A stretch of 64,000 bases of DNA from Bryobacteraceae bacterium (GTDB lineage Bacteria > Acidobacteriota > Terriglobia > Bryobacterales > Bryobacteraceae). The notes below the pieces were generated by a model. The model ran no database searches, had not been told where the DNA came from, and saw nothing but the letters and a program-made list of their open reading frames with translations. Every line of letters starts with the position of its first letter. Positions within the stretch are counted from its first letter, which is position 1. Made by a program: the position numbers and the translations under genes. The DNA lies in contig BPGD01000001.1 in NCBI GenBank assembly GCA_026002855.1, positions 3,480,001 to 3,544,000 on the forward strand, in the 5' to 3' direction. Shown here piece by piece: positions 1 through 64,000 of this stretch.

Positions 1-60
1 CTGATCCCCACGGTCCCCGCTAGCGGAGGCACAAAGTGCGCTGCAGGTTGGTCGGGGGCC

Positions 61-89
61 TTGACAGCGAAAAGAGAGTACCGTATCTG
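61..89 (+). promoter_or_regulatory. Sigma-70-like promoter
   Basis: TTGACA at 61-66 is followed after exactly 17 bases by TATCTG at 84-89. It lies 33 bases before the ATG at 122, which has a GGAGG ribosome-binding site at 111-115. The -35 is perfect and the -10 is partial. Confidence 0.5.
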
Positions 90-121
90 ATTATCAATGG
101 TCTCTGCTGTGGAGGCACGAT

Positions 122-955
122 ATGTCGCCACAACCAGCTGTAGAGGAGTCGAAGGCTATCGAAGTATTGAGCGGAAAGGATTTGCCGGGCGAACGGCTCG
201 TTGTCCGGGCCGACAACGGCTGGGCGTATGAAATACTGCAGCTCAGCTCCACCCTTCTGAAGTTTGCCCTGGCTCAGGCCGGGGCCAGCCTGTTGCGGGT
301 ACTGGGGATTTTCGCGGCCGATATCCATTGGCTGAGGATCTCGCCCGAACTGATCCGGCAATCACGCATGCATGGTGGGAGGCAGCCTCAGGAGCTGACC
401 GCGGTCGCCGCAGCCCTGCCAGTGGATCCCGGCCGCCAGCCGCTTTGGCCGACCTTGCCGGCCGAAGCTGCCGGAGCCCTGGTCAACGGGGATGACCTGC
501 TCGGTGTGGCGATAGTTGATGTGTGGACAGGGTGTCGTCAACCCCATCGGCGCTGGTACTGCAAGCAGGGGCCTTGGTGGCTTTGCACCACCGCGGGCGA
601 GGAGCTGCTGGTGCCTGTGCTCGAATCGGCATCCGGTCGGAGCCATACTGGGGATGACTGGCTCGCAGAAGAGCTGGGGGGCTTTGGAGCGAAAGACGTC
701 GAACGATGGGTCCAGCGGATTGAGCAGCTTCCCGAACAAGCGCTAACTTCGGTGCTGCAGCCCTTGGCAAATGCCGGCCAAGGCGCCGGAGGCCTGTCCC
801 CGATTGCGGCCTTCATTCAGGAGACGTTGCTGGAGCGACGGCGCAAGTTACAAGAAGCAGTCATGCAGATTCTCGGACCGAAACTGACGTCCGCCCGCAC
901 CGAAGTCGCCAACCAGAGCTCGAGACGCCCGAGCAGCCTGAAGTGCCGCTCTTGA
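122..955 (+). CDS. Hypothetical protein, unrecognised family
   Basis: A 277-residue soluble protein that I do not recognise. The start is well supported by GGAGG seven bases before the ATG and by a promoter-like pair just upstream. There is no signal peptide or convincing membrane helix. The middle (about residues 110-200) is rich in tryptophan and glycine. The C-terminal third is helical and charged (around residues 225-250, with an ERRRK stretch) and ends in a basic, serine-rich tail. It reads in the same direction as the sigma factor, the PilZ protein and the FliW-like protein downstream, so a motility or surface-signalling role is possible by context only. The reverse strand also carries open frames here, but none has a ribosome-binding site as good. 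Confidence 0.55.
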   Translation: MSPQPAVEESKAIEVLSGKDLPGERLVVRADNGWAYEILQLSSTLLKFALAQAGASLLRVLGIFAADIHWLRISPELIRQSRMHGGRQPQELTAVAAALPVDPGRQPLWPTLPAEAAGALVNGDDLLGVAIVDVWTGCRQPHRRWYCKQGPWWLCTTAGEELLVPVLESASGRSHTGDDWLAEELGGFGAKDVERWVQRIEQLPEQALTSVLQPLANAGQGAGGLSPIAAFIQETLLERRRKLQEAVMQILGPKLTSARTEVANQSSRRPSSLKCRS

Positions 956-1039
956 TGAAGATGAATCGGAGGAATTTCGGCTGGAACCTGTTGATTAGAA
1001 ATACTCTTTAGGCAGGTAGCTACGCTTTGTCGGCGTTGT

Positions 1040-1070
1040 GCCCCCCCCTTTTTGTGGGGGGCTGCCCCCC
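1040..1070 (+). promoter_or_regulatory. Two mutually exclusive G/C hairpins upstream of the sigma gene
   Basis: A run of six G (1056-1061) can pair either with the upstream C-run (1041-1048) across a T-rich loop, or with the downstream C-run (1065-1070) across a three-base loop. The structure sits about 90 bases before the sigma-factor start. It has no following T-run, so it is not a classical terminator. A leader switch is possible but unproven. Confidence 0.3.
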
Positions 1071-1160
1071 GCAAAAGAGATCAGCAAACCGACCGAGAAA
1101 TCGTGAGAGAATTGCCCTATCCAGTGAACTTCTTTCGCGAGGGAAGAAGGAGACACGCAA

Positions 1161-1802
1161 GTGCAGACGATCCGACAGACGGCCAGGGCAGAGCAGACGC
1201 AGCTGAGCGCGGGGACGGTGGCGCGGCTGGTGGAGCGCATTCAGGCACGCGATCCGGAGGCAGTCAGCGAATTTTATCAGCATTCGATCCGGCGCCTGAG
1301 GCTGTTTTTCCGCGCCCGGCGCGTCGATGAGATGCAGGCCGAGGATCTGGCGCAGGATGTTTTCCTCACGGTGCTGGCTCAGGTCGAAGCAGGCGCCTTG
1401 CAAGAGCCGGAACGCCTCTATGGATACATGCGCACCATTGCGCTGAGGGCTTATGCGGCTCATGTGCACGAGGCCGTTCAGGCGCCTGAGACCGTCCCCG
1501 CCAGTGAGACGCCCGAGCGGTTGCGGGACCTGCGAAAGGGGCCCGAGTCGGAGCTGATCGAGCGGGAGCGCTTGGAGTTGGCCCGTCAGGTGCTCGCTTC
1601 GATGAAGCCACGCGAGCGGGAAATCCTGACCCGGTTCTATCTGTATGGTCAGGATCCAGAGACCATCTGCCGCGAGATGGGGCTGACGGCAACCCAATAT
1701 CGGCTGTTGAAGTCACGCGCCAAGGGCCGCTTTGGCGAGCTCGGGAAGAGGAAGCTCGAACGGGGCAGGCTGACTGCATGGCGGGTCCGGTCCGTGGCTT
1801 GA
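1161..1802 (+). CDS. ECF-type RNA polymerase sigma factor
   Basis: 213 residues from a GTG start. A sigma-2 region covers about residues 20-100 and contains the typical AEDLAQDVFL helix and an F-F-R-A-R core-binding stretch. A sigma-4 helix-turn-helix covers about 140-195 (KPREREILTRFY, then a recognition helix ending near KSRAKGRF). The linker is charged, and there is no extra C-terminal domain. It would direct RNA polymerase to an alternative promoter set. The next gene, 107 bases downstream on the same strand, encodes a zinc-finger protein of the anti-sigma type, which is the usual place for a cognate regulator. The exact ECF group cannot be assigned by eye. An upstream ATG frame (1052) is out of frame and not supported. 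Confidence 0.85.
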   Translation: MQTIRQTARAEQTQLSAGTVARLVERIQARDPEAVSEFYQHSIRRLRLFFRARRVDEMQAEDLAQDVFLTVLAQVEAGALQEPERLYGYMRTIALRAYAAHVHEAVQAPETVPASETPERLRDLRKGPESELIERERLELARQVLASMKPREREILTRFYLYGQDPETICREMGLTATQYRLLKSRAKGRFGELGKRKLERGRLTAWRVRSVA

Positions 1803-1909
1803 GTTGAGGGCGCTCAGGGTACGAGGGTTCCCTAATAGCCGAAGCCGCATTTTTTCTGAGAAGATTCAATCTTTACCTGCACTATCATGGTTGAGGGAGA
1901 AGTCTGACC

Positions 1910-2368
1910 ATGCCGAGCGACAGGTGCAGGTTTACGTCCGAAGAAGAGCTGGAAGAATACTGGTTCGGACGCCTCTCCGAAAGGAGAAAGGCTGAGGTCG
2001 AGGCCCACCTGGCCCAGTGCGAGCCGTGCCGCAGCCTCTGGGAAACGGTACACGGCGAGATCGCCTGGTTGCGCGCCAGTCTGACGCGATGGGAAGCCAC
2101 ACAAGGCGACAGGCGACACCAATCAAGGCTTCCTGTTGAAGGCGAGGTGGTGCTCGCGCTGTGTTCTGGGCCTGCACAGACCAGGATGATAGCCGTTCAG
2201 CTGCGAGATGAATGCCCAGGCGGGCTTGGAGTCTGGAGCAGAGAGCGTTGCCGGGCCGGCCAGCGCGTAGCTGTTGAACGCGAAGGAAGGCCGCTGCGGG
2301 GCATTATCCGCTACTGCCGCCGGGTGGGCGACCGTTATCAGGTCGGTATTCAGTTCGTCGCAGCCTGA
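1910..2368 (+). CDS. Zinc-finger (anti-sigma type) and PilZ fusion protein
   Basis: 152 residues with two modules. The N-terminal one carries H33-x3-C37-x2-C40, the zinc-binding signature of ZAS-type anti-sigma factors, in a helical setting. The C-terminal one (about 66-150) looks like a PilZ domain: an R69-x3-R73 motif and, 27 residues later, D100-x-C-x-x-G105, close to the (D/N)xSxxG c-di-GMP motif with serine replaced by cysteine. It then continues with beta-strand-like hydrophobic stretches ending YQVGIQFV. There is no membrane segment, so it should be cytoplasmic. It follows an ECF sigma gene and precedes a FliW-like gene. A c-di-GMP-binding anti-sigma factor is an inference; a PilZ effector with a structural zinc finger is the alternative. 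Confidence 0.75.
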   Translation: MPSDRCRFTSEEELEEYWFGRLSERRKAEVEAHLAQCEPCRSLWETVHGEIAWLRASLTRWEATQGDRRHQSRLPVEGEVVLALCSGPAQTRMIAVQLRDECPGGLGVWSRERCRAGQRVAVEREGRPLRGIIRYCRRVGDRYQVGIQFVAA

Positions 2369-2391
2369 CCTTCAGCGCTGGCCAAGAGCGG

Positions 2392-2420
2392 TTGAGCTCG
2401 TTCAGAAAAAGGTTTAAAAT
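2392..2420 (+). promoter_or_regulatory. Sigma-70-like promoter before the FliW-like gene
   Basis: TTGAGC at 2392-2397 and TAAAAT at 2415-2420 are 17 bases apart, 93 bases before the ATG at 2514. This suggests the FliW-like gene has its own transcription start in addition to any read-through. Confidence 0.5.
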
Positions 2421-2513
2421 CCTTCGCTCTGCTTCGGCACCCAGCTTGGCAACCTACCCCAACCGCCCCCCGCACGAATCGCTCAGACAGGAATAGTACT
2501 GAGGGATCTGGAA

Positions 2514-2993
2514 ATGTCTACGTCGCCAATGATACTTTCAGGGCGGGAAGTCGCGATGGTCGAAGAAGCACGTAAGACGGAATATGACTTTCCGCTGGGG
2601 ATCCCGGGCCTCCTGCGGCCAGGCAAAGCTGTGGTCGTCGAGCGGCCCATCTACGAACCTTTCGCCGTTCTGACCTCACCTCAGTCACCCCGTCCCTTGG
2701 CCGGCTTGATTCCGTTCTGGTGGCTGGAGGCCGGCCCACCGATTGAGCTGAACCCATTCGAGTGCAACTTGCTCGGAGCGGAAGGATGGCATTTGCTGCA
2801 ATTTTACGCCGTGTTGCGTCTGAGACTGGGCCATGCGCCGACTATAAATCTCCTCCGTCCACTGGTTCTCAACCCGGTCAGTTGTAAGGGCCTCTGTGTC
2901 AGGCATGCCGGTCCTGCTGAGTTCGAACATCTGCCTGTCACGGCGGTCACCGCCCGGTGTCGCTCCAGGCTACGGTCGCACGCCGTTGGTTGA
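2514..2993 (+). CDS. FliW-like protein (flagellar assembly/CsrA-antagonist family)
   Basis: 159 residues, with a GAGGGA ribosome-binding site before the ATG. Two stretches match the FliW family. The N-terminal YDFPLGIPG at 24-32 corresponds to the usual FPxGIPGF, and PTINLLRPLVLNP at 109-121 corresponds to ATxNLxAPIVxN. FliW binds CsrA and flagellin and links flagellin translation to secretion. Here neither csrA, hag/fliC nor any flagellar gene is visible in the window, and the middle of the protein is divergent, so it is best called an orphan FliW-like protein. The ECF sigma and zinc-finger-PilZ genes upstream suggest a motility or adhesion control role. It has its own promoter-like sequence and is followed by a strong terminator hairpin at 3227. 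Confidence 0.7.
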   Translation: MSTSPMILSGREVAMVEEARKTEYDFPLGIPGLLRPGKAVVVERPIYEPFAVLTSPQSPRPLAGLIPFWWLEAGPPIELNPFECNLLGAEGWHLLQFYAVLRLRLGHAPTINLLRPLVLNPVSCKGLCVRHAGPAEFEHLPVTAVTARCRSRLRSHAVG

Positions 2994-3525
2994 TCGATAG
3001 CCGACCGCTGGGGCTCTTGCCAGTCCGATTTACCAAGCCGGGGGAGAACCTGTGGGGGCGGACTTTATGGTTGAAGGAGCGGTGCCGGCATCAGAAAAAT
3101 CCGAGCAACAGCAGGCCTTCCTGTGTCCTATCCTTCCGAGTATCCGACACACCTCCGGTGTCGGCCCCACCTCTCTCACTCTACAGAACTATGCAAAACA
3201 ACAGAGAGGGTGGGTGGTTCCGCCTCAAGCTGGCCAAGGCCTACTCCTCCAGCCTTGGCCAGCTTTTTATTTCAGTTCTGCTTGCTCCTGTTGCCGAAAC
3301 AAACAAGCCCGGCTCGTGCACTTGGTGTGCGTGCCCATAGAGCTGCTATATCCGGATGAGTCAAACGACCTACCACTCTAGCAGAGCCTACGGTTTTCCC
3401 GGCATTTGCCTTTCTGATGGCCGAAAGCCGCGTTTTCAGGTTCGGGCGGGAAGGTCTCTCTTGGCTCCTCCTGATGCCAACCTGCAGGTCCCGGGGCGTC
3501 GCCGTCGAAGGGGTTTCGCAAGTGC
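2994..3525. other. Intergenic region with no supported gene
   Basis: About 530 bases separate the FliW-like gene from the end of the leftward chemoreceptor. Short open frames occur but have no ribosome-binding site or recognisable product. The only clear element is the terminator at 3227-3268. Confidence 0.6.
3227..3268 (+). terminator. Rho-independent terminator
   Basis: A 14-base perfect inverted repeat, AAGCTGGCCAAGGC (3227-3240) and its complement (3252-3265), has an 11-base loop and runs into a T-stretch. On the other strand the stem is preceded by A residues, so the main direction is rightward, ending the FliW-like transcript. Confidence 0.85.
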
Positions 3526-4834
3526 TCACCTTCCCTCCAAGAGTGCTTCAACCGCCTCCACGACGGCCTGAAGCTGCTCGGACTGTTCCCGCAACTGTCG
3601 AGCCGAGCCGGCGCTTTGCTCGGCATTAGCCGCCAGCTGCTGGGTCACCTGGCTCAGGCGACTCACGGCTACCTGGATCTGCGACAAACCGGTGCGTTGT
3701 TCAATGGTGGCGTCATCGATCCGGCTCATGGCCTCTCGCAACTGTCGGCTTCGGGTCGTAATGTCGTCCAGTCGGCGAGCCAGTTGCTCGATGGCGCTCG
3801 AGCCAGCGCCGGTGCGTTCGATGGACTGCCGCACGAGGTCGGACGTGTCACGGGCTGCCTGCGAGGCCCGCTCGGCCAGTTTGCGCACCTCGTCAGCCAC
3901 CACCGCAAAGCCCAAGCCCGCTTCGCCCGCACGGGCGGCCTCTACGGCCGCGTTGAGGGCTAGCAGGTTTGTCTGGAATGCAATCTCCTCCACGGTTCGC
4001 GTGATCCGGACGACGCTCTTGCTGGATTCCTCGATCGAGCGGATGGCTTCGTTGGTAACGCGCATTTGCTCGAGGCCGGCCTCGGCAGCTTCGGCGGTCT
4101 GGTCGGCGTGGCAGCGAGCTTCAGTGGCTTGCTCTGCGTTGGATGCAGCCGCTGCCGAGATCTGCTCAAGTGTGGCGGAGGTCTCTTCGATCGAGGCGGC
4201 CTGTTCGCTGGCGGCAGCGGCCAACTGTTCCGCCATGGCCGAGAATTTCTCCGGGTCCACACGCTGGTCCGCTCTGCCTCCGTGCACCAGCCGGTCCAAT
4301 CTCTCCAGAGGAATCAGAAACCACCGTCGCGCAAAGCCCCAAAGCCCAATCGCAAGTACTCCGGCAACGCCGAGCGAGGCCCACCATGTGGCCGCCGACG
4401 CCCTCGAAACCGCCTGTTCAAAACGGCCTCGATCAGTCTTGAGAATGAAGGCCCCGCGAATCTCGCCTTCACGCCAGCCTTCCATCGGGAAGCCCAGTAT
4501 GTCCCGGCCGTCACCGCGCGGGCTGCTGGCTGGATCGCCGTGACAGACAAGGCAGTCGCGCGTCAGGCGCACCGGGCGTGCCAGGACGAACTTGCCGCTT
4601 TTGTCGCCCTCTTCAAAGTACTCCGGCCTGCCGTCGGCCAGAGCGTTCAGGATCCGCCGCTCGGATTCGGCTGGGGCGTTGGCCGGGTTGCGCGGATTCT
4701 CGCGCACGACGGGAAACTCGAAGCCCTCTTTCTGGACCATGTCTCGCACTGCCTCCCATGCCGCCACAACGGGAATCGTCTTGTACAGCGTCGTGGTGCG
4801 AAAATCGGTGTTGTCCGTCGCCTGCTGCCTGAGA
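3526..4834 (-). pseudogene. Methyl-accepting chemotaxis protein with CxxCH haem-type sensor, 5'-truncated by an IS
   Basis: The remaining part encodes about 435 residues. The N-terminal periplasmic sensor is of the Tll0287/DUF3365 type and contains a CLVCH haem-c motif (codons near 4554-4540). A membrane helix follows ([12 protein letters not shown]). The signalling domain has the canonical hairpin tip ([20 protein letters not shown]) and ends in EALLEGR. The start codon, first membrane helix and first part of the sensor are missing: host reading begins abruptly at 4834, where an IS3-family element starts. The open frame runs 29 bases into the element and picks up an ATG at 4861-4863, but this lacks a signal or membrane anchor, so a functional receptor is unlikely. 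The family senses redox or small ligands through haem; the ligand here is unknown. Confidence 0.85.
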
Positions 4835-4905
4835 TGAGAAGTGGACCCCGTTTTTTTGGACATTCCGGATCAGTGGGTTGGCGGCATGGAGAATGGAGAG
4901 AAGCC

Positions 4906-5193
4906 ATGCCGAGAACGCGAAAGTCGTATCCGCCGAGTCTGAAGGCGAAGGTGGCCGTGGAGGCGATCCGGGGCGTGCGGACGGCCGCGGAGATCGCCAA
5001 GGTCTATGAAGTGCCCCCGAATCTGGTGGCCGTGTGGAAGAAGCAGGCTCTGGAGCAGTTGCCGTCGATCTTCGCCGGCGCCGGGGCGGCGCGGCCGGAT
5101 TCCGATCCGGAGAAGGACGCGCTGTACCAGGAGATTGGAAAGCTGAAAGTGGAGCCGGACTTCTTAAAAACAAGAATGGCCTGGCACGGTTGA
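4906..5193 (+). CDS. IS3-family transposase OrfA (helix-turn-helix)
   Basis: 95 residues from an ATG preceded by GGAGAG. It begins MPRTRKSYPPSLKAKVAVEA, a classical IS3 OrfA opening with a helix-turn-helix (AAEIAKVYEVPPNLVAVWKKQ), followed by a leucine-zipper-like tail (KDALYQEIGKLKVE). It binds the element ends and is normally joined to OrfB by programmed -1 frameshifting. An A-run is present near 5167-5171, but the -1 frame closes at 5234 without entering the OrfB frame, so the junction looks altered. Confidence 0.8.
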   Translation: MPRTRKSYPPSLKAKVAVEAIRGVRTAAEIAKVYEVPPNLVAVWKKQALEQLPSIFAGAGAARPDSDPEKDALYQEIGKLKVEPDFLKTRMAWHG

Positions 5194-5230
5194 GGACAAG
5201 CGGCGATGGGTCGACGCGCAGCATCCGCAG

Positions 5231-6019
5231 TTGAGCATCGGGCGGCAGTGCGAGCTGCTCGGGCTGGCGCGTTCCAGCTATTACGACCAGCCGCGGCCGG
5301 AGAGCGAGGAGAATCTGGCGCTGTTGCGGCGGCTGGACGAGCTGTATCTGGAGCATCCATTCCTGGGGAGCCGGCGGCTGGCCGAGTTGTGCGGGGTGAA
5401 CCGCAAGCGCGTCGTGCGGCTGATGCGGATTGCAGGCATCGAGGCGCTGTATCCCAAGCCGCGGCTCAGCCGGCCGGGCCCAGGCCAGGAGATCTATCCA
5501 TACCTGCTGCGGGACCTGGTCATCGACCGGCCGAATCAGGTCTGGTCGAGCGACATCACCTATGTGCCGATGCGGCGGAGCTTCTTGTACCTGGTGGCGG
5601 TGATGGACTGGTTCAGCCGGTATGTGCTGAGCTGGGCGCTGTCGGCGACGCTGGAGGCGGGCTTCTGCCGGGAGGCGCTGGAGGCGGCTCTGAGGCTGGG
5701 CCGGCCAGATATCTTCAACAGCGACCAGGGGGCGCAATTCACGGCGCCGGAGTTCCTTGCGACGCTTCAGCAGCACCAGATCCAGATCAGCAGGGACGGC
5801 CGCGGCCGCTGGCTGGACAACGTGTTCATCGAGCGGTTGTGGCGGTCGGTGAAGTACGAGCTGATTTACCCGGGCGATTTCGCCGACGGGCGGCAACTGT
5901 GGACGGCTCTGGACAGCTATTTCCGGTTCTACAACCACAGCCGGCCGCATCAGGCGCTGGCCTATCGGACGCCGGCCGAGGTGTTCGGCCTGTCGGCGGC
6001 GCTCATGGCTCAGGTCTGA
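5231..6019 (+). CDS. IS3-family transposase OrfB (DDE integrase)
   Basis: 262 residues from a TTG; the frame is open from 5168 and the upstream codons (VEDKRRWVDAQHPQ) are typical OrfB sequence, so the true product is longer. It has an HTH_21-like region (about 30-75) and an integrase core with the DDE triad: SSDITYV, NSDQGAQF and NVFIERLW. The C-terminal motif YNHSRPHQAL is intact. Reaching this frame from orfA requires a +1 (or -2) shift rather than the usual -1, so either it initiates separately or a one-base lesion has broken the fusion. Confidence 0.85.
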   Translation: MSIGRQCELLGLARSSYYDQPRPESEENLALLRRLDELYLEHPFLGSRRLAELCGVNRKRVVRLMRIAGIEALYPKPRLSRPGPGQEIYPYLLRDLVIDRPNQVWSSDITYVPMRRSFLYLVAVMDWFSRYVLSWALSATLEAGFCREALEAALRLGRPDIFNSDQGAQFTAPEFLATLQQHQIQISRDGRGRWLDNVFIERLWRSVKYELIYPGDFADGRQLWTALDSYFRFYNHSRPHQALAYRTPAEVFGLSAALMAQV

Positions 6020-6266
6020 GGTTGGGGCTCCGCCCCAAACCCCGGGATTTATCGCTTTCGGCCAGACTGGCTGTTTTGCTGTTGGAGAAACAGCCGGGCT
6101 GCCGTACACTGGAAAGGCCCCACAGGAAGACAGGGCGACGCAGGGATGCGACCCGAGCGCCTCGTGAGGCCCGGACTGACGGGGCGGCCGTAATGCCGCC
6201 CTCCGAACCCGCCGCGACCCACTTAAGAATCGAGCAAAAACTGTCCAAACTTTGGGGGCCACCTCA

Positions 6267-6435
6267 GTTCCCGGCGGCTTAACCCCGCCATGCGGCAGAA
6301 GGCCCCATTGACGGCGAGAATCCGGCCAGAGGCGTCGGTCAGCCGCAGCCCCTCGGAAACGCTCTCCCAAAGCAGCTCAAACCACTCGGCCGCCGGAAGT
6401 GCCGGCAAGCTGATTTCTGGATCGGGATTCCGCAT
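6267..6435 (-). pseudogene. PAS-domain sensor protein, only the first 56 codons left
   Basis: Leftward gene start with a good ribosome-binding site (GAGGAA before the ATG at 6435-6433). The 56 remaining codons encode the beginning of a PAS domain (SEGLRLTDASGRILAVNGAF, then a CRMAGLSRREL helix). The frame enters the IS3 element at 6266 and soon ends. The rest of the gene, probably a kinase, cyclase or receptor output module, is not found left of the element, where an unrelated reading position of a chemoreceptor begins. It could also be the original N-terminus of a PAS-containing chemoreceptor with an internal deletion. Confidence 0.6.
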
Positions 6436-6671
6436 GGCTTTCCTCGGAGCAAACCCATCTTGGGCGGCCGTGCATCATATTAAAAGCTGGAACTCGTTCG
6501 GGCTGCGACCGAGCGCCCCGGATCTTGGTCTTTTGCCGATGACCTGTGCGACCGGTAGGCCTAAACTGCAGTTCCTTTCAATTTTCTCATCGACCTTTGG
6601 ATGCCCGATTGTAAGCCCGCAGAACAGGATTGTATTCTCTTCTATCGAGAGCTGCTGTTGGCTGAATGCTG

Positions 6672-6699
6672 TTGTGTCCAACGGGGTTGCCAGTATAAT
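6672..6699 (+). promoter_or_regulatory. Sigma-70-like promoter before the diguanylate cyclase
   Basis: TTGTGT at 6672-6677 and a perfect TATAAT at 6694-6699 are 16 bases apart and lie 50 bases before the ATG at 6749. Confidence 0.6.
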
Positions 6700-6748
6700 C
6701 ACAGTCAAGGTTCGGCTGATTGCGCCGGCTTCCTGAGAGGGGGCTGCA

Positions 6749-7699
6749 ATGCGCTTGCTTGCCGATCCGATAAAGCCCCGCATGCGAGTCCTCGTTGCTG
6801 ATGACGAATGGTTTTGGACCCGGCTGCTCACGCGACTTCTGCCCGAGGCGGGCTTTGAACCCGTGGCCGTGGCCGACGGCGTGGCAGCCTGGCAGGTCAT
6901 GAACTCGCCACAGGCTCCTTCCATGGCCATCCTGGACTGGCTCATGCCGGGCATGAACGGCATCGAACTGGTGCGGCGGCTTCGCGCTATCCCCAGCGAA
7001 CCTCCCCCGTATCTGATCATGCTGACCGCCCGCGACGATCTCGAAGACATCGTTCATGGTCTGGAGGCTGGAGCCGATGATTATCTGGCCAAACCTTTCC
7101 ACCAGGCGGAACTGCTGGCGCGGCTCAAGGCTGGACGGCGGGTGGTCGAAGTGCAGCAGCAACTGCTCGAAAGCCGCCGTCAACTGGCCTGGGAAGCCGA
7201 TCATGACCCTCTGACCGGCGTCCTGAACCGCCGGGCCATTCTCGAACGGCTCACCGCCGAGCTCGAGCGGAGCCGCCGCGAGCGCCACGCGGTGGCCGTG
7301 GCGATCATCGATTGCGACGGCTTTAAGCGGATCAATGATACCTTGGGCCATCAAGCCGGCGACGACGTCCTGATTGCGATCGTCTGCCGCCTCCGAAACT
7401 GCATCCGATCCTACGACGCCCTCGGGCGGCTCGGCGGGGATGAGTTCCTCGTGGCCGCGCCGATGGCTTCTGGAGGATCGCCCGCGGAGCTGTTTGAACG
7501 GCTGCGCGAAGCCGTCCACCTCGCGCCGCTGATCGCCGGCACAACATCAGCGGCGGTCTCGGTCAGCATCGGATGGACCCTCAGCCACCCGAACGATAAC
7601 GTATCGAGTCTCCTGAGCCGCGCTGACGCCGCTCTCTACCAGGCCAAGGCCTGCGGACGCAACCGGGCCGTGGGCTTTCCAGCCGAGCTGGTTCCGTAG
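6749..7699 (+). CDS. Response regulator with GGDEF domain (diguanylate cyclase)
   Basis: 316 residues, AGAGGGGG ribosome-binding site. An N-terminal receiver domain (about 12-130) has the acidic pair D18/D19, the phosphoacceptor D63 (ILDWLMPG) and K115 (KPF). A GGDEF domain (about 150-310) has an intact GGDEF at 229-233 and an upstream RSYD (220-223), a match to the RxxD inhibitory site five residues before the active site. The protein should make c-di-GMP from two GTP when phosphorylated and be product-inhibited (PleD/WspR logic). It sits just before an alginate-export-like barrel and a CheW/chemoreceptor pair, and 4 kb from a PilZ-domain protein, so c-di-GMP control of surface polysaccharide or motility is plausible. 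No cognate kinase is complete here; the PAS stub on the opposite strand might once have been one. Confidence 0.93.
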   Translation: MRLLADPIKPRMRVLVADDEWFWTRLLTRLLPEAGFEPVAVADGVAAWQVMNSPQAPSMAILDWLMPGMNGIELVRRLRAIPSEPPPYLIMLTARDDLEDIVHGLEAGADDYLAKPFHQAELLARLKAGRRVVEVQQQLLESRRQLAWEADHDPLTGVLNRRAILERLTAELERSRRERHAVAVAIIDCDGFKRINDTLGHQAGDDVLIAIVCRLRNCIRSYDALGRLGGDEFLVAAPMASGGSPAELFERLREAVHLAPLIAGTTSAAVSVSIGWTLSHPNDNVSSLLSRADAALYQAKACGRNRAVGFPAELVP

Positions 7700-7820
7700 G
7701 TTGCCGCCGTCTCCTTCGACGGCAGCATGCGAGGCGGATCCGGCCTGGAGGCTGAGGCGCAGATTTCGCCTCTCAAAAAAACAGGTAATAAGACGATAAG
7801 AGGCTGTAGACACTCCTATC

Positions 7821-9119
7821 ATGCTTCGGCTGTGTGCGGCACTCATCGTTCTGTGTCTGGCGGCCTCTGGGGAGATTCCGTCGGCGGAAACGGGCGCCAC
7901 ATCCCGGCAAATCGAAGGCCGGCGCTTGCCGCACTGGCTGCGCCTGACAGGTCAGCTGCGCGCCCGTGTGGAGTCGCCAACCGCAGTCGAGTTCCGCCAG
8001 CAGAATGATGAGACAGACGTATTGACGCGCCTTCGTTTCGGCCTACTCATCAGCCCGCGGCCCTGGCTGAGGTGGTTCGCCGAGTGGCAGGATGCGCGCG
8101 CCTTCGGCTTGAGCCCGCCCGTGCCCGGCTCGCTGGCCAACCGCGCCGACCTGCGCCAGGCGTGGATCGAGGCCGGCCAGTTCGAGGGCCCCGGCTGGGG
8201 CATCCGCTTCGGCCGGCAGCCGCTCCGGTTCGGTAGCGGCCGCCTCGTCTGGGATCCGGACTGGAGCAATTGCGGCCGCACCTTTGACGCGTTGCGGATC
8301 ACTGCCGCTGGCCGGACGGTGCGCATCGACGCCTTTGCTGCCTCGGTGGTTGTTCCAAAAGACCACGGCCTCGATCGCTCCGACACAAGTCAGATGTTTT
8401 ATGGCCTCTACGGAGCCGTTCAGGCGGGCCCCAAACGGCTGGAGCCGTATCTGCTTCTCAAGAGTGTCGCCGCCTGGCGCGGCGAGACTGGCCGCCGCGG
8501 CGCGTTGGATATCTACACGACCGGTCTGCGAGCTACAGCTCCCCTGTCGTCCCGCGCCGACTGGGAAGTGGAGATGGCCTTTCAGTGCGGGCAGGCAGCC
8601 AGGGAACCCGTTCGCGCCCAGGCCGGTATCTGGCAGCTTCACTGGCAGCCAACCACGGCTTCGACTGCGCCAAGGATAACGGCCTCCTACAGTTATGCAT
8701 CCGGCGACAAAGACTCTTCCGATGGCGTACGTCAAACCTTCGACACGCTCTATCCGACGACGCACCTGCGCAACGGCGCCACGGACCGCATTGGCTGGGC
8801 CAACATCCACGACCTGATGCTGCAGGCCGAATGGAGCCTGCTGCGCCGCCTCAGGCTGAGCGCCGCTGGCCACGACTTCCGCCTTGCCACCATCCGTGAC
8901 GCCCTTTACTCGCCAAGCGGTGCCGTGTTGGTCCGCTTGTCGGAGGCGCACAGTCGCCACGTCGGCTGGGAACTGTCGCTCAGCGCCGAATACCGCTTCC
9001 GCCCCTCGCTGGCCTTGGGTTTCGGCTGCGCGCATCTGTTCCCAGGCGCCTATCTTCGCGAGGCTGGCCGCAGTGGGGCTACTCAGCCCTACCTGTTTCT
9101 CGCGTACAGCCTGGAGTGA
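7821..9119 (+). CDS. Alginate-export-family outer membrane protein
   Basis: 432 residues with an N-terminal signal peptide (hydrophobic CAALIVLCLAA) and then a beta-barrel-like alternation throughout, ending LFLAYSLE, an aromatic-rich C-terminus typical of outer-membrane barrels. Motifs such as FRLRLRFG-like strands, FGRQPLRFGSGRL, YASGDKDSSDG, FDTLYPTTH and IGWANIHD are characteristic of the AlgE/alginate_exp family. It would form an outer-membrane pore for polysaccharide or a similar anionic polymer. Many family members lie outside alginate clusters, so the substrate is unknown; no alginate polymerase genes are present. The start is an ATG 121 bases after the diguanylate cyclase, and the gene is followed at once by CheW. 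Confidence 0.8.
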   Translation: MLRLCAALIVLCLAASGEIPSAETGATSRQIEGRRLPHWLRLTGQLRARVESPTAVEFRQQNDETDVLTRLRFGLLISPRPWLRWFAEWQDARAFGLSPPVPGSLANRADLRQAWIEAGQFEGPGWGIRFGRQPLRFGSGRLVWDPDWSNCGRTFDALRITAAGRTVRIDAFAASVVVPKDHGLDRSDTSQMFYGLYGAVQAGPKRLEPYLLLKSVAAWRGETGRRGALDIYTTGLRATAPLSSRADWEVEMAFQCGQAAREPVRAQAGIWQLHWQPTTASTAPRITASYSYASGDKDSSDGVRQTFDTLYPTTHLRNGATDRIGWANIHDLMLQAEWSLLRRLRLSAAGHDFRLATIRDALYSPSGAVLVRLSEAHSRHVGWELSLSAEYRFRPSLALGFGCAHLFPGAYLREAGRSGATQPYLFLAYSLE

Positions 9120-9166
9120 GTCGCAAGGAGGGGCTCATGGAAAATATCTGAATCCGGTTCAGCCAC

Positions 9167-9667
9167 TTGGAATCGCCTGGCACGACTACGAGGTCGGGCA
9201 GGTATCTCATCTTCCGGCTCGGCGCCTCCAAGTTGGTCCTGCCCATTCCTTGGCTGCGCCAGATCATCGGCATTCGCGAAATCGTCGCTTTGCCCCGGCT
9301 GCCGCAAGGCTGGCTCGGCGCCATCTTCCCTCGGGACATCATCATGCCCGTGTTGGATCTCCGCGTCCGGCTCGGCCTGCCGCCTGCCGACGTGCACGCG
9401 CGGCCCGGCATTCTGCTGGTCGAGGCCGACAAGTTCGACAGGTCAAGGGGCGCCCGCCTGCTGGCCGATGAAGTCTCGGAAGTCATCGCCTGGGAAGAAC
9501 AGAATACTGAAGACGCCCTGCAAGCGAGCGCTGCTGCATCGCAGTGCCTGTCGGGCGTCGCCCAGGCGCGCGGCGTCGTCTGCCTGCTGCCCGACCTAGA
9601 TGCGCTTCTGGGCTGGAGCGCGCTGGCTCGTGTGAAAAGTCCCTTACCAACGGAGTCGTCCCTATGA
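9167..9667 (+). CDS. CheW-like chemotaxis adaptor
   Basis: 166 residues from a TTG. It matches the CheW fold: GRYLIFRLGASKLVLPI, an IIGIREIVALPRLPQGWLGAI segment, VLDLRVRLGLP and a valine-rich last strand. CheW couples chemoreceptors to CheA. The start is unusual. A strong AAGGAGG site precedes an ATG at 9137 in the same frame, but that frame hits TGA at 9149-9151 after four codons, so either translation restarts at the weak TTG or the gene carries a nonsense mutation near its N-terminus. Its stop overlaps the start of the next chemoreceptor by ATGA, implying a coupled pair. No cheA, cheB or cheR is in the window. Confidence 0.8.
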   Translation: MESPGTTTRSGRYLIFRLGASKLVLPIPWLRQIIGIREIVALPRLPQGWLGAIFPRDIIMPVLDLRVRLGLPPADVHARPGILLVEADKFDRSRGARLLADEVSEVIAWEEQNTEDALQASAAASQCLSGVAQARGVVCLLPDLDALLGWSALARVKSPLPTESSL

Positions 9668-11289
9668 GTGTTCAAAAGAAGCTCTATGTATGCGCTGCGG
9701 CGTTGGCCGCGGTGGGCGCCTTAGCCGCCCTGTCGGGCCTGTATTTCGCCCGCGGGCTGGGCGCCGAACTGGAAACCTCCAACACAAAGACGGCCGTTAA
9801 ACTCGACCTCGTTAACGCCGCCCAGACCCGGTACTGGGAGGCGATGGCCTCCTTGCGCGGAGTGTTCATGTTTTCGGTCCTCAATGACCCGGCATCGCTC
9901 GAGGCGAGCGCCCGTCAGGCCGAGGTTGCCCTTCGGCGCCTGCGCGAGCAGCTGGATACGATTCGGCCGCTGTTGGTCACCGAAGAAGGCCGCAGGTTGC
10001 TCGCCGAGGTGGAAAGTGCCCGAGAAGAGCTCGCGTCGCTGTCAGGCAACTATATCCGGCTGTGCCGATCACGCCAAACCGAGCAGTTCGCCACCGAGGT
10101 CGCTCCGAGGGCCCGGGCCATAATGGCTCGGGCGGAAACCTCCTTGGAGTCGCTCAAGAACCAACAGCGGCAGTTCCTTCGCGAGGCGACCGAAAACGGC
10201 CGCGCCATCCAGCGGCGCGGTCTTGTTGTCAACCTGATGGTGCTGTGCCTGTTGCTGGCCATCACCGCTGCTGCCTTGCTGGTCGTGCGTCAGATCAACC
10301 GCGAGCTCAGCGCCGCAGTCGCCGGATTGTCGCAGGGCGCCAGCCAGGTCGCAAGCGCCGCCAGCCAAGTCGCCTCCGCCAGCCAGTCCCTGGCGCAGGG
10401 AGCTTCCGAGCAGGCGTCAGCGCTCGAGCAGACTTCAGCGGCAGCCGAGGAGATCCACTCTCTGGCCCGCAAAAACGGCGACTGCTCGCAGACCACAGCT
10501 GAAGTGGTCAGCGCATCGCAGGAGAAGTTCCATCAGGTCAGCCACACGCTGGAAGAAGCCGTCCAGGCCATGGCCGACATCAACGCCCAAAGTGACAAGA
10601 TCTCAAGGATCATCAAAACCATCGACGAGATCGCCTTCCAAACTAACATCCTGGCCCTCAATGCCGCCGTCGAGGCAGCCCGCGCCGGTGAGGCGGGTCT
10701 TGGATTTGCCGTCGTGGCGGACGAGGTGCGCAGCCTCGCTCAACGCTGCGCCCAGGCGGCCAAGGATACGGCAAACCTGATCGAAGAGTCCGTCTCAAAA
10801 TCGCAGGGGGGCAAGTCGAAAGTGGACCGGGTCGCAGTGCTGGTGCGAGAGGTCATCGAAGAGGCAGCTCGGGTGAAAACCCTGGTCGACGAAGTCTATC
10901 TCGGCGCTCAACAACAGGCCCGCGGCGTCGAGCAGATCAGCAAGGCGATCGTCCAGATGCGGCAGGTCACTCAGCAGGCGGCCGCCAACGCCGAAGAGGG
11001 AGCAGCAGCCAGCGAAGAGCTCCATGCGCAGTCTCAGGCCCTCAACGACGTCGTCGCCCGGTTGAGCGCCATGGTCGGCATCGCCGTCGTTGGGGCGTCT
11101 GCCCAGCAGCCGCATCCCCCGAACGGTCTCGAACATCCGCGCCCCGGCCGGTCTCAGGCCAGACTCGCAGCCCTGCATTCCGTGGTGGGTATTGCAAGCC
11201 GCCCTGCAGGACGCCACGGCAACGGCGCTTTGGTTCACGGTTCCTCTCATTCCGATCCGACCATCGAGGAGCGCTTCGCCAGCTTCTGA
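9664..11289 (+). CDS. Methyl-accepting chemotaxis protein
   Basis: 541 residues. Membrane helix 1 is at about 7-28 and a helical periplasmic four-helix-bundle-like sensor at about 35-180. Membrane helix 2 is at about 187-208, followed directly by the coiled-coil signalling domain with the conserved hairpin tip at 322-345 ([20 protein letters not shown]). No clear HAMP domain separates helix 2 from the coiled coil. The C-terminal 65 residues are a proline-, histidine- and glycine-rich tail beyond the normal methylation bundle; it ends ERFASF and not in a NWETF-type tether. The start ATG overlaps the cheW stop (ATGA), so receptor and adaptor are probably made together. Confidence 0.93.
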   Translation: MSVQKKLYVCAAALAAVGALAALSGLYFARGLGAELETSNTKTAVKLDLVNAAQTRYWEAMASLRGVFMFSVLNDPASLEASARQAEVALRRLREQLDTIRPLLVTEEGRRLLAEVESAREELASLSGNYIRLCRSRQTEQFATEVAPRARAIMARAETSLESLKNQQRQFLREATENGRAIQRRGLVVNLMVLCLLLAITAAALLVVRQINRELSAAVAGLSQGASQVASAASQVASASQSLAQGASEQASALEQTSAAAEEIHSLARKNGDCSQTTAEVVSASQEKFHQVSHTLEEAVQAMADINAQSDKISRIIKTIDEIAFQTNILALNAAVEAARAGEAGLGFAVVADEVRSLAQRCAQAAKDTANLIEESVSKSQGGKSKVDRVAVLVREVIEEAARVKTLVDEVYLGAQQQARGVEQISKAIVQMRQVTQQAAANAEEGAAASEELHAQSQALNDVVARLSAMVGIAVVGASAQQPHPPNGLEHPRPGRSQARLAALHSVVGIASRPAGRHGNGALVHGSSHSDPTIEERFASF

Positions 11290-11529
11290 CTGACTCTCGG
11301 TCTGCTTCATCCGAGAGGGCACACACATAGCGGTTGTCCTCCGCCCAGGGCTAACTCATTATCACGACAATTCTTCGTCCGATGATTCAGTCCTTACGTT
11401 CAAACAGGGAAGGAGCTACTGGCAATTTCTTGAGTGCTTCTCGCTCTCGCAACCGAAGTCATGAAAGCTGCGGGCCTCCCATGGCAAGAGACGGTTCCGT
11501 CTGAAGGCCCGCCAAAGCTTTCATCGGCC

Positions 11530-11815
11530 GGTCCTCCGTTGCGGAAGATCCGTACGAGGGTTGATGACGAGCCGCGGCGGGTGGTCAGACCGCAGTTTGA
11601 CGAGCTATGGGGATGGAGGCCGGCCGTCGATAGCGTCGGAGCGGCTGCTCGAGGGGGCGGTTGCTGATGCTGCTGTACGCGATCCGGAGCGAGCAGATGC
11701 TGGACTGGCCGCTTCGACCTGCTGTTTCGATCAATCGTCGCGCTGGAATTGAACGAGGAAGTTTGGAACGCGACGATGTTGAAGAAAGCCCGCGATCAAC
11801 TTGCGCGAGGGTAAC
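11530..11815 (+). pseudogene. IS5-family transposase, N-terminal remnant
   Basis: Fragments in shifting frames read like the start of an IS5-type transposase: GRPSIASERLLEG, then LLMLLYAIRSEQML, then DLLFRSIVALELNEEVW followed by a KKARDQL segment. At least two frame changes are needed. A matching C-terminal half of the same family in the same orientation lies at 15819-16097, with other elements stacked in between, so this is probably one old element split by later insertions. Confidence 0.65.
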
Positions 11816-11911
11816 GTGGCGCGACAGCTACCCAGCGATTCTGTTTGGCAAGCTGAGGTGGGAGCGGCTCAGCCGCGTGAATGGTCGGGAAGAGAGAAAA
11901 TGACTTCTCTG

Positions 11912-13137
11912 CTCAAGTGTACTTAGCGGGAGTTGAGCGGACACCGGGGCACCGGGGCAGCGGTGCCTGAGGCGGCGTTCCGGTGGTAGATTTTGGGTTT
12001 CTCAAGACTCAGATCACCACGAAAGGAACTGACCGCCTCATGAGCACCAGAGAGAAGCTTATCAAGGCCCGCTTGGGGCTATTGGCCCTGGCCCAGGAAC
12101 TCGACAACGTCCGCCTGGCCTGCAAGCGTGCCGGCATCAGCAGGAGCCACTGCTACGAAATCAAGGAAGCTTACGAAAAGTACGGTGCCGAGGGCTTGGC
12201 GCCGCAGCCGCGGCGTCGCCCTCGGATGCCCAACCAGACGCCTCCGGAACTCGAACAGCGCATCCTTGAGATGACCGAGCAATTCCCCACCTACAGCTAT
12301 GTCCGCATCAGCGGCCAACTCCGCCTCATCGGCGTCGGCGTTTCGCCTTCCACGGTGCGCGCCGTCTGGCAGCGCCACGGACTCACTCTGCGCATCCACC
12401 GCCTGTTCTGGCTGGAGCAAAAGACCGCCGATCGCGGCGGCGGGCTGACCGACCGCCAGATCCGGCTCATCCAACTCCACCGCCGGCGAACGGTCGATCC
12501 CGAACAGCACGTCGAAGCGCCGTATCCAGGCTATTTGCTGTGCCAGGACACCTACTTCGTCGGCACCATCAAGGGCGTCGGCAAGATCTACATGCAGAGC
12601 GTGGTCGACGCCAATTGCTCGCTGGCGTTCGCCAAGCTGGCGCTGTCGAAGGCGCCGATGACGGCCGTGGACACGCTCTACGACCGTGTGCTGCCCTTCT
12701 ATGAAGAGAGCGGCATGGCGGTTGAGCACATCCTCACCGATAATGGCAGGGAATACTGTGGGCGCGAGTTGCAGCATTTCTTTGAGCTGTTCCTGGCGCT
12801 GAACCAGATCCAGCATCGCCGCACCGAAGTGCGCTCGCCGGAGACCAACGGCTTCTGCGAACGCTTCCACCGCACGGTGAAGGAGGAGTTCTTCTCGGTG
12901 GCCTTCCGCAAGACCCTCTATGAAAGCCTGGACCAGCTCCAGGCCGACCTGGACCGATACCTGGATTTCTACAACCGCCAGCGAGCCCATCAGGGTTACC
13001 GCACGAAGGGAAGGACCCCCTACCAGGCCTTCTCAGATGGTTTGGCTTTGCTGCCTCAGCGGGAGGCAGCATGAGATAGAATCAACCCACCGGAACGCCT
13101 CCCGGTGTCCGGCAATCTCCCGCTAAGTACACTTGAG
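11912..13137 (+). mobile_element. IS481-family insertion sequence
   Basis: The element is bounded by a perfect 21-base inverted repeat (CTCAAGTGTACTTAGCGGGAG at 11912-11932 and its complement at 13117-13137), which continues imperfectly inward. It holds one intact transposase gene. No direct target duplication is visible. On the right it abuts the interior of a decayed IS3-family orfB, on the left an IS5-type remnant, so insertion was probably accompanied by deletion. It is the youngest-looking element in this stack. Confidence 0.85.
12040..13074 (+). CDS. IS481-family transposase
   Basis: 344 residues from the ATG at 12040 (AAAGGAACT upstream). The frame is open from 11983 but that earlier start lies close to the inverted repeat. 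An N-terminal helix-turn-helix (NVRLACKRAGISRSHCYEI) is followed by a winged region and an rve-type integrase core. The core has catalytic acidic residues in LCQDTYFVGT, LTDNGREYCG and ETNGFCERFHR, and the C-terminal motif FYNRQRAHQGYRTKGRTPYQ. No lesion is seen, so it may be active. Confidence 0.88.
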   Translation: MSTREKLIKARLGLLALAQELDNVRLACKRAGISRSHCYEIKEAYEKYGAEGLAPQPRRRPRMPNQTPPELEQRILEMTEQFPTYSYVRISGQLRLIGVGVSPSTVRAVWQRHGLTLRIHRLFWLEQKTADRGGGLTDRQIRLIQLHRRRTVDPEQHVEAPYPGYLLCQDTYFVGTIKGVGKIYMQSVVDANCSLAFAKLALSKAPMTAVDTLYDRVLPFYEESGMAVEHILTDNGREYCGRELQHFFELFLALNQIQHRRTEVRSPETNGFCERFHRTVKEEFFSVAFRKTLYESLDQLQADLDRYLDFYNRQRAHQGYRTKGRTPYQAFSDGLALLPQREAA

Positions 13138-13298
13138 AGTACGGAAGAAGCGTTCGATCAAGCCGTTGCCTTCCGGCTGGCGGACGAAGGCCGGTGAAGA
13201 CACGAGGCCGAGAAAACGGATCTCACGCTAAAAGTCGTCGTTCATGAATTGTAAGCCATGGTCATGACAGAGTCCAACGCCAGTCTTTTCGCATGCAA
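13138..13298 (-). pseudogene. IS3-family OrfB remnant (C-terminal part)
   Basis: On the reverse strand this reads CHDHGLQFMNDDF, a stop, then REIRFLGL..SSPAFVR, GNGLIERFFRTL. It matches the 23.4-23.55 kb copy nearly word for word. A TAG replaces a CAG codon after NDDF. The right end is cut by the ISNCY-like element and the left end by the IS481 element. The remainder of the same gene continues at 14824-15818. Confidence 0.75.
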
Positions 13299-13346
13299 GA
13301 TGAGCCTGAAGCGGGGCGCGGATTCTCACACAAGATGAGCCTGAAG
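13299..13346 (+). repeat. Duplicated terminal repeat GATGAGCCTGAAG
   Basis: The 13-mer GATGAGCCTGAAG occurs at 13299-13311 and again at 13334-13346, both inside CAAGATGAGCCTGAAG. Its exact inverse complement is at 14811-14823, so one side of the ISNCY-like element has a doubled end. Confidence 0.7.
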
Positions 13347-13383
13347 GGGGAGGGGAGGACGATGCTGGGGATTGGTCATCAGC

Positions 13384-14609
13384 ATGGACGATTCGAAGTG
13401 GATGAGCCTGGACGAGATCCGGGCGTTCTTGGCTGGGGCTGGGCCGGTGGAGTTTGCCGCGCATGGCCGGGCGGAGGTCTACGGCTGGGAGGAGAGGACG
13501 CTGGTGCGGCATGAGTACGCGAGGCTGGGCAAGGCCGACAAGGGGCTGCTGCGGCGGTACCTGGAGAAGATGACGGGCATGAGCCGGGCGCAGGTGACGC
13601 GGCTCATCACGTCCTACAAGGCGACGGGGCGAGTGAGGTTGACCGAGTACAAGCGGCACCGATTCGCAGCGCGCTACACCAAGGCCGACGTCGAGCTTCT
13701 GGCCTACGTGGACAAGGCGCACGGCAACCTGAGCGGACCGGCGACGCGGCGCATCCTGGAGCGGGAGTACGAAGTGCACGGCATCGCGGCCTACGAGCGG
13801 CTGGCGCGGATCAGTTCGGCGCAGATCTACCGGCTGCGCGCCGGCGCGGCCTACCGCAGGCGCAACGCGACCTAAGAGCCGACGCAACCACGGTGATCGC
13901 CATCGGCGAGCGGCGCCGGCCGGAGCCCAATGGGCGGCCCGGCTTCCTGCGCATCGACACGGTGCATCAGGGCGACTTCGACGGCTTGAAGGGGGTCTAT
14001 CACATCAACGCCGTGGACGAGGTGACGCAGTGGCAGGTGATGGCCGCCACGCCGAAGATCTCGGAATTATGGCTGATTCCGGTGCTGGAAGCGATCCTCG
14101 AACAGTTTCCGTTCCAGATCCGCGGCTTCCATTTCGACAACGGCAGCGAGTAAATCAACCACGACGTTTCGCGCCCGCTGGGCAAACTGCTCATCGAGCA
14201 GACCAAGTCGCGCTCCCGCCATTCCAACGACAACGGCCTGGTGGAGGCCAAAAACGGCGCGGTGATCCGAAAGCAGCTGGGCTATGGCTACATCGACGCC
14301 CAGTACGCCGAACAGATCACCGCCTTCTACCGCGAGCATCTGAACCCCTATGTCAACTTCCACCGGCCCTGTGCGGTGCCCGAGCTGCAGCACATGGGCC
14401 AAGGCAAGATCGAACGCATCTATCGCCGGTGGGCAACGCCGTACGAGCTTCTGTGCGAGGTAGCCCAACTGGAGGACTACCTGCGGCCGGGCATTACAGC
14501 AGCCCAGTTGGAGACGCGATCCGCAACGCAGTCCGACACGGAAGCGGCCTTGGCCATGCAAGAGGCCAAACGCGAACTGTTCCGGCGCATCGGACGGAGG
14601 ATCGCATGA
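13384..14609 (+). pseudogene. Integrase-type transposase (ISNCY-like), frameshifted and with a nonsense codon
   Basis: Three colinear pieces make one transposase. The first (13384-13875) begins MDDSKWMSLDEIRAFL and includes a helix-turn-helix. The second (13876-14150) has the integrase start GERRRPEPNGRPGFLRIDTV and continues to FHFDNGSE. The third (14154-14609) continues NHDV..LLIEQTKSRSRHSNDNGLVEAKNG to a charged C-terminus. A one-base frame change near 13870 and TAA at 14151-14153 (expected Tyr or Phe codon) interrupt it. Catalytic acidic residues can still be seen in RIDTVHQGD, HFDNGSE and GLVEAKNG. The second and third pieces share one frame. Confidence 0.75.
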
Positions 14610-14823
14610 ACGGGCCGCTCACGGATTCGAGCCGGAGCTGTGGAAATGCCGGGCCGTGGAAGCCGAGGAAAACTGCTCCGCAGTTTGTCGCCGCTCCCAC
14701 CGCCCTTGGGAATCGCTGCGCGATTCCCACATCCCCACAGCTTCGACGACGATACAGAGACACCCGCAACACAAAACAGAAAGGAATCAAGCGGACCCTC
14801 AACTCCTATTCTTCAGGCTCATC

Positions 14824-15818
14824 CTTCGACGAGAATATGGTCGCCCAGGGCGATGCCCTCGGAGAAGTCGCCGAACTGTTCGCGCACAGCCTGTCGCATC
14901 GGTTGCAGCGCCTCGCACCGCGTGCCGCGTTTGGCGACTTTGATGCCTAGGCGTCAGGCCATGCCTTGGTCAATCCTGGGGAAGATGGCCACCTTCCCGC
15001 CCCGGAGAGTGAAGCCGGCCGTGGCGTCGATGCCCCACGTCTCGCTTGAACCGCTCAGCCAGAATCGTTCCCCCGTGCCGCTTCGGCTCGACGGGCTGCG
15101 GCTGACGTTGCGGCGCTAGCAACTCGTGTTCGCGCGTCAGGCGCAGCCGCGCCCGTACCTTGCAATGCCCCTCGCCATGCAAGGGCGTTTTTTGGATCGT
15201 GCGCCGGATCTCCGCCGCGAGTTGCTCGTCCGTGTAGTTGGTTTTCGGTCCACGCCTGACGGGCAGCCAGAGACAGGTCTGCTGGCGGCACCGCTGGTAG
15301 AACGTTAATCGCCGCATACTCCACGCCTTTAGCACCCGCGCCTGCCCGAAGCACCCTCCCACAGGGGTCGACCGGGCACAGCTCATCGCTTCGACCTCCA
15401 CCGCAGAAAAGGCTCCTTGTCCTCTATGCGCCGGATGCGCTCCGGTGATAACCCGTTCTCCATTGCCAACTCGGCGATCACCGACTTCATCCCGCGGCCC
15501 TGCTCGTGGACCAGATCTTCCTGCCGGATCTTGAGGCCCTCCTTGCCGGCTGGCAGAAAAGCTTCGCGCCAATCCGCTAGGGTCGCTGCGGTGACGCCAT
15601 ACTTGCGACTCGTGGACTCCAGATCCCTGCCGCGGAGCAGCTCCCGCACCACGCCCATCCTGCGCTTGGCCGACCAACGGCCCTTGTCAGCGCGGCCGGA
15701 TTCCGGGCGCACTTCAGTCACCCTCCGGTCCTTCAAGCGGGTCCGGAATCCGAGGGTTTCGTACTGGACATAATGATTCCCCGTATCGCAAATCAGTGTC
15801 CAAGGAAATCGTGGGGCG
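14824..15818 (-). pseudogene. IS3-family element remnant: OrfA and N-terminal OrfB
   Basis: Leftward. OrfA (15736-15383) is intact in frame at 117 residues (SAKRRMGVVRELLRGRDLES, then a MKSVIAELAMENGL coiled region). OrfB starts near 15386 (MSCARSTPVGGC) and includes RGPKTNYTDEQL and HGEGHCKVRARL. It then has an internal deletion and frame changes before KVAKRGTRCEALQP..AVREQFGDFSEGIALG, where the ISNCY-like element interrupts it. The outer inverted end (CCGCCCCACGATTTCCT on the reverse strand) is at about 15802-15818. It is closely related to the copy at 22389-23757. Confidence 0.75.
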
Positions 15819-16097
15819 GAGGAGCAGTTACAGGAGCTGAACGTGACGCCGCATGTGGCGCAGAACGTGAGCGGGCGGCGCAGCGCGGTGGATGGGCGGA
15901 CGACGCCGCATGAAGGTTACTGGATGAGCCAGAGGAAGCGGAAGCTCGTGGAGGAGTTCTTTGGGTTGGCGAGGGAGGTGGCGGGGTAGAGGAAGGTGAA
16001 GTTGAGGGGGCAAGAGAAGGTGGGAGGGCTGTTCACGCTGGCAGCGGCGGCCTACAATCTGGTGAGGATGAGCAACCTGATGGCGGCGACTGCCTGA
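15819..16097 (+). pseudogene. IS5-family transposase, C-terminal remnant
   Basis: Reading from 15822: a TPHVAQN motif, then SGRRSAVDGRTTPHEGYWMS, QRKRKLVEEFFG and, after an in-frame TAG at 15987-15989, VGGLFTLAAAAYNLVRM. This is the typical end of an IS5-type DDE transposase (the catalytic-glutamate Y-x-x-S-x-R-x-R-K-x-x-E region is recognisable). It begins exactly where the outer end of the IS3 remnant stops, and pairs with the N-terminal remnant at 11.5 kb. Confidence 0.75.
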
Positions 16098-16234
16098 AAA
16101 GGGCGGGAGCCGCCCTCTGGCGGCCTTCGAACGGCCGCCAGAAGCCGATAGCGGAAGGCGGCTGACGCCTTTCCAGTCCTTCAACTGCGGCGGAAGTAGA
16201 AAAACAGGACGCTTTTCGCCTCAACAGGGGCATT

Positions 16235-17251
16235 TTTCAGGGACCTGCGAGGTTACAAAACGCTGGAAGCAGTGCGCATCCGTGCCGTGAAGGCCGTGCC
16301 AAGGGGGCAGCAGCTGGGGACATTGGCCGAGACCACGAAGGTGAGTCGCTCGCCGTCTCGCGCTGGTTGGCCCGCTATTGGCCCGACTGATAAGATGCGC
16401 TGAAGGATAGTCCGTGCCAAGCTGGCCGGCAAAGATCACGGGCGTGCAGACGGAGTATATCTACGAAAAGATTCCTGGCAAGACGCGTCTTCAACACCCC
16501 TTCCAGCTCGCAGTGTGGACGCTGGGCTTGATGCGTCGGCTGAATGGGGAGCCGTTTGGCATCCGGCTGAGCATGACGAGCGCGTGGCGGCTAATAAAGC
16601 AGAACGGATTGAGCGCCAGCGGCCGCTGGGGCGGGCAGTCGAACAGGACCGGACACAGGTCAGGCGGTGGAAGCAGAGGGAGCCGCCGCGCTTTCAGTCC
16701 TTGGCGAGGGTCGAGAGGCAAACATCTGATTTGGCGACCGGGCGAGGGTGCGGTAGCATTATCTTATCGGAGAAGGACATCGGCGCTGCCGGGGGCGACT
16801 CCGGTGCTGCGCACGAGCTCGGTGCGCAGGCAATGGAACATGATTTCTGCATTGAATGGTCGCGGGCAAATGCGTTTCATGCCCACTAAGTCGGTCTCCG
16901 CGAGGGTGCGTGTAAAGTCTCTGAGGCTCTTGACCACTGGAGCGCCGGGCGCGGTGTCTCTGATCGTCGACGGCCACCCGAACCACCAAGCTCGCTGCCA
17001 CCACGGTTCGCTAGTCCGAAGATTCCTGCAGGAGTACGGTTGACTTATCCGGCTGTTCGATGTGTCTTCCATTTCGCCCAAACCGAAGTCCGGGCGAACA
17101 GGACTGCTGGGAAGTCAAGGCACACGGTGCTGAAAGAGAGGTCGTGTCGGAATATCATGAGTCGAAGCGGCAAATGCTTTGCGCGTAGAAGAAGATGGGG
17201 AAGTTGCCGGAAAAGATCCGAGCTCTTTTCCGCGCTGCCTAAACAGGCTGT
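16235..17251 (+). pseudogene. IS630-family transposase, heavily decayed
   Basis: Successive frames give a recognisable IS630 protein. A helix-turn-helix region (RIRAVKAVPRGQQLG, then SRWLARYWPD) is followed by HPFQLAVWTLGLMRR, FGIRLSM..AWRLIKQNGLS, NMISALNGRGQMRFM, LIVDGHPNHQA and a final HESKRQMLCA, stop, KKMGKLPEKIRALFRAA. At least four frame changes or stops interrupt it. It ends 61 bases before the start of the giant glycosyltransferase gene. Its sequence differs from the IS630-family element at 21.2 kb, so the two do not form a composite transposon. Confidence 0.75.
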
Positions 17252-17311
17252 GCAGCGGCCGCATAAGCGAGCTTACTGATGGAAAAGCTAGCGACCCCAA
17301 GGATTAATGCA

Positions 17312-20300
17312 ATGCTGAAAAACGAAACAAATCACTCTGATCGAGAAACAGTACTCATTCTCACTGAGGGATACACATATGGCGGGTTGGAATCTCACAT
17401 TGAAAGTGAGATAAGGTCACTACAGGGATTAGGCTACAGAATCGGCCTTGCAGTTGGATCTCGATTCACAAGTATGCCCCCCGGCAACCATAGTAGCGTC
17501 GTGTCTTTAGGGATGCCACTTACCACAACCATGACCGTCGCACACCTGCTGGAATGTGTTCACTTATTGAACCTTCAAATCGCCAATCTCCGCCCAAAAC
17601 TCATACATGCGCATCCCTACATTTCAATCATCCTCGCCTTAATCGCCTCAACTATCAGCAAAGTACCACTTGCCGTCACTCTGCATGGGCCTAATAGCAT
17701 ATATAACCACTACGGCTCTCTTTATCGCTACCTCCTGCATGATATTCTTCTTCAGTCGCAAATAAGCATCTTTGTCGTTTCGGAAGAGCTTCGTGAGATT
17801 CTTCGCTCAACAGCCCCCAAAGCTGCACTACATGTTCTCCCCAATCCCGTAACGCCGCCGTCACCCGAGGAACACAATACCTCACCCATCACTGATAAGA
17901 TCTTATTTCTAGGCCGTATCGATTACGACAAACTGCCCGGAATTCTCGACTTCGTGCAAAAAGCACATATAGCTGGCCTGCCAGAAATTGACATCTTTGG
18001 CGACGGCAGCGCAAGAAATGAGCTCAAGAAGGCCCTTAATTCACTCAATCTCAGCAGCTACGCTCGATACAAGACGTGGACCACATTGCCGCGTAAAGAA
18101 ATTCTGCAATATTCGTTCGTCGCTGGCATGGGGCGCAGTATAATCGAGGCAATTGCCCTCCGGAGATACCCTATACTCGTCGGCTATGATGGTGTTAAAG
18201 GCTTTCTTGGAATTCGAGACATTCGTAAAGCCTCCTTCGCAAACTACTCTGGCAGAAACTTCGAAACGGTTGATCCGCAGACTCTTCGTCAACAATTCCT
18301 CGCTTTACGCGACACAGACCTACAAGAACTATCTCAGGCAGTCATCGAGCGTCACGCAGAGCATCATGTTTGGCGCCGCTTTCTGGCGCTCGCGGAAGGG
18401 AGCCGCCTGAACGGCACGGATAATATATTGCAATTATATAATTTCCTGCTCTCCGCTCCCACCGTCCTCCCCCTGCAGCTCCTTTCTGAGGAGTTTTTCA
18501 ACATTTTCCGCTCAAAGTTGACACCGACAACCACAGCTGGTGGTTCCGCGAATACCAAAACTCGCTTTCCAGCACAGTCCGCAGGCCCTTCTCCACAGGA
18601 AAACGCTCCGACCACAGACCAATCAAGCATTCAGGAAAATGAGTACACTACGGAGTCAACCTCCTGTGCCCGAGAGGATGCAACCTCAGAACATAAGGCG
18701 TTCAGCGCAATCATAACACCTCCAACCGCCCCAAACAAAGCCTTGCTAAGCCACGATTTTAAAACCGCGGGCCTATGCAGCAAACTTATTGGGTACTATA
18801 GGTCCTTTCGTGAAGTCTGTAGTGAGCAAGGTATATTGCGGGCAATCAAGGAGAGCCTGCACTTTATCCTGGCCATCCTGCTACCCCAACGCGTACAGAT
18901 GTGGAGAGCCAGTTATGCCGCAGAAGATTACGAGGACCTCAGGCGAGCTGTTGTTGCAATGGCTGAAAACTCAAGCAAGCTAGCCGAACGTGGGTGTGAG
19001 CGAGCAGTTGAAGATGCGATCCGACACAATGTTGTCGCCAGGAACGACTGCGTACTTGTGCTTTTTTCCGATATAGATTCATTGTTCTCAGCTCGCCTAT
19101 ATCGAGATTTCCTCATAAAAATGTTCCGCGACAAATCCTTAATATTTCTTCGACTGCAATTTTCAGACCCTTACCTATTTTCCATATCAGAAAATGTACT
19201 TGAGACAAACTCAGTGGCAGCGGCTCTGAGAGCTTTAAGTGGCTACAATCTCACGATAATTGCGCTCAGCCCTCTGGCAATGAGCTTGGAGCCCTTTATG
19301 CGACTCAAGACGATTTATTATCTTGACCAAGGTCCACTGATGGCCATGATACCTAAAACGCCCATTGCACAACGCGACGCGGAAAAACTGCTAAGGTTGG
19401 CGGTCCATCTTCCCAATGCTGCACCCACGGAGCCAGTAAGTGAGAATGAGCACTCTTGTTTTCACGCTAACGGGGAACGAGAAAAAAAATTTCAAGTCTT
19501 ACACGTGGCCAATCCTGCCGCGCCTCCCACGTCCAAAGTGTTTGGAATTGTATCCCTCGATAGAGCTGACGAGCGGCTAGATTGGCCGTTGTTAAACAGC
19601 GTTCAGAAAAAACAGTCGAATGGATGTCTTTTTCTTGCCGGCAGCTCCTTCATAGTTCCCTTAGGACCAGAAAATAATTTGCCGCCGATTGTCGCCGATG
19701 TGATTCAGTACCCATCGAGCATTATTCTTCAAGCAAGTTCCCTTTTTACACTTGACAGTTATCTCAGTATATCGCACAGTATTTATACGAGGCAATGGGG
19801 TGCAGGGGATGGAGTTGTAGTACCCATTGAGAGCACATCAAATCACGCATTTATCTCACCCTTAGTAAAAGAGCCCTCAGGTGATTCGGTCCCTCATAGT
19901 GTACGCGAAGATAACACAACTCTGATGGTTGATGTTGCTTGCAATGCTGATAGGCTGACATTAGAAAAACCAGCAAGTTATTACCAAGTCGTGCATTCCG
20001 AGAAACTGGCTGTCATTTTGAATGCGACCTTCTACGATTGGCATGGCAAGCATTGCTACAATGGAGGAGCCGAGCGATATGTGATTGACCTAGCCGACCT
20101 TCTTGCGCTTGAGGGATATCACGTTCTCTTATTGCAGGGAGCTCATGCGCCCTTTGAGAAGGTAGTTAAGGGACATAAGCTTAAGGGTATTCCCGTTAAA
20201 TCTGGATATGACTTTCGTAGCATATCGATTGAAAGTGCAAGGTTTTGTGAAAATGCGGAATTGGTGATTGCATCGCCTGTAGAATTAGCCCAGGAGGTCG

Positions 20301-21091
20301 AACACAAGCGCATTGTTGGTATCAACCATGGGATTCATTGGGATCATAAGCGAACTACGATAAAAAGTTTGTCAAGGGAGAGATTCACCGGTCTTCTTCA
20401 AGCCTGCACAAGGTGTTCAACTGTAGTTGCAGTAGATACTAATTTTGTGAATTGGCTTCGTACCGTTCATTACTCGCTGTCAAAGAAGGTCGAGGTTATA
20501 CCAAATTATGTGAATACAGAGGCCTTTCAATTCGTTGATAAAGACTTCGAAGGGGAACTTGTCTGCTCTTACCCTCGACGCCTGTATGAGGCGCGCGGCC
20601 TCTACATTGCGGCGAAGGCGTTCTACAGTATTTTGAGGCGGCATGCGGATGTTAGGCTTGAGTTTATTGGACAGGCTGATTCTCCGCGAGAGGCGCAAAT
20701 TGTGAGGACTCTTCAGTCAGTCTTTGGCCGCAGGGTCTTATGGGAAGAATTGGAACCCACTGATATGCCCAAGGCTTATCACAGGGCCCATATCGTACTT
20801 ATTCCTACACAATATTCCGAGGGTACGTCGCTCTCCTGTCTTGAGGCGATGGCATCGAACTGTGGCGTTGTCGCTTCGAATGTAGGCGGTCTCCCGAATA
20901 TTGTGATTGATGGTTATAATGGTATTTTAATATCGCCGCGGGCCGGCGATATTATTTCCGCGATTGAAAAGTTGTATTTCGATCGTAGGCTGCTGAAGGA
21001 AATAGCCGGACGCGCTTATGAAGTTGCAAGGTCTTTTAATATTGAGATATGGCGCCAACGATGGCGAAGAGTAATTTATGATTTGCCTTGA
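17312..21091 (+). CDS. Giant protein with N- and C-terminal glycosyltransferase (GT-B) domains
   Basis: 1259 residues from the ATG at 17312, which has AAGGA eight bases upstream; an in-frame ATG at 17279 has no site. The N-terminal part (about 15-390) looks like a GT4 glycosyltransferase: TYGGLESHIESEI, HAHPY, VTLHGPN, then ILFLGRID. The C-terminal part (about 895-1255) is a clearer GT4 domain: NGGAERYVIDLADLL, VIPNYVN, EFIGQADS and EGTSLSCLEAMASNCGVVAS. The last contains the conserved acidic E-x7-E donor-site pattern. The middle 500 residues (including KESLHFILAILLPQ and a low-complexity linker) are not recognised. It is expected to be cytoplasmic or membrane-associated and to add sugars to a cell-surface glycan or glycoprotein. 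The gene is visibly AT-richer than everything around it and flanked by two different IS630-type elements, so horizontal acquisition is likely. Confidence 0.85.
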   Translation: MLKNETNHSDRETVLILTEGYTYGGLESHIESEIRSLQGLGYRIGLAVGSRFTSMPPGNHSSVVSLGMPLTTTMTVAHLLECVHLLNLQIANLRPKLIHAHPYISIILALIASTISKVPLAVTLHGPNSIYNHYGSLYRYLLHDILLQSQISIFVVSEELREILRSTAPKAALHVLPNPVTPPSPEEHNTSPITDKILFLGRIDYDKLPGILDFVQKAHIAGLPEIDIFGDGSARNELKKALNSLNLSSYARYKTWTTLPRKEILQYSFVAGMGRSIIEAIALRRYPILVGYDGVKGFLGIRDIRKASFANYSGRNFETVDPQTLRQQFLALRDTDLQELSQAVIERHAEHHVWRRFLALAEGSRLNGTDNILQLYNFLLSAPTVLPLQLLSEEFFNIFRSKLTPTTTAGGSANTKTRFPAQSAGPSPQENAPTTDQSSIQENEYTTESTSCAREDATSEHKAFSAIITPPTAPNKALLSHDFKTAGLCSKLIGYYRSFREVCSEQGILRAIKESLHFILAILLPQRVQMWRASYAAEDYEDLRRAVVAMAENSSKLAERGCERAVEDAIRHNVVARNDCVLVLFSDIDSLFSARLYRDFLIKMFRDKSLIFLRLQFSDPYLFSISENVLETNSVAAALRALSGYNLTIIALSPLAMSLEPFMRLKTIYYLDQGPLMAMIPKTPIAQRDAEKLLRLAVHLPNAAPTEPVSENEHSCFHANGEREKKFQVLHVANPAAPPTSKVFGIVSLDRADERLDWPLLNSVQKKQSNGCLFLAGSSFIVPLGPENNLPPIVADVIQYPSSIILQASSLFTLDSYLSISHSIYTRQWGAGDGVVVPIESTSNHAFISPLVKEPSGDSVPHSVREDNTTLMVDVACNADRLTLEKPASYYQVVHSEKLAVILNATFYDWHGKHCYNGGAERYVIDLADLLALEGYHVLLLQGAHAPFEKVVKGHKLKGIPVKSGYDFRSISIESARFCENAELVIASPVELAQEVEHKRIVGINHGIHWDHKRTTIKSLSRERFTGLLQACTRCSTVVAVDTNFVNWLRTVHYSLSKKVEVIPNYVNTEAFQFVDKDFEGELVCSYPRRLYEARGLYIAAKAFYSILRRHADVRLEFIGQADSPREAQIVRTLQSVFGRRVLWEELEPTDMPKAYHRAHIVLIPTQYSEGTSLSCLEAMASNCGVVASNVGGLPNIVIDGYNGILISPRAGDIISAIEKLYFDRRLLKEIAGRAYEVARSFNIEIWRQRWRRVIYDLP

Positions 21092-21198
21092 CGACGTTTT
21101 CGAAGAAAAGTGCACACGGGATTCCTTTAGATGTTGTCAGCGCTCGCTATCCAGGAGATGTAAGAACGCACTGAGCTTTAGTTTTTCTCTTATATTAC

Positions 21199-22290
21199 TG
21201 AATCTCGCATAATATGGTGTCACCTTTTCAGGGGCCTTGCATCTGTATGCATATGGGCAATCCGCTGGGCCAGAGACGGGATTTCGAGGCGCTGGAGAGC
21301 ACCGGCTGGAAGGGCTCGGGCCGTTCATCACGGGCGTGCCGCAGGCGCAGATCACACGCGAGCTGAGGGTCGCCCGCCAGATGGTGAGCCGCTGGGTGCG
21401 GCAGTACTGGGAGGGCGGCAGGAAGGCGATGCGGCAGGCGGGCCGGCCGGGCCGGCCGCCGAATCTGGGCGCCGCGCAACTGCGGCAGCTGGAGAAAAGG
21501 CTGCTGGCCGGCCCGGAAGCCGTCGGCTACCCTACGCCGCTGTGGACCTGTCCTCGCGTGGCCGAGGTGATCGAAGCCCGCTTTGGCGTCCGCTATCATC
21601 CGGGCCATGTGTGGAAGCTGCTGCGGGCCATGGGGTTCAGTTGCCAGAGGCCCATGGGGCGGGCGGTGGAGCGCGACGAGAAGGCCGTTGAGCCATGGAA
21701 GCGCAAGCGCTGGCCTGCCATTCAAAAAATGCCCGCAGGGAGGGACGGTCGGTCGTCTTCATAGACGAGAGCGGCATCAGCCAGCGGCCGCACCGGGTGC
21801 GCACCTGGGCGCCGGGTGGCCAGACGCCGGTTCTCCAGGATTGCTTCAGCTGGAAGACGCTGTCCGCCGGGTCCGGGGTGACCTTCTGGAATTTCTATTT
21901 CCGGCTGCATCCTGGGTCGATCCGTGCGCCGCAGGGGGTGGAATTTCTGGATGCGCTGAAGCGGCAGGTGCGCGGACCGCTGCTGGTGATCCGGGACCGG
22001 CTGCCGGCGCACCGCAGCGCGCTGGTGCGGCGCTGGGTGGAGGCCAGCGGGAACCGGATCGAGGTCGAGTTCCTGCCGGCCTATGCCCCAGAGTTGAATC
22101 CCGTCGAGTATCTCTGGGCCTGCTGGAAGCAGCATGAGCTGGCCAACGTCTGTCCTCGGGAATTCTGGCAACTGGGGCGGTCGCGCGGATGGAGCTGAAG
22201 AAGATCAAGCGGAAGCGCAGGTGCCTCCTCGGAGCCTTCTGGCAGCAAGCCGAACTACCCCTCGATTGACTCTATATTATGCGAGAGTCA
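21199..22290 (+). mobile_element. IS630-family insertion sequence
   Basis: Inverted ends of 23 bases at 21199-21221 and 22268-22290 share CTCGCATAATAT and differ at only a few positions. The transposase gene lies between them, with its stop inside the right end once the reading frame is corrected. It begins about 107 bases after the giant glycosyltransferase gene. Confidence 0.8.
21237..22269 (+). pseudogene. IS630-family transposase in two frames, with a late frameshift
   Basis: The first frame (21237-21764) has the helix-turn-helix and WVRQYWEGG..GRPPNL. The second (entered by -1 at the CAAAAAATG run near 21725) continues NARREGRSVVFIDESG with the DDE residues in FIDESG, IRDRLPAHRS and AYAPELNPVEYLW. 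The fused protein reads smoothly through the A-run, so programmed -1 slippage is likely, as known for some IS630 elements. A second change is needed in the G-run near 22166-22169: the read frame ends WQLGRSRGWS, while a neighbouring frame supplies the normal C-terminus (MELKKIKRK..FWQQAELPLD). The transposase is therefore probably inactive. The first ATG is at 21237 or may lie slightly later. Confidence 0.75.
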
Positions 22291-22438
22291 ATAAGTTCGA
22301 TTGCCTTACGACCCAAACAAAGCCAAGCCACGCTCATATCGTGCCGCGACGAAGAAGATCAGCTCCGTTTGAATGACAGCCGCCAGTCCCCCGCCCCACG
22401 ATTTCCTCGGACACTGATTTGCGATATGGAGAAGCAGT

Positions 22439-22829
22439 ATGTCCAACACGAAACAAGCGGATTCCGGGCCCGCGCAAGGAGCCCGGAGGGCGATTGAAGC
22501 GGGGCCGGAATCCGGCCGCGGCGGCAAGGGCCGTTGTTCGGCCAAGCGCAAGATGAGCTTGGTGCTGGAGCTGCTCCGCGGCACGGATCTGGAGTCCACG
22601 GGCCGCCGGTATGGCGTCACGGCGGCGACCCTGTCGCCAGTGGCGCGGGGCTTTTCTGGCGGCCGGCGAGGAGGGGCTCAAGATCCGGCAGGAGGATCTG
22701 GTCGACGAGCAGGGCCGGCGGATGAAATCCGTCATCGCCGATCTGGCGATGGAGGACGAGCTGCTGCGGGAGCGCATTCGGCGCATGGAGGGCGAGAAGC
22801 CATATCTCAAGTGGAGGTGGAAGAAATGA
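22439..22829 (+). pseudogene. IS3-family OrfA, frameshifted
   Basis: Starts SAKRKMSLVLELLRGTDLES (helix-turn-helix) and YGVTAATLS. Near 22633-22640 the frame must change by one base to continue WRGAFLAAGEEGLKIRQEDL and MKSVIADLAMEDELL. The corrected end (TGA 22827-22829) overlaps the OrfB ATG at 22826. The intact relative at 15383-15736 (reverse strand) shows the expected uninterrupted sequence. Confidence 0.7.
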
Positions 22830-23718
22830 GCCGCACCCGGTCGTGCTCCACAGAGCGCTGCTACGGGCGGGCTCGGGTGCTGAAGGCTTGGGGCCTGCCG
22901 CGGTCGACGTTCTATCAGCGGCGCCGCCTGCATGCCTCGCCGCGCCTGCCCGCTAGGCGCGGCCCGAAGACGCGCTACAGCGATGAGCAACTCGTCGGCG
23001 AGACCCGGCGCGCGATCCGGGAATCGCCCTTCCACGGCGAGGGCCACCGCAAGGTGTGGGCGCGGCTGCGCCATTACGGCGTGCGCGCCTCCTTGCGGCG
23101 CGTGCTGCGCCTGATGCGACAACACCTACTGCTGGCGCCGCAACGGCAGCAGCAGCCCGTCGAGCCAAACGGCACGACGGCACCATCCTCGTCCGACGGC
23201 CCAACCGGATGTGGGGCATCGACTCGACGGCCGGCTTCACTCTCCGGGACGGGCAGGTGCCCATCTTCGCCATGATCGACCACTGCTCGGCCTTCTGCCT
23301 CGGCATCCACGTGGCCAAACGCGGCACGCGGTTCGAGGCCTTGGAGCCGGTGCGCTAGGCGGTGCGCGAACAGTTCGGAGGCTTCAGCGAAGGCATCGCC
23401 CTGGGCGTCAAGCTACGTCATGACCACGGCTCTCAATTTATGAGTGACGACTTTCAGCGTGAGATCCGCTTTCTCGGCATGGAGTCCTCACCCGCTTTCG
23501 TGCGCGAGCCCGAAGGCAACGGCTGCATCGAACGCTTCTTCCGTACCCTCAAGGAGCAGCTTCTCTGGGTGCGGCACTTCGAGACCCTGGAGGAACTGGC
23601 CGAAGCGCTGGAAGAATTCCGCCAGCGCTACAACGAGCAGTGGCTGGTCGAACGCCTCCACTTCCAATCCCCGCGGCAGGCTCACGAGGCTTTGCTTGCC
23701 CTCGAGCCCGCCGCATGA
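22826..23718 (+). pseudogene. IS3-family OrfB, one frameshift and one nonsense codon
   Basis: Starts MSRTRSCSTERCYGRARVLK, with HTH-like FHGEGHRKVWARLRHYGVRA. A frame change near 23170 leads to the integrase core MWGIDSTAGFTLRDG. TAG at 23356-23358 interrupts just before AVREQFGGFSEG, which continues HDHGSQFMSDDF, then REPEGNGCIERFFRT, to the natural end LALEPAA. All three catalytic acidic residues remain visible, but the gene cannot make one protein. Confidence 0.75.
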
Positions 23719-23760
23719 CAATAATTCAAAAAACTGTCCAAGAAATCGGGTGCGGTACAT

Positions 23761-24048
23761 AAAGAGCAGTTTATGCTGTTTGCGCCGCCGGTGAGCGCCG
23801 AAACCATGAAGGCCAACGAGGTGCGGCTGGACCTGTCGGCTTGCGCCAACGTGCTCATGCAAGCGCTGCGGCGTATTGGGCTGCCGACGACGGAGATGGA
23901 GCGGGCATAGGCGGGAACGATCCAGCTGAGGTTGCTCCAGATTGGGACGCCGATCCGGCTGACGGCGCACAAGATCTGGCTGTCGATGGTGGAGGGTTCT
24001 CCGCTCGAAGCGATGTTTTGGCAGACGTGGGCGCAACTGCGGTTTTGA
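23761..24048 (+). pseudogene. IS1380-family transposase, C-terminal remnant
   Basis: Begins right after the IS3 right end: KEQFMLF, then KANEVRLDLSACANVLMQALRR, an in-frame TAG at 23908-23910, AGTIQLRLLQIGTPIRLT and a final FWQTWAQLRF. This matches the usual last 90 residues of IS1380-type transposases (RANQLRL..YVLL.ALRR and RVRL..YP). The N-terminal part was lost to the IS3 insertion. Confidence 0.65.
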
Positions 24049-24648
24049 ACTGTGCAAGACCCTTCAAGCCAACCGAAACCGAATGTGATTCTGAGGGATT
24101 GCCGGAGGAGCTTTGGCCAAAAATGCCTCGGCGAGCGCCATCCGGGGCAGGAACCCTTCCTACCGGCGCGGCAAATGCCCATCGCATGCCGAGGGGCAAT
24201 AAAGGCGCTGGAGATTGCCGTCGAAAGTGGCCTCAACTGGCTGTCAGAGAGACGATTCTAAGGGCTGTGATAAGTCCCGCGAGGGCAGCTTTGTCGAGAC
24301 TGGGATTACCGGCCATCGCCTTCAAACACCGGCTCTCATTCTAGAGCGCCAGCTAATACATTGATAACTGCAACTCATTGGCTGCGAACGGATTTCTCGA
24401 ACCCACTGAAACAGAATGACTTACGTGTTTCATGGTGTCGGTTTGGTGTCGATCCTGATGTCCCGAAGCAGCCAAAATCAGGCACGCGAGAGAAAATTGT
24501 CCTTTGCGCAAACAATTGAGGGAGAAAATGTTGTTGCGCAAGTTGTCATTATTCAGTCACTTAGACTTGCAAGGGTGTCGACCCCCACCTTCGCCACCAA
24601 GCCTTTCCTTTCATCTTCCACGCGCAGATGGAAGAGGGCGGCCCTGTC
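24049..24648. other. Non-coding stretch between remnants
   Basis: No frame in these 600 bases has a good ribosome-binding site or a recognisable protein. A short GTG frame at 24052-24261 reads through but resembles nothing known to me. The stretch is probably degraded sequence. Confidence 0.5.
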
Positions 24649-24760
24649 TTACCAGGGGATGAGTTGGCGGTCGCGGAAGAAGCCGCCCGTTGGGCCATCG
24701 GGGGGCAGGGTGGCGAGCCATACGGCTGTGTCGGCGCCTTCTTCGGGCGTGCGGGGCGCG
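24649..24760 (-). pseudogene. Short-chain dehydrogenase, last 36 codons only
   Basis: On the reverse strand the codons encode [17 protein letters not shown] followed by [16 protein letters not shown] and TAA (stop at 24651-24649). This is the characteristic C-terminus of carbonyl-reductase-like SDR enzymes. The upstream part is replaced by an IS3 fragment from about 24761, so the gene is destroyed. Confidence 0.6.
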
Positions 24761-25104
24761 GCAGGTTGCGGCTGGCGTTGCGGCGGCGAGCAGTTGGTGT
24801 TGTCGCATCAGGCGCAGCACGCGCCGCAGGGAAGTGCGTACGCCGCTCAGGCGCAGCCCTGGCCCACACCTTGCGGTGGCCTTCGCCGTGGAAGGGCGAT
24901 TCCTGGATCGCGCGCCGGATCTCGCCGACGAGTTGCTCATCGCCGTAGCGCGTCGTCGGCCCCGCTGTACGCGCGGCAGAGGTGCAGCCTGTCGCCGGCG
25001 CTGCTCGTAGAAGGTCGACCGCGGCAGGCTCATCAGGCCTTGCTTGCCCTGGAGCCCGCCTTCAAAAAACCGTCCAGGAAATCGGGTGCGGTACAGCGGC
25101 GGAA
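24761..25104. pseudogene. IS3-family fragments in opposite orientations
   Basis: 24761-25028 reads leftward as an OrfB piece (RSTFYEQRRRQ, a GDEQLVGEIRRAIQESPFHG region and [14 protein letters not shown]). 25029-25104 reads rightward as the OrfB end and right terminus (AHQALLALEPAF, then the AAATCGGGTGCGGTAC end), closely matching 23690-23757. The two pieces are joined head to tail with the middle missing, which indicates an inversion or deletion between two copies. Confidence 0.6.
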
Positions 25105-25407
25105 TGGGCCGTGCAAGCCGTCGATGACCAGGACCGACCCGCCGTTTTCGCTTCGATCCTCCTCGGCCGCGATCCGTTTTCGGACACGCCATCAGCCGTG
25201 GATCTCTTCTTCACGCAGGCCGATCAGGAAGGGAGTGCCGTCCTGACGGGCATCCTGCCCGGCATCTACCGCCTCGTCTGTCTGGTGCCGGGTTCAGCCA
25301 ATCTCGTCAATGCGGTCGCAATGTTCCGCTCCAGCCTGAACAACGGCGAACGGATCGAACTCAGCCACGGCTCCCATCGGTCCGTCCGCGCCGTGATCCG
25401 GCCTTGA
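25105..25407 (+). pseudogene. C-terminal fragment of a secreted carboxypeptidase-regulatory-like protein
   Basis: About 100 codons: a strand-rich segment ending with SAVLTGILPGIYRLVCLVP, then a helix with LNNGERIELSHGSHRSVRAVIRP. The G-x-Y-R-L-x-x-x-P pattern and the final ERIEL-x-x-G-x-x-x-x-V strand resemble the C-terminus of acidobacterial proteins with carboxypeptidase-regulatory (CarboxypepD_reg) domains. The start is missing because the IS3 right end lies directly upstream. Confidence 0.45.
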
Positions 25408-26154
25408 AGTCGCCAGACTGGGCTGGCTTGAACTGGCGTGGTGGCATCTCGTCATGAGGAGGAGAGTGGGCGTTCTGTTTCTTATAGGGCCGTTGCTCCT
25501 GCCGGGCCAGGCGCCCAAGGCTGGAATTCCCCGCCAGGATACGAACCAGTTGGCCGCTTCACGGACGGGTGCCTGGTTACCGAGATTCGACAAGCTCCGC
25601 CAACCGGCCGCGAGCTCTCAAGAACGAGCAGTCCGCGGCACGACTGCCCGCCACTGATGATTTTGATCCCTGCGTATGTCTCCCTGGGGCATGGGGCTTG
25701 TTCTCGGGGGCCCGGCGCTCTTCCCTCGCCGTTCAGAAGGAAGAGCCGGCGGCAGGCGGCATGGATGCCCCGCTGGAGCGCCGTCTGGACCAGGCGATAG
25801 CGCAAATCGAAGCCTGGCCTGGGCGAGCGAATCATCTCATGGTGAGACGGGCACAAGGAACACCTCCGGCGGATGGGAGTTTCATCACCGACATTCCAGC
25901 CGGAAACATCCTTGTGCCTTTCTGTTTTTTTCATCGCCGGCGCCGCCAAGCCATCTTCCAATAGAGCGAAGAGGGGCGACGGCGCGCCCTGTCTTCCAGG
26001 GTTCGGGAACTGAAGCGGAGCGAAGGCGTACGAATCCCAGACGGCGGCCAATTCTGGAGGAGCTGTTTCAGTTCCTTCCATCCGCGGCCAGTGGTCATCC
26101 TGGACCGTGGCGGGTCCCCATGTGCCTGGAGAGTGAAGATGTTCGGCGGGAAAT
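25408..26154. other. Stretch without a supported gene
   Basis: About 750 bases. Several frames stay open on both strands, the longest a leftward frame (26258-25482) that runs through the tRNA and its promoter, and none looks like a protein family or has a good start. It may be an old degraded gene region left of the tRNA. Confidence 0.5.
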
Positions 26155-26182
26155 TTGACACCACTGGCGGGGGTTTTACACA
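26155..26182 (+). promoter_or_regulatory. tRNA-Leu promoter
   Basis: A perfect TTGACA at 26155-26160 and a TACACA -10 at 26177-26182, 16 bases apart, end 24 bases before the tRNA 5' end. Confidence 0.6.
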
Positions 26183-26205
26183 ATAGAGACAGGCAGGCCA
26201 GTTGT

Positions 26206-26292
26206 GCGGATGTGGCGGAACTGGCAGACGCGCTAGATTCAGGTTCTAGTGGGGGCAACCCCGTGGAGGTTCAAGTCCTCTCATCCGCACCA
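26206..26292 (+). tRNA. tRNA-Leu (anticodon CAG)
   Basis: 87 bases with encoded CCA (26290-26292). The acceptor stem GCGGATG pairs with CATCCGC. The anticodon stem CTAGA/TCTAG holds the loop TTCAGGT, giving anticodon CAG. The long variable arm (GGGGGCAACCCC) is typical of tRNA-Leu, and the T-arm contains GGTTCAAGTCC. All four helices fold. Confidence 0.97.
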
Positions 26293-26310
26293 CCCGCCGA
26301 AGGTTTTGCG

Positions 26311-26340
26311 AAAGCTCCGCCGAGCCGGCGGAGCTTTCTT
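26311..26340 (+). terminator. Rho-independent terminator of tRNA-Leu
   Basis: A perfect 12-base stem, AAAGCTCCGCCG (26311-26322) and its complement (26326-26337), has a 3-base loop and pyrimidine-rich DNA after it, 19 bases beyond the tRNA. It overlaps codons that might belong to the next gene's N-terminus. Confidence 0.75.
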
Positions 26341-26382
26341 GCTTTCTGCGCGGGCGCACTGGCCGCCTGCCGTTCCCGACCG

Positions 26383-27198
26383 ATGCATTCGCGGGTGGAT
26401 GCCGCGATTGCGCCACTGCTGCCTGGCCGAAGTCTTGCGCTGGCCGGTTTGCGGATCGACCGGCTGAAGAAGACGGCATGGTTCCGGCCGTTTGTGGAAG
26501 GGCGCCGTCCGGCGGCCTTGCGGCGCTTCGAGGAGCGCACGGGCATGGACCTCGTGCGGGACGTCTGGGAGGTGGTCTGGAGCTTTCGGCCGGAAGGCTC
26601 GGTCGCGTTCCTGCGGGGCAAGTTCGGCGGGGCGTTCGGGCAGGAGCCGCGGTTCCAGCAGCCGGGCGTCGTCAAGCGAAGTTACAAGACATACTACCTG
26701 CTGGAGCGGGACGGCACCGGCGTGCTGTTTCTGGGGCCGGGCGTGGCCATCCTGGGCCGCACGGCAGACTGTGAGCGGATCGTGGATGCGCGCGACCGGG
26801 CCGACGAGCAGCCGCCGCTTGCGCTGATCCGGATGGTGGAGGAGTTGCCGATCTGCGAGCTGTGGGCGGTGGCGCGGGGCGGCGACGGGCTGCGCGCGGT
26901 CTCGGACGGCGGCCTGCCGCTGAAGGCGGGCCCGTTGTTTGACTCCCTCGACGAACTGCGGCTGACGGCCCGCGCCGGCCAGACCCTGATTGTGAGCGCC
27001 CGGGGCCTGTTCCGCACGCCGGCCGACGCGCGCGCCGTGCGGGACGGCCTGGAGGCGCTGCGCCAGATGGCTTCCCTTGCGCGGCAGCACGGGTCCGCGC
27101 TGGACGCGATCCGGGGGGCGAGGCTGGAGGCCGCGGATCGCGAGGTCCGACTGGAAGCGGAGCTCGACTTCGACCAGTGGCAGGAATGGGTGGGCTGA
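26383..27198 (+). CDS. Hypothetical protein (possible lipoprotein)
   Basis: 271 residues from the first standard in-frame start after the tRNA (ATG 26383). I do not recognise the family. It is a soluble alpha/beta protein with motifs such as WEVVWSFRPEGSVAFLRGKF, YYLLERDGTGVLFLGPGVA and a helical C-terminus. The frame stays open upstream, and the codons immediately before (RRSFLAFCAGALAAC) look exactly like a lipoprotein signal with lipobox, but that stretch lies inside the tRNA terminator and has no ATG, GTG or TTG start. Either the protein starts at 26383 as a cytoplasmic form, or it uses an unusual start in the terminator. It points the same way as the tRNA and away from the ferredoxin gene. 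Confidence 0.65.
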   Translation: MHSRVDAAIAPLLPGRSLALAGLRIDRLKKTAWFRPFVEGRRPAALRRFEERTGMDLVRDVWEVVWSFRPEGSVAFLRGKFGGAFGQEPRFQQPGVVKRSYKTYYLLERDGTGVLFLGPGVAILGRTADCERIVDARDRADEQPPLALIRMVEELPICELWAVARGGDGLRAVSDGGLPLKAGPLFDSLDELRLTARAGQTLIVSARGLFRTPADARAVRDGLEALRQMASLARQHGSALDAIRGARLEAADREVRLEAELDFDQWQEWVG

Positions 27199-27231
27199 GT
27201 CTGTGCGCGGCGGCGGCCTGCGCGCGCGGAT

Positions 27232-27627
27232 TCAACGCTTCGCCGCGGGGATGGCGTCGCCGAGGTTGATGGATCCGCCGCCTTCGCTGACGTAGTTCCG
27301 GTTCCACGAAGGGATTTCGACCACGACCTCGCCGTCGCGGACAAAGTGGGCCTGGCAGCCGAGACGGCTGCCGAGCTGGAGATCGGCGGCCATGTCGAGC
27401 CGGTCCGCCTCATCGTCTTCCATCTCGTTGAGGCATTCCGCGCCCTTCTTCACGACCACATGGCAGGTGGTGCAGGCGCAGTTGCCGCCGCAGGCGTGCT
27501 CGAGATGAATACCGAAATTCAGGGCGATATCGAGGAAAGATTTGGGCTTTCCGTGCTCCTTGTAGGGCAGGCTCTCGAGGTCGAACTCGACCGTCCGGTT
27601 CTCGGGAAGGAAGGTTACCTTGGCCAC
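27232..27627 (-). CDS. 2Fe-2S ferredoxin (adrenodoxin/Isc type)
   Basis: 131 residues. The iron-sulfur ligands are C46, C52, C55 (C-x5-C-x2-C) and C91, in the order and spacing of adrenodoxin-like ferredoxins; the surrounding HACGGNCACTTCHVVV is typical. It transfers single electrons, often for Fe-S cluster assembly or a P450 or hydroxylase partner. It is 131 residues rather than about 110 because of a C-terminal tail (WNRNYVSEGGGSINLGDAIP). No isc genes are next to it. It is transcribed away from argS, with 109 bases between the starts. Confidence 0.9.
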   Translation of the reverse strand: MAKVTFLPENRTVEFDLESLPYKEHGKPKSFLDIALNFGIHLEHACGGNCACTTCHVVVKKGAECLNEMEDDEADRLDMAADLQLGSRLGCQAHFVRDGEVVVEIPSWNRNYVSEGGGSINLGDAIPAAKR

Positions 27628-27736
27628 GCTTTCAGTCTACCACAACCTGGACCAATTCGGTCCACGTTGGGCCGGGAGGCGGCGCAGGCGTTACACTGGA
27701 AGGTTCAGCCTTCACTTTCAAAGGGTTCCACAGACA

Positions 27737-29707
<1,971 letters not shown>

Positions 29708-29715
29708 GGGGGGCG

Positions 29716-30909
29716 TCAGAGACCCGTCAGTGCACGGAGGATCCTGAGGGCGGGGGATGCGAAATAGAGGCCGACCCGGGCGGTCGTGGGGAGCGTCAAG
29801 GCGAGCGGCAGGGCGGCCCGGCGGCGCTCCAGTCCATCGAGCAGCAGGATGAGAAAAACGGGGCTGAAAACACGGCCGTAGGAGTAAAAGTTGTCCCAGG
29901 CATGACGGGGCTCGAGGTGCACGAGCGTCAGCGCCGCGGCCGCAAAGAGCGCGCCGCTCATCCAGGCGAATGCCCGGGGATTTTCCGCTTCCCGCCGGCG
30001 GCGCCACAAGAGGACCAGGGCGCAGGCCAGAGCAAGGACGAAACCGGCCAGCGAGATCAGGTCCATCGCATGCAGCACATGGCGCAGGCGCGGGACATTT
30101 TCATAGGGGTCGGGGAACAGGATGATTTGGGTGATGGAATGAAACCAGCCTGCCCACTTCATGGACAGTGACCCTGGCAGATCTCGCAGGGAATGGATCC
30201 ACAGAAGGAAAGGCACGGCTGCGGCCATCCAGGCGGCGGCGGTGAGCCAGCGGCGGCGCCAGAGGAAGACCGCGCCGGCGGCGGCCGGGAGCAGGATTCC
30301 GGTTTCGCGGAGGAATGGGGCGAGCACGGCTACGGTCCAGGCGGCGCGCCAGCGGCCTGTTTCGATCCCATACAGGAATCCCGCCACGGCGGCCGTCAGC
30401 GGGCCGTCGGCCAGCATGCGGTCGATGCTGCTGAGGGTGGAGGGCAGCAGCAGGAAAGAGAATCCCCACAAGGGCGAGGCCCGGCGCAGTTCGGCGAGTC
30501 TCGCCGTCCACCAGACGCCGGCGCCGAGCCAGACGAGCATCAGGAAGAAGTAGGCCGGGTCGACCCAGTCGAATCGTCCGAATGCGAGCAGCCAGGCCGA
30601 GAGCGGCAGCAGGATGCGTTGCACGCGAAGGCGCGGCGCGTCCAGCCACGGGGCCAACTGGCGAAATTCCAGCGGCTGGTGCGCCAGCAGGTGGAAATAC
30701 TGCCCGTCATAGCCCCCCGGGCCGGGGCAGAACCAGAGGGGCTCGCGGCTGGTGAGCCATTCGGGCATCCGCACGGCATAGCCGGTGCAATAGAGCGCGT
30801 TCCAGTGGCCTGCGTAGACGTAGCGGGCGGCGAGGGTCCACCAGGCGAGGATCGCCAGCATGGAGATGGCGGCGACCTGCCAGGCGCGCAGGCGGAGGAA
30901 GGGAAGCAT
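29716..30909 (-). CDS. Polytopic membrane protein (GT-C/AZOBR_p60025-like)
   Basis: 397 residues with about ten hydrophobic helices (first at 10-30, then regularly to 375). Conserved-looking features are H-W-N-A-L-Y-C-T-G and GPGGYDGQYFHLLAH after the first helix, and a charged FLRETG loop near the middle. The GYDGQ-F motif after helix 1 is frequent in acidobacterial membrane proteins related to GT-C or dolichol-phosphate-mannose mannosyltransferases, but no catalytic DxD is clear. Function is unassigned; a lipid-linked sugar transferase or a structural membrane protein are the options. It is convergent with argS (8 bases) and divergent from LarA. Confidence 0.65.
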   Translation of the reverse strand: MLPFLRLRAWQVAAISMLAILAWWTLAARYVYAGHWNALYCTGYAVRMPEWLTSREPLWFCPGPGGYDGQYFHLLAHQPLEFRQLAPWLDAPRLRVQRILLPLSAWLLAFGRFDWVDPAYFFLMLVWLGAGVWWTARLAELRRASPLWGFSFLLLPSTLSSIDRMLADGPLTAAVAGFLYGIETGRWRAAWTVAVLAPFLRETGILLPAAAGAVFLWRRRWLTAAAWMAAAVPFLLWIHSLRDLPGSLSMKWAGWFHSITQIILFPDPYENVPRLRHVLHAMDLISLAGFVLALACALVLLWRRRREAENPRAFAWMSGALFAAAALTLVHLEPRHAWDNFYSYGRVFSPVFLILLLDGLERRRAALPLALTLPTTARVGLYFASPALRILRALTGL

Positions 30910-30997
30910 CAGGCATGAGTGTAGCGCCCGGGGGCGTATGCGTGCAGCCGGAGGCTGGCGGCCTTGAGCCGAGGGGGAGCTGTGTTAGGGTGCGGGT

Positions 30998-32293
30998 ATG
31001 CGGGTTCACTTCGCATTTGGAAGGACGGGGCTTGAGGCGGAGTTGCCGCCGGGGCCGGAGTGGAAGATTCTGGAGCCGCGTTATGCCGAGCCGCTGGAAG
31101 ACGAGCGCGCGGCGATCGAGAGGGCGCTGGATTCGCCCGTGGCCGGGCCGCCCATTGAGGAGCTGGCGCGGGGACGGCAGTCGGCGGCCATTTCGGTGTG
31201 CGACATCACGCGGCCGGCGCCGAACCGGCTGACGCTGCCGCCGCTGCTGGAACGGCTGCATCGCGCCGGCATTCCGCCCGAGCGGACGCGCATTCTGATC
31301 GCGACGGGGCTGCACCGGCCGGCCACGGCGGCGGAGCTGGAAGAGATCCTGGGGCCCGAGATCGCCGCGACGTATCCGGTCGTGAACCACAACGCACGGC
31401 AGCGGGACGACCACGTGTATCTGGGCCAGGCCAGCCGGGGCACGCCCGTCTGGATCGACCGCCGTTACGTGGAGGCCGAGCTGCACATCACGCTAGGGTT
31501 CATCGAGCAGCATCTGATGGCCGGCTTTAGCGGGGGCCGCAAGCTCATCGCCCCGGGACTGGCGGGCGAGGAGACGATACGGCACCTGCACAGCCCGCGG
31601 TTCATGCGCGAGCCCAGGGCCGTCGAGGGCTCCTTCGAGCAGAATCCGCTCCACGAGGAACTGCTGGAGATCGCGAAAATGGCGGGCCACGAATTCGTCG
31701 TCGACGTCGTACTCGGCCGGGGAAGGAAGGTCACGGCCGTTTTCGCCGGCGAACCGCGTGCGGCCCACGCGGCCGGCGTCGCCTTCGTTCGCGAAAAGAC
31801 GACGGCCTGGATACCGGCGCCGGTGGAGGCCGCGGTGACGACCGCGGCCGGTTATCCGCTGGACCTGACCTTCTATCAGGCGGTGAAGGGGGTGACGGCA
31901 GCTTCTCATATCGTCCGCCCGGGAGGCATCATCCTCGTGCTGGCGGCCTGTGACGAAGGCGCCGGCGCGGGCGAGTTCTCCCGTCTGCTAATGGAGTCTT
32001 CTTCGGCCGAAACATTTCTCACCGAAATTGCACGGAGGCCGGTGACGATCGACCAGTGGCAGCTCGAAAAACTTGCGCTCACGGCTTGCTCCCATCGCGT
32101 CTGGTATTACACCCCGGGCCTGCCGGCGGAATATCACCCGAAGCTGTGGGGCCGGAGTTTTCCCACCGCCGCGGCGGCCCTGGAGGCGCTGGCGGGCGCG
32201 GTGCCGGCGGGCGCGCCCGTGGCGGTGATCCCGGAGGGGCCGTATGTTTTCGCGCGCGTGGGCGAGCCGGCCGCAGCGCCTGCCGGGAGATGA
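30998..32293 (+). CDS. LarA-family nickel-dependent racemase-like protein
   Basis: 431 residues (DUF2088/LarA). The pincer-cofactor and catalytic residues of lactate racemase are all visible: H106 in ATGLHRP, H172 and K182 in IEQHLMAGFSGGRKLIAPG, and H198 in HLHSPRF. The LarA reaction inverts alpha-hydroxy acids such as lactate through the nickel pincer nucleotide covalently bound to the lysine. The lysine is present, so the protein could carry the cofactor, but larB, larC and larE are not in the window, and the true substrate of LarA homologues varies widely. The N-terminus (MRVHFAFGRTG) and the aspartate in CDITRPAP are typical. Confidence 0.85.
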   Translation: MRVHFAFGRTGLEAELPPGPEWKILEPRYAEPLEDERAAIERALDSPVAGPPIEELARGRQSAAISVCDITRPAPNRLTLPPLLERLHRAGIPPERTRILIATGLHRPATAAELEEILGPEIAATYPVVNHNARQRDDHVYLGQASRGTPVWIDRRYVEAELHITLGFIEQHLMAGFSGGRKLIAPGLAGEETIRHLHSPRFMREPRAVEGSFEQNPLHEELLEIAKMAGHEFVVDVVLGRGRKVTAVFAGEPRAAHAAGVAFVREKTTAWIPAPVEAAVTTAAGYPLDLTFYQAVKGVTAASHIVRPGGIILVLAACDEGAGAGEFSRLLMESSSAETFLTEIARRPVTIDQWQLEKLALTACSHRVWYYTPGLPAEYHPKLWGRSFPTAAAALEALAGAVPAGAPVAVIPEGPYVFARVGEPAAAPAGR

Positions 32294-32410
32294 GGCGCCG
32301 GAGTCCCTGAGGGCGCGGCTTGCATTGCGCGGCCCGGATGGGGCAACCTAGAAGGTTTCTCTCGCCGCGGGTCCCGTAAGGCGTCCGCACAGGCGGGTTC
32401 GGCGCATATC

Positions 32411-33367
32411 ATGAAAGTCCGCGTCCTTTACCACGACCACTGTTTCGACGGGGCGGCCTCGGCGGCCTTTTTCAGCCGCTTCACCCGGGAACGGTTTTAC
32501 AACGGGGCCGAGTATGCCTATACGGGGATGGCCCACAAGGCGTCGCAGCTTTTCGACGAAGCCGACTTCGACGGCGACGAGAACGCGATCGTCGATTTCA
32601 AATACTCTCCGAGCGACCGCCTTACCTGGTGGTTCGACCACCATCAAAGCGCGTTCCTTTCGCCGGAGGACCAGCGTGACTATGAGCGCAAGAAGGATTC
32701 GCGGCGGTTCTATTTCGACCCCGAGTACCGATCCTGCACCGAATGGATCGCCCATGTGGCGCGCACGGTGTACGGCTATGAAGCGCCGGACCTGAACGAG
32801 CTGGTGCAGTGGGCGGGGATCGTCGATGGCGCCGACTACGAAAGCGCCGAGGCGGCGGTGGCGATGCGCGAGCCGGCGATGAAGCTGACGCTGGTGATCG
32901 AGGCCACCAGGGGCTCGGAGACGGTTCAACACATCATCCGGCTGATGCAGGAAAGGCCGCTCGCGGAGATCCTCGAGGATCCGCTGGTGCAGGAGAAATT
33001 CCAGCCGTTGTACGAGCGGCATCTTCAATCGATCGAGATCATCCGCCGCGAAGGCCGCTGCGAAAAGGGCGTGATCTTTTTCGATGTCACGAATTACGAC
33101 CTGGAGGGGTACAACAAGTTCATCCCGTACTACCTGTTTCCCGAAGGCACCTATACGGTCTCAGTGAGCAGGGCGAGCTTCCGCACGAAGGTGAGCGTGG
33201 GGTCGAACCCGTGGGCCGAAGTGCCTCCGCGGCACAATCTGGCGACGCTGTGCGAGCGCTACGGCGGCGGCGGGCATCCGCGCGTCGGCGCGATCAGTTT
33301 TCCGCCGGGAGAGGTGGAAGCGGCGCGCCGGGCGGCGCTGGAGATTGTGAGCGAACTTCAGGGCTGA
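32411..33367 (+). CDS. DHH-family phosphoesterase
   Basis: 318 residues. It has the DHH domain metal motifs H-D-H-C-x-D (8-13), V-D-F (61-63), D76-H77-H78 and D-G-A-D (137-140), and a C-terminal DHHA1 domain with YGGGGHPRVGAI. It should hydrolyse phosphodiester or phosphoanhydride bonds using two metal ions. The family includes nanoRNases, c-di-AMP phosphodiesterases and polyphosphatases, and the exact one cannot be told here. No transmembrane or GGDEF-like part is present, so it is not a GdpP. It has no obvious operon partner and is convergent with the ABC operon (stop codons 5 bases apart). Confidence 0.9.
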   Translation: MKVRVLYHDHCFDGAASAAFFSRFTRERFYNGAEYAYTGMAHKASQLFDEADFDGDENAIVDFKYSPSDRLTWWFDHHQSAFLSPEDQRDYERKKDSRRFYFDPEYRSCTEWIAHVARTVYGYEAPDLNELVQWAGIVDGADYESAEAAVAMREPAMKLTLVIEATRGSETVQHIIRLMQERPLAEILEDPLVQEKFQPLYERHLQSIEIIRREGRCEKGVIFFDVTNYDLEGYNKFIPYYLFPEGTYTVSVSRASFRTKVSVGSNPWAEVPPRHNLATLCERYGGGGHPRVGAISFPPGEVEAARRAALEIVSELQG

Positions 33368-33372
33368 AGCCT

Positions 33373-34479
33373 TCAGTCGGTGCTGTAGTTGATTTCCAGG
33401 CGGCGGACGCCGGCGACGGCGGCGCGCAGCACGAGGGCGGAGAAGAGCGCAATGCCTGCCAGCGCCAGGCCGGGGGGAAGCGGGGCGGCGGGGGTCAGCA
33501 GCAGCCGAAGGAGCGCCGGCAGGTTCGGATCCAGCGGGACGGGCAGCGGGCAGAGCGAGTCGAGGTAATAGAGCACGGTGAGCTTTTCGAGGAAGGGCGG
33601 CAGGAATCCGTGGGCCGCTTCCCAGACGAGCAGCACGGCCGCCGGCACGATGGGATTGCGGATCCAGAGGCTGGCGGCGAGAAACAGACTGCCGTAGCCG
33701 GCGCAGCCGGCGGCCGCCGCCAGCGCGTAGCGAAACGCGTGCGCCGGCCCCGGCCCCTGCCAGTAGGCCTGGGCCTCCGCGCCCATGTGCGGCCACAGCA
33801 TGGCGGCGAAGGCGAGCAGCGCGCCGCCGGAGAAAATGACGGTGGCGGCGGCCCAGCCGGCGAGGAATTTTCCTGCAAGCAGCACGTCACGCCGCACGGG
33901 GGCGAGCAGCCAGAAGTGCAGCGTCCTGTCCATCATTTCTCCGCGGAAGAGGTTGAGGAAGATTCCGAGGCAGCCGAAGAAAACGGCGAGGCGGAGATAG
34001 TAATACTGAAAGAGTGCCGCAAAAACCTCCCGGTCTTCGGAGAAATTCATGATCTGCACTCGGTGAATGTCACGCAGGATGCCGTTTTCAAAGTAGAAAA
34101 TGAAACGCCGCTGGCCGTCAAAATAGACCATCCGCCGCGCATGGATCTCGCGTTCTTCCGTGATCTGGCGGCCGCCTTCCCGGTGTTCGGTCCATTTCTT
34201 TCGTCTCCACTGCCGGTCTTCCGGGGCCCTGCCGGTGATCTGGATGACCTGCTCCTCGGTCATGCCGGTGTGAACGGCTTCGAGGGCGGCGGGCGGGGTG
34301 ACTCCGCTGCGGCGGTACTGGGCCAGGCGATAGCGCATGTCGGCGGCGTGGATGAGGAACAGCAGCGCCGGCAGCAGCGCCAGGCCGTACACCCAGAGCC
34401 CGCGGCGGGACAGGAAGAGCCGCCTGACTTCCAGCCGGGCAATGATGGCGGCCTGCCGCAGGCGGAAACGCGCGGTCAT
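33373..34479 (-). CDS. ABC-2 type permease with a BamE/SmpA-like loop
   Basis: 368 residues, the last gene of the leftward sigma-anti-sigma-ABC operon. Helix 1 (about 27-46) is followed by a large extracytoplasmic region (47-165), then about five more helices. The loop begins with a segment (HTGMTEEQVIQITGRAP, then a Y-F-x-x-x-x-x-F-I-F-Y-F-E-N-G strand pair) that resembles SmpA/BamE-fold proteins. The membrane half fits ABC-2 permeases (GEMMDRTLHFWLLAPVRRDVLLAGKFLAGW). It partners with the upstream ATPase, overlapping by ATGA. An acyl or peptide exporter is possible; the substrate is unknown. Confidence 0.75.
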   Translation of the reverse strand: MTARFRLRQAAIIARLEVRRLFLSRRGLWVYGLALLPALLFLIHAADMRYRLAQYRRSGVTPPAALEAVHTGMTEEQVIQITGRAPEDRQWRRKKWTEHREGGRQITEEREIHARRMVYFDGQRRFIFYFENGILRDIHRVQIMNFSEDREVFAALFQYYYLRLAVFFGCLGIFLNLFRGEMMDRTLHFWLLAPVRRDVLLAGKFLAGWAAATVIFSGGALLAFAAMLWPHMGAEAQAYWQGPGPAHAFRYALAAAAGCAGYGSLFLAASLWIRNPIVPAAVLLVWEAAHGFLPPFLEKLTVLYYLDSLCPLPVPLDPNLPALLRLLLTPAAPLPPGLALAGIALFSALVLRAAVAGVRRLEINYSTD

Positions 34480-35408
34480 GCCGAACCTCCGATGAGATAT
34501 TCATAGACGGCGTTCACGTTTTCGTCGGCCGGGACGACGCTTTCGATGGTGATGCCGCCGGCGGCCAGTTCGGTAAGAACGCGGCTGAAGGCGCGCCGGT
34601 CGCGGGTGAGCACGAGCAGCGCTCCGTCCTCATCCAGGAGGCGCGCCTCGGCGACGGGCGCACGTTCAAACAGCAGCGCGGCGAGCCGCGGGGGGTCGGC
34701 GCAGCGCAGCAGGAACTGGCTGGGACGCTCGCGGATCTCTTCCCGTACTCCGCGGATGTCGCCTTCGGCGATGACTGATCCGTTGGCGAGCAGCACGACG
34801 CAGTCGCTGATCGAGTCCACCTCGTGCAGCACGTGGCTCGAAAGGACGATATGGCGGCCTTCGGCGGCGAGCTGGCGGAACAGCGCCAGGGTCTCGGCCC
34901 GCATGACGGGATCGAGTCCGTTGAGAGGCTCGTCCAGCACCAGCACCTGCGGCTCGTGGGCGATCGCCTGCGCCAACCGGATGCGCTGCCGCATGCCTTT
35001 CGAATACGAGGAGACTTTCCGGGGAGCGGCCTCCGTCATGCCGACACGCTCCAGCGCCGCCCAGGCGAGCCGTTCGGCCAGCGCGGAGGAGTATCCGAAC
35101 AGGAGCAGCCCGGACAGGACGAACTCGAATCCGGTGGCCCAGGGCGGAGCGGCGTCGAACTGCGTGGCGTATCCGGTGATGCGCATCAGCCGCTCGGTAT
35201 CGCGGGGGGAAACGCCGAGGACGCGGATTTCGCCGCGGTCCGGGTAAATCAGGCCGCACATGAGGTTCATCAATGTGGACTTGCCCGCGCCGTTGGGGCC
35301 GACGATTGAGGTGAGGCCCGGCCGGATGCGCAGGTCGACGTGATTGACGCCGAGCACGTCGCCGTAGAACCTGGACACGTTCTCGAAGACGATTTCCTGC
35401 GAACTCAC
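34476..35408 (-). CDS. ABC transporter ATP-binding protein (second of operon)
   Basis: 310 residues from GTG 35408. Walker A GPNGAGKST (about 38-46), the signature region YSKGMRQRIRLAQA and Walker B VLVLDEPLNGLD are intact, and the H-loop is in VLSSHVLHEV. It powers export by the permease that overlaps its 3' end. Its own start lies inside the stop of the preceding permease (GTGA overlap), so all four ABC genes are translationally coupled. The C-terminal 80 residues are a typical accessory domain. Confidence 0.93.
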   Translation of the reverse strand: MSSQEIVFENVSRFYGDVLGVNHVDLRIRPGLTSIVGPNGAGKSTLMNLMCGLIYPDRGEIRVLGVSPRDTERLMRITGYATQFDAAPPWATGFEFVLSGLLLFGYSSALAERLAWAALERVGMTEAAPRKVSSYSKGMRQRIRLAQAIAHEPQVLVLDEPLNGLDPVMRAETLALFRQLAAEGRHIVLSSHVLHEVDSISDCVVLLANGSVIAEGDIRGVREEIRERPSQFLLRCADPPRLAALLFERAPVAEARLLDEDGALLVLTRDRRAFSRVLTELAAGGITIESVVPADENVNAVYEYLIGGSA

Positions 35409-36265
35409 GAGACCACCTCCACCGGGCGCAGCCGGCGTTCGACGATCAGCGCGAGCAGGGCGCCCATCATCGCCAGCGCTCCGAGCGACATCGGCAGCGT
35501 CAGTCCCTGGGGCATGGGCGCTCCGAGCAACGCGCACCAGACGCCATAGGCAGCGCGAATCGGGTTGATCAGGTCGCCCCACTCGACGCGGAAAATGCCG
35601 TTGACCACTGCACCGATGCCCGAAAGGACGAAGAAATAACCGAGCACCAGCGCCCCGGCAATCAGCCGCCAGCGCACCCAGGCCGAGCTGGCGACCGCCG
35701 CCAGCGCCACCAGGAGGATCCACAGCCAGAAGCCTGCCACCAGCCCGGCGCCCAGCCGCCAGTTCGCCGCCAGCCATCCTGGCGGCGCCATGGAAGCCTG
35801 CATGATAAACAGCAGCAGTCCCGGCGCCCAGGTGACCAGGCTCAGCAGCCCGGCGAGCGCCGCCAGCCGGGCGAGCACGTAATCCAGCCGGGAAATCGGC
35901 CGGCTGAAATACAGCGGCAGAGCCTGATTGGCCAGATCCGGCGAGACGAGCCCCGGTCCGGCCAGCGCCGCCAGAATGACGGAGAATACCGCCTGTACTT
36001 TCATGAACGTGAGCATGAATTGATGATCAATGCTCAAAATAGAGGCAAAATTCCGGTCGAGACCCGACCACAATTCAGCGTGATTGGCGATGTAAATGAA
36101 AAAGGCGCACAACAGCGGCCACAGGCAGCTCGCCGCCAGCAGGGCGGTGACGAGCCGGGGAGCGGTGGCGCGCCGCCAGGCGTCGCGCACGAGCACTCCG
36201 AGCCGCGCCGCATGGGGCGCGAGCGGGCCGTCGTAGCGCTGGTAGCCGCGCTTATAGATCGCCAT
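35405..36265 (-). CDS. ABC-2 type permease (first of operon)
   Basis: 286 residues with about six hydrophobic helices. After the N-terminal MAIYKRGYQRYDGPLAP, a conserved opening for this family, come helices at about 40-60, 90-115, 130-160, 170-200, 215-235 and 255-275. The sequence LYFSRPISRLDYVLARL between helices is the cytoplasmic coupling loop typical of ABC-2 permeases. It forms a transporter with the ATPase encoded just upstream (14-base overlap) and overlaps the next ATPase. Confidence 0.85.
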   Translation of the reverse strand: MAIYKRGYQRYDGPLAPHAARLGVLVRDAWRRATAPRLVTALLAASCLWPLLCAFFIYIANHAELWSGLDRNFASILSIDHQFMLTFMKVQAVFSVILAALAGPGLVSPDLANQALPLYFSRPISRLDYVLARLAALAGLLSLVTWAPGLLLFIMQASMAPPGWLAANWRLGAGLVAGFWLWILLVALAAVASSAWVRWRLIAGALVLGYFFVLSGIGAVVNGIFRVEWGDLINPIRAAYGVWCALLGAPMPQGLTLPMSLGALAMMGALLALIVERRLRPVEVVS

Positions 36266-37241
36266 GGATTTCCACCTCCTCGCTGGCGGCAGCCTCGCCG
36301 GGCGTGCGCCGCAGCAATCCCATGGCCTTCATGAAGATCTCCTCGAGCGTGTCCCGCCGCTGAGTGAGCCGCCGCACGCTGAGGCCCTGCGCGGCGGCCA
36401 GGGACCACAGCGCGCGCACGTCGAGATCCACCGGCAGCACGATGCGCCACAGCCCGGCAGCCTCGCGCACGCAGGCCGCGCCGCGCTGTTCAAGCGCCGC
36501 GCCGAGGCCGCTGTCATCGCCTTCGACTTCGAGCTCCACGAATCTGCGGTTGGCGCGCCGCTCCGCCTCAAGGTCGGCATGATGCACGACCGCGCCGTCT
36601 TTCAGGATCACGACCTCGTCGCAGACCTGCTCGACGTCGGCGAGCAGATGGGAGCAGACGATGACGCTCATGCCGTGCTCGTCCTTCATCTGGCGGATCA
36701 GATCGAGCATGCGGCGCCTGGCGGCAGGATCCAGCCCGTTGGTGGGCTCATCAAGGATCACCAGCTCGGGGCCGTGGACGATGGCCTGCGCCAGCCGCGC
36801 CATCTGCCGCATGCCGAGCGAATACGTGCCGAGCGTCCGGTAGCGGGCCTCGCCGAGCCCCACGTGGAACAGCGTTTCATGCGCCTTTTCGAGCGCCACC
36901 GGTCCGGGCAGGCCGCTGAGAGCTGCGAGCACGCGCAGGAACTCGACGCCAGTCATCGAGGCGACGAAAGAATCCGTCTCCGGCATGTAGCCGATGCGCT
37001 CGAGCACCTGGCGGCGCTCGCGGTGGCAGTCGAAGCCGAGCACGCGCGCCGAACCGCGCGTTGGCCGGTGGAAGCCGAGCAGGGTGCGGATCAGGGTGGA
37101 CTTGCCGGCGCCGTTGGGCCCGAGCAGGCCGATGGCGCGGCCGCGGCCGGAGACGCCGAGGCGGCAGGAGATCCCATGCAGGATCTCCCGCCGCCCGAGT
37201 TCGACGTGGAGGCCTTCGATCTCAACGACGGGCTGTGACAT
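36252..37241 (-). CDS. ABC transporter ATP-binding protein (first of operon)
   Basis: 329 residues. Walker A GPNGAGKST, signature TYSLGMRQMARLAQA, Walker B LVILDEPTNGLD and H-loop VCSHLLADV are present. The ATG is at 37241, 20 bases inside the end of the anti-sigma gene. It pairs with the permease that overlaps its 3' end by 14 bases. Two ATPase/permease pairs in tandem in one sigma-linked operon suggest one two-part exporter or two related exporters under extracytoplasmic stress control. Confidence 0.93.
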   Translation of the reverse strand: MSQPVVEIEGLHVELGRREILHGISCRLGVSGRGRAIGLLGPNGAGKSTLIRTLLGFHRPTRGSARVLGFDCHRERRQVLERIGYMPETDSFVASMTGVEFLRVLAALSGLPGPVALEKAHETLFHVGLGEARYRTLGTYSLGMRQMARLAQAIVHGPELVILDEPTNGLDPAARRRMLDLIRQMKDEHGMSVIVCSHLLADVEQVCDEVVILKDGAVVHHADLEAERRANRRFVELEVEGDDSGLGAALEQRGAACVREAAGLWRIVLPVDLDVRALWSLAAAQGLSVRRLTQRRDTLEEIFMKAMGLLRRTPGEAAASEEVEIHGDL

Positions 37242-39672
37242 TGCGTTCCTTCCGGGCCTGGCGTGCCGCGGGGCTTGATACTGATTGTGCCCCGGAGGCG
37301 AGCATCGCGTCGAGCAGCAGGCTCGCAAAGGAACTACGACTGGCGGCGCGGATTCGTTCCCCGTCGCCGTCGCTGGTGAAAGTGACCAGTGCCGGGCCGC
37401 GGTTTTCGAGCACCGCCTTCAGGGCCGGGTTGGATATGCCCGCCGTCAGGGGCCGCAGCGTTTCGGCGACGTTCACCCAGAGGAAGCCGGCCGGATGGAC
37501 CCCGGTGGAGGCGGGCAGCAGCGTGCGGAATTCGGGATGCTGGACCAGCGTGAGCCCGCCTTCGCGGGTGGCGATGGCGCGCTCCACCAGAGCGCGCTCC
37601 GGGCCCGCCACCAGGAACCCGCCGTGGTAGGTCCAGGTGATGGCGAATGGAGCGCCCCCAACCGTGAGCGTGTTCCAGGTGCGTCCGCCCGCGGTCTCCT
37701 GCCGCAGGCTCAGATGGCGGTTCTGGTTCTGCGTGCCGGGATCGGCGTTGATTGCCTCCACGACCTTGATGATGGAGGCGTCCAGCGTGGCGGGCCGGCG
37801 CACTTCCAGCACCGCCAGCCAGCCGGGGACAGGCACGGCGGCTTGTTCAATGCCGATGGCGAAGTCCGTGCCGAGCGAGGAGGCGATGTCATCGCCGAGC
37901 CGGATGCCGAGGCGGCGTTCGACTTCGTGAAGCCGCTCCAGCGCCTGGGGGCGGAGTTTCGTCATCTGGGCCACCATTTCGTCGTAGAGTTGCCGCGGCT
38001 CGCGCGTGCTGCCGGCAAGGACGATGTTTGCCTGCCTGGAGAAGTACTCGGCCGCGGTGGAGCTGCCGGCGGAGTCCAGCCATGCCGCGGGAGTGGAGGC
38101 GCCCGGCAGGAAGCCGAGCGTCATCTCGTTCTCGTCGCCCGCGGGCGTGCGGCGCTGCTCAAAGAACACGTATCGCAGCGGGAACTCCCTGCCCGTGGTC
38201 TGCCTCAGCCGCGTGCCCGGCTGGAGGGCGGCCATCCACCCCGCGCCGCGCTGGTAGCGGGCGGCGATCTCCTGGGCGAAGGCCGTGGCGGCGCCCTCGC
38301 CAGCGGTGCGCAGCACCCAGTCGAGGTGCGCCTGCGTGGGCGCCAGGGTCAGCCGTCCGGCTGCGATGCGCCAGACGAAGCTCTGCCCGCGGCCCGTGCG
38401 GATCTTCTCGAGTTCCGCGTTGAGCGCTTCTTCGAGCCCCGGTTTCACCGGCGCCAGAAGCGCGGCGGCGGCGCCCGCGTCCATCAGCGAGACGGTGAAG
38501 ACGGTCTCTTCACCGAGCATGGGCGAGATGCGCGCCAGGTCGGCGAGCATGTCCCGCAGGCGGGCGGTATCGGGCGAGTTCCACCATTCGGCGAACGCCG
38601 CATTCTGGGCGGCGCGCGCGTTCAGAGCATCGAGCGCCTCATTCATCATGCCGCTCACGTTGGGTGCGGCGATGTAGATCACCGGGTCGCGGGGCAGCGC
38701 CGCCAGCACCGTCGGCGCGGTGCGGGCGGGCGTGGAGGCAAGCCGGGTCAGCTGCTTTTCGACGGCGCTGAGCTCGGCCAGCACCGCGAGGTACTTTTCC
38801 GCCTCGGTGCTCCAGGCCAAGTTGCGGCGCAAGTCAGTGGACTCGAGCGCCGGATTCGTGGCGGCCACCTGGCCTGGTTTGAGCAGGCGTCCTCCGGCGG
38901 CGTTCCTCACCTCCACTGCGCCTTCGAGCACGGAAACGAGACTGCCATTGAGGCCGGAGCTGACGGCGAAGACGGTGCCGCGGACGCGCACCTCGGTGTC
39001 GCGTGTCTGCACGCGAAGGGTGCCGCGCCGCTGTCTGGCGGCCTCGACGAAGACGTCGCCGCGCGTCATCTGCACGGTGGCGCCGCTCCAGGCGCCGATG
39101 AGGGCCAGCTCGGTGCGTTCGTTGACTTCCACCCGGGAGCCGTCGGCCAGCCGCAGCAGCAGGCGTCCGCCGGCGGCCGTGCGCACCGGCACGCCGTCGC
39201 CGATGGGGGCGCCGGCGGCGAGGGGCTGGTTCTCGGGGCCATAGGCCGGCCCCTGGGCCTTCTCGACGACCGCGCGCGGCCCGGAAGGCGCCATCCACCG
39301 GTCGATCCGGTCGCGTCCGGCATAGATCAGCAGCGCGGCCACGCCCGCGGCCATCGCCCAGACGCGCGCCTGCGGCCAGCGCGAGGGGCGGGCGGAAGGC
39401 ATCGTCACCACCCGCGGCGCCCCCCGCAGTTCGGCGAAGGCACGGCGGCAGGCCGCGCAGCGCGCCAGGTGATCTTCAAGCAGCCATTGGCGGCTCTTTT
39501 CGAGACGGCCTTCCGCATACGGTTCGAGCATCGCGCGGAATCCGGCGCAGCGCGCCTCCGGCGAGGTCATCAGTTTTTCCCACACTCGTGCCCGCGCCGC
39601 CTCTTCTTCCGCAGCGGGCGCCGACTCGTTCCGCATCGCTTCCAGGGCTCTTTCCAGCCTGTCGTCCTTCAT
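37222..39672 (-). CDS. FecR-type anti-sigma protein with DUF3352-like periplasmic domain
   Basis: 816 residues from ATG 39672, chosen because GGGAGGGAG lies directly upstream; an ATG at 39690 overlaps the sigma stop. The N-terminal zinc-finger anti-sigma domain has H68-x3-C72-x2-C75 in a helix. A membrane helix covers about 106-119, then a FecR-like beta domain about 150-270 (RVEVNERTELALIGAWSG, RVRGTVFAVSSG). A large periplasmic part (about 310-790) resembles DUF3352 (PALIDAAPNVSG-like segment, ALVTFTSDGDG). It should hold the ECF sigma factor at the membrane and release it on an envelope signal. It is encoded between the sigma gene and the ABC genes. Confidence 0.85.
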   Translation of the reverse strand: MKDDRLERALEAMRNESAPAAEEEAARARVWEKLMTSPEARCAGFRAMLEPYAEGRLEKSRQWLLEDHLARCAACRRAFAELRGAPRVVTMPSARPSRWPQARVWAMAAGVAALLIYAGRDRIDRWMAPSGPRAVVEKAQGPAYGPENQPLAAGAPIGDGVPVRTAAGGRLLLRLADGSRVEVNERTELALIGAWSGATVQMTRGDVFVEAARQRRGTLRVQTRDTEVRVRGTVFAVSSGLNGSLVSVLEGAVEVRNAAGGRLLKPGQVAATNPALESTDLRRNLAWSTEAEKYLAVLAELSAVEKQLTRLASTPARTAPTVLAALPRDPVIYIAAPNVSGMMNEALDALNARAAQNAAFAEWWNSPDTARLRDMLADLARISPMLGEETVFTVSLMDAGAAAALLAPVKPGLEEALNAELEKIRTGRGQSFVWRIAAGRLTLAPTQAHLDWVLRTAGEGAATAFAQEIAARYQRGAGWMAALQPGTRLRQTTGREFPLRYVFFEQRRTPAGDENEMTLGFLPGASTPAAWLDSAGSSTAAEYFSRQANIVLAGSTREPRQLYDEMVAQMTKLRPQALERLHEVERRLGIRLGDDIASSLGTDFAIGIEQAAVPVPGWLAVLEVRRPATLDASIIKVVEAINADPGTQNQNRHLSLRQETAGGRTWNTLTVGGAPFAITWTYHGGFLVAGPERALVERAIATREGGLTLVQHPEFRTLLPASTGVHPAGFLWVNVAETLRPLTAGISNPALKAVLENRGPALVTFTSDGDGERIRAASRSSFASLLLDAMLASGAQSVSSPAARQARKERNVTARR

Positions 39673-39686
39673 GTCTCCCTCCCGCT

Positions 39687-40208
39687 TCATCTCGCGAGTT
39701 CCTCCTGGAGCCAGCGGCGGATGCGGTGCAGCCGCACGCCGATGGTGGAGCGCTCCAGCCCGTACATCCGTGCAATTTCCGTGTTGGAGATTCCCTCGAT
39801 GTAGCGGAGCGCGAAGAGTTCCGCGTCCTGCGGCTCGAGCGTGGCGAGCGCGCGGCGGAGGCGTTCCCTGAGCAGCGGCGAGCTGTCCGGGGCCGGATGA
39901 GGCAGGCTCTCGTCGAGCTGCGCCTCGGCCCGGTGACCGCGCGCCCGAAGCACGTCCAGGGCGGCGTTGGCCGCAGCGCGCCGGAAGTAATGCTCCGGCG
40001 CGATGGCTTCGTCGATGCGCGGGCCCTGCCGAAGCACGCGGAGAAACACGGTCTGGAGGGCGTCTTCGGCGTCTTCCGGCCGGCCGGTGATCCGCAGCGC
40101 CGTCCGATAGACGACGCCCGCGTACTTCTCATACAGGGCGGCGAATTCGTCGGGCGGCGCCATGGGGGGCAGTGTCTCCTGCCTGGCAGGGCTCGCTGAC
40201 ATTGTCAT
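39687..40208 (-). CDS. ECF RNA polymerase sigma factor (RpoE-like)
   Basis: 173 residues from ATG 40208 (GAGG seven bases upstream). Sigma-2 domain (about 20-85: LYEKYAGVVYRTALRITG, EDAEDALQTVFLRVL) and sigma-4 domain (about 115-170: LEPQDAELFALRYIEGISNTEIA and ERSTIGVRLHRIRRW). It directs transcription of an envelope-stress-type regulon, possibly including this operon. The gene downstream encodes its likely FecR-type anti-sigma protein, and the ABC genes follow. A strong leftward terminator lies further upstream on the same strand, isolating the operon. Confidence 0.92.
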   Translation of the reverse strand: MTMSASPARQETLPPMAPPDEFAALYEKYAGVVYRTALRITGRPEDAEDALQTVFLRVLRQGPRIDEAIAPEHYFRRAAANAALDVLRARGHRAEAQLDESLPHPAPDSSPLLRERLRRALATLEPQDAELFALRYIEGISNTEIARMYGLERSTIGVRLHRIRRWLQEELAR

Positions 40209-40295
40209 GTTGCGCCTCACCCTGCCATACGATGCGCACAGCCGATTATTACACGCCCGTGGAAATTGTCCGGTGCGCCGCGGGGCCGGCGGCAC

Positions 40296-40325
40296 AAAAA
40301 AGCCCAGCCCGTCGGCCGGGCTGGG
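40296..40325 (-). terminator. Rho-independent terminator of the small leftward gene
   Basis: On the reverse strand CCCAGCCC and GGGCTGGG (40303-40310 and 40318-40325) form a stem followed by six T residues (complement of 40296-40301). It ends the transcript of the gene at 40371-40562. Confidence 0.8.
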
Positions 40326-40370
40326 GGGGACCGCGCAGGAATCTTCGGCGGGTGTTCGCCAGTCGTTGGA

Positions 40371-40562
40371 TCAGCCGCGGCGCCTGCGGCGAACGACCAG
40401 CACTTCTTCCCCTTCGAGCTGCGACTCCAGCTCCCGGAGCTCGCGCTCCAGGATGGCGCGCTCGATCTCTTCGGACACCTCCCCCGCGTCATCCAGGCTG
40501 CGGATCTGGTCGATCCGCTCCAGGATCTCCTTTTCGAGCTGAAGGCGTTCGTTCAGGTTCAC
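40371..40562 (-). CDS. Small coiled-coil protein of unknown function
   Basis: 63 residues from GTG 40562 with GGGAGG at the right distance; a longer frame to 40628 exists but its start has no site. Highly charged and almost entirely helical, with heptad-like leucines (LNERLQLEKEILERIDQI, EEIERAILERELRELESQL), ending in a run of arginines (RRRRRG). The size, strong ribosome-binding site and dedicated terminator argue it is real. A nucleic-acid or membrane-surface binding role through the basic tail is only a guess. Confidence 0.65.
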   Translation of the reverse strand: MNLNERLQLEKEILERIDQIRSLDDAGEVSEEIERAILERELRELESQLEGEEVLVVRRRRRG

Positions 40563-40839
40563 TGTGTCCTCCCGGGCGTTTTGCCCTTCCACTGGTTCAG
40601 ACGCTTCCGCGCGCCGATCGTTCCACAAAAGACAACGGAAATTTCGCGGGGATTTTTACCCGCCACCGGGCGGAAGAGAAGCTGCGCTCCGCCTGATCCC
40701 ACGGAAATCAATGCAGGTCCGCAGGCCCATGCACGTGGCTCCCGACGATCGAAAAACCGGCCCCGGGCCGGGCTCCGCCGTCCTGAATCAGATGAAGTCA
40801 TCCGGTTTCTCTGATATCGTGGAGCGGGAACTTCCAGCC

Positions 40840-42234
40840 ATGGCTGCCGACATGCAGGAACTCTACGCGCAGCGGCTGAACCGCTATGTGACCGCCATGC
40901 GGAACGGCAGGCCGGACCGCGTGCCCATCCGTCCGTTCGCCGCCGAGTTCACCGCGCGCCACTGCGGCATGACCGCACAGCAGGTAACGCATGACTACCG
41001 CCAGGCGTTCGAGGCGGTAATCCGCTGCTGCCGCGACTACGACTGGGACGCCGCCGTGCCCAACATGGTCTACGTCTGGACTGGCCTCGTGCAGGCGGCC
41101 GGCCTGCGTTATTACGCCATCCCGGGCATCGATGTCGACGAGCACACGGGCTTTCAGTACCGCGAGCCGGACATGGAGCACGCCTGGATGCGGCGCGAAG
41201 AATATGACGAGTTCATTGAGGACCCGGTGGCGTTTCTGTGGACGAAATGGCTGCCGCGCATCTCGGCCGAATATGAAAAATCCCCGATGCGGCGCGACCT
41301 GGCGCTGGTGAAAAGCGCCTGGGCGATGGCCGATTATTTCTCCGCATTCGGCCCCCAGGTGCAGCGGATGAAGGAGGAAACGGGCACGGTTTCCGCCATC
41401 AGCGGCATGCTGAAGGCGCCGCTCGACGTGCTGGCCGACAAGTTCCGCGGATATGTGGGCCTGGCCTTTGATCTGAAGGAGATCCCTGAGAAAGTGGCGG
41501 CGGCCTGCCGGGCGCTGATGCCGCACCTCGGGCAGATCGCCCTGTCCGGGCTGGACCCGGAGCGCTGCCTTCCCGTCCCGGTGTGGCTTCACCGCAGTTG
41601 CGTGCCGTTCATCTCCCGGGAGCACTTCGACACGATCTTCTGGCCGACGTTCCGCCCGCTGGTGGAGGCCGTCTGGGCAAAGGGCAATCAGGTATTGTTC
41701 TACGCCGAGGGCCGGTGGGACGCCCATCTGGACACGTTTGCGACGCTGCCGGCCGGGAGCATCATCTATCACATGGACCGCGGCGACCCGAAACTGTGCG
41801 CGGAAAAACTGGGCAAGAAGTTCTGCCTGAGCGGCGGCGTGCCCAATGCGCTGCTCGCTTTTGGAACGCCAGAGCAGGTGCGGGCCAGATGCAAAGAACT
41901 GATTGACGTTTGCGGAGAAAACGGCGGCTATATCATGGACGCATCGGCCATCATTCAGAGCGATGCGCGGGTGGAAAATGTGCGCGCCATGACGGAATTC
42001 ACGCGCGAATATGGCGTGTACTGCTCCTCGCCGTGCTCCGCTCCGCCGCCTCCGCCGCCCGCGGAGCGGTGCCCGGCGCCGGACCTCGGACCGCCGCGGC
42101 GCTGCTTCCGCTGGGAGGAAAAACTGATGGAGATCCCGGCGATCCGCGGCGACGCCGGACTCTGCCGCCGCATCTGGAACGACCTGGACTCCTTCGCCTA
42201 CACGTGGATCTGGCATCTGGTGCTGAGCTTCTGA
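40840..42234 (+). CDS. Uroporphyrinogen-decarboxylase-like (methyltransferase superfamily) protein
   Basis: 464 residues from ATG 40840; earlier in-frame ATGs (40792 and before) exist but have weaker sites. URO-D fold: PIRPFAAEFTARHCGM, IPGIDVDEHTGFQYREP, KAPLDVLADKFRGYVG, GNQVLFYAEGRWDAHLDTFATLP and SGGVPNALLAFGTPEQV near the C-terminus, ending near WIWHLVLSF. Between about 405 and 435 there is a proline- and cysteine-rich insertion (several P in a row, C residues on both sides). URO-D relatives include MtaA/CmuA-type methyltransferases, and the residues for porphyrin decarboxylation are not obvious, so a corrinoid or methyl-transfer role is more likely than heme synthesis. The secreted RraA-like gene follows 53 bases later. 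Confidence 0.8.
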   Translation: MAADMQELYAQRLNRYVTAMRNGRPDRVPIRPFAAEFTARHCGMTAQQVTHDYRQAFEAVIRCCRDYDWDAAVPNMVYVWTGLVQAAGLRYYAIPGIDVDEHTGFQYREPDMEHAWMRREEYDEFIEDPVAFLWTKWLPRISAEYEKSPMRRDLALVKSAWAMADYFSAFGPQVQRMKEETGTVSAISGMLKAPLDVLADKFRGYVGLAFDLKEIPEKVAAACRALMPHLGQIALSGLDPERCLPVPVWLHRSCVPFISREHFDTIFWPTFRPLVEAVWAKGNQVLFYAEGRWDAHLDTFATLPAGSIIYHMDRGDPKLCAEKLGKKFCLSGGVPNALLAFGTPEQVRARCKELIDVCGENGGYIMDASAIIQSDARVENVRAMTEFTREYGVYCSSPCSAPPPPPPAERCPAPDLGPPRRCFRWEEKLMEIPAIRGDAGLCRRIWNDLDSFAYTWIWHLVLSF

Positions 42235-42287
42235 CAGGCCGGGCGGCCGCCTGCGGAGTGTATAGTGTCTCCATCAGGAGCCGCGCG

Positions 42288-43229
42288 ATGAAGTGCCACA
42301 TCGTTCTTGCCGTATTGCTGGGCGCCGGGGCCGCGCTGGCCCAGCCCGGAGTGTTCACAAAGGACCATCTGATCCGCTACACGCCGGAATGGAAGGGCGA
42401 ACGTTTTCCCGACGGACGGCCGAGGGTGCCGGACGGGATTCTGAAGAGAATGCGCGAGGTGACGCTGGAAGAGGCGTGGGCGGTGCTGCGCAATGAGGGA
42501 TACAACTACCAGTACGAGGACGGATGGCTGGAGATCCATCCGGGCAAGGTTCTCGTCGGCCGCGCGCTGACGGCCGCCTGGGTGCCGGGCCGGCCCGACA
42601 TCCACCGTGTGATTGAGGCGGAGGGGAAACGCGACGGCCGCGTGGGCGCGCCCAACGCGTGGCCGGTGGACCTGCTTCAGCCCGGCGACGTGTACGTCTG
42701 CGACCATTTCGGCCTGAAGATCGACGGACCGTCCATTGGCGACAATGTCGGCAACGCCATTTACGCCAAATCCGGAAATGGCATTGTGTATGACGGCGCG
42801 GTCCGGGACATTGCCGGCCTGAAAGAGCTGGAGAATTTCGTCTCTTTCGTGCGCTTTTATCACCCGTCGCATCATTACAGCAGCTCGGGGCCGCGGCTGA
42901 ATTCGACGCTCATTTCGATTAATGCGCCGGTCCGGATCGGCCGCGCCACGGTGATGCCGGGCGACGTGGTGCTGGGCCGCGACGGCGGCGTGATCTTCAT
43001 TCCGCCGCATCTGGCGGAGAAGGTGGTGGTGACGAGCGAGATCGTCCGGCTGCGCGACATGTTCGGCCACCAGCGGCTGCGGGAGGGCAAGTACACGCCG
43101 GGCCAGATTGACGCGCGCTGGACGCCGGAAATCGAGAAGGATTTCACCGAATGGCTGCGGCAGCACATGGACAGGCTGCCGGTTCCGAAGGAGCAGATCC
43201 AGGAGATCCTCAAGCAGCGCACCTGGTAG
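42288..43229 (+). CDS. Secreted RraA-family protein
   Basis: 313 residues, CAGGAG site. Signal peptide MKCHIVLAVLLGAGAALAQ (cleavage near residue 19), unusual for this family, which is normally cytoplasmic. The RraA core is at about 55-260: VDLLQPGDVYVCDHFG, GNAIYAKSGNGIVYDGAVRDI and GRATVMPGDVVLGRDGGVIFIPP. The G-x-x-x-D-G-x-x-R-D metal motif (near residues 165-175) is intact. Family members are aldolases or decarboxylases of hydroxy-acids (HMG/CHA aldolase type) or RNase E inhibitors. A periplasmic aldolase-like function is most likely here. A 35-residue segment after the core and a helical C-terminus make it longer than the usual 160-220. Confidence 0.8.
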   Translation: MKCHIVLAVLLGAGAALAQPGVFTKDHLIRYTPEWKGERFPDGRPRVPDGILKRMREVTLEEAWAVLRNEGYNYQYEDGWLEIHPGKVLVGRALTAAWVPGRPDIHRVIEAEGKRDGRVGAPNAWPVDLLQPGDVYVCDHFGLKIDGPSIGDNVGNAIYAKSGNGIVYDGAVRDIAGLKELENFVSFVRFYHPSHHYSSSGPRLNSTLISINAPVRIGRATVMPGDVVLGRDGGVIFIPPHLAEKVVVTSEIVRLRDMFGHQRLREGKYTPGQIDARWTPEIEKDFTEWLRQHMDRLPVPKEQIQEILKQRTW

Positions 43230-43265
43230 GCGCGCGCACGGTTTGCATGGCGTGCGCCCGCTACA

Positions 43266-45893
<2,628 letters not shown>

Positions 45894-45923
45894 GCACCGG
45901 CGCAGGGAGCCCGCACGGCGCCG

Positions 45924-46703
45924 TCAGCGGCGTTTGTGCGGGCTCTTCCGCTCGAGCCACACGCGCAGCCCGAAGGGCAGCAGCTCGCCGAGCGCCGCGC
46001 CGATGCGGTACTGCCAGCCGGGAATCACAAACAGCTTGCCGCTTTCGAGTCCCCGCAGGCTGGCCTCGACGACCTCGCCCGCGTCCATCCACAGCCACCT
46101 GGGCACCCTGTTTCGGTCGACGCCGAGCACGTCGTGAAATTCGGTGTAGGTGAAGCCTGGGCACAGCGCCTGGACTTTGACTGGGGAGCCGAGCAGGTCG
46201 AGCTCGATGCGCAGGCCCTCGGTGAAGTCGTTCATCCAGCCTTTGGTGGCGCAGTAGCTCACGTTGCCGCCGCTGCGCCAGAAGCCGGCCACGGAGCTAA
46301 CGTTGATGACCGCCCCGCTGCCGCGGCGGATCATGCCAGGCAGCACGGCGCGGGTCAGGCGCATGGTGGCGAGCACGTGCAGGTTCACCATTTCCACCTG
46401 CCGGGCGTAGTCGGTTTCGTGGAAGAAGCCCAGCGTGCCGAAGCCGGCGTTGTTGACGAGCAGGTCCGGCGTGGCGCCCGCCTCGATGCGCGCCGCCAGC
46501 CCTTCGGCCTCGGCGGGCTTCGACAGGTCGCAGGGGAAGCAGTCGACTTCGACGCCGTGCTGCTTTTCGAGTTCGGCTTTCAGCGCCTCCAGCCGCTGCA
46601 CGCGCCGGGCCGCCAGCAGCAGCCCGTAGCCGCGCGCCGCCAGCTTGCGCGCAAACGTTTCTCCCAGTCCGCTGGATGCGCCGGTAATGACAGCGAATTT
46701 CAT
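45924..46703 (-). CDS. Short-chain dehydrogenase/reductase (SDR)
   Basis: 259 residues from ATG 46703 (a 12-codon upstream extension is not supported). TGASSGLG (7-14) is the nucleotide-binding motif, NNAG is at 84-87, and the catalytic Ser (136/137), Tyr150 and Lys154 form S-x12-Y-x3-K. It probably uses NADPH, since R33-R34 follow strand 2. C-terminal hydrophobic stretches (GALGELLPFGLRVWL) resemble the family of DltE-like or fatty-acid-modifying SDRs. Substrate unknown. It is divergent from the CorA-like gene. Confidence 0.9.
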   Translation of the reverse strand: MKFAVITGASSGLGETFARKLAARGYGLLLAARRVQRLEALKAELEKQHGVEVDCFPCDLSKPAEAEGLAARIEAGATPDLLVNNAGFGTLGFFHETDYARQVEMVNLHVLATMRLTRAVLPGMIRRGSGAVINVSSVAGFWRSGGNVSYCATKGWMNDFTEGLRIELDLLGSPVKVQALCPGFTYTEFHDVLGVDRNRVPRWLWMDAGEVVEASLRGLESGKLFVIPGWQYRIGAALGELLPFGLRVWLERKSPHKRR

Positions 46704-46762
46704 GGCCGGTTCAACGTTATCATCGCACGGCTGGCGCACACTGCACGGTACAATACGGCACG

Positions 46763-48481
46763 ATGGAGCCGCGCGCGCAGCACCTGCATACGTATTTCCT
46801 GTTTCCGTTCGCGGTGGACAAGGAAGCGGTGATGGCGGACCATCAGCGGGTGTGGTCGAAGCACACGTTGTGGAGCGCCGGGCTGGACGAGTGGATCAAC
46901 GACCATGCCATGGGCGCGGGCTCGCCCGTTCCCGGAAAGCTGGGCCGCTGGCAGCGGGATCCTTTCCGCCGCTTCGACATGGATTCGTTCGCCTATCAGG
47001 ACATGGTGTTCTTCCACCCCTTTGTGCGGCGGGTGTTTTTTGACGTCGGCGACGGCATCAGCGGCGAAGGACCGCCGGAGAACATGCTGCGCGTCTATAC
47101 GATCCCGCTGGCGCATCTGGGCGAGACGGGGCGCAGGCTGGTCTTCTTCGCCGCCGACTCGCGCGGCCGCTCGGCGAGCGCGCAGGTCACCGACCTACGG
47201 CTGTTCATGTTCGCCAACGGGATCGGCATTCTCACCATCGGCGTCGAGTGCACGGACATCGGCGTTTCACAGGCGCTGTGGATCAACGAGATGATGCGGA
47301 AGGTGTATCCTTCCAGCGGCCGGCAGGTGCGCGAGGGGCGCGTGCCCAACCGGATGGAGCTGCGCCTGGAGGGCGGCGGCGAGACGGCGGTGATCAGCGA
47401 GGAACGCTTCTCGCGCTGCGTCATGCGGGGTTACCTGCCGCCGCTCAGCCGCCTGGTCACCGACCTGCTGTATTTCCTGAATTATTCCACGCAGGAGTTC
47501 GAGCCGCTCCTGGACGAGCGGATGACGGTGTATTCGTACATGTCGATCGACCCGGCCAGCGTGGGGCCGGGCTTCGAGCAGAGCGAAGAATACGAAATCC
47601 TGATGTCGCGCTTCCTGTACGTGGACCGCTGGGGCGACGGCTACCGCTACGAACCCGGGTTTACGCGCGAGGCGATGCGGCGCCAGGTGTACCGGCGATG
47701 GGCCCACCAGGGGACGCTCTACGGCTTTACGAGCTATTCCAATGTCACGCTCGTTCTGGGGCGGCACGACTGCGACGAGCACCTGGTCCGCGAGGGTTTC
47801 CTCATCCACCGGATGTTCATGTCGCGCTACTACCTCCAGGTGGTGGTCGCGCTGTTTTACCGCGCCACGCTGCTCGACTTCAGCGAGCGGACGGCGCTCG
47901 TGTCGCGGAGGTTGAGCCGCAAGTTCGGCTCCTATGACATCACCGAAGAGGACACGCGGCTGGTGGCGCGCCTGATGGCCGAAGTGCAGCTCTTCTCCAA
48001 TTACTGGTATTTTCGGGAGCTGGCCAACAAGGACGAGGAAATAGAGCACTTTCAGATGCAGTGCGAGGAGTTCCGCGTGCCGGAAATGAAGGCCGAACTC
48101 GAGCAGGAGATCGAGAAGCTCAACAATACGCTGGAGCGGATCTACCAGCAACGCAACACCGAATCGATCAACCGCCTGGCGATGTTGAGCATGATTCTCG
48201 GCGGAGGGGCGATGATCACGGGCTATTTTGGAATGAATTTCGGCCGGGAATTCGAAGCGCTGTTTTTCCAGGGAGAGAAGCTAAAGGGGCTGCATTATAC
48301 ATCCGTCATTGCGGTGACTCTTCTTGTGGCGGGCTCGCTTCTGTTTGCGACCTATCTGGTCGCCGCCAACTGGAGTGACTACCGCAAAATCCTGCTGCCC
48401 TCGCGGCGGGACACGCTGGAAAGCCTGCGGCGCACTGCGGGCTTCGGCGAGGAGCCGGAGGAAGAGGAAGAGCAGCCGTAG
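46763..48481 (+). CDS. CorA-like membrane protein with very large N-terminal domain
   Basis: 572 residues. The last third looks like the CorA/MIT family: a long coiled helix (EEIEHFQMQCEEFRV..LEQEIEKLNNTLERIYQQRNTES), a first membrane helix (LAMLSMILGGGAMITGYF) ending in the signature G490-M491-N492, an acidic loop, and a second helix (YTSVIAVTLLVAGSLLFATYLV), then a cytoplasmic tail rich in Glu. The N-terminal 440 residues are unlike the usual CorA cytoplasmic domain and contain many aromatic residues and the conserved-looking block HTLWSAGLDEWINDHAMG. It may import or export Mg2+ or a related divalent cation, with an unusual regulatory domain. Confidence 0.75.
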   Translation: MEPRAQHLHTYFLFPFAVDKEAVMADHQRVWSKHTLWSAGLDEWINDHAMGAGSPVPGKLGRWQRDPFRRFDMDSFAYQDMVFFHPFVRRVFFDVGDGISGEGPPENMLRVYTIPLAHLGETGRRLVFFAADSRGRSASAQVTDLRLFMFANGIGILTIGVECTDIGVSQALWINEMMRKVYPSSGRQVREGRVPNRMELRLEGGGETAVISEERFSRCVMRGYLPPLSRLVTDLLYFLNYSTQEFEPLLDERMTVYSYMSIDPASVGPGFEQSEEYEILMSRFLYVDRWGDGYRYEPGFTREAMRRQVYRRWAHQGTLYGFTSYSNVTLVLGRHDCDEHLVREGFLIHRMFMSRYYLQVVVALFYRATLLDFSERTALVSRRLSRKFGSYDITEEDTRLVARLMAEVQLFSNYWYFRELANKDEEIEHFQMQCEEFRVPEMKAELEQEIEKLNNTLERIYQQRNTESINRLAMLSMILGGGAMITGYFGMNFGREFEALFFQGEKLKGLHYTSVIAVTLLVAGSLLFATYLVAANWSDYRKILLPSRRDTLESLRRTAGFGEEPEEEEEQP

Positions 48482-48670
48482 CGGACAGGCGGCGCGAGCA
48501 GGAAACGGTCAGGCGGCAACCGGCCCGGGCCGAGAACGCCTTGCCGCGCTGCCGTAAGAGGCGAGAGTGAAGCGGCCGCAGGCCGCGAGACCGGGCGGCC
48601 ACGCGCAGCGGCATGGAATGCTACCGCCATGCGCCCCGCCGCGGCTGATATCCTGAACATCTTGCCTCCG

Positions 48671-49927
48671 ATGACGGCACGCCGGGTTGTGCTACTGGTC
48701 CTGCTGGGGGCCGCGTGTGCGGCCGCCCAGGAGCCGGCGACACGGGAAGAACTGATCGAGAAGGAGCGCGAGCAGCGCGCCCGGCAGCTCAAGCCGGAAC
48801 GGGCCAGCCGGTGGGAGGAGCGCATCCGTCTGATTAAGGAAAGAAAGATCCCGGAGCGGATCAGCTACGGATATAACGGCCTTCGGGTGAAGCTCGGAGG
48901 AATGATCACCCAGGGCGGTTTCGGCATCGGACCCGAATATTACCGCGAGGATCTCCTCGACGGGCGGCTGGAGGCCCAGGCCGCCTGGCAGATCTCCACG
49001 CGCGGCTATCAGCGCGGCCTCCTGCGGCTCAGGTCCCGGGAGCTGCTCCAGGGTCACGTCGAAGCAGAAATGCTCTCGATGTCGCACTATTATCCGAGCA
49101 TCCAGTACTATGGGCCCGGGCCGGATTCCAGAAAGACCGGCCGCAGCAATTATCTTCTCGATGACAACTCGGTGGACTGGAGCCTCGGCGTGGCGCCCGT
49201 GCGCGGGGTGCTGCTCGGCGGCAGCACGGGTCTTCTGTGGATCAACATCGGGCCCGGCAGGGACGACCGGTTCGCCTCCGCGGAGGCGCTCTATTCGCCG
49301 GTTCAGGCGCCGGGCATTGACCGTCAGACGGATTTTCGCCGGTATGGATCCTTCGTGCGCGTCAATTATCTCGATGACCCCGCCGGCCCGCGCGCGGGGG
49401 GATTCTACGTCTTCCAGTTCAACCGGTATGATGACCGGCGCGGGCCCGGCTATGGCTTTCAACTGCTGGAAACCGAGCTCCGACAGTACATCCCGTTTTT
49501 CAACAAACGGCGCGTAATCGCCCTGCGCGGACGCACGTTGCTCACAGACACAAACGCCGGCGAGTCCGTCCCCTTCTACCTCCAGCCGTGGCTCGGCGGC
49601 CCGGACGACCTGCGCGGGTTCCGCCCGTTCCGCTTCCGCGACCGCAACTCGCTGCTGCTCAACGCAGAATACCGCTGGGAGGTGTTCGCCGGACTGGACA
49701 TGGCCATTTTCACCGACGCCGGAAAAGTCTTTCCGCGGCGGGGCCAGCTCAATTTCAGCCGGCTGGAAAAGAGCTACGGATTCGGATTCCGATTCAACGC
49801 CCGGAACCGGACTTTTCTGCGCATGGATTTTGGCTTCAGCCGCGAGGGATTTCAGGCGTGGTTCAAGTTTAACGACGTCTTTCCGATGCGCCCGCTCGGC
49901 ACGTCGTCGACGCAGCCCTACCAGTGA
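48671..49927 (+). CDS. Omp85-superfamily barrel without POTRA domains
   Basis: 418 residues from ATG 48671 (an earlier ATG at 48629 lacks a signal sequence directly after it). A signal peptide (RRVVLLVLLGAACAAAQ) is followed by a charged coiled segment (about 20-60), then continuous beta-strand repeats. The C-terminal half has the Omp85 motif region LGGPDDLRGFRPFRFRDRNSL, LLNAEYRWEVFAGLDMAIF and DAGKVF, and ends FKFNDVFPMR..SSTQPYQ. No POTRA domain fits in the short N-terminal part. It is likely an outer-membrane protein, a pore or assembly factor. The stop overlaps the next gene (GTGA), linking it to the secreted kinase-like protein. Confidence 0.8.
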   Translation: MTARRVVLLVLLGAACAAAQEPATREELIEKEREQRARQLKPERASRWEERIRLIKERKIPERISYGYNGLRVKLGGMITQGGFGIGPEYYREDLLDGRLEAQAAWQISTRGYQRGLLRLRSRELLQGHVEAEMLSMSHYYPSIQYYGPGPDSRKTGRSNYLLDDNSVDWSLGVAPVRGVLLGGSTGLLWINIGPGRDDRFASAEALYSPVQAPGIDRQTDFRRYGSFVRVNYLDDPAGPRAGGFYVFQFNRYDDRRGPGYGFQLLETELRQYIPFFNKRRVIALRGRTLLTDTNAGESVPFYLQPWLGGPDDLRGFRPFRFRDRNSLLLNAEYRWEVFAGLDMAIFTDAGKVFPRRGQLNFSRLEKSYGFGFRFNARNRTFLRMDFGFSREGFQAWFKFNDVFPMRPLGTSSTQPYQ

Positions 49928-51498
49928 GCGTCATGAAGAAGCTGTTACTCGCTCTCGTCTTTGGCGCGACGGTTTCCGGGCAGAAGTTCTATCCCGACGA
50001 CCCGCTGCTCGTTGAGCCGCCGCCGCTCGACGCCGGCAGGCCGGCGCGGCGGAAACTCTCTGACTGGTACGACCTGTTCTGGCACGTGCTGGCCACGCCT
50101 GGCGAAAAGCAGCCGCGCACGGGCCCGCCCATCCGCGCAAAGAACGTGAACACATTGGGCGACCCGATGGATGGCGCCTGGTACGTGCGCCGCCACTACT
50201 GGCGGCGGATGACGCTCGAAGAACTGCAACGAGGGCCCGGCGGAATGGCGCCGCCCGTGTTTCCCTGGACCGTGGTCGCGGCCAAGGGCGAAGGAATCAC
50301 GCCCGGTTTCACCGTGATTGACGCGACAAAGCGCCGGTTTTTCATCAAACTCGATCCGAAAAGCAACCCGGAGATGATGACGGCGGCCGAGGTGATCTCC
50401 GACCGGTTTTTTTACGCTCTTGGCTATCATGTGGCCGATGAATATATTGTCGAGTTCGACCCGAAAGACCTGGTCATTGAGGACCGGCTTACCTTCGTCA
50501 ACCAGCACGGAATCCAGCGTCCCTTCACCCCGCGCAACCTCACGGAACTGCTGCTGAAGGCGCCGCGTACCAGGAAGGGGCGCTACCGCGCCGTCGCCAG
50601 CCTCGCCCTGGAAGGACAGCCGCTCGGGCCCTTCCGCTGGTTCGGAACCCGGGCGGACGACCCGAACGACATTGTGCCTCACGAACACCGCCGCGAACTG
50701 CGGGCGGCCCATGTCTTCTTTGCATGGCTGAACCATGACGACTCGCGCGCCATCAATACGCTTGACACGCTCATCAGCCGCGGCGGGAAGTCATTCATCC
50801 GCCATCACCTGCTCGACTTCGGCTCCACCCTCGGCAGCGGCAGCGACCGCCCGAACAGTCCCCGCTCCGGCGCCTATCTGTTCGACTGGCGCGAGTCGCT
50901 GATTGAAATGGCAACTCTCGGGCTTCATGTTCCCTACTGGGCGAAGGCGAAATACCCGAAATATCCGGCGATCGGACTGTTTGAATCCAGGGCATTCGAC
51001 CCGGAAAAATGGCTGCCGGAATACCCGAATCCGGCGCTGCTCAACCGCCTGCCGGACGATGAATTCTGGGGCGCCAAACAGGTGATGTATTTTACCGACG
51101 AGGAGATCCGCGCGATCGTGCGCACGGGCGAGCTCTCTGACCCGGAGGCGGAGGAATACCTGGTGCGATGCCTGATCGAGCGGCGGGACAAGATCGGCCG
51201 CGCCTACTTCCGCAAGGTGTTGCCGATTGACCGGTTCGAAGTCCGGGGCGGCGAGCTGGTCTTCGAAGACCTGGCGGCCAAACACGGGTTGCCGTCGCCG
51301 GCGCCGTATGAGATCGTCTGGCGGGAGTTCGATAATGGGACGGGGCAGGCCGGCCGGACCCTGGCAGCGGGCCCGCGTCTCCCTTCCGCGGCTGGCCCAT
51401 ACTGCATGGCAGAGATTGGCTCGGCCTCGAGGCCGGGACAGAAGGTTTTTGTCTGGCTGCGTGGCGCGCAGGTGGTTGGAATCGAGCGCACATGGTGA
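49924..51498 (+). CDS. Secreted protein with kinase-like (HipA/Fam20-type) motifs
   Basis: 524 residues from GTG 49924 (GTGA overlap with the barrel gene); ATG 49933 is an alternative and gives a cleaner signal peptide (MKKLLLALVFGATVSG). Motifs with kinase character: K142 in RFFIKLDPK, E156 in TAAEVISDRFFYALGYHV, then W-L-N-H-D272-D273-S-R-A-I-N278, and L-D298-F-G in HHLLDFGSTLGSGSD. The K/E, D-x4-N and DFG-like order parallels atypical kinases such as HipA, Fam20 and CotH. No known family name can be assigned. The signal peptide means it acts outside the cytoplasm. Coupled genes on both sides (barrel, nucleotide transporter) support a shared function; catalysis is inferred only. Confidence 0.65.
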   Translation: MSVMKKLLLALVFGATVSGQKFYPDDPLLVEPPPLDAGRPARRKLSDWYDLFWHVLATPGEKQPRTGPPIRAKNVNTLGDPMDGAWYVRRHYWRRMTLEELQRGPGGMAPPVFPWTVVAAKGEGITPGFTVIDATKRRFFIKLDPKSNPEMMTAAEVISDRFFYALGYHVADEYIVEFDPKDLVIEDRLTFVNQHGIQRPFTPRNLTELLLKAPRTRKGRYRAVASLALEGQPLGPFRWFGTRADDPNDIVPHEHRRELRAAHVFFAWLNHDDSRAINTLDTLISRGGKSFIRHHLLDFGSTLGSGSDRPNSPRSGAYLFDWRESLIEMATLGLHVPYWAKAKYPKYPAIGLFESRAFDPEKWLPEYPNPALLNRLPDDEFWGAKQVMYFTDEEIRAIVRTGELSDPEAEEYLVRCLIERRDKIGRAYFRKVLPIDRFEVRGGELVFEDLAAKHGLPSPAPYEIVWREFDNGTGQAGRTLAAGPRLPSAAGPYCMAEIGSASRPGQKVFVWLRGAQVVGIERTW

Positions 51499-52886
51499 AC
51501 GTCCCCGAACATCCGTCCTATGTTTCGTTCCCGGTTTTCCGGTCGCTGGACAGCCGGCCGGCGAGCCGGCTGGACCGCTTCCTCTGCCTCTTCGCCGACG
51601 TCCGGGGCGGGGAAGGCGCAGGCGCGCTGCTGCTGTTCGCGAACATCTTCCTCCTGCTTTCGGCCTACTACCTGCTGAAGACGGCGCGCGAGCCGCTCAT
51701 TCTCACCGAGCAGGGCGCGGTGGTGAAAACGTATCTGTCGGCCGGGCAGGCGCTGCTGCTCCTGGTCGTGATCCCTCTTTATAGCCGGTTGGCCTCGAAG
51801 CTGAAGCGCGCGTGGCTGCTGAGCGGGATTTCCGTCTTTTTTGCGGCCAATCTGGCAGCGTTTCATGCGGCAGCGGCAGCGGGAAACCGAATTGGAATTC
51901 CGTTCTATCTGTGGGTGGGAATTTTCAACGTGTTCGCCATTTCCCAGTTCTGGGCATTTGCCAACGACCTGTACACCGAGCCGCAGGGGAAGCGCCTGTT
52001 TCCGTTGATTGGCGTGGGCGCCTCGCTCGGCGCGGTGGCCGGAGCGCGCGCCGCCGCTGACGCGGTGAAGCAGCTCGGCGCATTGCCGCTGCTTGTGGCC
52101 GGAGGGGCGCTTCTGCTGGCATGCGCGCTGCTCACGGTGCTGGCCGACCGCCGGATCTCTGAGCGGGCGGGCGCCGCCCAGTTGCTGGCCCGCCAGCAGC
52201 CGCTCCGCCCCGGCGACGGATTCCTGATGATCTTCCAGGACCGGTACCTGGTGATGATCGCGTTTCTGGTGCTGCTGCTGAACGTGGTCAATACTTCGGG
52301 CGAATTTCTGCTTTCAAGTCTGGTCACCGAGCAGGCCGCGCGTGTCGCGGGCGCGGGACCCGAGTTTGCCGAGGCGCGGCGGCGGTTCATCGGGGCGTTT
52401 TTCGGCGAGTATTTTTTCTGGGTGAACACGCTGAGTTTTCTTTTCCAGGCATTTCTCGTGTCGCGCCTGTTCCGGCATCTCGGGGTTGGCGGCACGCTGT
52501 TCGTCCTGCCACTGATCGCGTTCACCGGATACTCGCTGCTGCTGGCGGCGCCGGTGCTGGGCGTGATCCGGCTGCTAAAAATCGTCGAAAACAGCGCCGA
52601 TTATTCCATCCAGAACACCGCCCGCCAGGCGCTGTTTCTGCCGACGGCGCGCGAGGTAAAGTACAAGGCGAAGGCGGCCATCGACACGTTTTTCCAGCGC
52701 GCCGGCGACGTGGCCCAGGCGGGCATCGTCTGGGCTGGGACAAACGTTCTGGAGCTATCGATCAGCGGTTTTGCGCTGCTGAACCTTGCGCTGACGGTCG
52801 TCTGGCTGCTGCTGGTCATGTATCTGGCGAGAGAGTACCGGAAGAGGAGCGCGGCTGCGTCTGCTCCGCTTCCAGCCGCCTCCTGA
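51492..52886 (+). CDS. NTT-like nucleotide/ADP-ATP transporter family protein
   Basis: 464 residues. The ATG overlaps the end of the kinase-like gene. Twelve hydrophobic helices are spread over the protein. The family signature YYLLKTAREPLILTEQGAVVKTYLSAGQ near residues 57-84 is characteristic of NTT (Npt1/Tlc-like) nucleotide transporters, and the loop NSADYSIQNTARQALFLPTAREVKYKAKAAIDTF near 365-400 resembles their conserved C-terminal loop. In parasites these exchange ATP and ADP across the membrane. In free-living acidobacteria the substrate is not known. It follows a secreted kinase-like gene in the same operon. Its 3' end overlaps the opposite-strand gene at 52816 by 71 bases. Confidence 0.8.
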   Translation: MVNVPEHPSYVSFPVFRSLDSRPASRLDRFLCLFADVRGGEGAGALLLFANIFLLLSAYYLLKTAREPLILTEQGAVVKTYLSAGQALLLLVVIPLYSRLASKLKRAWLLSGISVFFAANLAAFHAAAAAGNRIGIPFYLWVGIFNVFAISQFWAFANDLYTEPQGKRLFPLIGVGASLGAVAGARAAADAVKQLGALPLLVAGGALLLACALLTVLADRRISERAGAAQLLARQQPLRPGDGFLMIFQDRYLVMIAFLVLLLNVVNTSGEFLLSSLVTEQAARVAGAGPEFAEARRRFIGAFFGEYFFWVNTLSFLFQAFLVSRLFRHLGVGGTLFVLPLIAFTGYSLLLAAPVLGVIRLLKIVENSADYSIQNTARQALFLPTAREVKYKAKAAIDTFFQRAGDVAQAGIVWAGTNVLELSISGFALLNLALTVVWLLLVMYLAREYRKRSAAASAPLPAAS

Positions 52887-55050
52887 GCGACAGCTCGATG
52901 CTGGCGTGCGAGCGCAGCAGTTCATCGACGGCCCGGGCCGCATCCAGCGGGCCGGCGGCGGGCGGCTGTTCGAGGATTTCGCGGAGACGCGCTCCGAGTC
53001 CGCGGGGCAACACGCCGTCAAGGTACTCGAGCGCGAGGGCGCGGAGCGCTTCATCGTCGGCGTGCAGCGAGCGAAAGGCGGCCTTCAGCGGCTCGCGCGG
53101 CAGCACGAGCGCAAGCAGGCTGAACAGGTGCTCGAGGCTCCGGTCGGCACGCTCCCGGAGAATTTCGTCGAGGTGCGGGATCTGCTCGAGCGGCGGCTGA
53201 TCCCCAAGGAGGCGGCGGCTGCGCCAGATGTTGCGGTCGACGGAGAGCTCGCGCTCGATGGCGTCATAGATGACATCGGCCGGCGGCGCCAGTGCCGGCT
53301 GACGGCAGACGAGCTCGTCGAGCGCCCGTGCCGAGCGGAAGCGCACTTCAAAGCGCTCGTCGGCAAGTCCGACGAGCAGCGCCTCCATCGCCCTGCGGCC
53401 GCCCACGGCGAGCAGCAGGGAGGGGATGCGGCGGCGGATGGCGACGTCGCAGTGCGGGTCGGCCAGACGGTCGCCGAGTTGTCCGGCGATCGGCGAGCGG
53501 ACGCTGAGCAGCGTTTCGCGGGCGGCCCCGTAGATCGCGTTCCAGGCCAGCAGATCGATGACTGCGGGAACCAGCACCGGGTCGAGCGGGCGCTGTGCCT
53601 GGAGCGCGCGGCGCACGCGGTCGGCCTGGCCGGAGCGCAGCTCGGCCAGACAGAGGGCGGCATCGTCGATCAGTGCAGGCAACGCAGGCCGAGTCGGCTG
53701 GATGGGAGCCGGCGGGGGCGGGGGCGGAGGCGAGGGCGCCGGTTCGGCGTAGCGCGACTCGAGCAGCTCGCGGTCCAGCGTCCAGTCCGCCGCGCCGGAC
53801 AGCAGCGCTTCGGCGGCGCGATAGACGAGCCCACGCTCGACCACCTGGACATAGATGCGGTCGAGCTGGCGCGCCACCCAGGTGTTGATGAGGGCCAGCA
53901 GCGCGGTGATCAGCAGCAGCACGCCCGGCAGCGGCGTGCCGGGCGTCCACAGCGCCGCCTGGCAGACGGCCCCGCCGAGCGCATCTCCCAGCCGATCAAA
54001 GCCGACGTCGATCACCGTCTTGACCGACCGTTTCTCCGAGGGCGGGATGGGGGTGTACATCAGCTCGTAGCCGGCGCGGAAAAAGGAGCCGCGCAGCGAC
54101 GCCTCCACTGCGCGCAACCCGGCGATGACGGGGAACAGCGGGGCCGCCATCGCCGCCAGGCTCCCGGCGGCCACCATGCCGGGAAGCGAGCCCACGGTGG
54201 CGCCAACGCCGAGTTTTTCCAGGGCGCGGCGGCTGGCCAGCGTCTGGAGCGTGAACGAGACCAGCGCGACGCCGGTGTTGAAATAGGCGAAGAACTCCAG
54301 CAGTGCGTCGCCCCGCCCGAGCGCCTGCGTGGCAGCGCGCTTGTACAGGAAGTCGACAATCGCCGCCGTGGCCGTGCCGAGCGCGACCAGCGCCGCCAGG
54401 TGGCGCAGATGCGGCGCGGCCCGCAGGACCTTGCGCGGAGAGACCCAAAGCGCTGGATGGCCGCGTTGCGCCTGGCGGCTGTGGGGCGCCCGCAGCAACA
54501 GGAGTCCGCACAGAAGATGAATGAGGCCCAGCGCTGCTACCAGGGCGGTCTCGTGGCCTGCGCCAGCGAGGTTCGGCCAGTTGGCGGCGAACAGGCCGCC
54601 GAGGACGCTGCCGGTGGTGCCCGCTCCGGCGATGCGCCCGAAGCGCTTCTTTGCCTGGACCGGATCCATCTCCTCGCTGAGCAGCAGCCAGAAGCTGGAT
54701 AGCAGCACCGCCGCGAAGGCGACCATGTGCAGATAGACGGCCACCGCGCCCAGCCGCGGGCTCGTCTCGGCGAGGCGCCATTCGAGGATCTGGAGGACGC
54801 CACTGGCCAGGAAGCTGAGCGGCACGGCGCGCGCCGGGCTGAAGCGGCTGTAGATGCGCGCCCCGAACACGCCCAGCAGCACGCTGAGCACGGCGGCGGC
54901 CATCACCATGCGGGGCAGCGCCTCGGCGCCGAAGCTCTGGAGGAACAGCGCGTCCCGGATGGACTTGCCGCCCACCTGGTGCGACATCATCAGCGCTGCG
55001 GTGGCCATGGCCGCCCAGGCCGGGAACCTGCGCTGGCTCGCCGCCGCCAC
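52816..55050 (-). CDS. NTT-like transporter fused to HEAT-like helical repeats
   Basis: 744 residues from GTG 55050 with AGGAG nine bases upstream. The first 420 residues form 10-12 membrane helices related to the NTT/MFS group (GGKSIRDALFLQSFGAEALPRMV, FRAGYELMYTPIPPSEKRSVKTVIDVGFDRLGDALGG). A proline-rich spacer follows (about 450-465). The last 280 residues are short alpha-helical pairs with alternating leucines (ELLESR, VIDLLAWNAIYG, AMEALLVGLADERFEVRFRSARALDELV), typical of HEAT-type repeats. It probably transports a nucleotide-like compound with a cytoplasmic sensor or scaffold. The preceding kinase gene ends in TAA immediately before its GTG, so they are one operon. Confidence 0.75.
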   Translation of the reverse strand: MAAASQRRFPAWAAMATAALMMSHQVGGKSIRDALFLQSFGAEALPRMVMAAAVLSVLLGVFGARIYSRFSPARAVPLSFLASGVLQILEWRLAETSPRLGAVAVYLHMVAFAAVLLSSFWLLLSEEMDPVQAKKRFGRIAGAGTTGSVLGGLFAANWPNLAGAGHETALVAALGLIHLLCGLLLLRAPHSRQAQRGHPALWVSPRKVLRAAPHLRHLAALVALGTATAAIVDFLYKRAATQALGRGDALLEFFAYFNTGVALVSFTLQTLASRRALEKLGVGATVGSLPGMVAAGSLAAMAAPLFPVIAGLRAVEASLRGSFFRAGYELMYTPIPPSEKRSVKTVIDVGFDRLGDALGGAVCQAALWTPGTPLPGVLLLITALLALINTWVARQLDRIYVQVVERGLVYRAAEALLSGAADWTLDRELLESRYAEPAPSPPPPPPPAPIQPTRPALPALIDDAALCLAELRSGQADRVRRALQAQRPLDPVLVPAVIDLLAWNAIYGAARETLLSVRSPIAGQLGDRLADPHCDVAIRRRIPSLLLAVGGRRAMEALLVGLADERFEVRFRSARALDELVCRQPALAPPADVIYDAIERELSVDRNIWRSRRLLGDQPPLEQIPHLDEILRERADRSLEHLFSLLALVLPREPLKAAFRSLHADDEALRALALEYLDGVLPRGLGARLREILEQPPAAGPLDAARAVDELLRSHASIELSLRRRLEAEQTQPRSSSGTLSPDT

Positions 55051-56706
55051 TTACGCGCTCCTGGGAGGAAGCACCGCCATGCCTGCCACGCCCGGCTCCG
55101 GGCAGCGGGCCGCGTACAGCTCGGGCAGGTTCGTGCGCCACCACGTCTCGGCGTCTTCCTGCGACCAGCCGCTGCATTCGGGGCACTGCTCGAGCATCCG
55201 GCGCAGCAGCCGCGCGCTGGCCGGGCGGTCCTCCGGCTTTTTGCTGAGACACTGGAGGACGATCCGCTCCAATTCGGGCGAGAAGCGGATCTCGGTGCGC
55301 TGCGATGGCGGCATGGGATCTTTCTGGACGTGCGCCAGCGCCATCGCCGTCGGTGTCGGCTCCTCAAAGACGAGCGAGCCGGTCAGCAGCCAGTAGGCGA
55401 CGCAGCCGAGGCCGTAGAGATCCGTGCGTCCGTCCACTTCGCTGGCGCCGAGGGCAAGCTCCGGCGCCATGAAGGCGGGCGTGCCGGTGGTGATGTTGTC
55501 CATCGTCATGCGCACGCTGCCGCTCATCAGGCGCCAGCGGGCGAGGCCGAAATCGAGCAGCTTGACGAAATCGAATTCCAGCCCCAGGCGGCACAGGAAC
55601 AGGTTGGTCGGCTTGATGTCGCGGTGCACGATGCCGGCGCAGTGCGCTTCTTCGAGCGACTCGCACGCCTGGCGGAGGATGTGGACGACGCGCGCGCCGG
55701 GCTGCGGGCCGAAGCGCTTGACCAGTTGTTCGAGATCCAGGCCGCGCAGCAGCTCCATGGCGTAGTAGAAATTGCCATTCTGGTCGACGCCGAAATCGAA
55801 CAGCGACACCGTATGGGGCGAAGTGAGCGCGGCAATGGCGCGCGCCTCAAGTTCGAAGCGGCGGCGCATGATGTCGGCCTGCCGCTCGGTGTGGGACAGC
55901 AGAGCCTCGGCGCGGATCAGCTTCACGGCGGCCTCGCGTTTGAGCAGGCGATGGCGGGCGCGCCAGACTTCGCCCATGCCGCCCACGCCGAGCATCTCTT
56001 CCAGTTCATAGCTGCCGAGTTCGCGGGCGTGGTGCATGGAGCACTCCATGCGGAAGATCAGGCGGCTCATCCACCAGGCGCAGCCGGCCACCAGAAAGGG
56101 CGGCACATAGAGCACGCCGATCCGGTTGGGCGTGAGGCCCGGGTCGTGGACCCAGGCGCGAACCATCGCATAAGCCAGGGGGCCCATCGCCGCTGACCCG
56201 AACGCCCCGGCCAAGGCCTGCGCCGGCGAGGCCGGCAGGAACAGGGAGGAGGCGAGAATCCACGCCACCAGGCTGGACATGCCGCGCACGGGCTGGTCTG
56301 GCGGCCAGGGAATGATGGTCTCAAACAGCCCGATGGTGAAGGCCACCATGAGCTGAAAGGAGAGGCCGGCATAGACGCTGAAGCGCGGCTTCAGCCACCC
56401 CAGCCGGTAGGCGGCGACGATCAGGAGCGAAACCAGGATCAGCGCGGCCTCGGCGGCGAGCAGGGCCGGCTGGCGCTGTACGGCGGCGATTTCGGGTTGA
56501 AGGTGCGCCTGGAGGGCGAACAGGGCCACGGTGAGCGCGGCGCAGATCGTCGCGGTCCAGGCCAGCCGCGAGGGCGCGCGCTCGAGCGCCTCCAGCGGCA
56601 GCGCGGACCAGGTGGTGGGCGTGGCGCCCGTCAGGGCAGGGCAGCAGACGCGCGTTCCGGCCAGAGAGCGCGTGCCGGCAGCCTGAGTTGGGTCCTGGCC
56701 GGTCAT
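55051..56706 (-). CDS. Ser/Thr protein kinase with N-terminal membrane domain
   Basis: 551 residues from ATG 56706; a much longer upstream frame is an antisense shadow over rnpB and other genes. About six hydrophobic helices (50-70, 85-102, 112-135, 145-165, 168-185, 198-218) precede the kinase domain (about 233-500). G240-x-G-G-x-G-x-V, K262, H361-R-D-I-K-P-x-N368 and D385-F-G are all intact, and GTPAFMAPE gives the activation-segment end. The C-terminal 45 residues contain CPEC and end in the kinase's own tail. In most bacterial PknB-type kinases the membrane helix is C-terminal, so this topology is reversed. It probably phosphorylates cytoplasmic targets in response to a membrane signal, with the downstream NTT-HEAT protein as a candidate. 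Confidence 0.93.
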   Translation of the reverse strand: MTGQDPTQAAGTRSLAGTRVCCPALTGATPTTWSALPLEALERAPSRLAWTATICAALTVALFALQAHLQPEIAAVQRQPALLAAEAALILVSLLIVAAYRLGWLKPRFSVYAGLSFQLMVAFTIGLFETIIPWPPDQPVRGMSSLVAWILASSLFLPASPAQALAGAFGSAAMGPLAYAMVRAWVHDPGLTPNRIGVLYVPPFLVAGCAWWMSRLIFRMECSMHHARELGSYELEEMLGVGGMGEVWRARHRLLKREAAVKLIRAEALLSHTERQADIMRRRFELEARAIAALTSPHTVSLFDFGVDQNGNFYYAMELLRGLDLEQLVKRFGPQPGARVVHILRQACESLEEAHCAGIVHRDIKPTNLFLCRLGLEFDFVKLLDFGLARWRLMSGSVRMTMDNITTGTPAFMAPELALGASEVDGRTDLYGLGCVAYWLLTGSLVFEEPTPTAMALAHVQKDPMPPSQRTEIRFSPELERIVLQCLSKKPEDRPASARLLRRMLEQCPECSGWSQEDAETWWRTNLPELYAARCPEPGVAGMAVLPPRSA

Positions 56707-56845
56707 TCCTCTTTTGATCGTAGCCCAGGCGGGGCCTGAGTCCTGCAAGGAATTTGCATGTACAATCCGTGAGATGCGGCGGCAGCGCGGGCCGTGACTG
56801 CGGCGAAACGCGCGGCAGCCGCAGGGCGTATGGAACAATGGAAGC

Positions 56846-57259
56846 AGGAGGCCCGGCGGACGGGCAGTCGCGGGCCCGGCGCGTCCCCCAAGGGGGATAC
56901 GGCCGGCGTCCGAGGCAAAGTCCGGTCTCCACAGGGCAGCGTGCCGGCTAACGGCCGGGGGGGCGCGCTCAAAGCGCGCTTCACGGAAAGTGCCACAGAA
57001 AACATACCGCCTGCCGCGGCAACGCGGCGGGTAAGGGTGAAAAGGTGCGGTAAGAGCGCACCGCGTTCCGGGCAACCGGAATGGCAGGGCAAACCCCACG
57101 CGGAGCAAGACCAAATAGGGGAGGATGGAGTGGCCCGCTCCGCCTGACTCCCGGGTCGGTCGCTTGAGCCCGTCAGCAATGGCGGGCCCAGAGGAATGAC
57201 TGCCGCCCGGCCCGCGAGGGCCGGGACCAGAAACCGGCTTAGAGTCCGCCGGACCTCCT
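56846..57259 (+). ncRNA. rnpB: RNase P RNA (type A)
   Basis: 414 bases. P1 pairs AGGAGGCCCGGCGGAC (56846-56861) with the 3' GTCCGCCGGACCTCCT (57244-57259), with one mismatch. Conserved core segments are present in order: GAGGCAAAGTCCGGTCTCCACAGGG-like CR-I, CGGAAAGTGCCACAGAAAAC, GGTAAGGGTGAAAAGGTGCGGTAAGAG, GGCAAACCCCACGCGGAGCAAGACCAAATAG-like CR-IV and CAGAGGAATGACTGCCG with CAGAAACCGGCTTA near the 3' end. It is the ribozyme that matures tRNA 5' ends. P1 is long. It is divergent from the kinase gene and lies just before the rhomboid gene. Confidence 0.95.
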
Positions 57260-57324
57260 GATTTCCTCTCCTCCCTGACGCCACAGGCGGCAGGCTCGTT
57301 CCTGATACAATGGCCGTCTGACGC

Positions 57325-58077
57325 ATGCTGCCGATTCGCGACACGATCCCCTCGCGGCATCCCCCGATCGCAGTCTGGATGCTGATCCTTGCCAACGCGT
57401 TTGTGTTTCTCGTCGAACTGACCTTGCCGGAGCCGGCGCTGCGCGAGTTCTTTCACTGGTTCGGCATTGTGCCGGCGCGCTATACGCACCCGGCGTGGGC
57501 GCAGGTATTCGGACTGCCTGCCGATGATTACTGGCCGTATCTGACCAGCATGTTTCTGCACGGCGGCTGGACGCACATCATCGGCAACATGTGGACGCTG
57601 TGGATCTTCGGCGACAACGTGGAAGACCGGATGGGGCCGGTCCGGTTCGTGATCTTTTACCTCGCCTGCGGGATTTTTGCCGGGCTGGTCCACACGTGGG
57701 TGAACCCGGATTCGACGATTCCCACCGTCGGCGCCAGCGGCGCCATTGCCGGCGTAATGGGCGCGTATTTTTTCATGTTTCCGCACTCGCGGGTGATCGT
57801 GCTGCTGCCGGTGTTTTTCCTGCCGGTGTTTTTTGAAGTGCCGGCGGTGACCTACCTGGGCTTCTGGGCGCTGTCGCAGTTTTTCAGCGGCACGCTGGCG
57901 CTGGCCGGGCCGCAGAACGTGGGCGGCGTGGCCTGGTGGGCCCACGTGGGCGGTTTCGTGGCCGGCGTGGTGCTGCACCTGTTCTTTGTCCGGCGGCGCG
58001 GCTCGTACCGGCGGCTGGCGCGCGACGAATATTTCATGGAAATGCCGGAGCTTCCGCCCGGATATTGGAGGCGATAA
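57325..58077 (+). CDS. Rhomboid-family intramembrane serine protease
   Basis: 250 residues with six main membrane helices. Catalytic S138 in GASGAI and H207 in WWAHVGGFVAG form the expected dyad, and H80/H84/N88 in the LHGGWTHIIGN motif are the helix-2 signature. The loop between helices 1 and 2 (about 35-75) is large. It cleaves membrane proteins within the bilayer; targets are unknown. The next protease gene starts one base after its stop (TAA ATG), so both are made together. Confidence 0.95.
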   Translation: MLPIRDTIPSRHPPIAVWMLILANAFVFLVELTLPEPALREFFHWFGIVPARYTHPAWAQVFGLPADDYWPYLTSMFLHGGWTHIIGNMWTLWIFGDNVEDRMGPVRFVIFYLACGIFAGLVHTWVNPDSTIPTVGASGAIAGVMGAYFFMFPHSRVIVLLPVFFLPVFFEVPAVTYLGFWALSQFFSGTLALAGPQNVGGVAWWAHVGGFVAGVVLHLFFVRRRGSYRRLARDEYFMEMPELPPGYWRR

Positions 58078-58917
58078 ATGCCGATGAGTCCGACTGATGT
58101 CATCTGGTTCTTTTTTCTTGCCTCGGCCTTGCAGCCGGTGCTGCGGCAGCGGCTGCTCGAGGCGGCGCGGCAGCGCCTGATCGCGAAGATTGAACGGGAC
58201 CGCAACTCGCGCGTCATCCTGCTGATCCACCGGCAGGAGACGATGAGCCTGCTCGGGTTTCCGGTCTTCCGCTACATTGACGTGAACGATTCGGAAGAAG
58301 TGCTGCGGGCGATTCACATGACCGATCCGGACGTCCCCATCGACATCATCCTGCACACGCCGGGCGGGCTGGTGCTGGCTTCGATGCAGATTGCCCGCGC
58401 GCTGCACAAGCACCGCGGCAAGGTGACCGCCTTTGTGCCGCACTACGCGATGTCCGGCGGCACGCTGATCGCGCTGGCGGCTGACGAGATCGTCATGAGC
58501 GAATACGCGGTGCTTGGGCCGGTGGATCCGCAGCTCGGGCAGTATCCGGCGGCGTCGATCCTGAAGGTGGTGGAGCAGAAGCCGGTGGCCGAAATCAATG
58601 ACGAGACGCTGATTCTGGCCGACCAGGCGCGCAAGGCGATGAGCCAGATCCGCGAGGGGGTGCAGGAGCTTTTGCGCGGGAAGTGTCCCGACGGCAAGGC
58701 CGAAGAGCTGGCGCGGCTGCTCAGCGAAGGCACATGGACGCACGATCATCCGATCACGTATGAGGACGCGCGGGATTACTGCCTGCCGGTAAGCTGCGAC
58801 ATGCCGGCTGAGATCATCGAGCTGATGAACCTGTATCCGCAGCCGGTGCGGCGGCAGCCGACCGTGGAATATCTGCCGGAGCCGCGCCGCTATTCGGGCG
58901 GCGAGCCGCGGTCCTGA
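58078..58917 (+). CDS. SDH-family Clp-fold serine proteinase
   Basis: 279 residues. An N-terminal hydrophobic segment (about 7-22) may anchor it to the membrane. The Clp/crotonase-like fold then has HTPGG (93-97, oxyanion loop), S126 in YAMSGGT and an adjacent D in VLGPVDPQLGQ. The named SDH (Ser-Asp-His) family matches this pattern, with a histidine expected in the C-terminal THDHPITYED segment. It probably degrades membrane or misfolded proteins together with the rhomboid protease that precedes it without a gap. Confidence 0.85.
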   Translation: MPMSPTDVIWFFFLASALQPVLRQRLLEAARQRLIAKIERDRNSRVILLIHRQETMSLLGFPVFRYIDVNDSEEVLRAIHMTDPDVPIDIILHTPGGLVLASMQIARALHKHRGKVTAFVPHYAMSGGTLIALAADEIVMSEYAVLGPVDPQLGQYPAASILKVVEQKPVAEINDETLILADQARKAMSQIREGVQELLRGKCPDGKAEELARLLSEGTWTHDHPITYEDARDYCLPVSCDMPAEIIELMNLYPQPVRRQPTVEYLPEPRRYSGGEPRS

Positions 58918-58926
58918 GCCGGCGGT

Positions 58927-60237
58927 TCAGCTGCGGGAGTGCTGCTCGAGCAGCGCTGCGATCGCGTCGAGGTCCGCCGGCGCGGTCACGGGCTGGTTGC
59001 CGAAACGCGGCTCGATCCTTTCGCCCGAAGGCGTGGCGAGCTGGCCGGTGTGGTAGCGGTAGATGTAATCCGGGTCTTTCAGCACGTGACCGGTGAGCAC
59101 GGCGACCACGGTCTCGCCGCGGCCGATGACGCCCGCAGCCACGAGCCTGCGGATGCCGGCAAGCGTCGCCGCCGAGGCGGGTTCGCAACCGATGCCGCAC
59201 TGGCCGATGACGGCCTTGGCGTCGGCGATCTCCTGCTCGCTGGCCTTTTCGACGAAGCCGCCGGATTCGTCGATCACCTGAATGGCCTTGGGCCAGGAGA
59301 CGGGGTCCCCGATGCGGATGGCGGTGGCCAGCGTCTCCGGCTTTTCCACCGGGCGGAACGCGCCGCGATGGTGGAAATAGTCGTAAAAAGGCGCCGCGCC
59401 TTCCGCCTGGATGACGGCGAAACGGGGCAGCCTTTCCATGAAGCCGAGCGCCCGGAGCTCGCGAAAGGCCTTGCCGAAGGCGCTGATGTTGCCGAGGTTG
59501 CCACCGGGAAGCACGATCCAGTCCGGCACGCGCCAGTCGAGCTGGTCAAGCAGTTCGACCATGATGGTTTTCTGGCCCTCGATGCGGAAAGGGTTGACGG
59601 AATTCAGCAGATAAATGCCGGTTTTTTCCGCCAATTCGCGGACCAGCCTGAGAATTTCGTCGAAATTTGCCTCCACCTGAACGGTCAGCGCTCCATATTC
59701 GAGCGCCTGGGCGAGTTTTCCGTAGCTGATGTTACCGTGCGGGAGGAAGATGATGGGCGTGAGTCCGGCGGCCGAGGCATAGGCTGCCATGGAGGCCGAG
59801 GTGTTTCCCGTTGAGACGCAGGCGACGCGCCTCATGCCGAGCCGGAGCGCCTGCGAGGCGCCCGCGGTCATGCCGTTGTCCTTGAACGAGCCGGTCGGGT
59901 TGAAGCCCTGGTGCTTGAACCGCAGGGATTCAAGCCCCGCGTAGCGGGCCGCGCGCGGGGCGTCCAGCACGGCCGTGTTGCCCTCGCCGAGCGTGACGAT
60001 GCGGCGCATGTCGTCAAAAGGCAGCAGCTCGCGGTAGCGCCAGACGCCGGAGCGGTCCTCCGGCGCGTTCGACATGCGGCGCTCGCGCCACAGGCGCTTC
60101 ATCGCGGGCGGGTCGAGCGCCGGCGGCGGCGAGACTTCGACGAGCGACTGACAGCGCGGACAGGTGTAAATGACCTGGTCCAGGGGGAAGCGCGCGCCGC
60201 ATTCGGGACGGATACAGAGGAGTTCCTGCGTGAGCAA
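58927..60237 (-). CDS. thrC: Threonine synthase
   Basis: 436 residues. The PLP lysine is K119 in PTGSFKDNGM. GNTSASMAAYASAAG and PGGNLGNISAFGKA are the phosphate-binding and substrate motifs. It converts O-phosphohomoserine to threonine. The N-terminus carries a zinc-ribbon-like pattern C8-x4-C13...C26-x2-C29, as in the shorter archaeal/plant-like class of ThrC. The L-rhamnose mutarotase gene lies 48 bases upstream on the same strand. thrA and thrB are not in the window. It is convergent with the SDH protease gene. Confidence 0.95.
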   Translation of the reverse strand: MLTQELLCIRPECGARFPLDQVIYTCPRCQSLVEVSPPPALDPPAMKRLWRERRMSNAPEDRSGVWRYRELLPFDDMRRIVTLGEGNTAVLDAPRAARYAGLESLRFKHQGFNPTGSFKDNGMTAGASQALRLGMRRVACVSTGNTSASMAAYASAAGLTPIIFLPHGNISYGKLAQALEYGALTVQVEANFDEILRLVRELAEKTGIYLLNSVNPFRIEGQKTIMVELLDQLDWRVPDWIVLPGGNLGNISAFGKAFRELRALGFMERLPRFAVIQAEGAAPFYDYFHHRGAFRPVEKPETLATAIRIGDPVSWPKAIQVIDESGGFVEKASEQEIADAKAVIGQCGIGCEPASAATLAGIRRLVAAGVIGRGETVVAVLTGHVLKDPDYIYRYHTGQLATPSGERIEPRFGNQPVTAPADLDAIAALLEQHSRS

Positions 60238-60285
60238 CTTTTCAGTGTAGACAATCCCGGCGTGGCAGCGCGGCGGGTCCGCTCG

Positions 60286-60606
60286 TCAGTCCAGATGGAA
60301 GACTTCCTCGAGGGGCCGCATCTGCTCGTCGGCGTTTCGTCCGGCGGGGTCCTCGAAGAAATCGCGCATTTCGGCCTGCCACCGGGCGTTCACCTCCTCG
60401 CGCGCCATTCCCTGGAGCGCGGCCTGGAAGTCGGGCGTTTCCACGTACCCCACCAGCAGCCCGTCGTCGCGGAGAAACAGCGAGTAGTTGTGCCAGCCGG
60501 TGCGGCGCAGGGCGTCCAACATTTCCGGCCAGACCTGTTTGTGGCGTTCGCGGTACTCGGCCAGCCGGTCCTTCTTCACCTGGAGGATGAAACACACGCG
60601 TTGCAT
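60286..60606 (-). CDS. L-rhamnose mutarotase
   Basis: 106 residues from ATG 60606, exactly the size of RhaM/RhaU proteins. Motifs: RVCFILQVKKDRLAEYRERH, WPEMLDALRRTGWHNYSLFL and a VGYVETPDFQAALQGMA segment; the His and Tyr residues of the anomerisation site (H22, Y41-like) are in place. It interconverts alpha- and beta-L-rhamnose. The other rhamnose genes are not visible, but the next gene on the opposite strand is a zinc dehydrogenase that could belong to sugar catabolism. It is cotranscribed with thrC by position. Confidence 0.93.
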   Translation of the reverse strand: MQRVCFILQVKKDRLAEYRERHKQVWPEMLDALRRTGWHNYSLFLRDDGLLVGYVETPDFQAALQGMAREEVNARWQAEMRDFFEDPAGRNADEQMRPLEEVFHLD

Positions 60607-60660
60607 GGAGGCATCATACACGGCCTGCAGGCTGTGGCATGATGGAGCGTGCTGCGCGAA

Positions 60661-61662
60661 ATGAAGGCCGCCTGGATCGAGGGCGGACGGGTGGAGATTC
60701 GCCAGACGCCTGCGCCCAGGCGCCGGCGGGGCGAAGCGCTGATCCGGGTGGAATGCACGGGGATCTGCAACACCGACCTGGAGCTGCTGCGCGGCTATTA
60801 TGACTTCCGCGGCATACCCGGCCACGAATTCACCGGCGTGGTGGTCGAGGGAAGTCCGCGATGGCAGGGGAGGCGCGTGGTGGGGGAGGTCAACCTTGCC
60901 TGCGGGAGCTGCGCCTGGTGCGGGCGCAGCATGCGCCGGCACTGCCCGAAACGCAAGGTGCTCGGAATTCGCGGTCACGCGGGCGCGCTGGCCGAATTCA
61001 TCACGCTGCCGGAAGAAAACCTGCATGCCGCGCCCGGCGGTCTCGGTCCGCGCGAGCTCGTCTTCTGCGAGCCGCTGGCGGCAGCCTGCGAGATCCTGGA
61101 TCAGGTGAAGATTCCGCGCGGGACGCGCGCGGCCGTGCTTGGCGACGGCAAGCTGGGGCTGCTGATTGCGCAGGTGCTCCAGCAGGCAGGGGCGCGCGTC
61201 AGTCTCATTGGCCGGCATGGCGAGCGCCGGGGCTGGATCGAGCGGCGCGGCATCCGATTCCATCCGGCGGATGCGGCGCCGCGCACGCGCTTCCCCTTCG
61301 TGGTGGAGGCCACGGGCAGCGCGGCCGGGCTGGAGGAGGCGCTGCGGCTTTGCGAGCCGCGCGGCACGGTGATCCTCAAGAGCACCGTGCACGGGAAAGC
61401 GGAGCTCGACAGCGCGAAGGTCGTGGTGGACGAGCTCGTCCTGGTCGGATCGCGGTGCGGACGGTTTGAGCCGGCGCTGCGACTGCTGGAGCAGCGGCAG
61501 GTGGACGTCGGGCCGATGATCGACTCGGAATTTCCGCTGGATCAGGTGGCGCAGGCGTTCGAGCGGGCCGCGGCGCCCGGGGCTCTCAAGGTGCTGGTGT
61601 GGTGTGCTGCGCCGGACGCGCCAGCCGCCAGTAGCGCTCGATCACACGCTCGACGTAGTTGA
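60661..61662 (+). CDS. Zinc-dependent alcohol dehydrogenase (MDR family)
   Basis: 333 residues from ATG 60661 (a GTG at 60649 also fits but has no site). The catalytic zinc ligands are C36 and H55/E56 (GICNTDLE, GHE), and the structural zinc is bound by C81, C84, C87 and C95. The NAD-binding region is in AAVLGDGKLGLLIAQV (a G-x-G-x-x-G variant). The sequence class resembles sugar or polyol dehydrogenases. The neighbouring L-rhamnose mutarotase suggests a sugar substrate, but this is only context. The last 26 codons overlap the opposite-strand transglycosylase gene. Confidence 0.88.
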   Translation: MKAAWIEGGRVEIRQTPAPRRRRGEALIRVECTGICNTDLELLRGYYDFRGIPGHEFTGVVVEGSPRWQGRRVVGEVNLACGSCAWCGRSMRRHCPKRKVLGIRGHAGALAEFITLPEENLHAAPGGLGPRELVFCEPLAAACEILDQVKIPRGTRAAVLGDGKLGLLIAQVLQQAGARVSLIGRHGERRGWIERRGIRFHPADAAPRTRFPFVVEATGSAAGLEEALRLCEPRGTVILKSTVHGKAELDSAKVVVDELVLVGSRCGRFEPALRLLEQRQVDVGPMIDSEFPLDQVAQAFERAAAPGALKVLVWCAAPDAPAASSARSHARRS

Positions 61663-62305
61663 GCGTCTCGCGAAAAGGCGGCAGGCCATTGTAGCGCTCC
61701 ACGGCGGCCGGGCCGGCGTTATAGGCCGCCAGGGCGCGGCGAACCGGATTGGGCGTGTTGCGGTAGCGCAGCAGCAGTTGGCGCAGGAAGCGCACGCCGG
61801 CGTCGACGTTCTGTTCCGGGTCGTGCGGATCCGCGCCGAGCCCAGCCGCGGTGGAGGGCATCAGCTGCATGATGCCGAAGGCGCCTATAGGCGACACAGC
61901 CGCCGGCTGATAGGCGGACTCGGCCCAGGCGACGGCGTGAACCAGTTCCGGGGGCAGGCCGTGGCGGAGCGCGGCCTCGGTGACCAGTTCGCGCGGGTCC
62001 CGCCGCGCTTTTTGCGGCGGCGGCGCCGCGGGCGCGGCCTCGCGGGGCTCCTCCGGCGCCGGCAGCGATTCGATGCCCGCAATCGAAGAGGCGGGCAGCT
62101 CGATGCGGCCGCCTTCGAAATACAGGACGCAGCGGGCTTCGCCGTGCAGACACTCGGCTTGCAGGGCGCTCATCTGCGCGCCCGTCGTGAAGGTGACCAG
62201 CACGGCGCCGCGGGCGGAGACGGCCAGAAACAAAAGCGGCAGAAAATGTTTGCTCACGCCCGGCCGGCGCGGCTGCTTGCGGCGGATCGGCTCACTGCAC
62301 GTCAT
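61586..62305 (-). CDS. Lytic transglycosylase (SLT domain)
   Basis: 239 residues from ATG 62305, which overlaps the end of the upstream gene by 14 bases. GTG 62257 is a plausible later start that gives a clean signal peptide (SKHFLPLLFLAVSARG). The SLT domain (about 115-225) has the catalytic Glu in AVAWAESAYQPAA, GAFGIMQLMPSTA, NVDAGVRFLRQLL and LAAYNAGPAAVERY. It cleaves peptidoglycan glycan strands in the periplasm. The middle part before the domain (about 55-110) is a proline- and alanine-rich spacer. It is convergent with, and overlaps by 77 bases, the dehydrogenase gene. Confidence 0.9.
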   Translation of the reverse strand: MTCSEPIRRKQPRRPGVSKHFLPLLFLAVSARGAVLVTFTTGAQMSALQAECLHGEARCVLYFEGGRIELPASSIAGIESLPAPEEPREAAPAAPPPQKARRDPRELVTEAALRHGLPPELVHAVAWAESAYQPAAVSPIGAFGIMQLMPSTAAGLGADPHDPEQNVDAGVRFLRQLLLRYRNTPNPVRRALAAYNAGPAAVERYNGLPPFRETLNYVERVIERYWRLARPAQHTTPAP

Positions 62306-64000
62306 CGCCGGCGAAATCGTCCTCACCTGAAGCGGACTGCTGCCGGCCGGGGGCGGCCGGCCGGCCTGCGTTCAGGTGTTCAAAGTGCATGGCGGCGTTC
62401 AGCAGCAGCATGAAGCTGCCCTGCGTCTGCTGGCGCCACATGGGGTTCATGGCGAAAAGCAGATAGTGGCCCCTGCCGCGTGGCACGTCGATGAGCGCGG
62501 GCCGGCCGGCGAGCTCGCGACCGCCGGCCAGCATGCCGGACACGAGCAGTTCTTTCTCGCCGGCGAAGCGCATCAGCACGCGCGGGCGCTCCTGCGGCGG
62601 CGGCAGATAGGCTCGCATGGCCTCCATCATCTCTTCGCTCATCTCGCCGGGACGCACGGGCGGCGCAGGGGGTGCGGGCGGTCGGCCCTGCACCACGTCC
62701 GGATCATCCAGCCCGCCGCGGCCGGAAGGACGTGAAGCCGGCTGCTGTCCGCCGGCCTGGCCTCCGGGGCCTCGGCCCAGCCCTCCAGCAAGACTGACGT
62801 TGAACACCGGCGCGGTGTTGAAATAAACCGGCAACCGGCCCTCGTAGCCGTACATCACCGGGCTGCCCGGGTCGGCCACTTCGGCATTCAGAACCGAGCC
62901 GCGGGCGCGCAGTTCGCGCGCCGGTTCGATGGTGACGCCGTCCACCAGGCCGAAGTCGATGGGCAGGGACGAGTTGCCGGCGATGGTCACAAACAGCCCG
63001 CCCTCCTCGACAAAGCGGCGGATGTTGGCGAGGCCCTCCAGCTCGATGCCGCCGCGGATGTCGTCGGTCTGGTCGGGCGACGTCCCGAGATTGGGCGTCA
63101 GTTCGGACGCCTTCCACGGGATGGGCTCGCCGCGTTTTGGAATGCCCTGAAGAAGGCGGCGCGAATCGGCGTTCACGTGTCCGAGGACGATGACGTCGTA
63201 TTTTTGGCGCAGGTTCGGGGTGTCGCGCAGCGTGTGGACCGAGATGTAGTCGTAGGGGACGCCCGTCGACTCGAGCCCGAGCCGGAACCAGCCCTCGTTC
63301 TGCGTGTTGGTCCAGGTGTGGACCAGCGCGATGCGAGGCGCGGCCACCGGGTGCGAGTCCGTCCCGGGCATCTCCGCCACAGCCTGTAGGGTGAGCCCGA
63401 CCTCGCGCGCGGCCTGTTCGACCAGCTCGCGCAGGTTGGCGGGATTGCCCTCGGCCGGAAGGATGAAACTGCCGGCGGGGAACTTCTTTCCGGCCGCTTC
63501 GAACGGCTTTTCCGCGGCCAGGAAGCGCACGTTGCGCAGGCGGAAGCGGAAGGTGGCGAGCGCGCGGTCCGCGTTGTGAGCAAGCAGGAAGACGCCGCCC
63601 TGGCCTTCGATGCCGCCCTCGGGCTTCGGCGGGGCCGGCAAAAGAGTGGCGGCGGCCTTGAGAATCGAGACGTCGGTGACGCGCGTTACCGGCACGTTGC
63701 GCAGCGCGCCGAGCGTCCAGCCGGTGTCGTCATAGGGCTGGGTGTCGTTCGGGCTGTAGTACTGGCGGTCCAGGAACATGTCCGCCAGCCGCGAGTAGGG
63801 CTGGTCCATGCGGACGAGGTATGAGCCGCGGGGAAACTTCGCGTTGCCGGCCCCCGCGTCCTCGTCCAGGCGATGAACCTCGACGCCGTGCGTCATGAGC
63901 TGTGCGACGAGGCTGGCGGCCTCGTTGGGACGGGGCGATGGGTGAATCACATATGCCGCAGGACCCTCGGTTACGGCCTTGGCGACGCTGCGTTTGCTCT
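62292..64000 (-). CDS. M14-peptidase-like protein, C-terminal part (runs off the window)
   Basis: At least 568 residues; the frame stays open to the window end, so the start is outside. The visible part has a strand-rich region (YVIHPSPRPNEAASLVAQLM, GSYLVRMDQPYSRLADMFL), a region near the middle typical of the class I glutamine-amidotransferase-like domain of acidobacterial M14 proteins (YDVIVLGHVN, FVEEGGLFVTIAG) and a C-terminal region (RVLMRFAGEKELLVSGML). The zinc-peptidase core itself would lie upstream and is not seen, so the assignment is by family resemblance only. A glycine/proline-rich linker near 390-440 and a C-terminal acidic tail are present. Confidence 0.6.
   Translation of the reverse strand, partial: SKRSVAKAVTEGPAAYVIHPSPRPNEAASLVAQLMTHGVEVHRLDEDAGAGNAKFPRGSYLVRMDQPYSRLADMFLDRQYYSPNDTQPYDDTGWTLGALRNVPVTRVTDVSILKAAATLLPAPPKPEGGIEGQGGVFLLAHNADRALATFRFRLRNVRFLAAEKPFEAAGKKFPAGSFILPAEGNPANLRELVEQAAREVGLTLQAVAEMPGTDSHPVAAPRIALVHTWTNTQNEGWFRLGLESTGVPYDYISVHTLRDTPNLRQKYDVIVLGHVNADSRRLLQGIPKRGEPIPWKASELTPNLGTSPDQTDDIRGGIELEGLANIRRFVEEGGLFVTIAGNSSLPIDFGLVDGVTIEPARELRARGSVLNAEVADPGSPVMYGYEGRLPVYFNTAPVFNVSLAGGLGRGPGGQAGGQQPASRPSGRGGLDDPDVVQGRPPAPPAPPVRPGEMSEEMMEAMRAYLPPPQERPRVLMRFAGEKELLVSGMLAGGRELAGRPALIDVPRGRGHYLLFAMNPMWRQQTQGSFMLLLNAAMHFEHLNAGRPAAPGRQQSASGEDDFAGDDVQ

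Follow-up and report, generated by a model that had tools for sequence, protein, structure and literature searches.

The window, meaning the whole 64,000-nucleotide stretch of DNA analysed here, contains a gene cluster. An outer-membrane barrel gene (OMP85), a gene for a secreted kinase-like protein (KIN) and a transporter gene (NTT1) follow one another on the forward strand, facing a second transporter gene (NTT2) and a protein kinase gene on the reverse strand, as follows.

48671–49927, + strand: OMP85, a POTRA-less Omp85-type outer-membrane barrel with signal peptide MTARRVVLLVLLGAACAAA; PF01103, 39.7 bits
49933–51498, + strand: KIN, a secreted kinase-like protein of 521 aa; hhalign alignment to HipA_2 and a hydrophobic N-terminal segment
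51492–52886, + strand: NTT1, an ATP/ADP-exchanger-type transporter of 464 aa; PF03219, 54.9 bits
52816–55050, − strand: NTT2, a longer NTT-related protein of 744 aa whose C-terminal half is helical; PF03219, 15.2 bits
55051–56562, − strand: a Ser/Thr protein kinase gene immediately preceding NTT2; PF00069, 129 bits

The initial annotation described three overlapping genes, and its three ORFs lie where it placed them. It was also right to describe a barrel without POTRA and a member of the ATP/ADP-exchange family. The OMP85 match to PF01103 (Omp85 superfamily) is above the Pfam gathering cut-off of 24, with no POTRA matched in the Pfam search, and NTT1 is well above the cut-off of 21 for PF03219 (TLC ATP/ADP transporter). 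With the NCBIfam model Omp85_fam, OMP85 scores under that model's cut-off. Translation from 48671 yields a signal peptide of normal appearance; ATG 48629, in the same frame, is a possible start too. By eye only about 60 residues separate the signal peptide from the barrel. As for the overlaps of 4 to 7 bases, the 7-base KIN/NTT1 overlap stands and recurs in a relative, while the 4-base OMP85/KIN overlap depends on the GTG at 49924. Of three congeners compared, two have only a start equivalent to the ATG at 49933, and the third has both. KIN most likely begins at ATG 49933, so that OMP85 and KIN need not overlap. Residue numbers below are counted from 49924, a start that would give a KIN of 524 aa.

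The profile of NTT1 relatives matches the solved ADP,ATP carriers 9j3n (E 2.3e-25) and 9j3j (E 6.2e-18), and the K-Y-K-A-K-A-A-I-D stretch of NTT1 aligns with the K-x-K-x-K-A-A-I-D of those carriers. NTT2, a second NTT absent from the earlier gene list, converges on NTT1, the 3′ ends overlapping by 71 bases. Its PF03219 score is under the cut-off of 21; the relatives of NTT1 and those of NTT2 give profiles that match each other (hhalign, 99.7 %). The C-terminal half of NTT2 is HEAT-like by eye only, Pfam HEAT being unmatched. The Ser/Thr kinase before NTT2 has hydrophobic N-terminal segments (by eye; the gene start is approximate), and a kinase gene holds this position at four other loci as well.

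KIN and its barrel partner

The KIN of the window has no Pfam or NCBIfam family match. Searches against PDB sequences gave no credible match; one was empty, and the sole row returned, a phage termination factor at E 0.27, was dismissed. An N-terminal hydrophobic segment is found in all 36 KIN sequences checked. Comparison of profiles was more informative. The KIN profile aligns with that of HipA_2 (PF20613) over about 166 columns with an hhalign score of 76.4 and a probability of 96.2 %, against a maximum of 24.9 and a mean of 16.5 in 100 column-shuffled controls, and the K, D and D-x-G columns of the two coincide. The PF20613 model itself picks up one KIN at E 7e-4 and reaches three of the 15 members of KIN set A1 at E 0.11 at best; against the window KIN the gathering score is not reached and there is no match. 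By profile–profile comparison, KIN is a remote relative of the HipA_2 kinases. CotH (PF08757; hhalign 13.3 and 13.9 only) and the HipA toxin domain HipA_C (PF07804; 21.3, with 40 shuffles reaching 23.7) were both rejected as the closest relative. No Pfam match to Fam20C (PF06702) was found in the window KIN or in the 15 members of A1. AlphaFold2 models of the mature protein and of its core have pLDDT values of 38 and 41, too low to read a fold from, the input being three near-identical sequences, that of the window and two others.

The residues of interest in KIN are the following.

50347–50349, + strand: codon of K142, column-aligned with the HipA_2 kinase lysine (hhalign)
50650–50703, + strand: signature R243-x-D245-D246-x-N248-D249-x3-H253-x3-R257-x2-R260, in 76/76 relatives
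50740–50757, + strand: catalytic-loop-like D273-x4-N278, by conservation
50815–50823, + strand: DFG-like D298-F299-G300, by conservation

Conservation was counted over 76 relatives (67 sequences plus nine further), a set that replaces an earlier figure of 33/36 drawn from top-scoring relatives. D273 is present in 60/67, with one E, N278 in 65/67, D298 in 66/67 and G300 in 60/67; all four are kept in 9/9 of the further KIN. The triad of D273 (or E), N278 and D298 is complete in 70/76 and, together with the lysine and G300, in 57/76. K142 is K in 58/76 (50/67 and 8/9); elsewhere in the 67-sequence set it is E in seven, R in three and Q in two. Since the triad is kept in 70/76 and K142 in 58/76, the kinase-type residues, as judged from the alignment, exceed chance. 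Loss of the DFG and D-x4-N residues among relatives had been named beforehand as a refuting outcome, and these residues prove conserved; the glutamate also listed as kinase-type, E150, is E in only 40/67. Most KIN members, though not all, therefore conserve the lysine, the catalytic Asp and Asn and the DFG Asp of a kinase. In the nine of 67 with E or Q at position 142, several of which have NTT1 as the next gene (five loci), either K121, kept in 63/67, would serve instead or the proteins would not be ordinary kinases.

KIN relatives were surveyed in Acidobacteriota only, where the wider search gave a KIN match in 76 genomes, 61 of them strong (the window's genome included) and 15 at 18–39 bits only. 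None was found in viral contigs or plasmids. In 66/66 loci with upstream DNA, the gene immediately before KIN, on its own strand, is OMP85, and the partner is present in the nine further KIN loci as well. The median gap between the two genes is 8 bases (63 loci at 51 distinct places). In 31 KIN-lacking genomes, the best OMP85 match scores 77.7 bits. Restriction of the gene order to one genome had been another refuting outcome, and it does not hold: the OMP85–KIN pair is widespread, and an NTT often adjoins it. In a wider neighbourhood survey, the recurrent clusters were OMP85, KIN and NTT, together with the Ser/Thr kinase (in six genomes) and a further cluster of four genomes; because the simple gene caller used overlooked genes at several loci, the survey is weak as a negative.

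KIN may instead have another role. It may be kinase-like in fold and yet act as a nucleotide-binding or structural partner of OMP85, for example as a plug or chaperone, with the R-x-D-D-x-N-D...H...R..R motif as its working part. All eight signature residues are identical in 76/76 relatives, even where catalytic residues are lost, and a kinase role does not explain this, which counts against the kinase model. Further, a C-terminally extended KIN subfamily has lost the triad in 5/6 members and retains the OMP85 partner in all five with upstream DNA. The retention of the triad in 70/76 speaks against this partner role, a reading that we regard as unlikely.

Co-occurrence of NTT with secreted kinase-like proteins

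An NTT is present in 64 of 67 KIN genomes but in nine of 60 that lack KIN. Within the family to which the window belongs, the figures are 10/10 and 2/16. A test of the link stratified by family (four families), in which a second secreted kinase-like family, S2K, is also counted, gives p 3e-10. The 67 genomes come from 74 with strong or fragmentary KIN, seven being omitted (G020, G027, G081, G109, G120, G204 and G322). The 60 controls, not a random sample, are all 27 genomes without KIN in the first search plus 33 hand-chosen from the wider search, which scored at most the best three candidates per genome, so that absence of KIN there is less certain. The NTT also tends to be close by. It lies within 5 kb of KIN in at least 35/67 genomes and within 500 bases in at least 19, against a rough chance expectation of 0.5 % per place, and the NTT match starts within 100 bases of KIN in at least 17 places, in at least eight families. 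In 32/67 KIN genomes, many with fragmented contigs, there is no NTT within 5 kb among the matches listed; in G220, tblastn found an NTT near KIN though it was absent among those matches.

Three KIN genomes have no NTT: G061 and G108, in which the KIN triad is lost, and G064, whose KIN is intact and which counts against NTT–KIN coupling. One or more KIN sequences were read from every one of the 67 genomes; on this basis an NTT is present in 64/65 with a triad-bearing KIN versus 0/2 with a triad-less KIN only (p 0.0014). These two genomes tie the triad residues to the transporter, and they too argue against KIN as a mere partner of the barrel. On the other side, six KIN-lacking genomes without a known S2K have an NTT with no kinase-like gene found adjoining. 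The proposal that every NTT of KIN-lacking genomes adjoins a kinase failed on ten loci in six genomes (G007, G013, G067, G103, G106 and G137); in this check some NTTs lie near contig ends, and the S2K search covered G007 and G013 only in part.

S2K repeats the NTT link seen for KIN. An NTT is present in 29/31 S2K genomes and lies within 5 kb of S2K in at least 19/34, the search having scored at most the best six candidates per genome. One S2K member reaches 28.0 bits with PF00454 (cut-off 27.1), some are weakly similar to Fam20C (best E 0.0043), and 8/12 frames scanned carry a Metallophos domain, a fusion such as reversible phosphorylation would want. The direct score of S2K against KIN, 25.9 versus at most 21.3 in 30 shuffles, is too weak to put the two clearly in one family. 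At most S2K loci read, the KIN-type OMP85 is absent.

Two further explanations can be weighed here. In the first, KIN would be a protein that modifies other cells, delivered to the cell surface by OMP85, and the NTT would be an unrelated neighbour. The fixed, immediately adjacent OMP85–KIN pair does resemble partner-secretion gene pairs. However, two-partner transporters carry POTRA, and OMP85, with its short N-terminal region, lacks the POTRA that accompanies a passenger in two-partner and type Vd secretion; the NTT is linked too strongly to be a mere bystander; and S2K, mostly without such a barrel, shows the same link. We hold surface secretion to be very unlikely. In the second, NTTs and secreted kinases are co-inherited for ecological reasons only and do no joint work, as their patchy distributions and the exceptions on both sides might suggest. 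The proximity of NTT to both KIN and S2K, together with the places with an NTT match within 100 bases of KIN, makes such co-inheritance highly improbable.

A proposed model for envelope phosphorylation

In the model that we propose, KIN would be exported, fold like a HipA kinase and act as an enzyme in the envelope, docked to, or passing through, its dedicated POTRA-less OMP85. The inner-membrane NTTs would release cytoplasmic ATP against the ADP produced by KIN, and this exchange would place a phosphate donor in the envelope at no net cost in nucleotide. The phosphorylated target would be a component of the envelope or surface that comes into contact with the barrel. We give this scheme about an even chance. 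Its extension to Acidobacteriota, in which ATP-dependent, reversible phosphorylation outside the cytoplasm would be carried out by at least two secreted kinase families (KIN with OMP85, and S2K, partly phosphatase-fused), both fed by ATP/ADP-exchanging NTTs, we hold slightly more tentatively. Nucleotide-fed phosphorylation is favoured because NTT co-occurs with KIN and with S2K, and because the genomes with only triad-less KIN have no NTT. The initial interpretation is thus partly supported: its nucleotide-supply idea gains comparative support from the two separate co-occurrences. What the data show is remote homology, conserved residues, gene order and co-occurrence; kinase activity, the detailed fold, a periplasmic location, ATP as the donor, outward transport, envelope phosphorylation and the substrate are inferred.

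The direction of transport has to be considered, since in intracellular bacteria NTTs serve nucleotide import (PMC5381601). The module could serve nucleotide or phosphate scavenging, the NTT importing, the secreted proteins processing and the barrel giving entry through the outer membrane; the phosphatase domains of some S2K proteins would suit this, whereas periplasmic kinase-type active sites would consume the very ATP meant for import. Moreover, a free-living cell has an outward ATP gradient, and the usual clients of Omp85 barrels are proteins. Scavenging is, in our estimate, quite unlikely.

The bacterial envelope is thought to be devoid of an ATP supply. The association, within one phylum, of NTTs with exported kinase-like proteins joins the question of envelope ATP to that of the NTT role and, if the model is confirmed, both could be tested with the few genes of one cluster. 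It would add a phosphorylation layer to envelope biology and, if true, would supply a first function for the NTTs, NTT-HEAT forms included, that free-living bacteria possess. The module is undescribed in the open PMC literature searched.

Several known systems resemble parts of the module. Characterised NTTs (PF03219) come from parasites and plastids, and NTT-HEAT and NTT-HEAT-cNBD forms exist in free-living bacteria, where a cyclic-nucleotide-binding protein is a gene neighbour of NTT and the function is only conjectured in PMC5381601. NTT1 resembles these transporters and the ADP,ATP carriers in passing the Pfam cut-off and matching solved structures, and NTT-HEAT-cNMP proteins occur in S2K loci. 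OMP85 shares its POTRA-less barrel with the "noNterm" Omp85 proteins, which have no N-terminal extension and for which a role in membrane-protein assembly is suggested, and with the patatin-type Omp85 PlpD (PMC4104836); it differs in being a subfamily tied to KIN, and the word "kinase" is absent from the main text of that paper. The HipA_2 proteins read have about 260–340 aa and no obvious signal peptide by eye, whereas KIN is longer by some 120 residues at the N-terminus and has, in addition, a C-terminal part, the R-x-D-D-x-N-D motif that never varies among relatives and an Omp85 partner.

The spore-coat kinases CotH and the secretory-pathway kinases Fam20C are kinase-fold enzymes outside the cytosol. 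KIN would be like them in working outside the cytosol, though its profile is unrelated to that of CotH, and neither is known to us to have an NTT or Omp85 partner. There is also a parallel in eukaryotes, whose Golgi and ER kinases receive ATP via an ATP/ADP exchanger. There, as proposed for KIN, a non-cytosolic kinase is fed by an exchanger, which belongs to another transporter family and serves another compartment.

The five-gene cluster and its kinase-like protein

The genome holding the window is complete, at 4.44 Mb, and the cluster consists of five genes in two blocks that converge on each other, as follows.

Genes of the window cluster
48671-49927, +, OMP85, over the Pfam cut-off for the Omp85 barrel
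49933-51498, +, KIN, secreted kinase-like protein without a family in Pfam or NCBIfam
51492-52886, +, NTT1, over the Pfam cut-off for ATP/ADP transporters
52816-55050, -, NTT2, below the Pfam cut-off alone; its profile matches the NTT1 profile
stop at 55051, -, Ser/Thr kinase gene

The 3′ ends of NTT1 and NTT2 share 71 bases, and their profiles match at 99.7 % (hhalign). A Pfam scan found no POTRA in OMP85. KIN has no match among Pfam families, NCBIfam families or PDB sequences. The closest named match to the window's genome is the contig JANWVO010000017.1, from an assembly of a Bryobacteraceae (Acidobacteriota), with 87 % identity in KIN. The entire five-gene layout is also found in the loci L025, L102 and L105, the last at 35-53 % identity in a genome from outside the window's class. 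A window-type cluster, at about 74-84 % identity, is borne by DYJN01000038.1 (L018), titled Arcobacter sp., a label that looks wrong. Just upstream of OMP85, at 46763-48481 (+), is the gene of a large CorA-like membrane protein (572 aa; PF01544, 31.7 bits), with no match in 15 related loci. A bacterial RNase P RNA (class A) lies at 56852-57257 (+), between the Ser/Thr kinase and rhomboid protease genes.

In a profile-profile comparison with HipA_2 proteins (PF20613) of the same phylum, KIN scored 76.4 with a probability of 96 %, the maximum for 100 column-shuffled profiles being 24.9. Residues K142, D273, D298 and G300, numbered from the GTG at 49924, fall on corresponding columns. Judged from its sequence, KIN very probably has a kinase-like fold; structure prediction gave unusable models. 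CotH (PF08757, profile score 13.9) and HipA_C (PF07804, 21.3, with 40 shuffles reaching 23.7) were rejected as closest relatives. The triad of D273 (or E), N278 and D298 is retained in 70 of the 76 KIN relatives, K142 in 58 and the full set including G300 in 57, and an N-terminal hydrophobic segment is present in all 36 sequences checked. Two observations count against a simple kinase reading. Nine of 67 sequences carry E or Q at the K142 position, and the strongest KIN signature, R-x-D-D-x-N-D-x3-H-x3-R-x2-R, identical in 76/76, is not explained by a kinase.

Six KIN copies (L092/L047, L093/L062, L094, L096, L098 and L111, from genomes G108, G130, G144, G196 and G204) are extended at the C-terminus by about 420-640 residues and share the stretch F-N-G-H-L-T-x-A-N-S-D-V-R-A-G; five of the six have lost the triad. 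The one extension tested, that of L092, matched no Pfam family. The triad is lost too in L197, from G061, which has no such extension. Therefore, the KIN family includes both kinase-like and pseudokinase-like members.

The Omp85 partner of KIN

Searches covered Acidobacteriota genomes, plus plasmids and viral contigs, the last two yielding no KIN relative. Among 41 related genomes, the window's own being counted, 14 have a KIN relative; across the phylum 76 of the 396 genomes searched do, with strong matches in 61 of these. OMP85 adjoins KIN in 15/15 first loci and 29/29 further loci. The final set comprises 68 loci; 66 have it immediately upstream of KIN on the same strand, and in the remaining two, L111 and L208, the contig edge is reached where it would lie; it is also present in all nine loci read later. 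The median distance is 8 bases (63 loci measured, 51 distinct places). The presence of the partner tracks that of KIN, because 31 KIN-lacking genomes score at best 77.7 bits against the OMP85 partner profile, whereas the partners in the 66 KIN loci, many of them used to build that profile, score at least 115 bits. KIN and OMP85 are one unit, and the barrel is the fixed partner. It may anchor KIN, offer KIN or its product a route to the surface, or be the target that KIN serves. On one short contig (L110, G306:C103), OMP85 genes and KIN matches, two of each, stand in tandem.

Transporters and a second secreted kinase-like family

A profile of NTT1 relatives detected an NTT in 64 of 67 KIN-bearing genomes of the phylum versus 9 of 60 KIN-lacking controls, which were partly hand-picked (Fisher 2.5e-22). 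Relatedness alone is insufficient to account for this link, since inside the window's family the counts are 10/10 with KIN and 2/16 without it. G003, of the window's genus, lacks KIN, NTT and barrel, as does G227 of another genus, in which G329 has KIN and NTT. Across four taxonomic families, and with S2K (the second kinase-like family, below) also counted, the Mantel-Haenszel p was 3e-10. With different contigs scored as not adjacent and many genomes fragmented, at least 35 of 67 genomes have an NTT no more than 5 kb from KIN, against a rough chance expectation of 0.5 % per place, and at least 19 have one no more than 500 bases away. The KIN genomes without NTT are G061, G064 and G108; catalytic residues are missing from the KIN found in G061 and from that in G108 but retained in that of G064. 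NTT occurs in 64/65 genomes with triad-bearing KIN versus 0/2 with triad-less KIN only (p 0.0014), a comparison with small numbers in which at least one KIN copy per genome (n = 67), not every copy where there are several, was read.

S2K, a second secreted kinase-like family, was traced from one weak HipA_2 match (L079) and found in 61/297 genomes, up to six copies being scored per genome. It is weakly related to PI3/PI4 kinases, HipA_2, Fam20C (PF06702) and TIGR03843, one member exceeding the Pfam cut-off for PI3/PI4 kinases, and 27 of 35 frames have a hydrophobic segment within the first 70 residues. An NTT is present in 29/31 genomes with S2K and without a strong KIN match; the two exceptions have the weakest S2K matches (E 6.6e-4, 7.8e-4). 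When three such genomes with NTT already known are added to the 31, at least 19/34 have an NTT no more than 5 kb from S2K, and at least nine have one no more than 500 bases away. S2K loci include NTT-HEAT proteins bearing a cyclic-nucleotide-binding domain. A Metallophos domain occurs in 8 of 12 S2K frames scanned, chosen partly for length, and most of these fusion proteins are in loci holding NTT genes.

Calcineurin-like phosphatase plus S2K kinase-like domain proteins, by locus
L167, 12192-14048, -
L171, 4747-6585, +
L174, 6925-8784, -
L175, 4099-6072, +
L176, 4203-6149, +
L178, 8466-10646, +
also L172 and L177

S2K lies near KIN in G147, G156, G395 and G207. Within 19 kb, locus L184 (G156:C204) holds an NTT-HEAT-cNMP gene, a second NTT, OMP85, KIN, two S2K genes and a further NTT-type frame. 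In another Acidobacteriota genome (G101:C6:212440-215501), a HipA_2 match is about 1.3 kb from a CotH match.

A possible nucleotide supply for exported kinases

These observations agree with exported kinases that depend on a supply of nucleotides: both secreted kinase-like families nearly always occur with an NTT, which is often encoded in the same cluster, and the two genomes whose KIN active site is gone have none. Through an ATP/ADP exchanger, ATP would pass outwards and ADP would return. NTT also occurs in six genomes with neither KIN nor a known S2K, and no kinase-like gene was found beside it; the kinases thus seem to depend on NTT, and NTT not on the kinases. A functional link between NTT and the secreted kinases is likely, and the whole mechanism, exported kinases fed by NTT, has about an even chance of being correct. 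The parts belong to known superfamilies, and neither the literature searched nor the Pfam and NCBIfam families yielded an account of an envelope phosphorylation module in bacteria that is fed with nucleotides. Eukaryotic Golgi/ER kinases operate with an ATP/ADP exchanger, and that system is the nearest parallel to the KIN-NTT module, which, in contrast, is bacterial.
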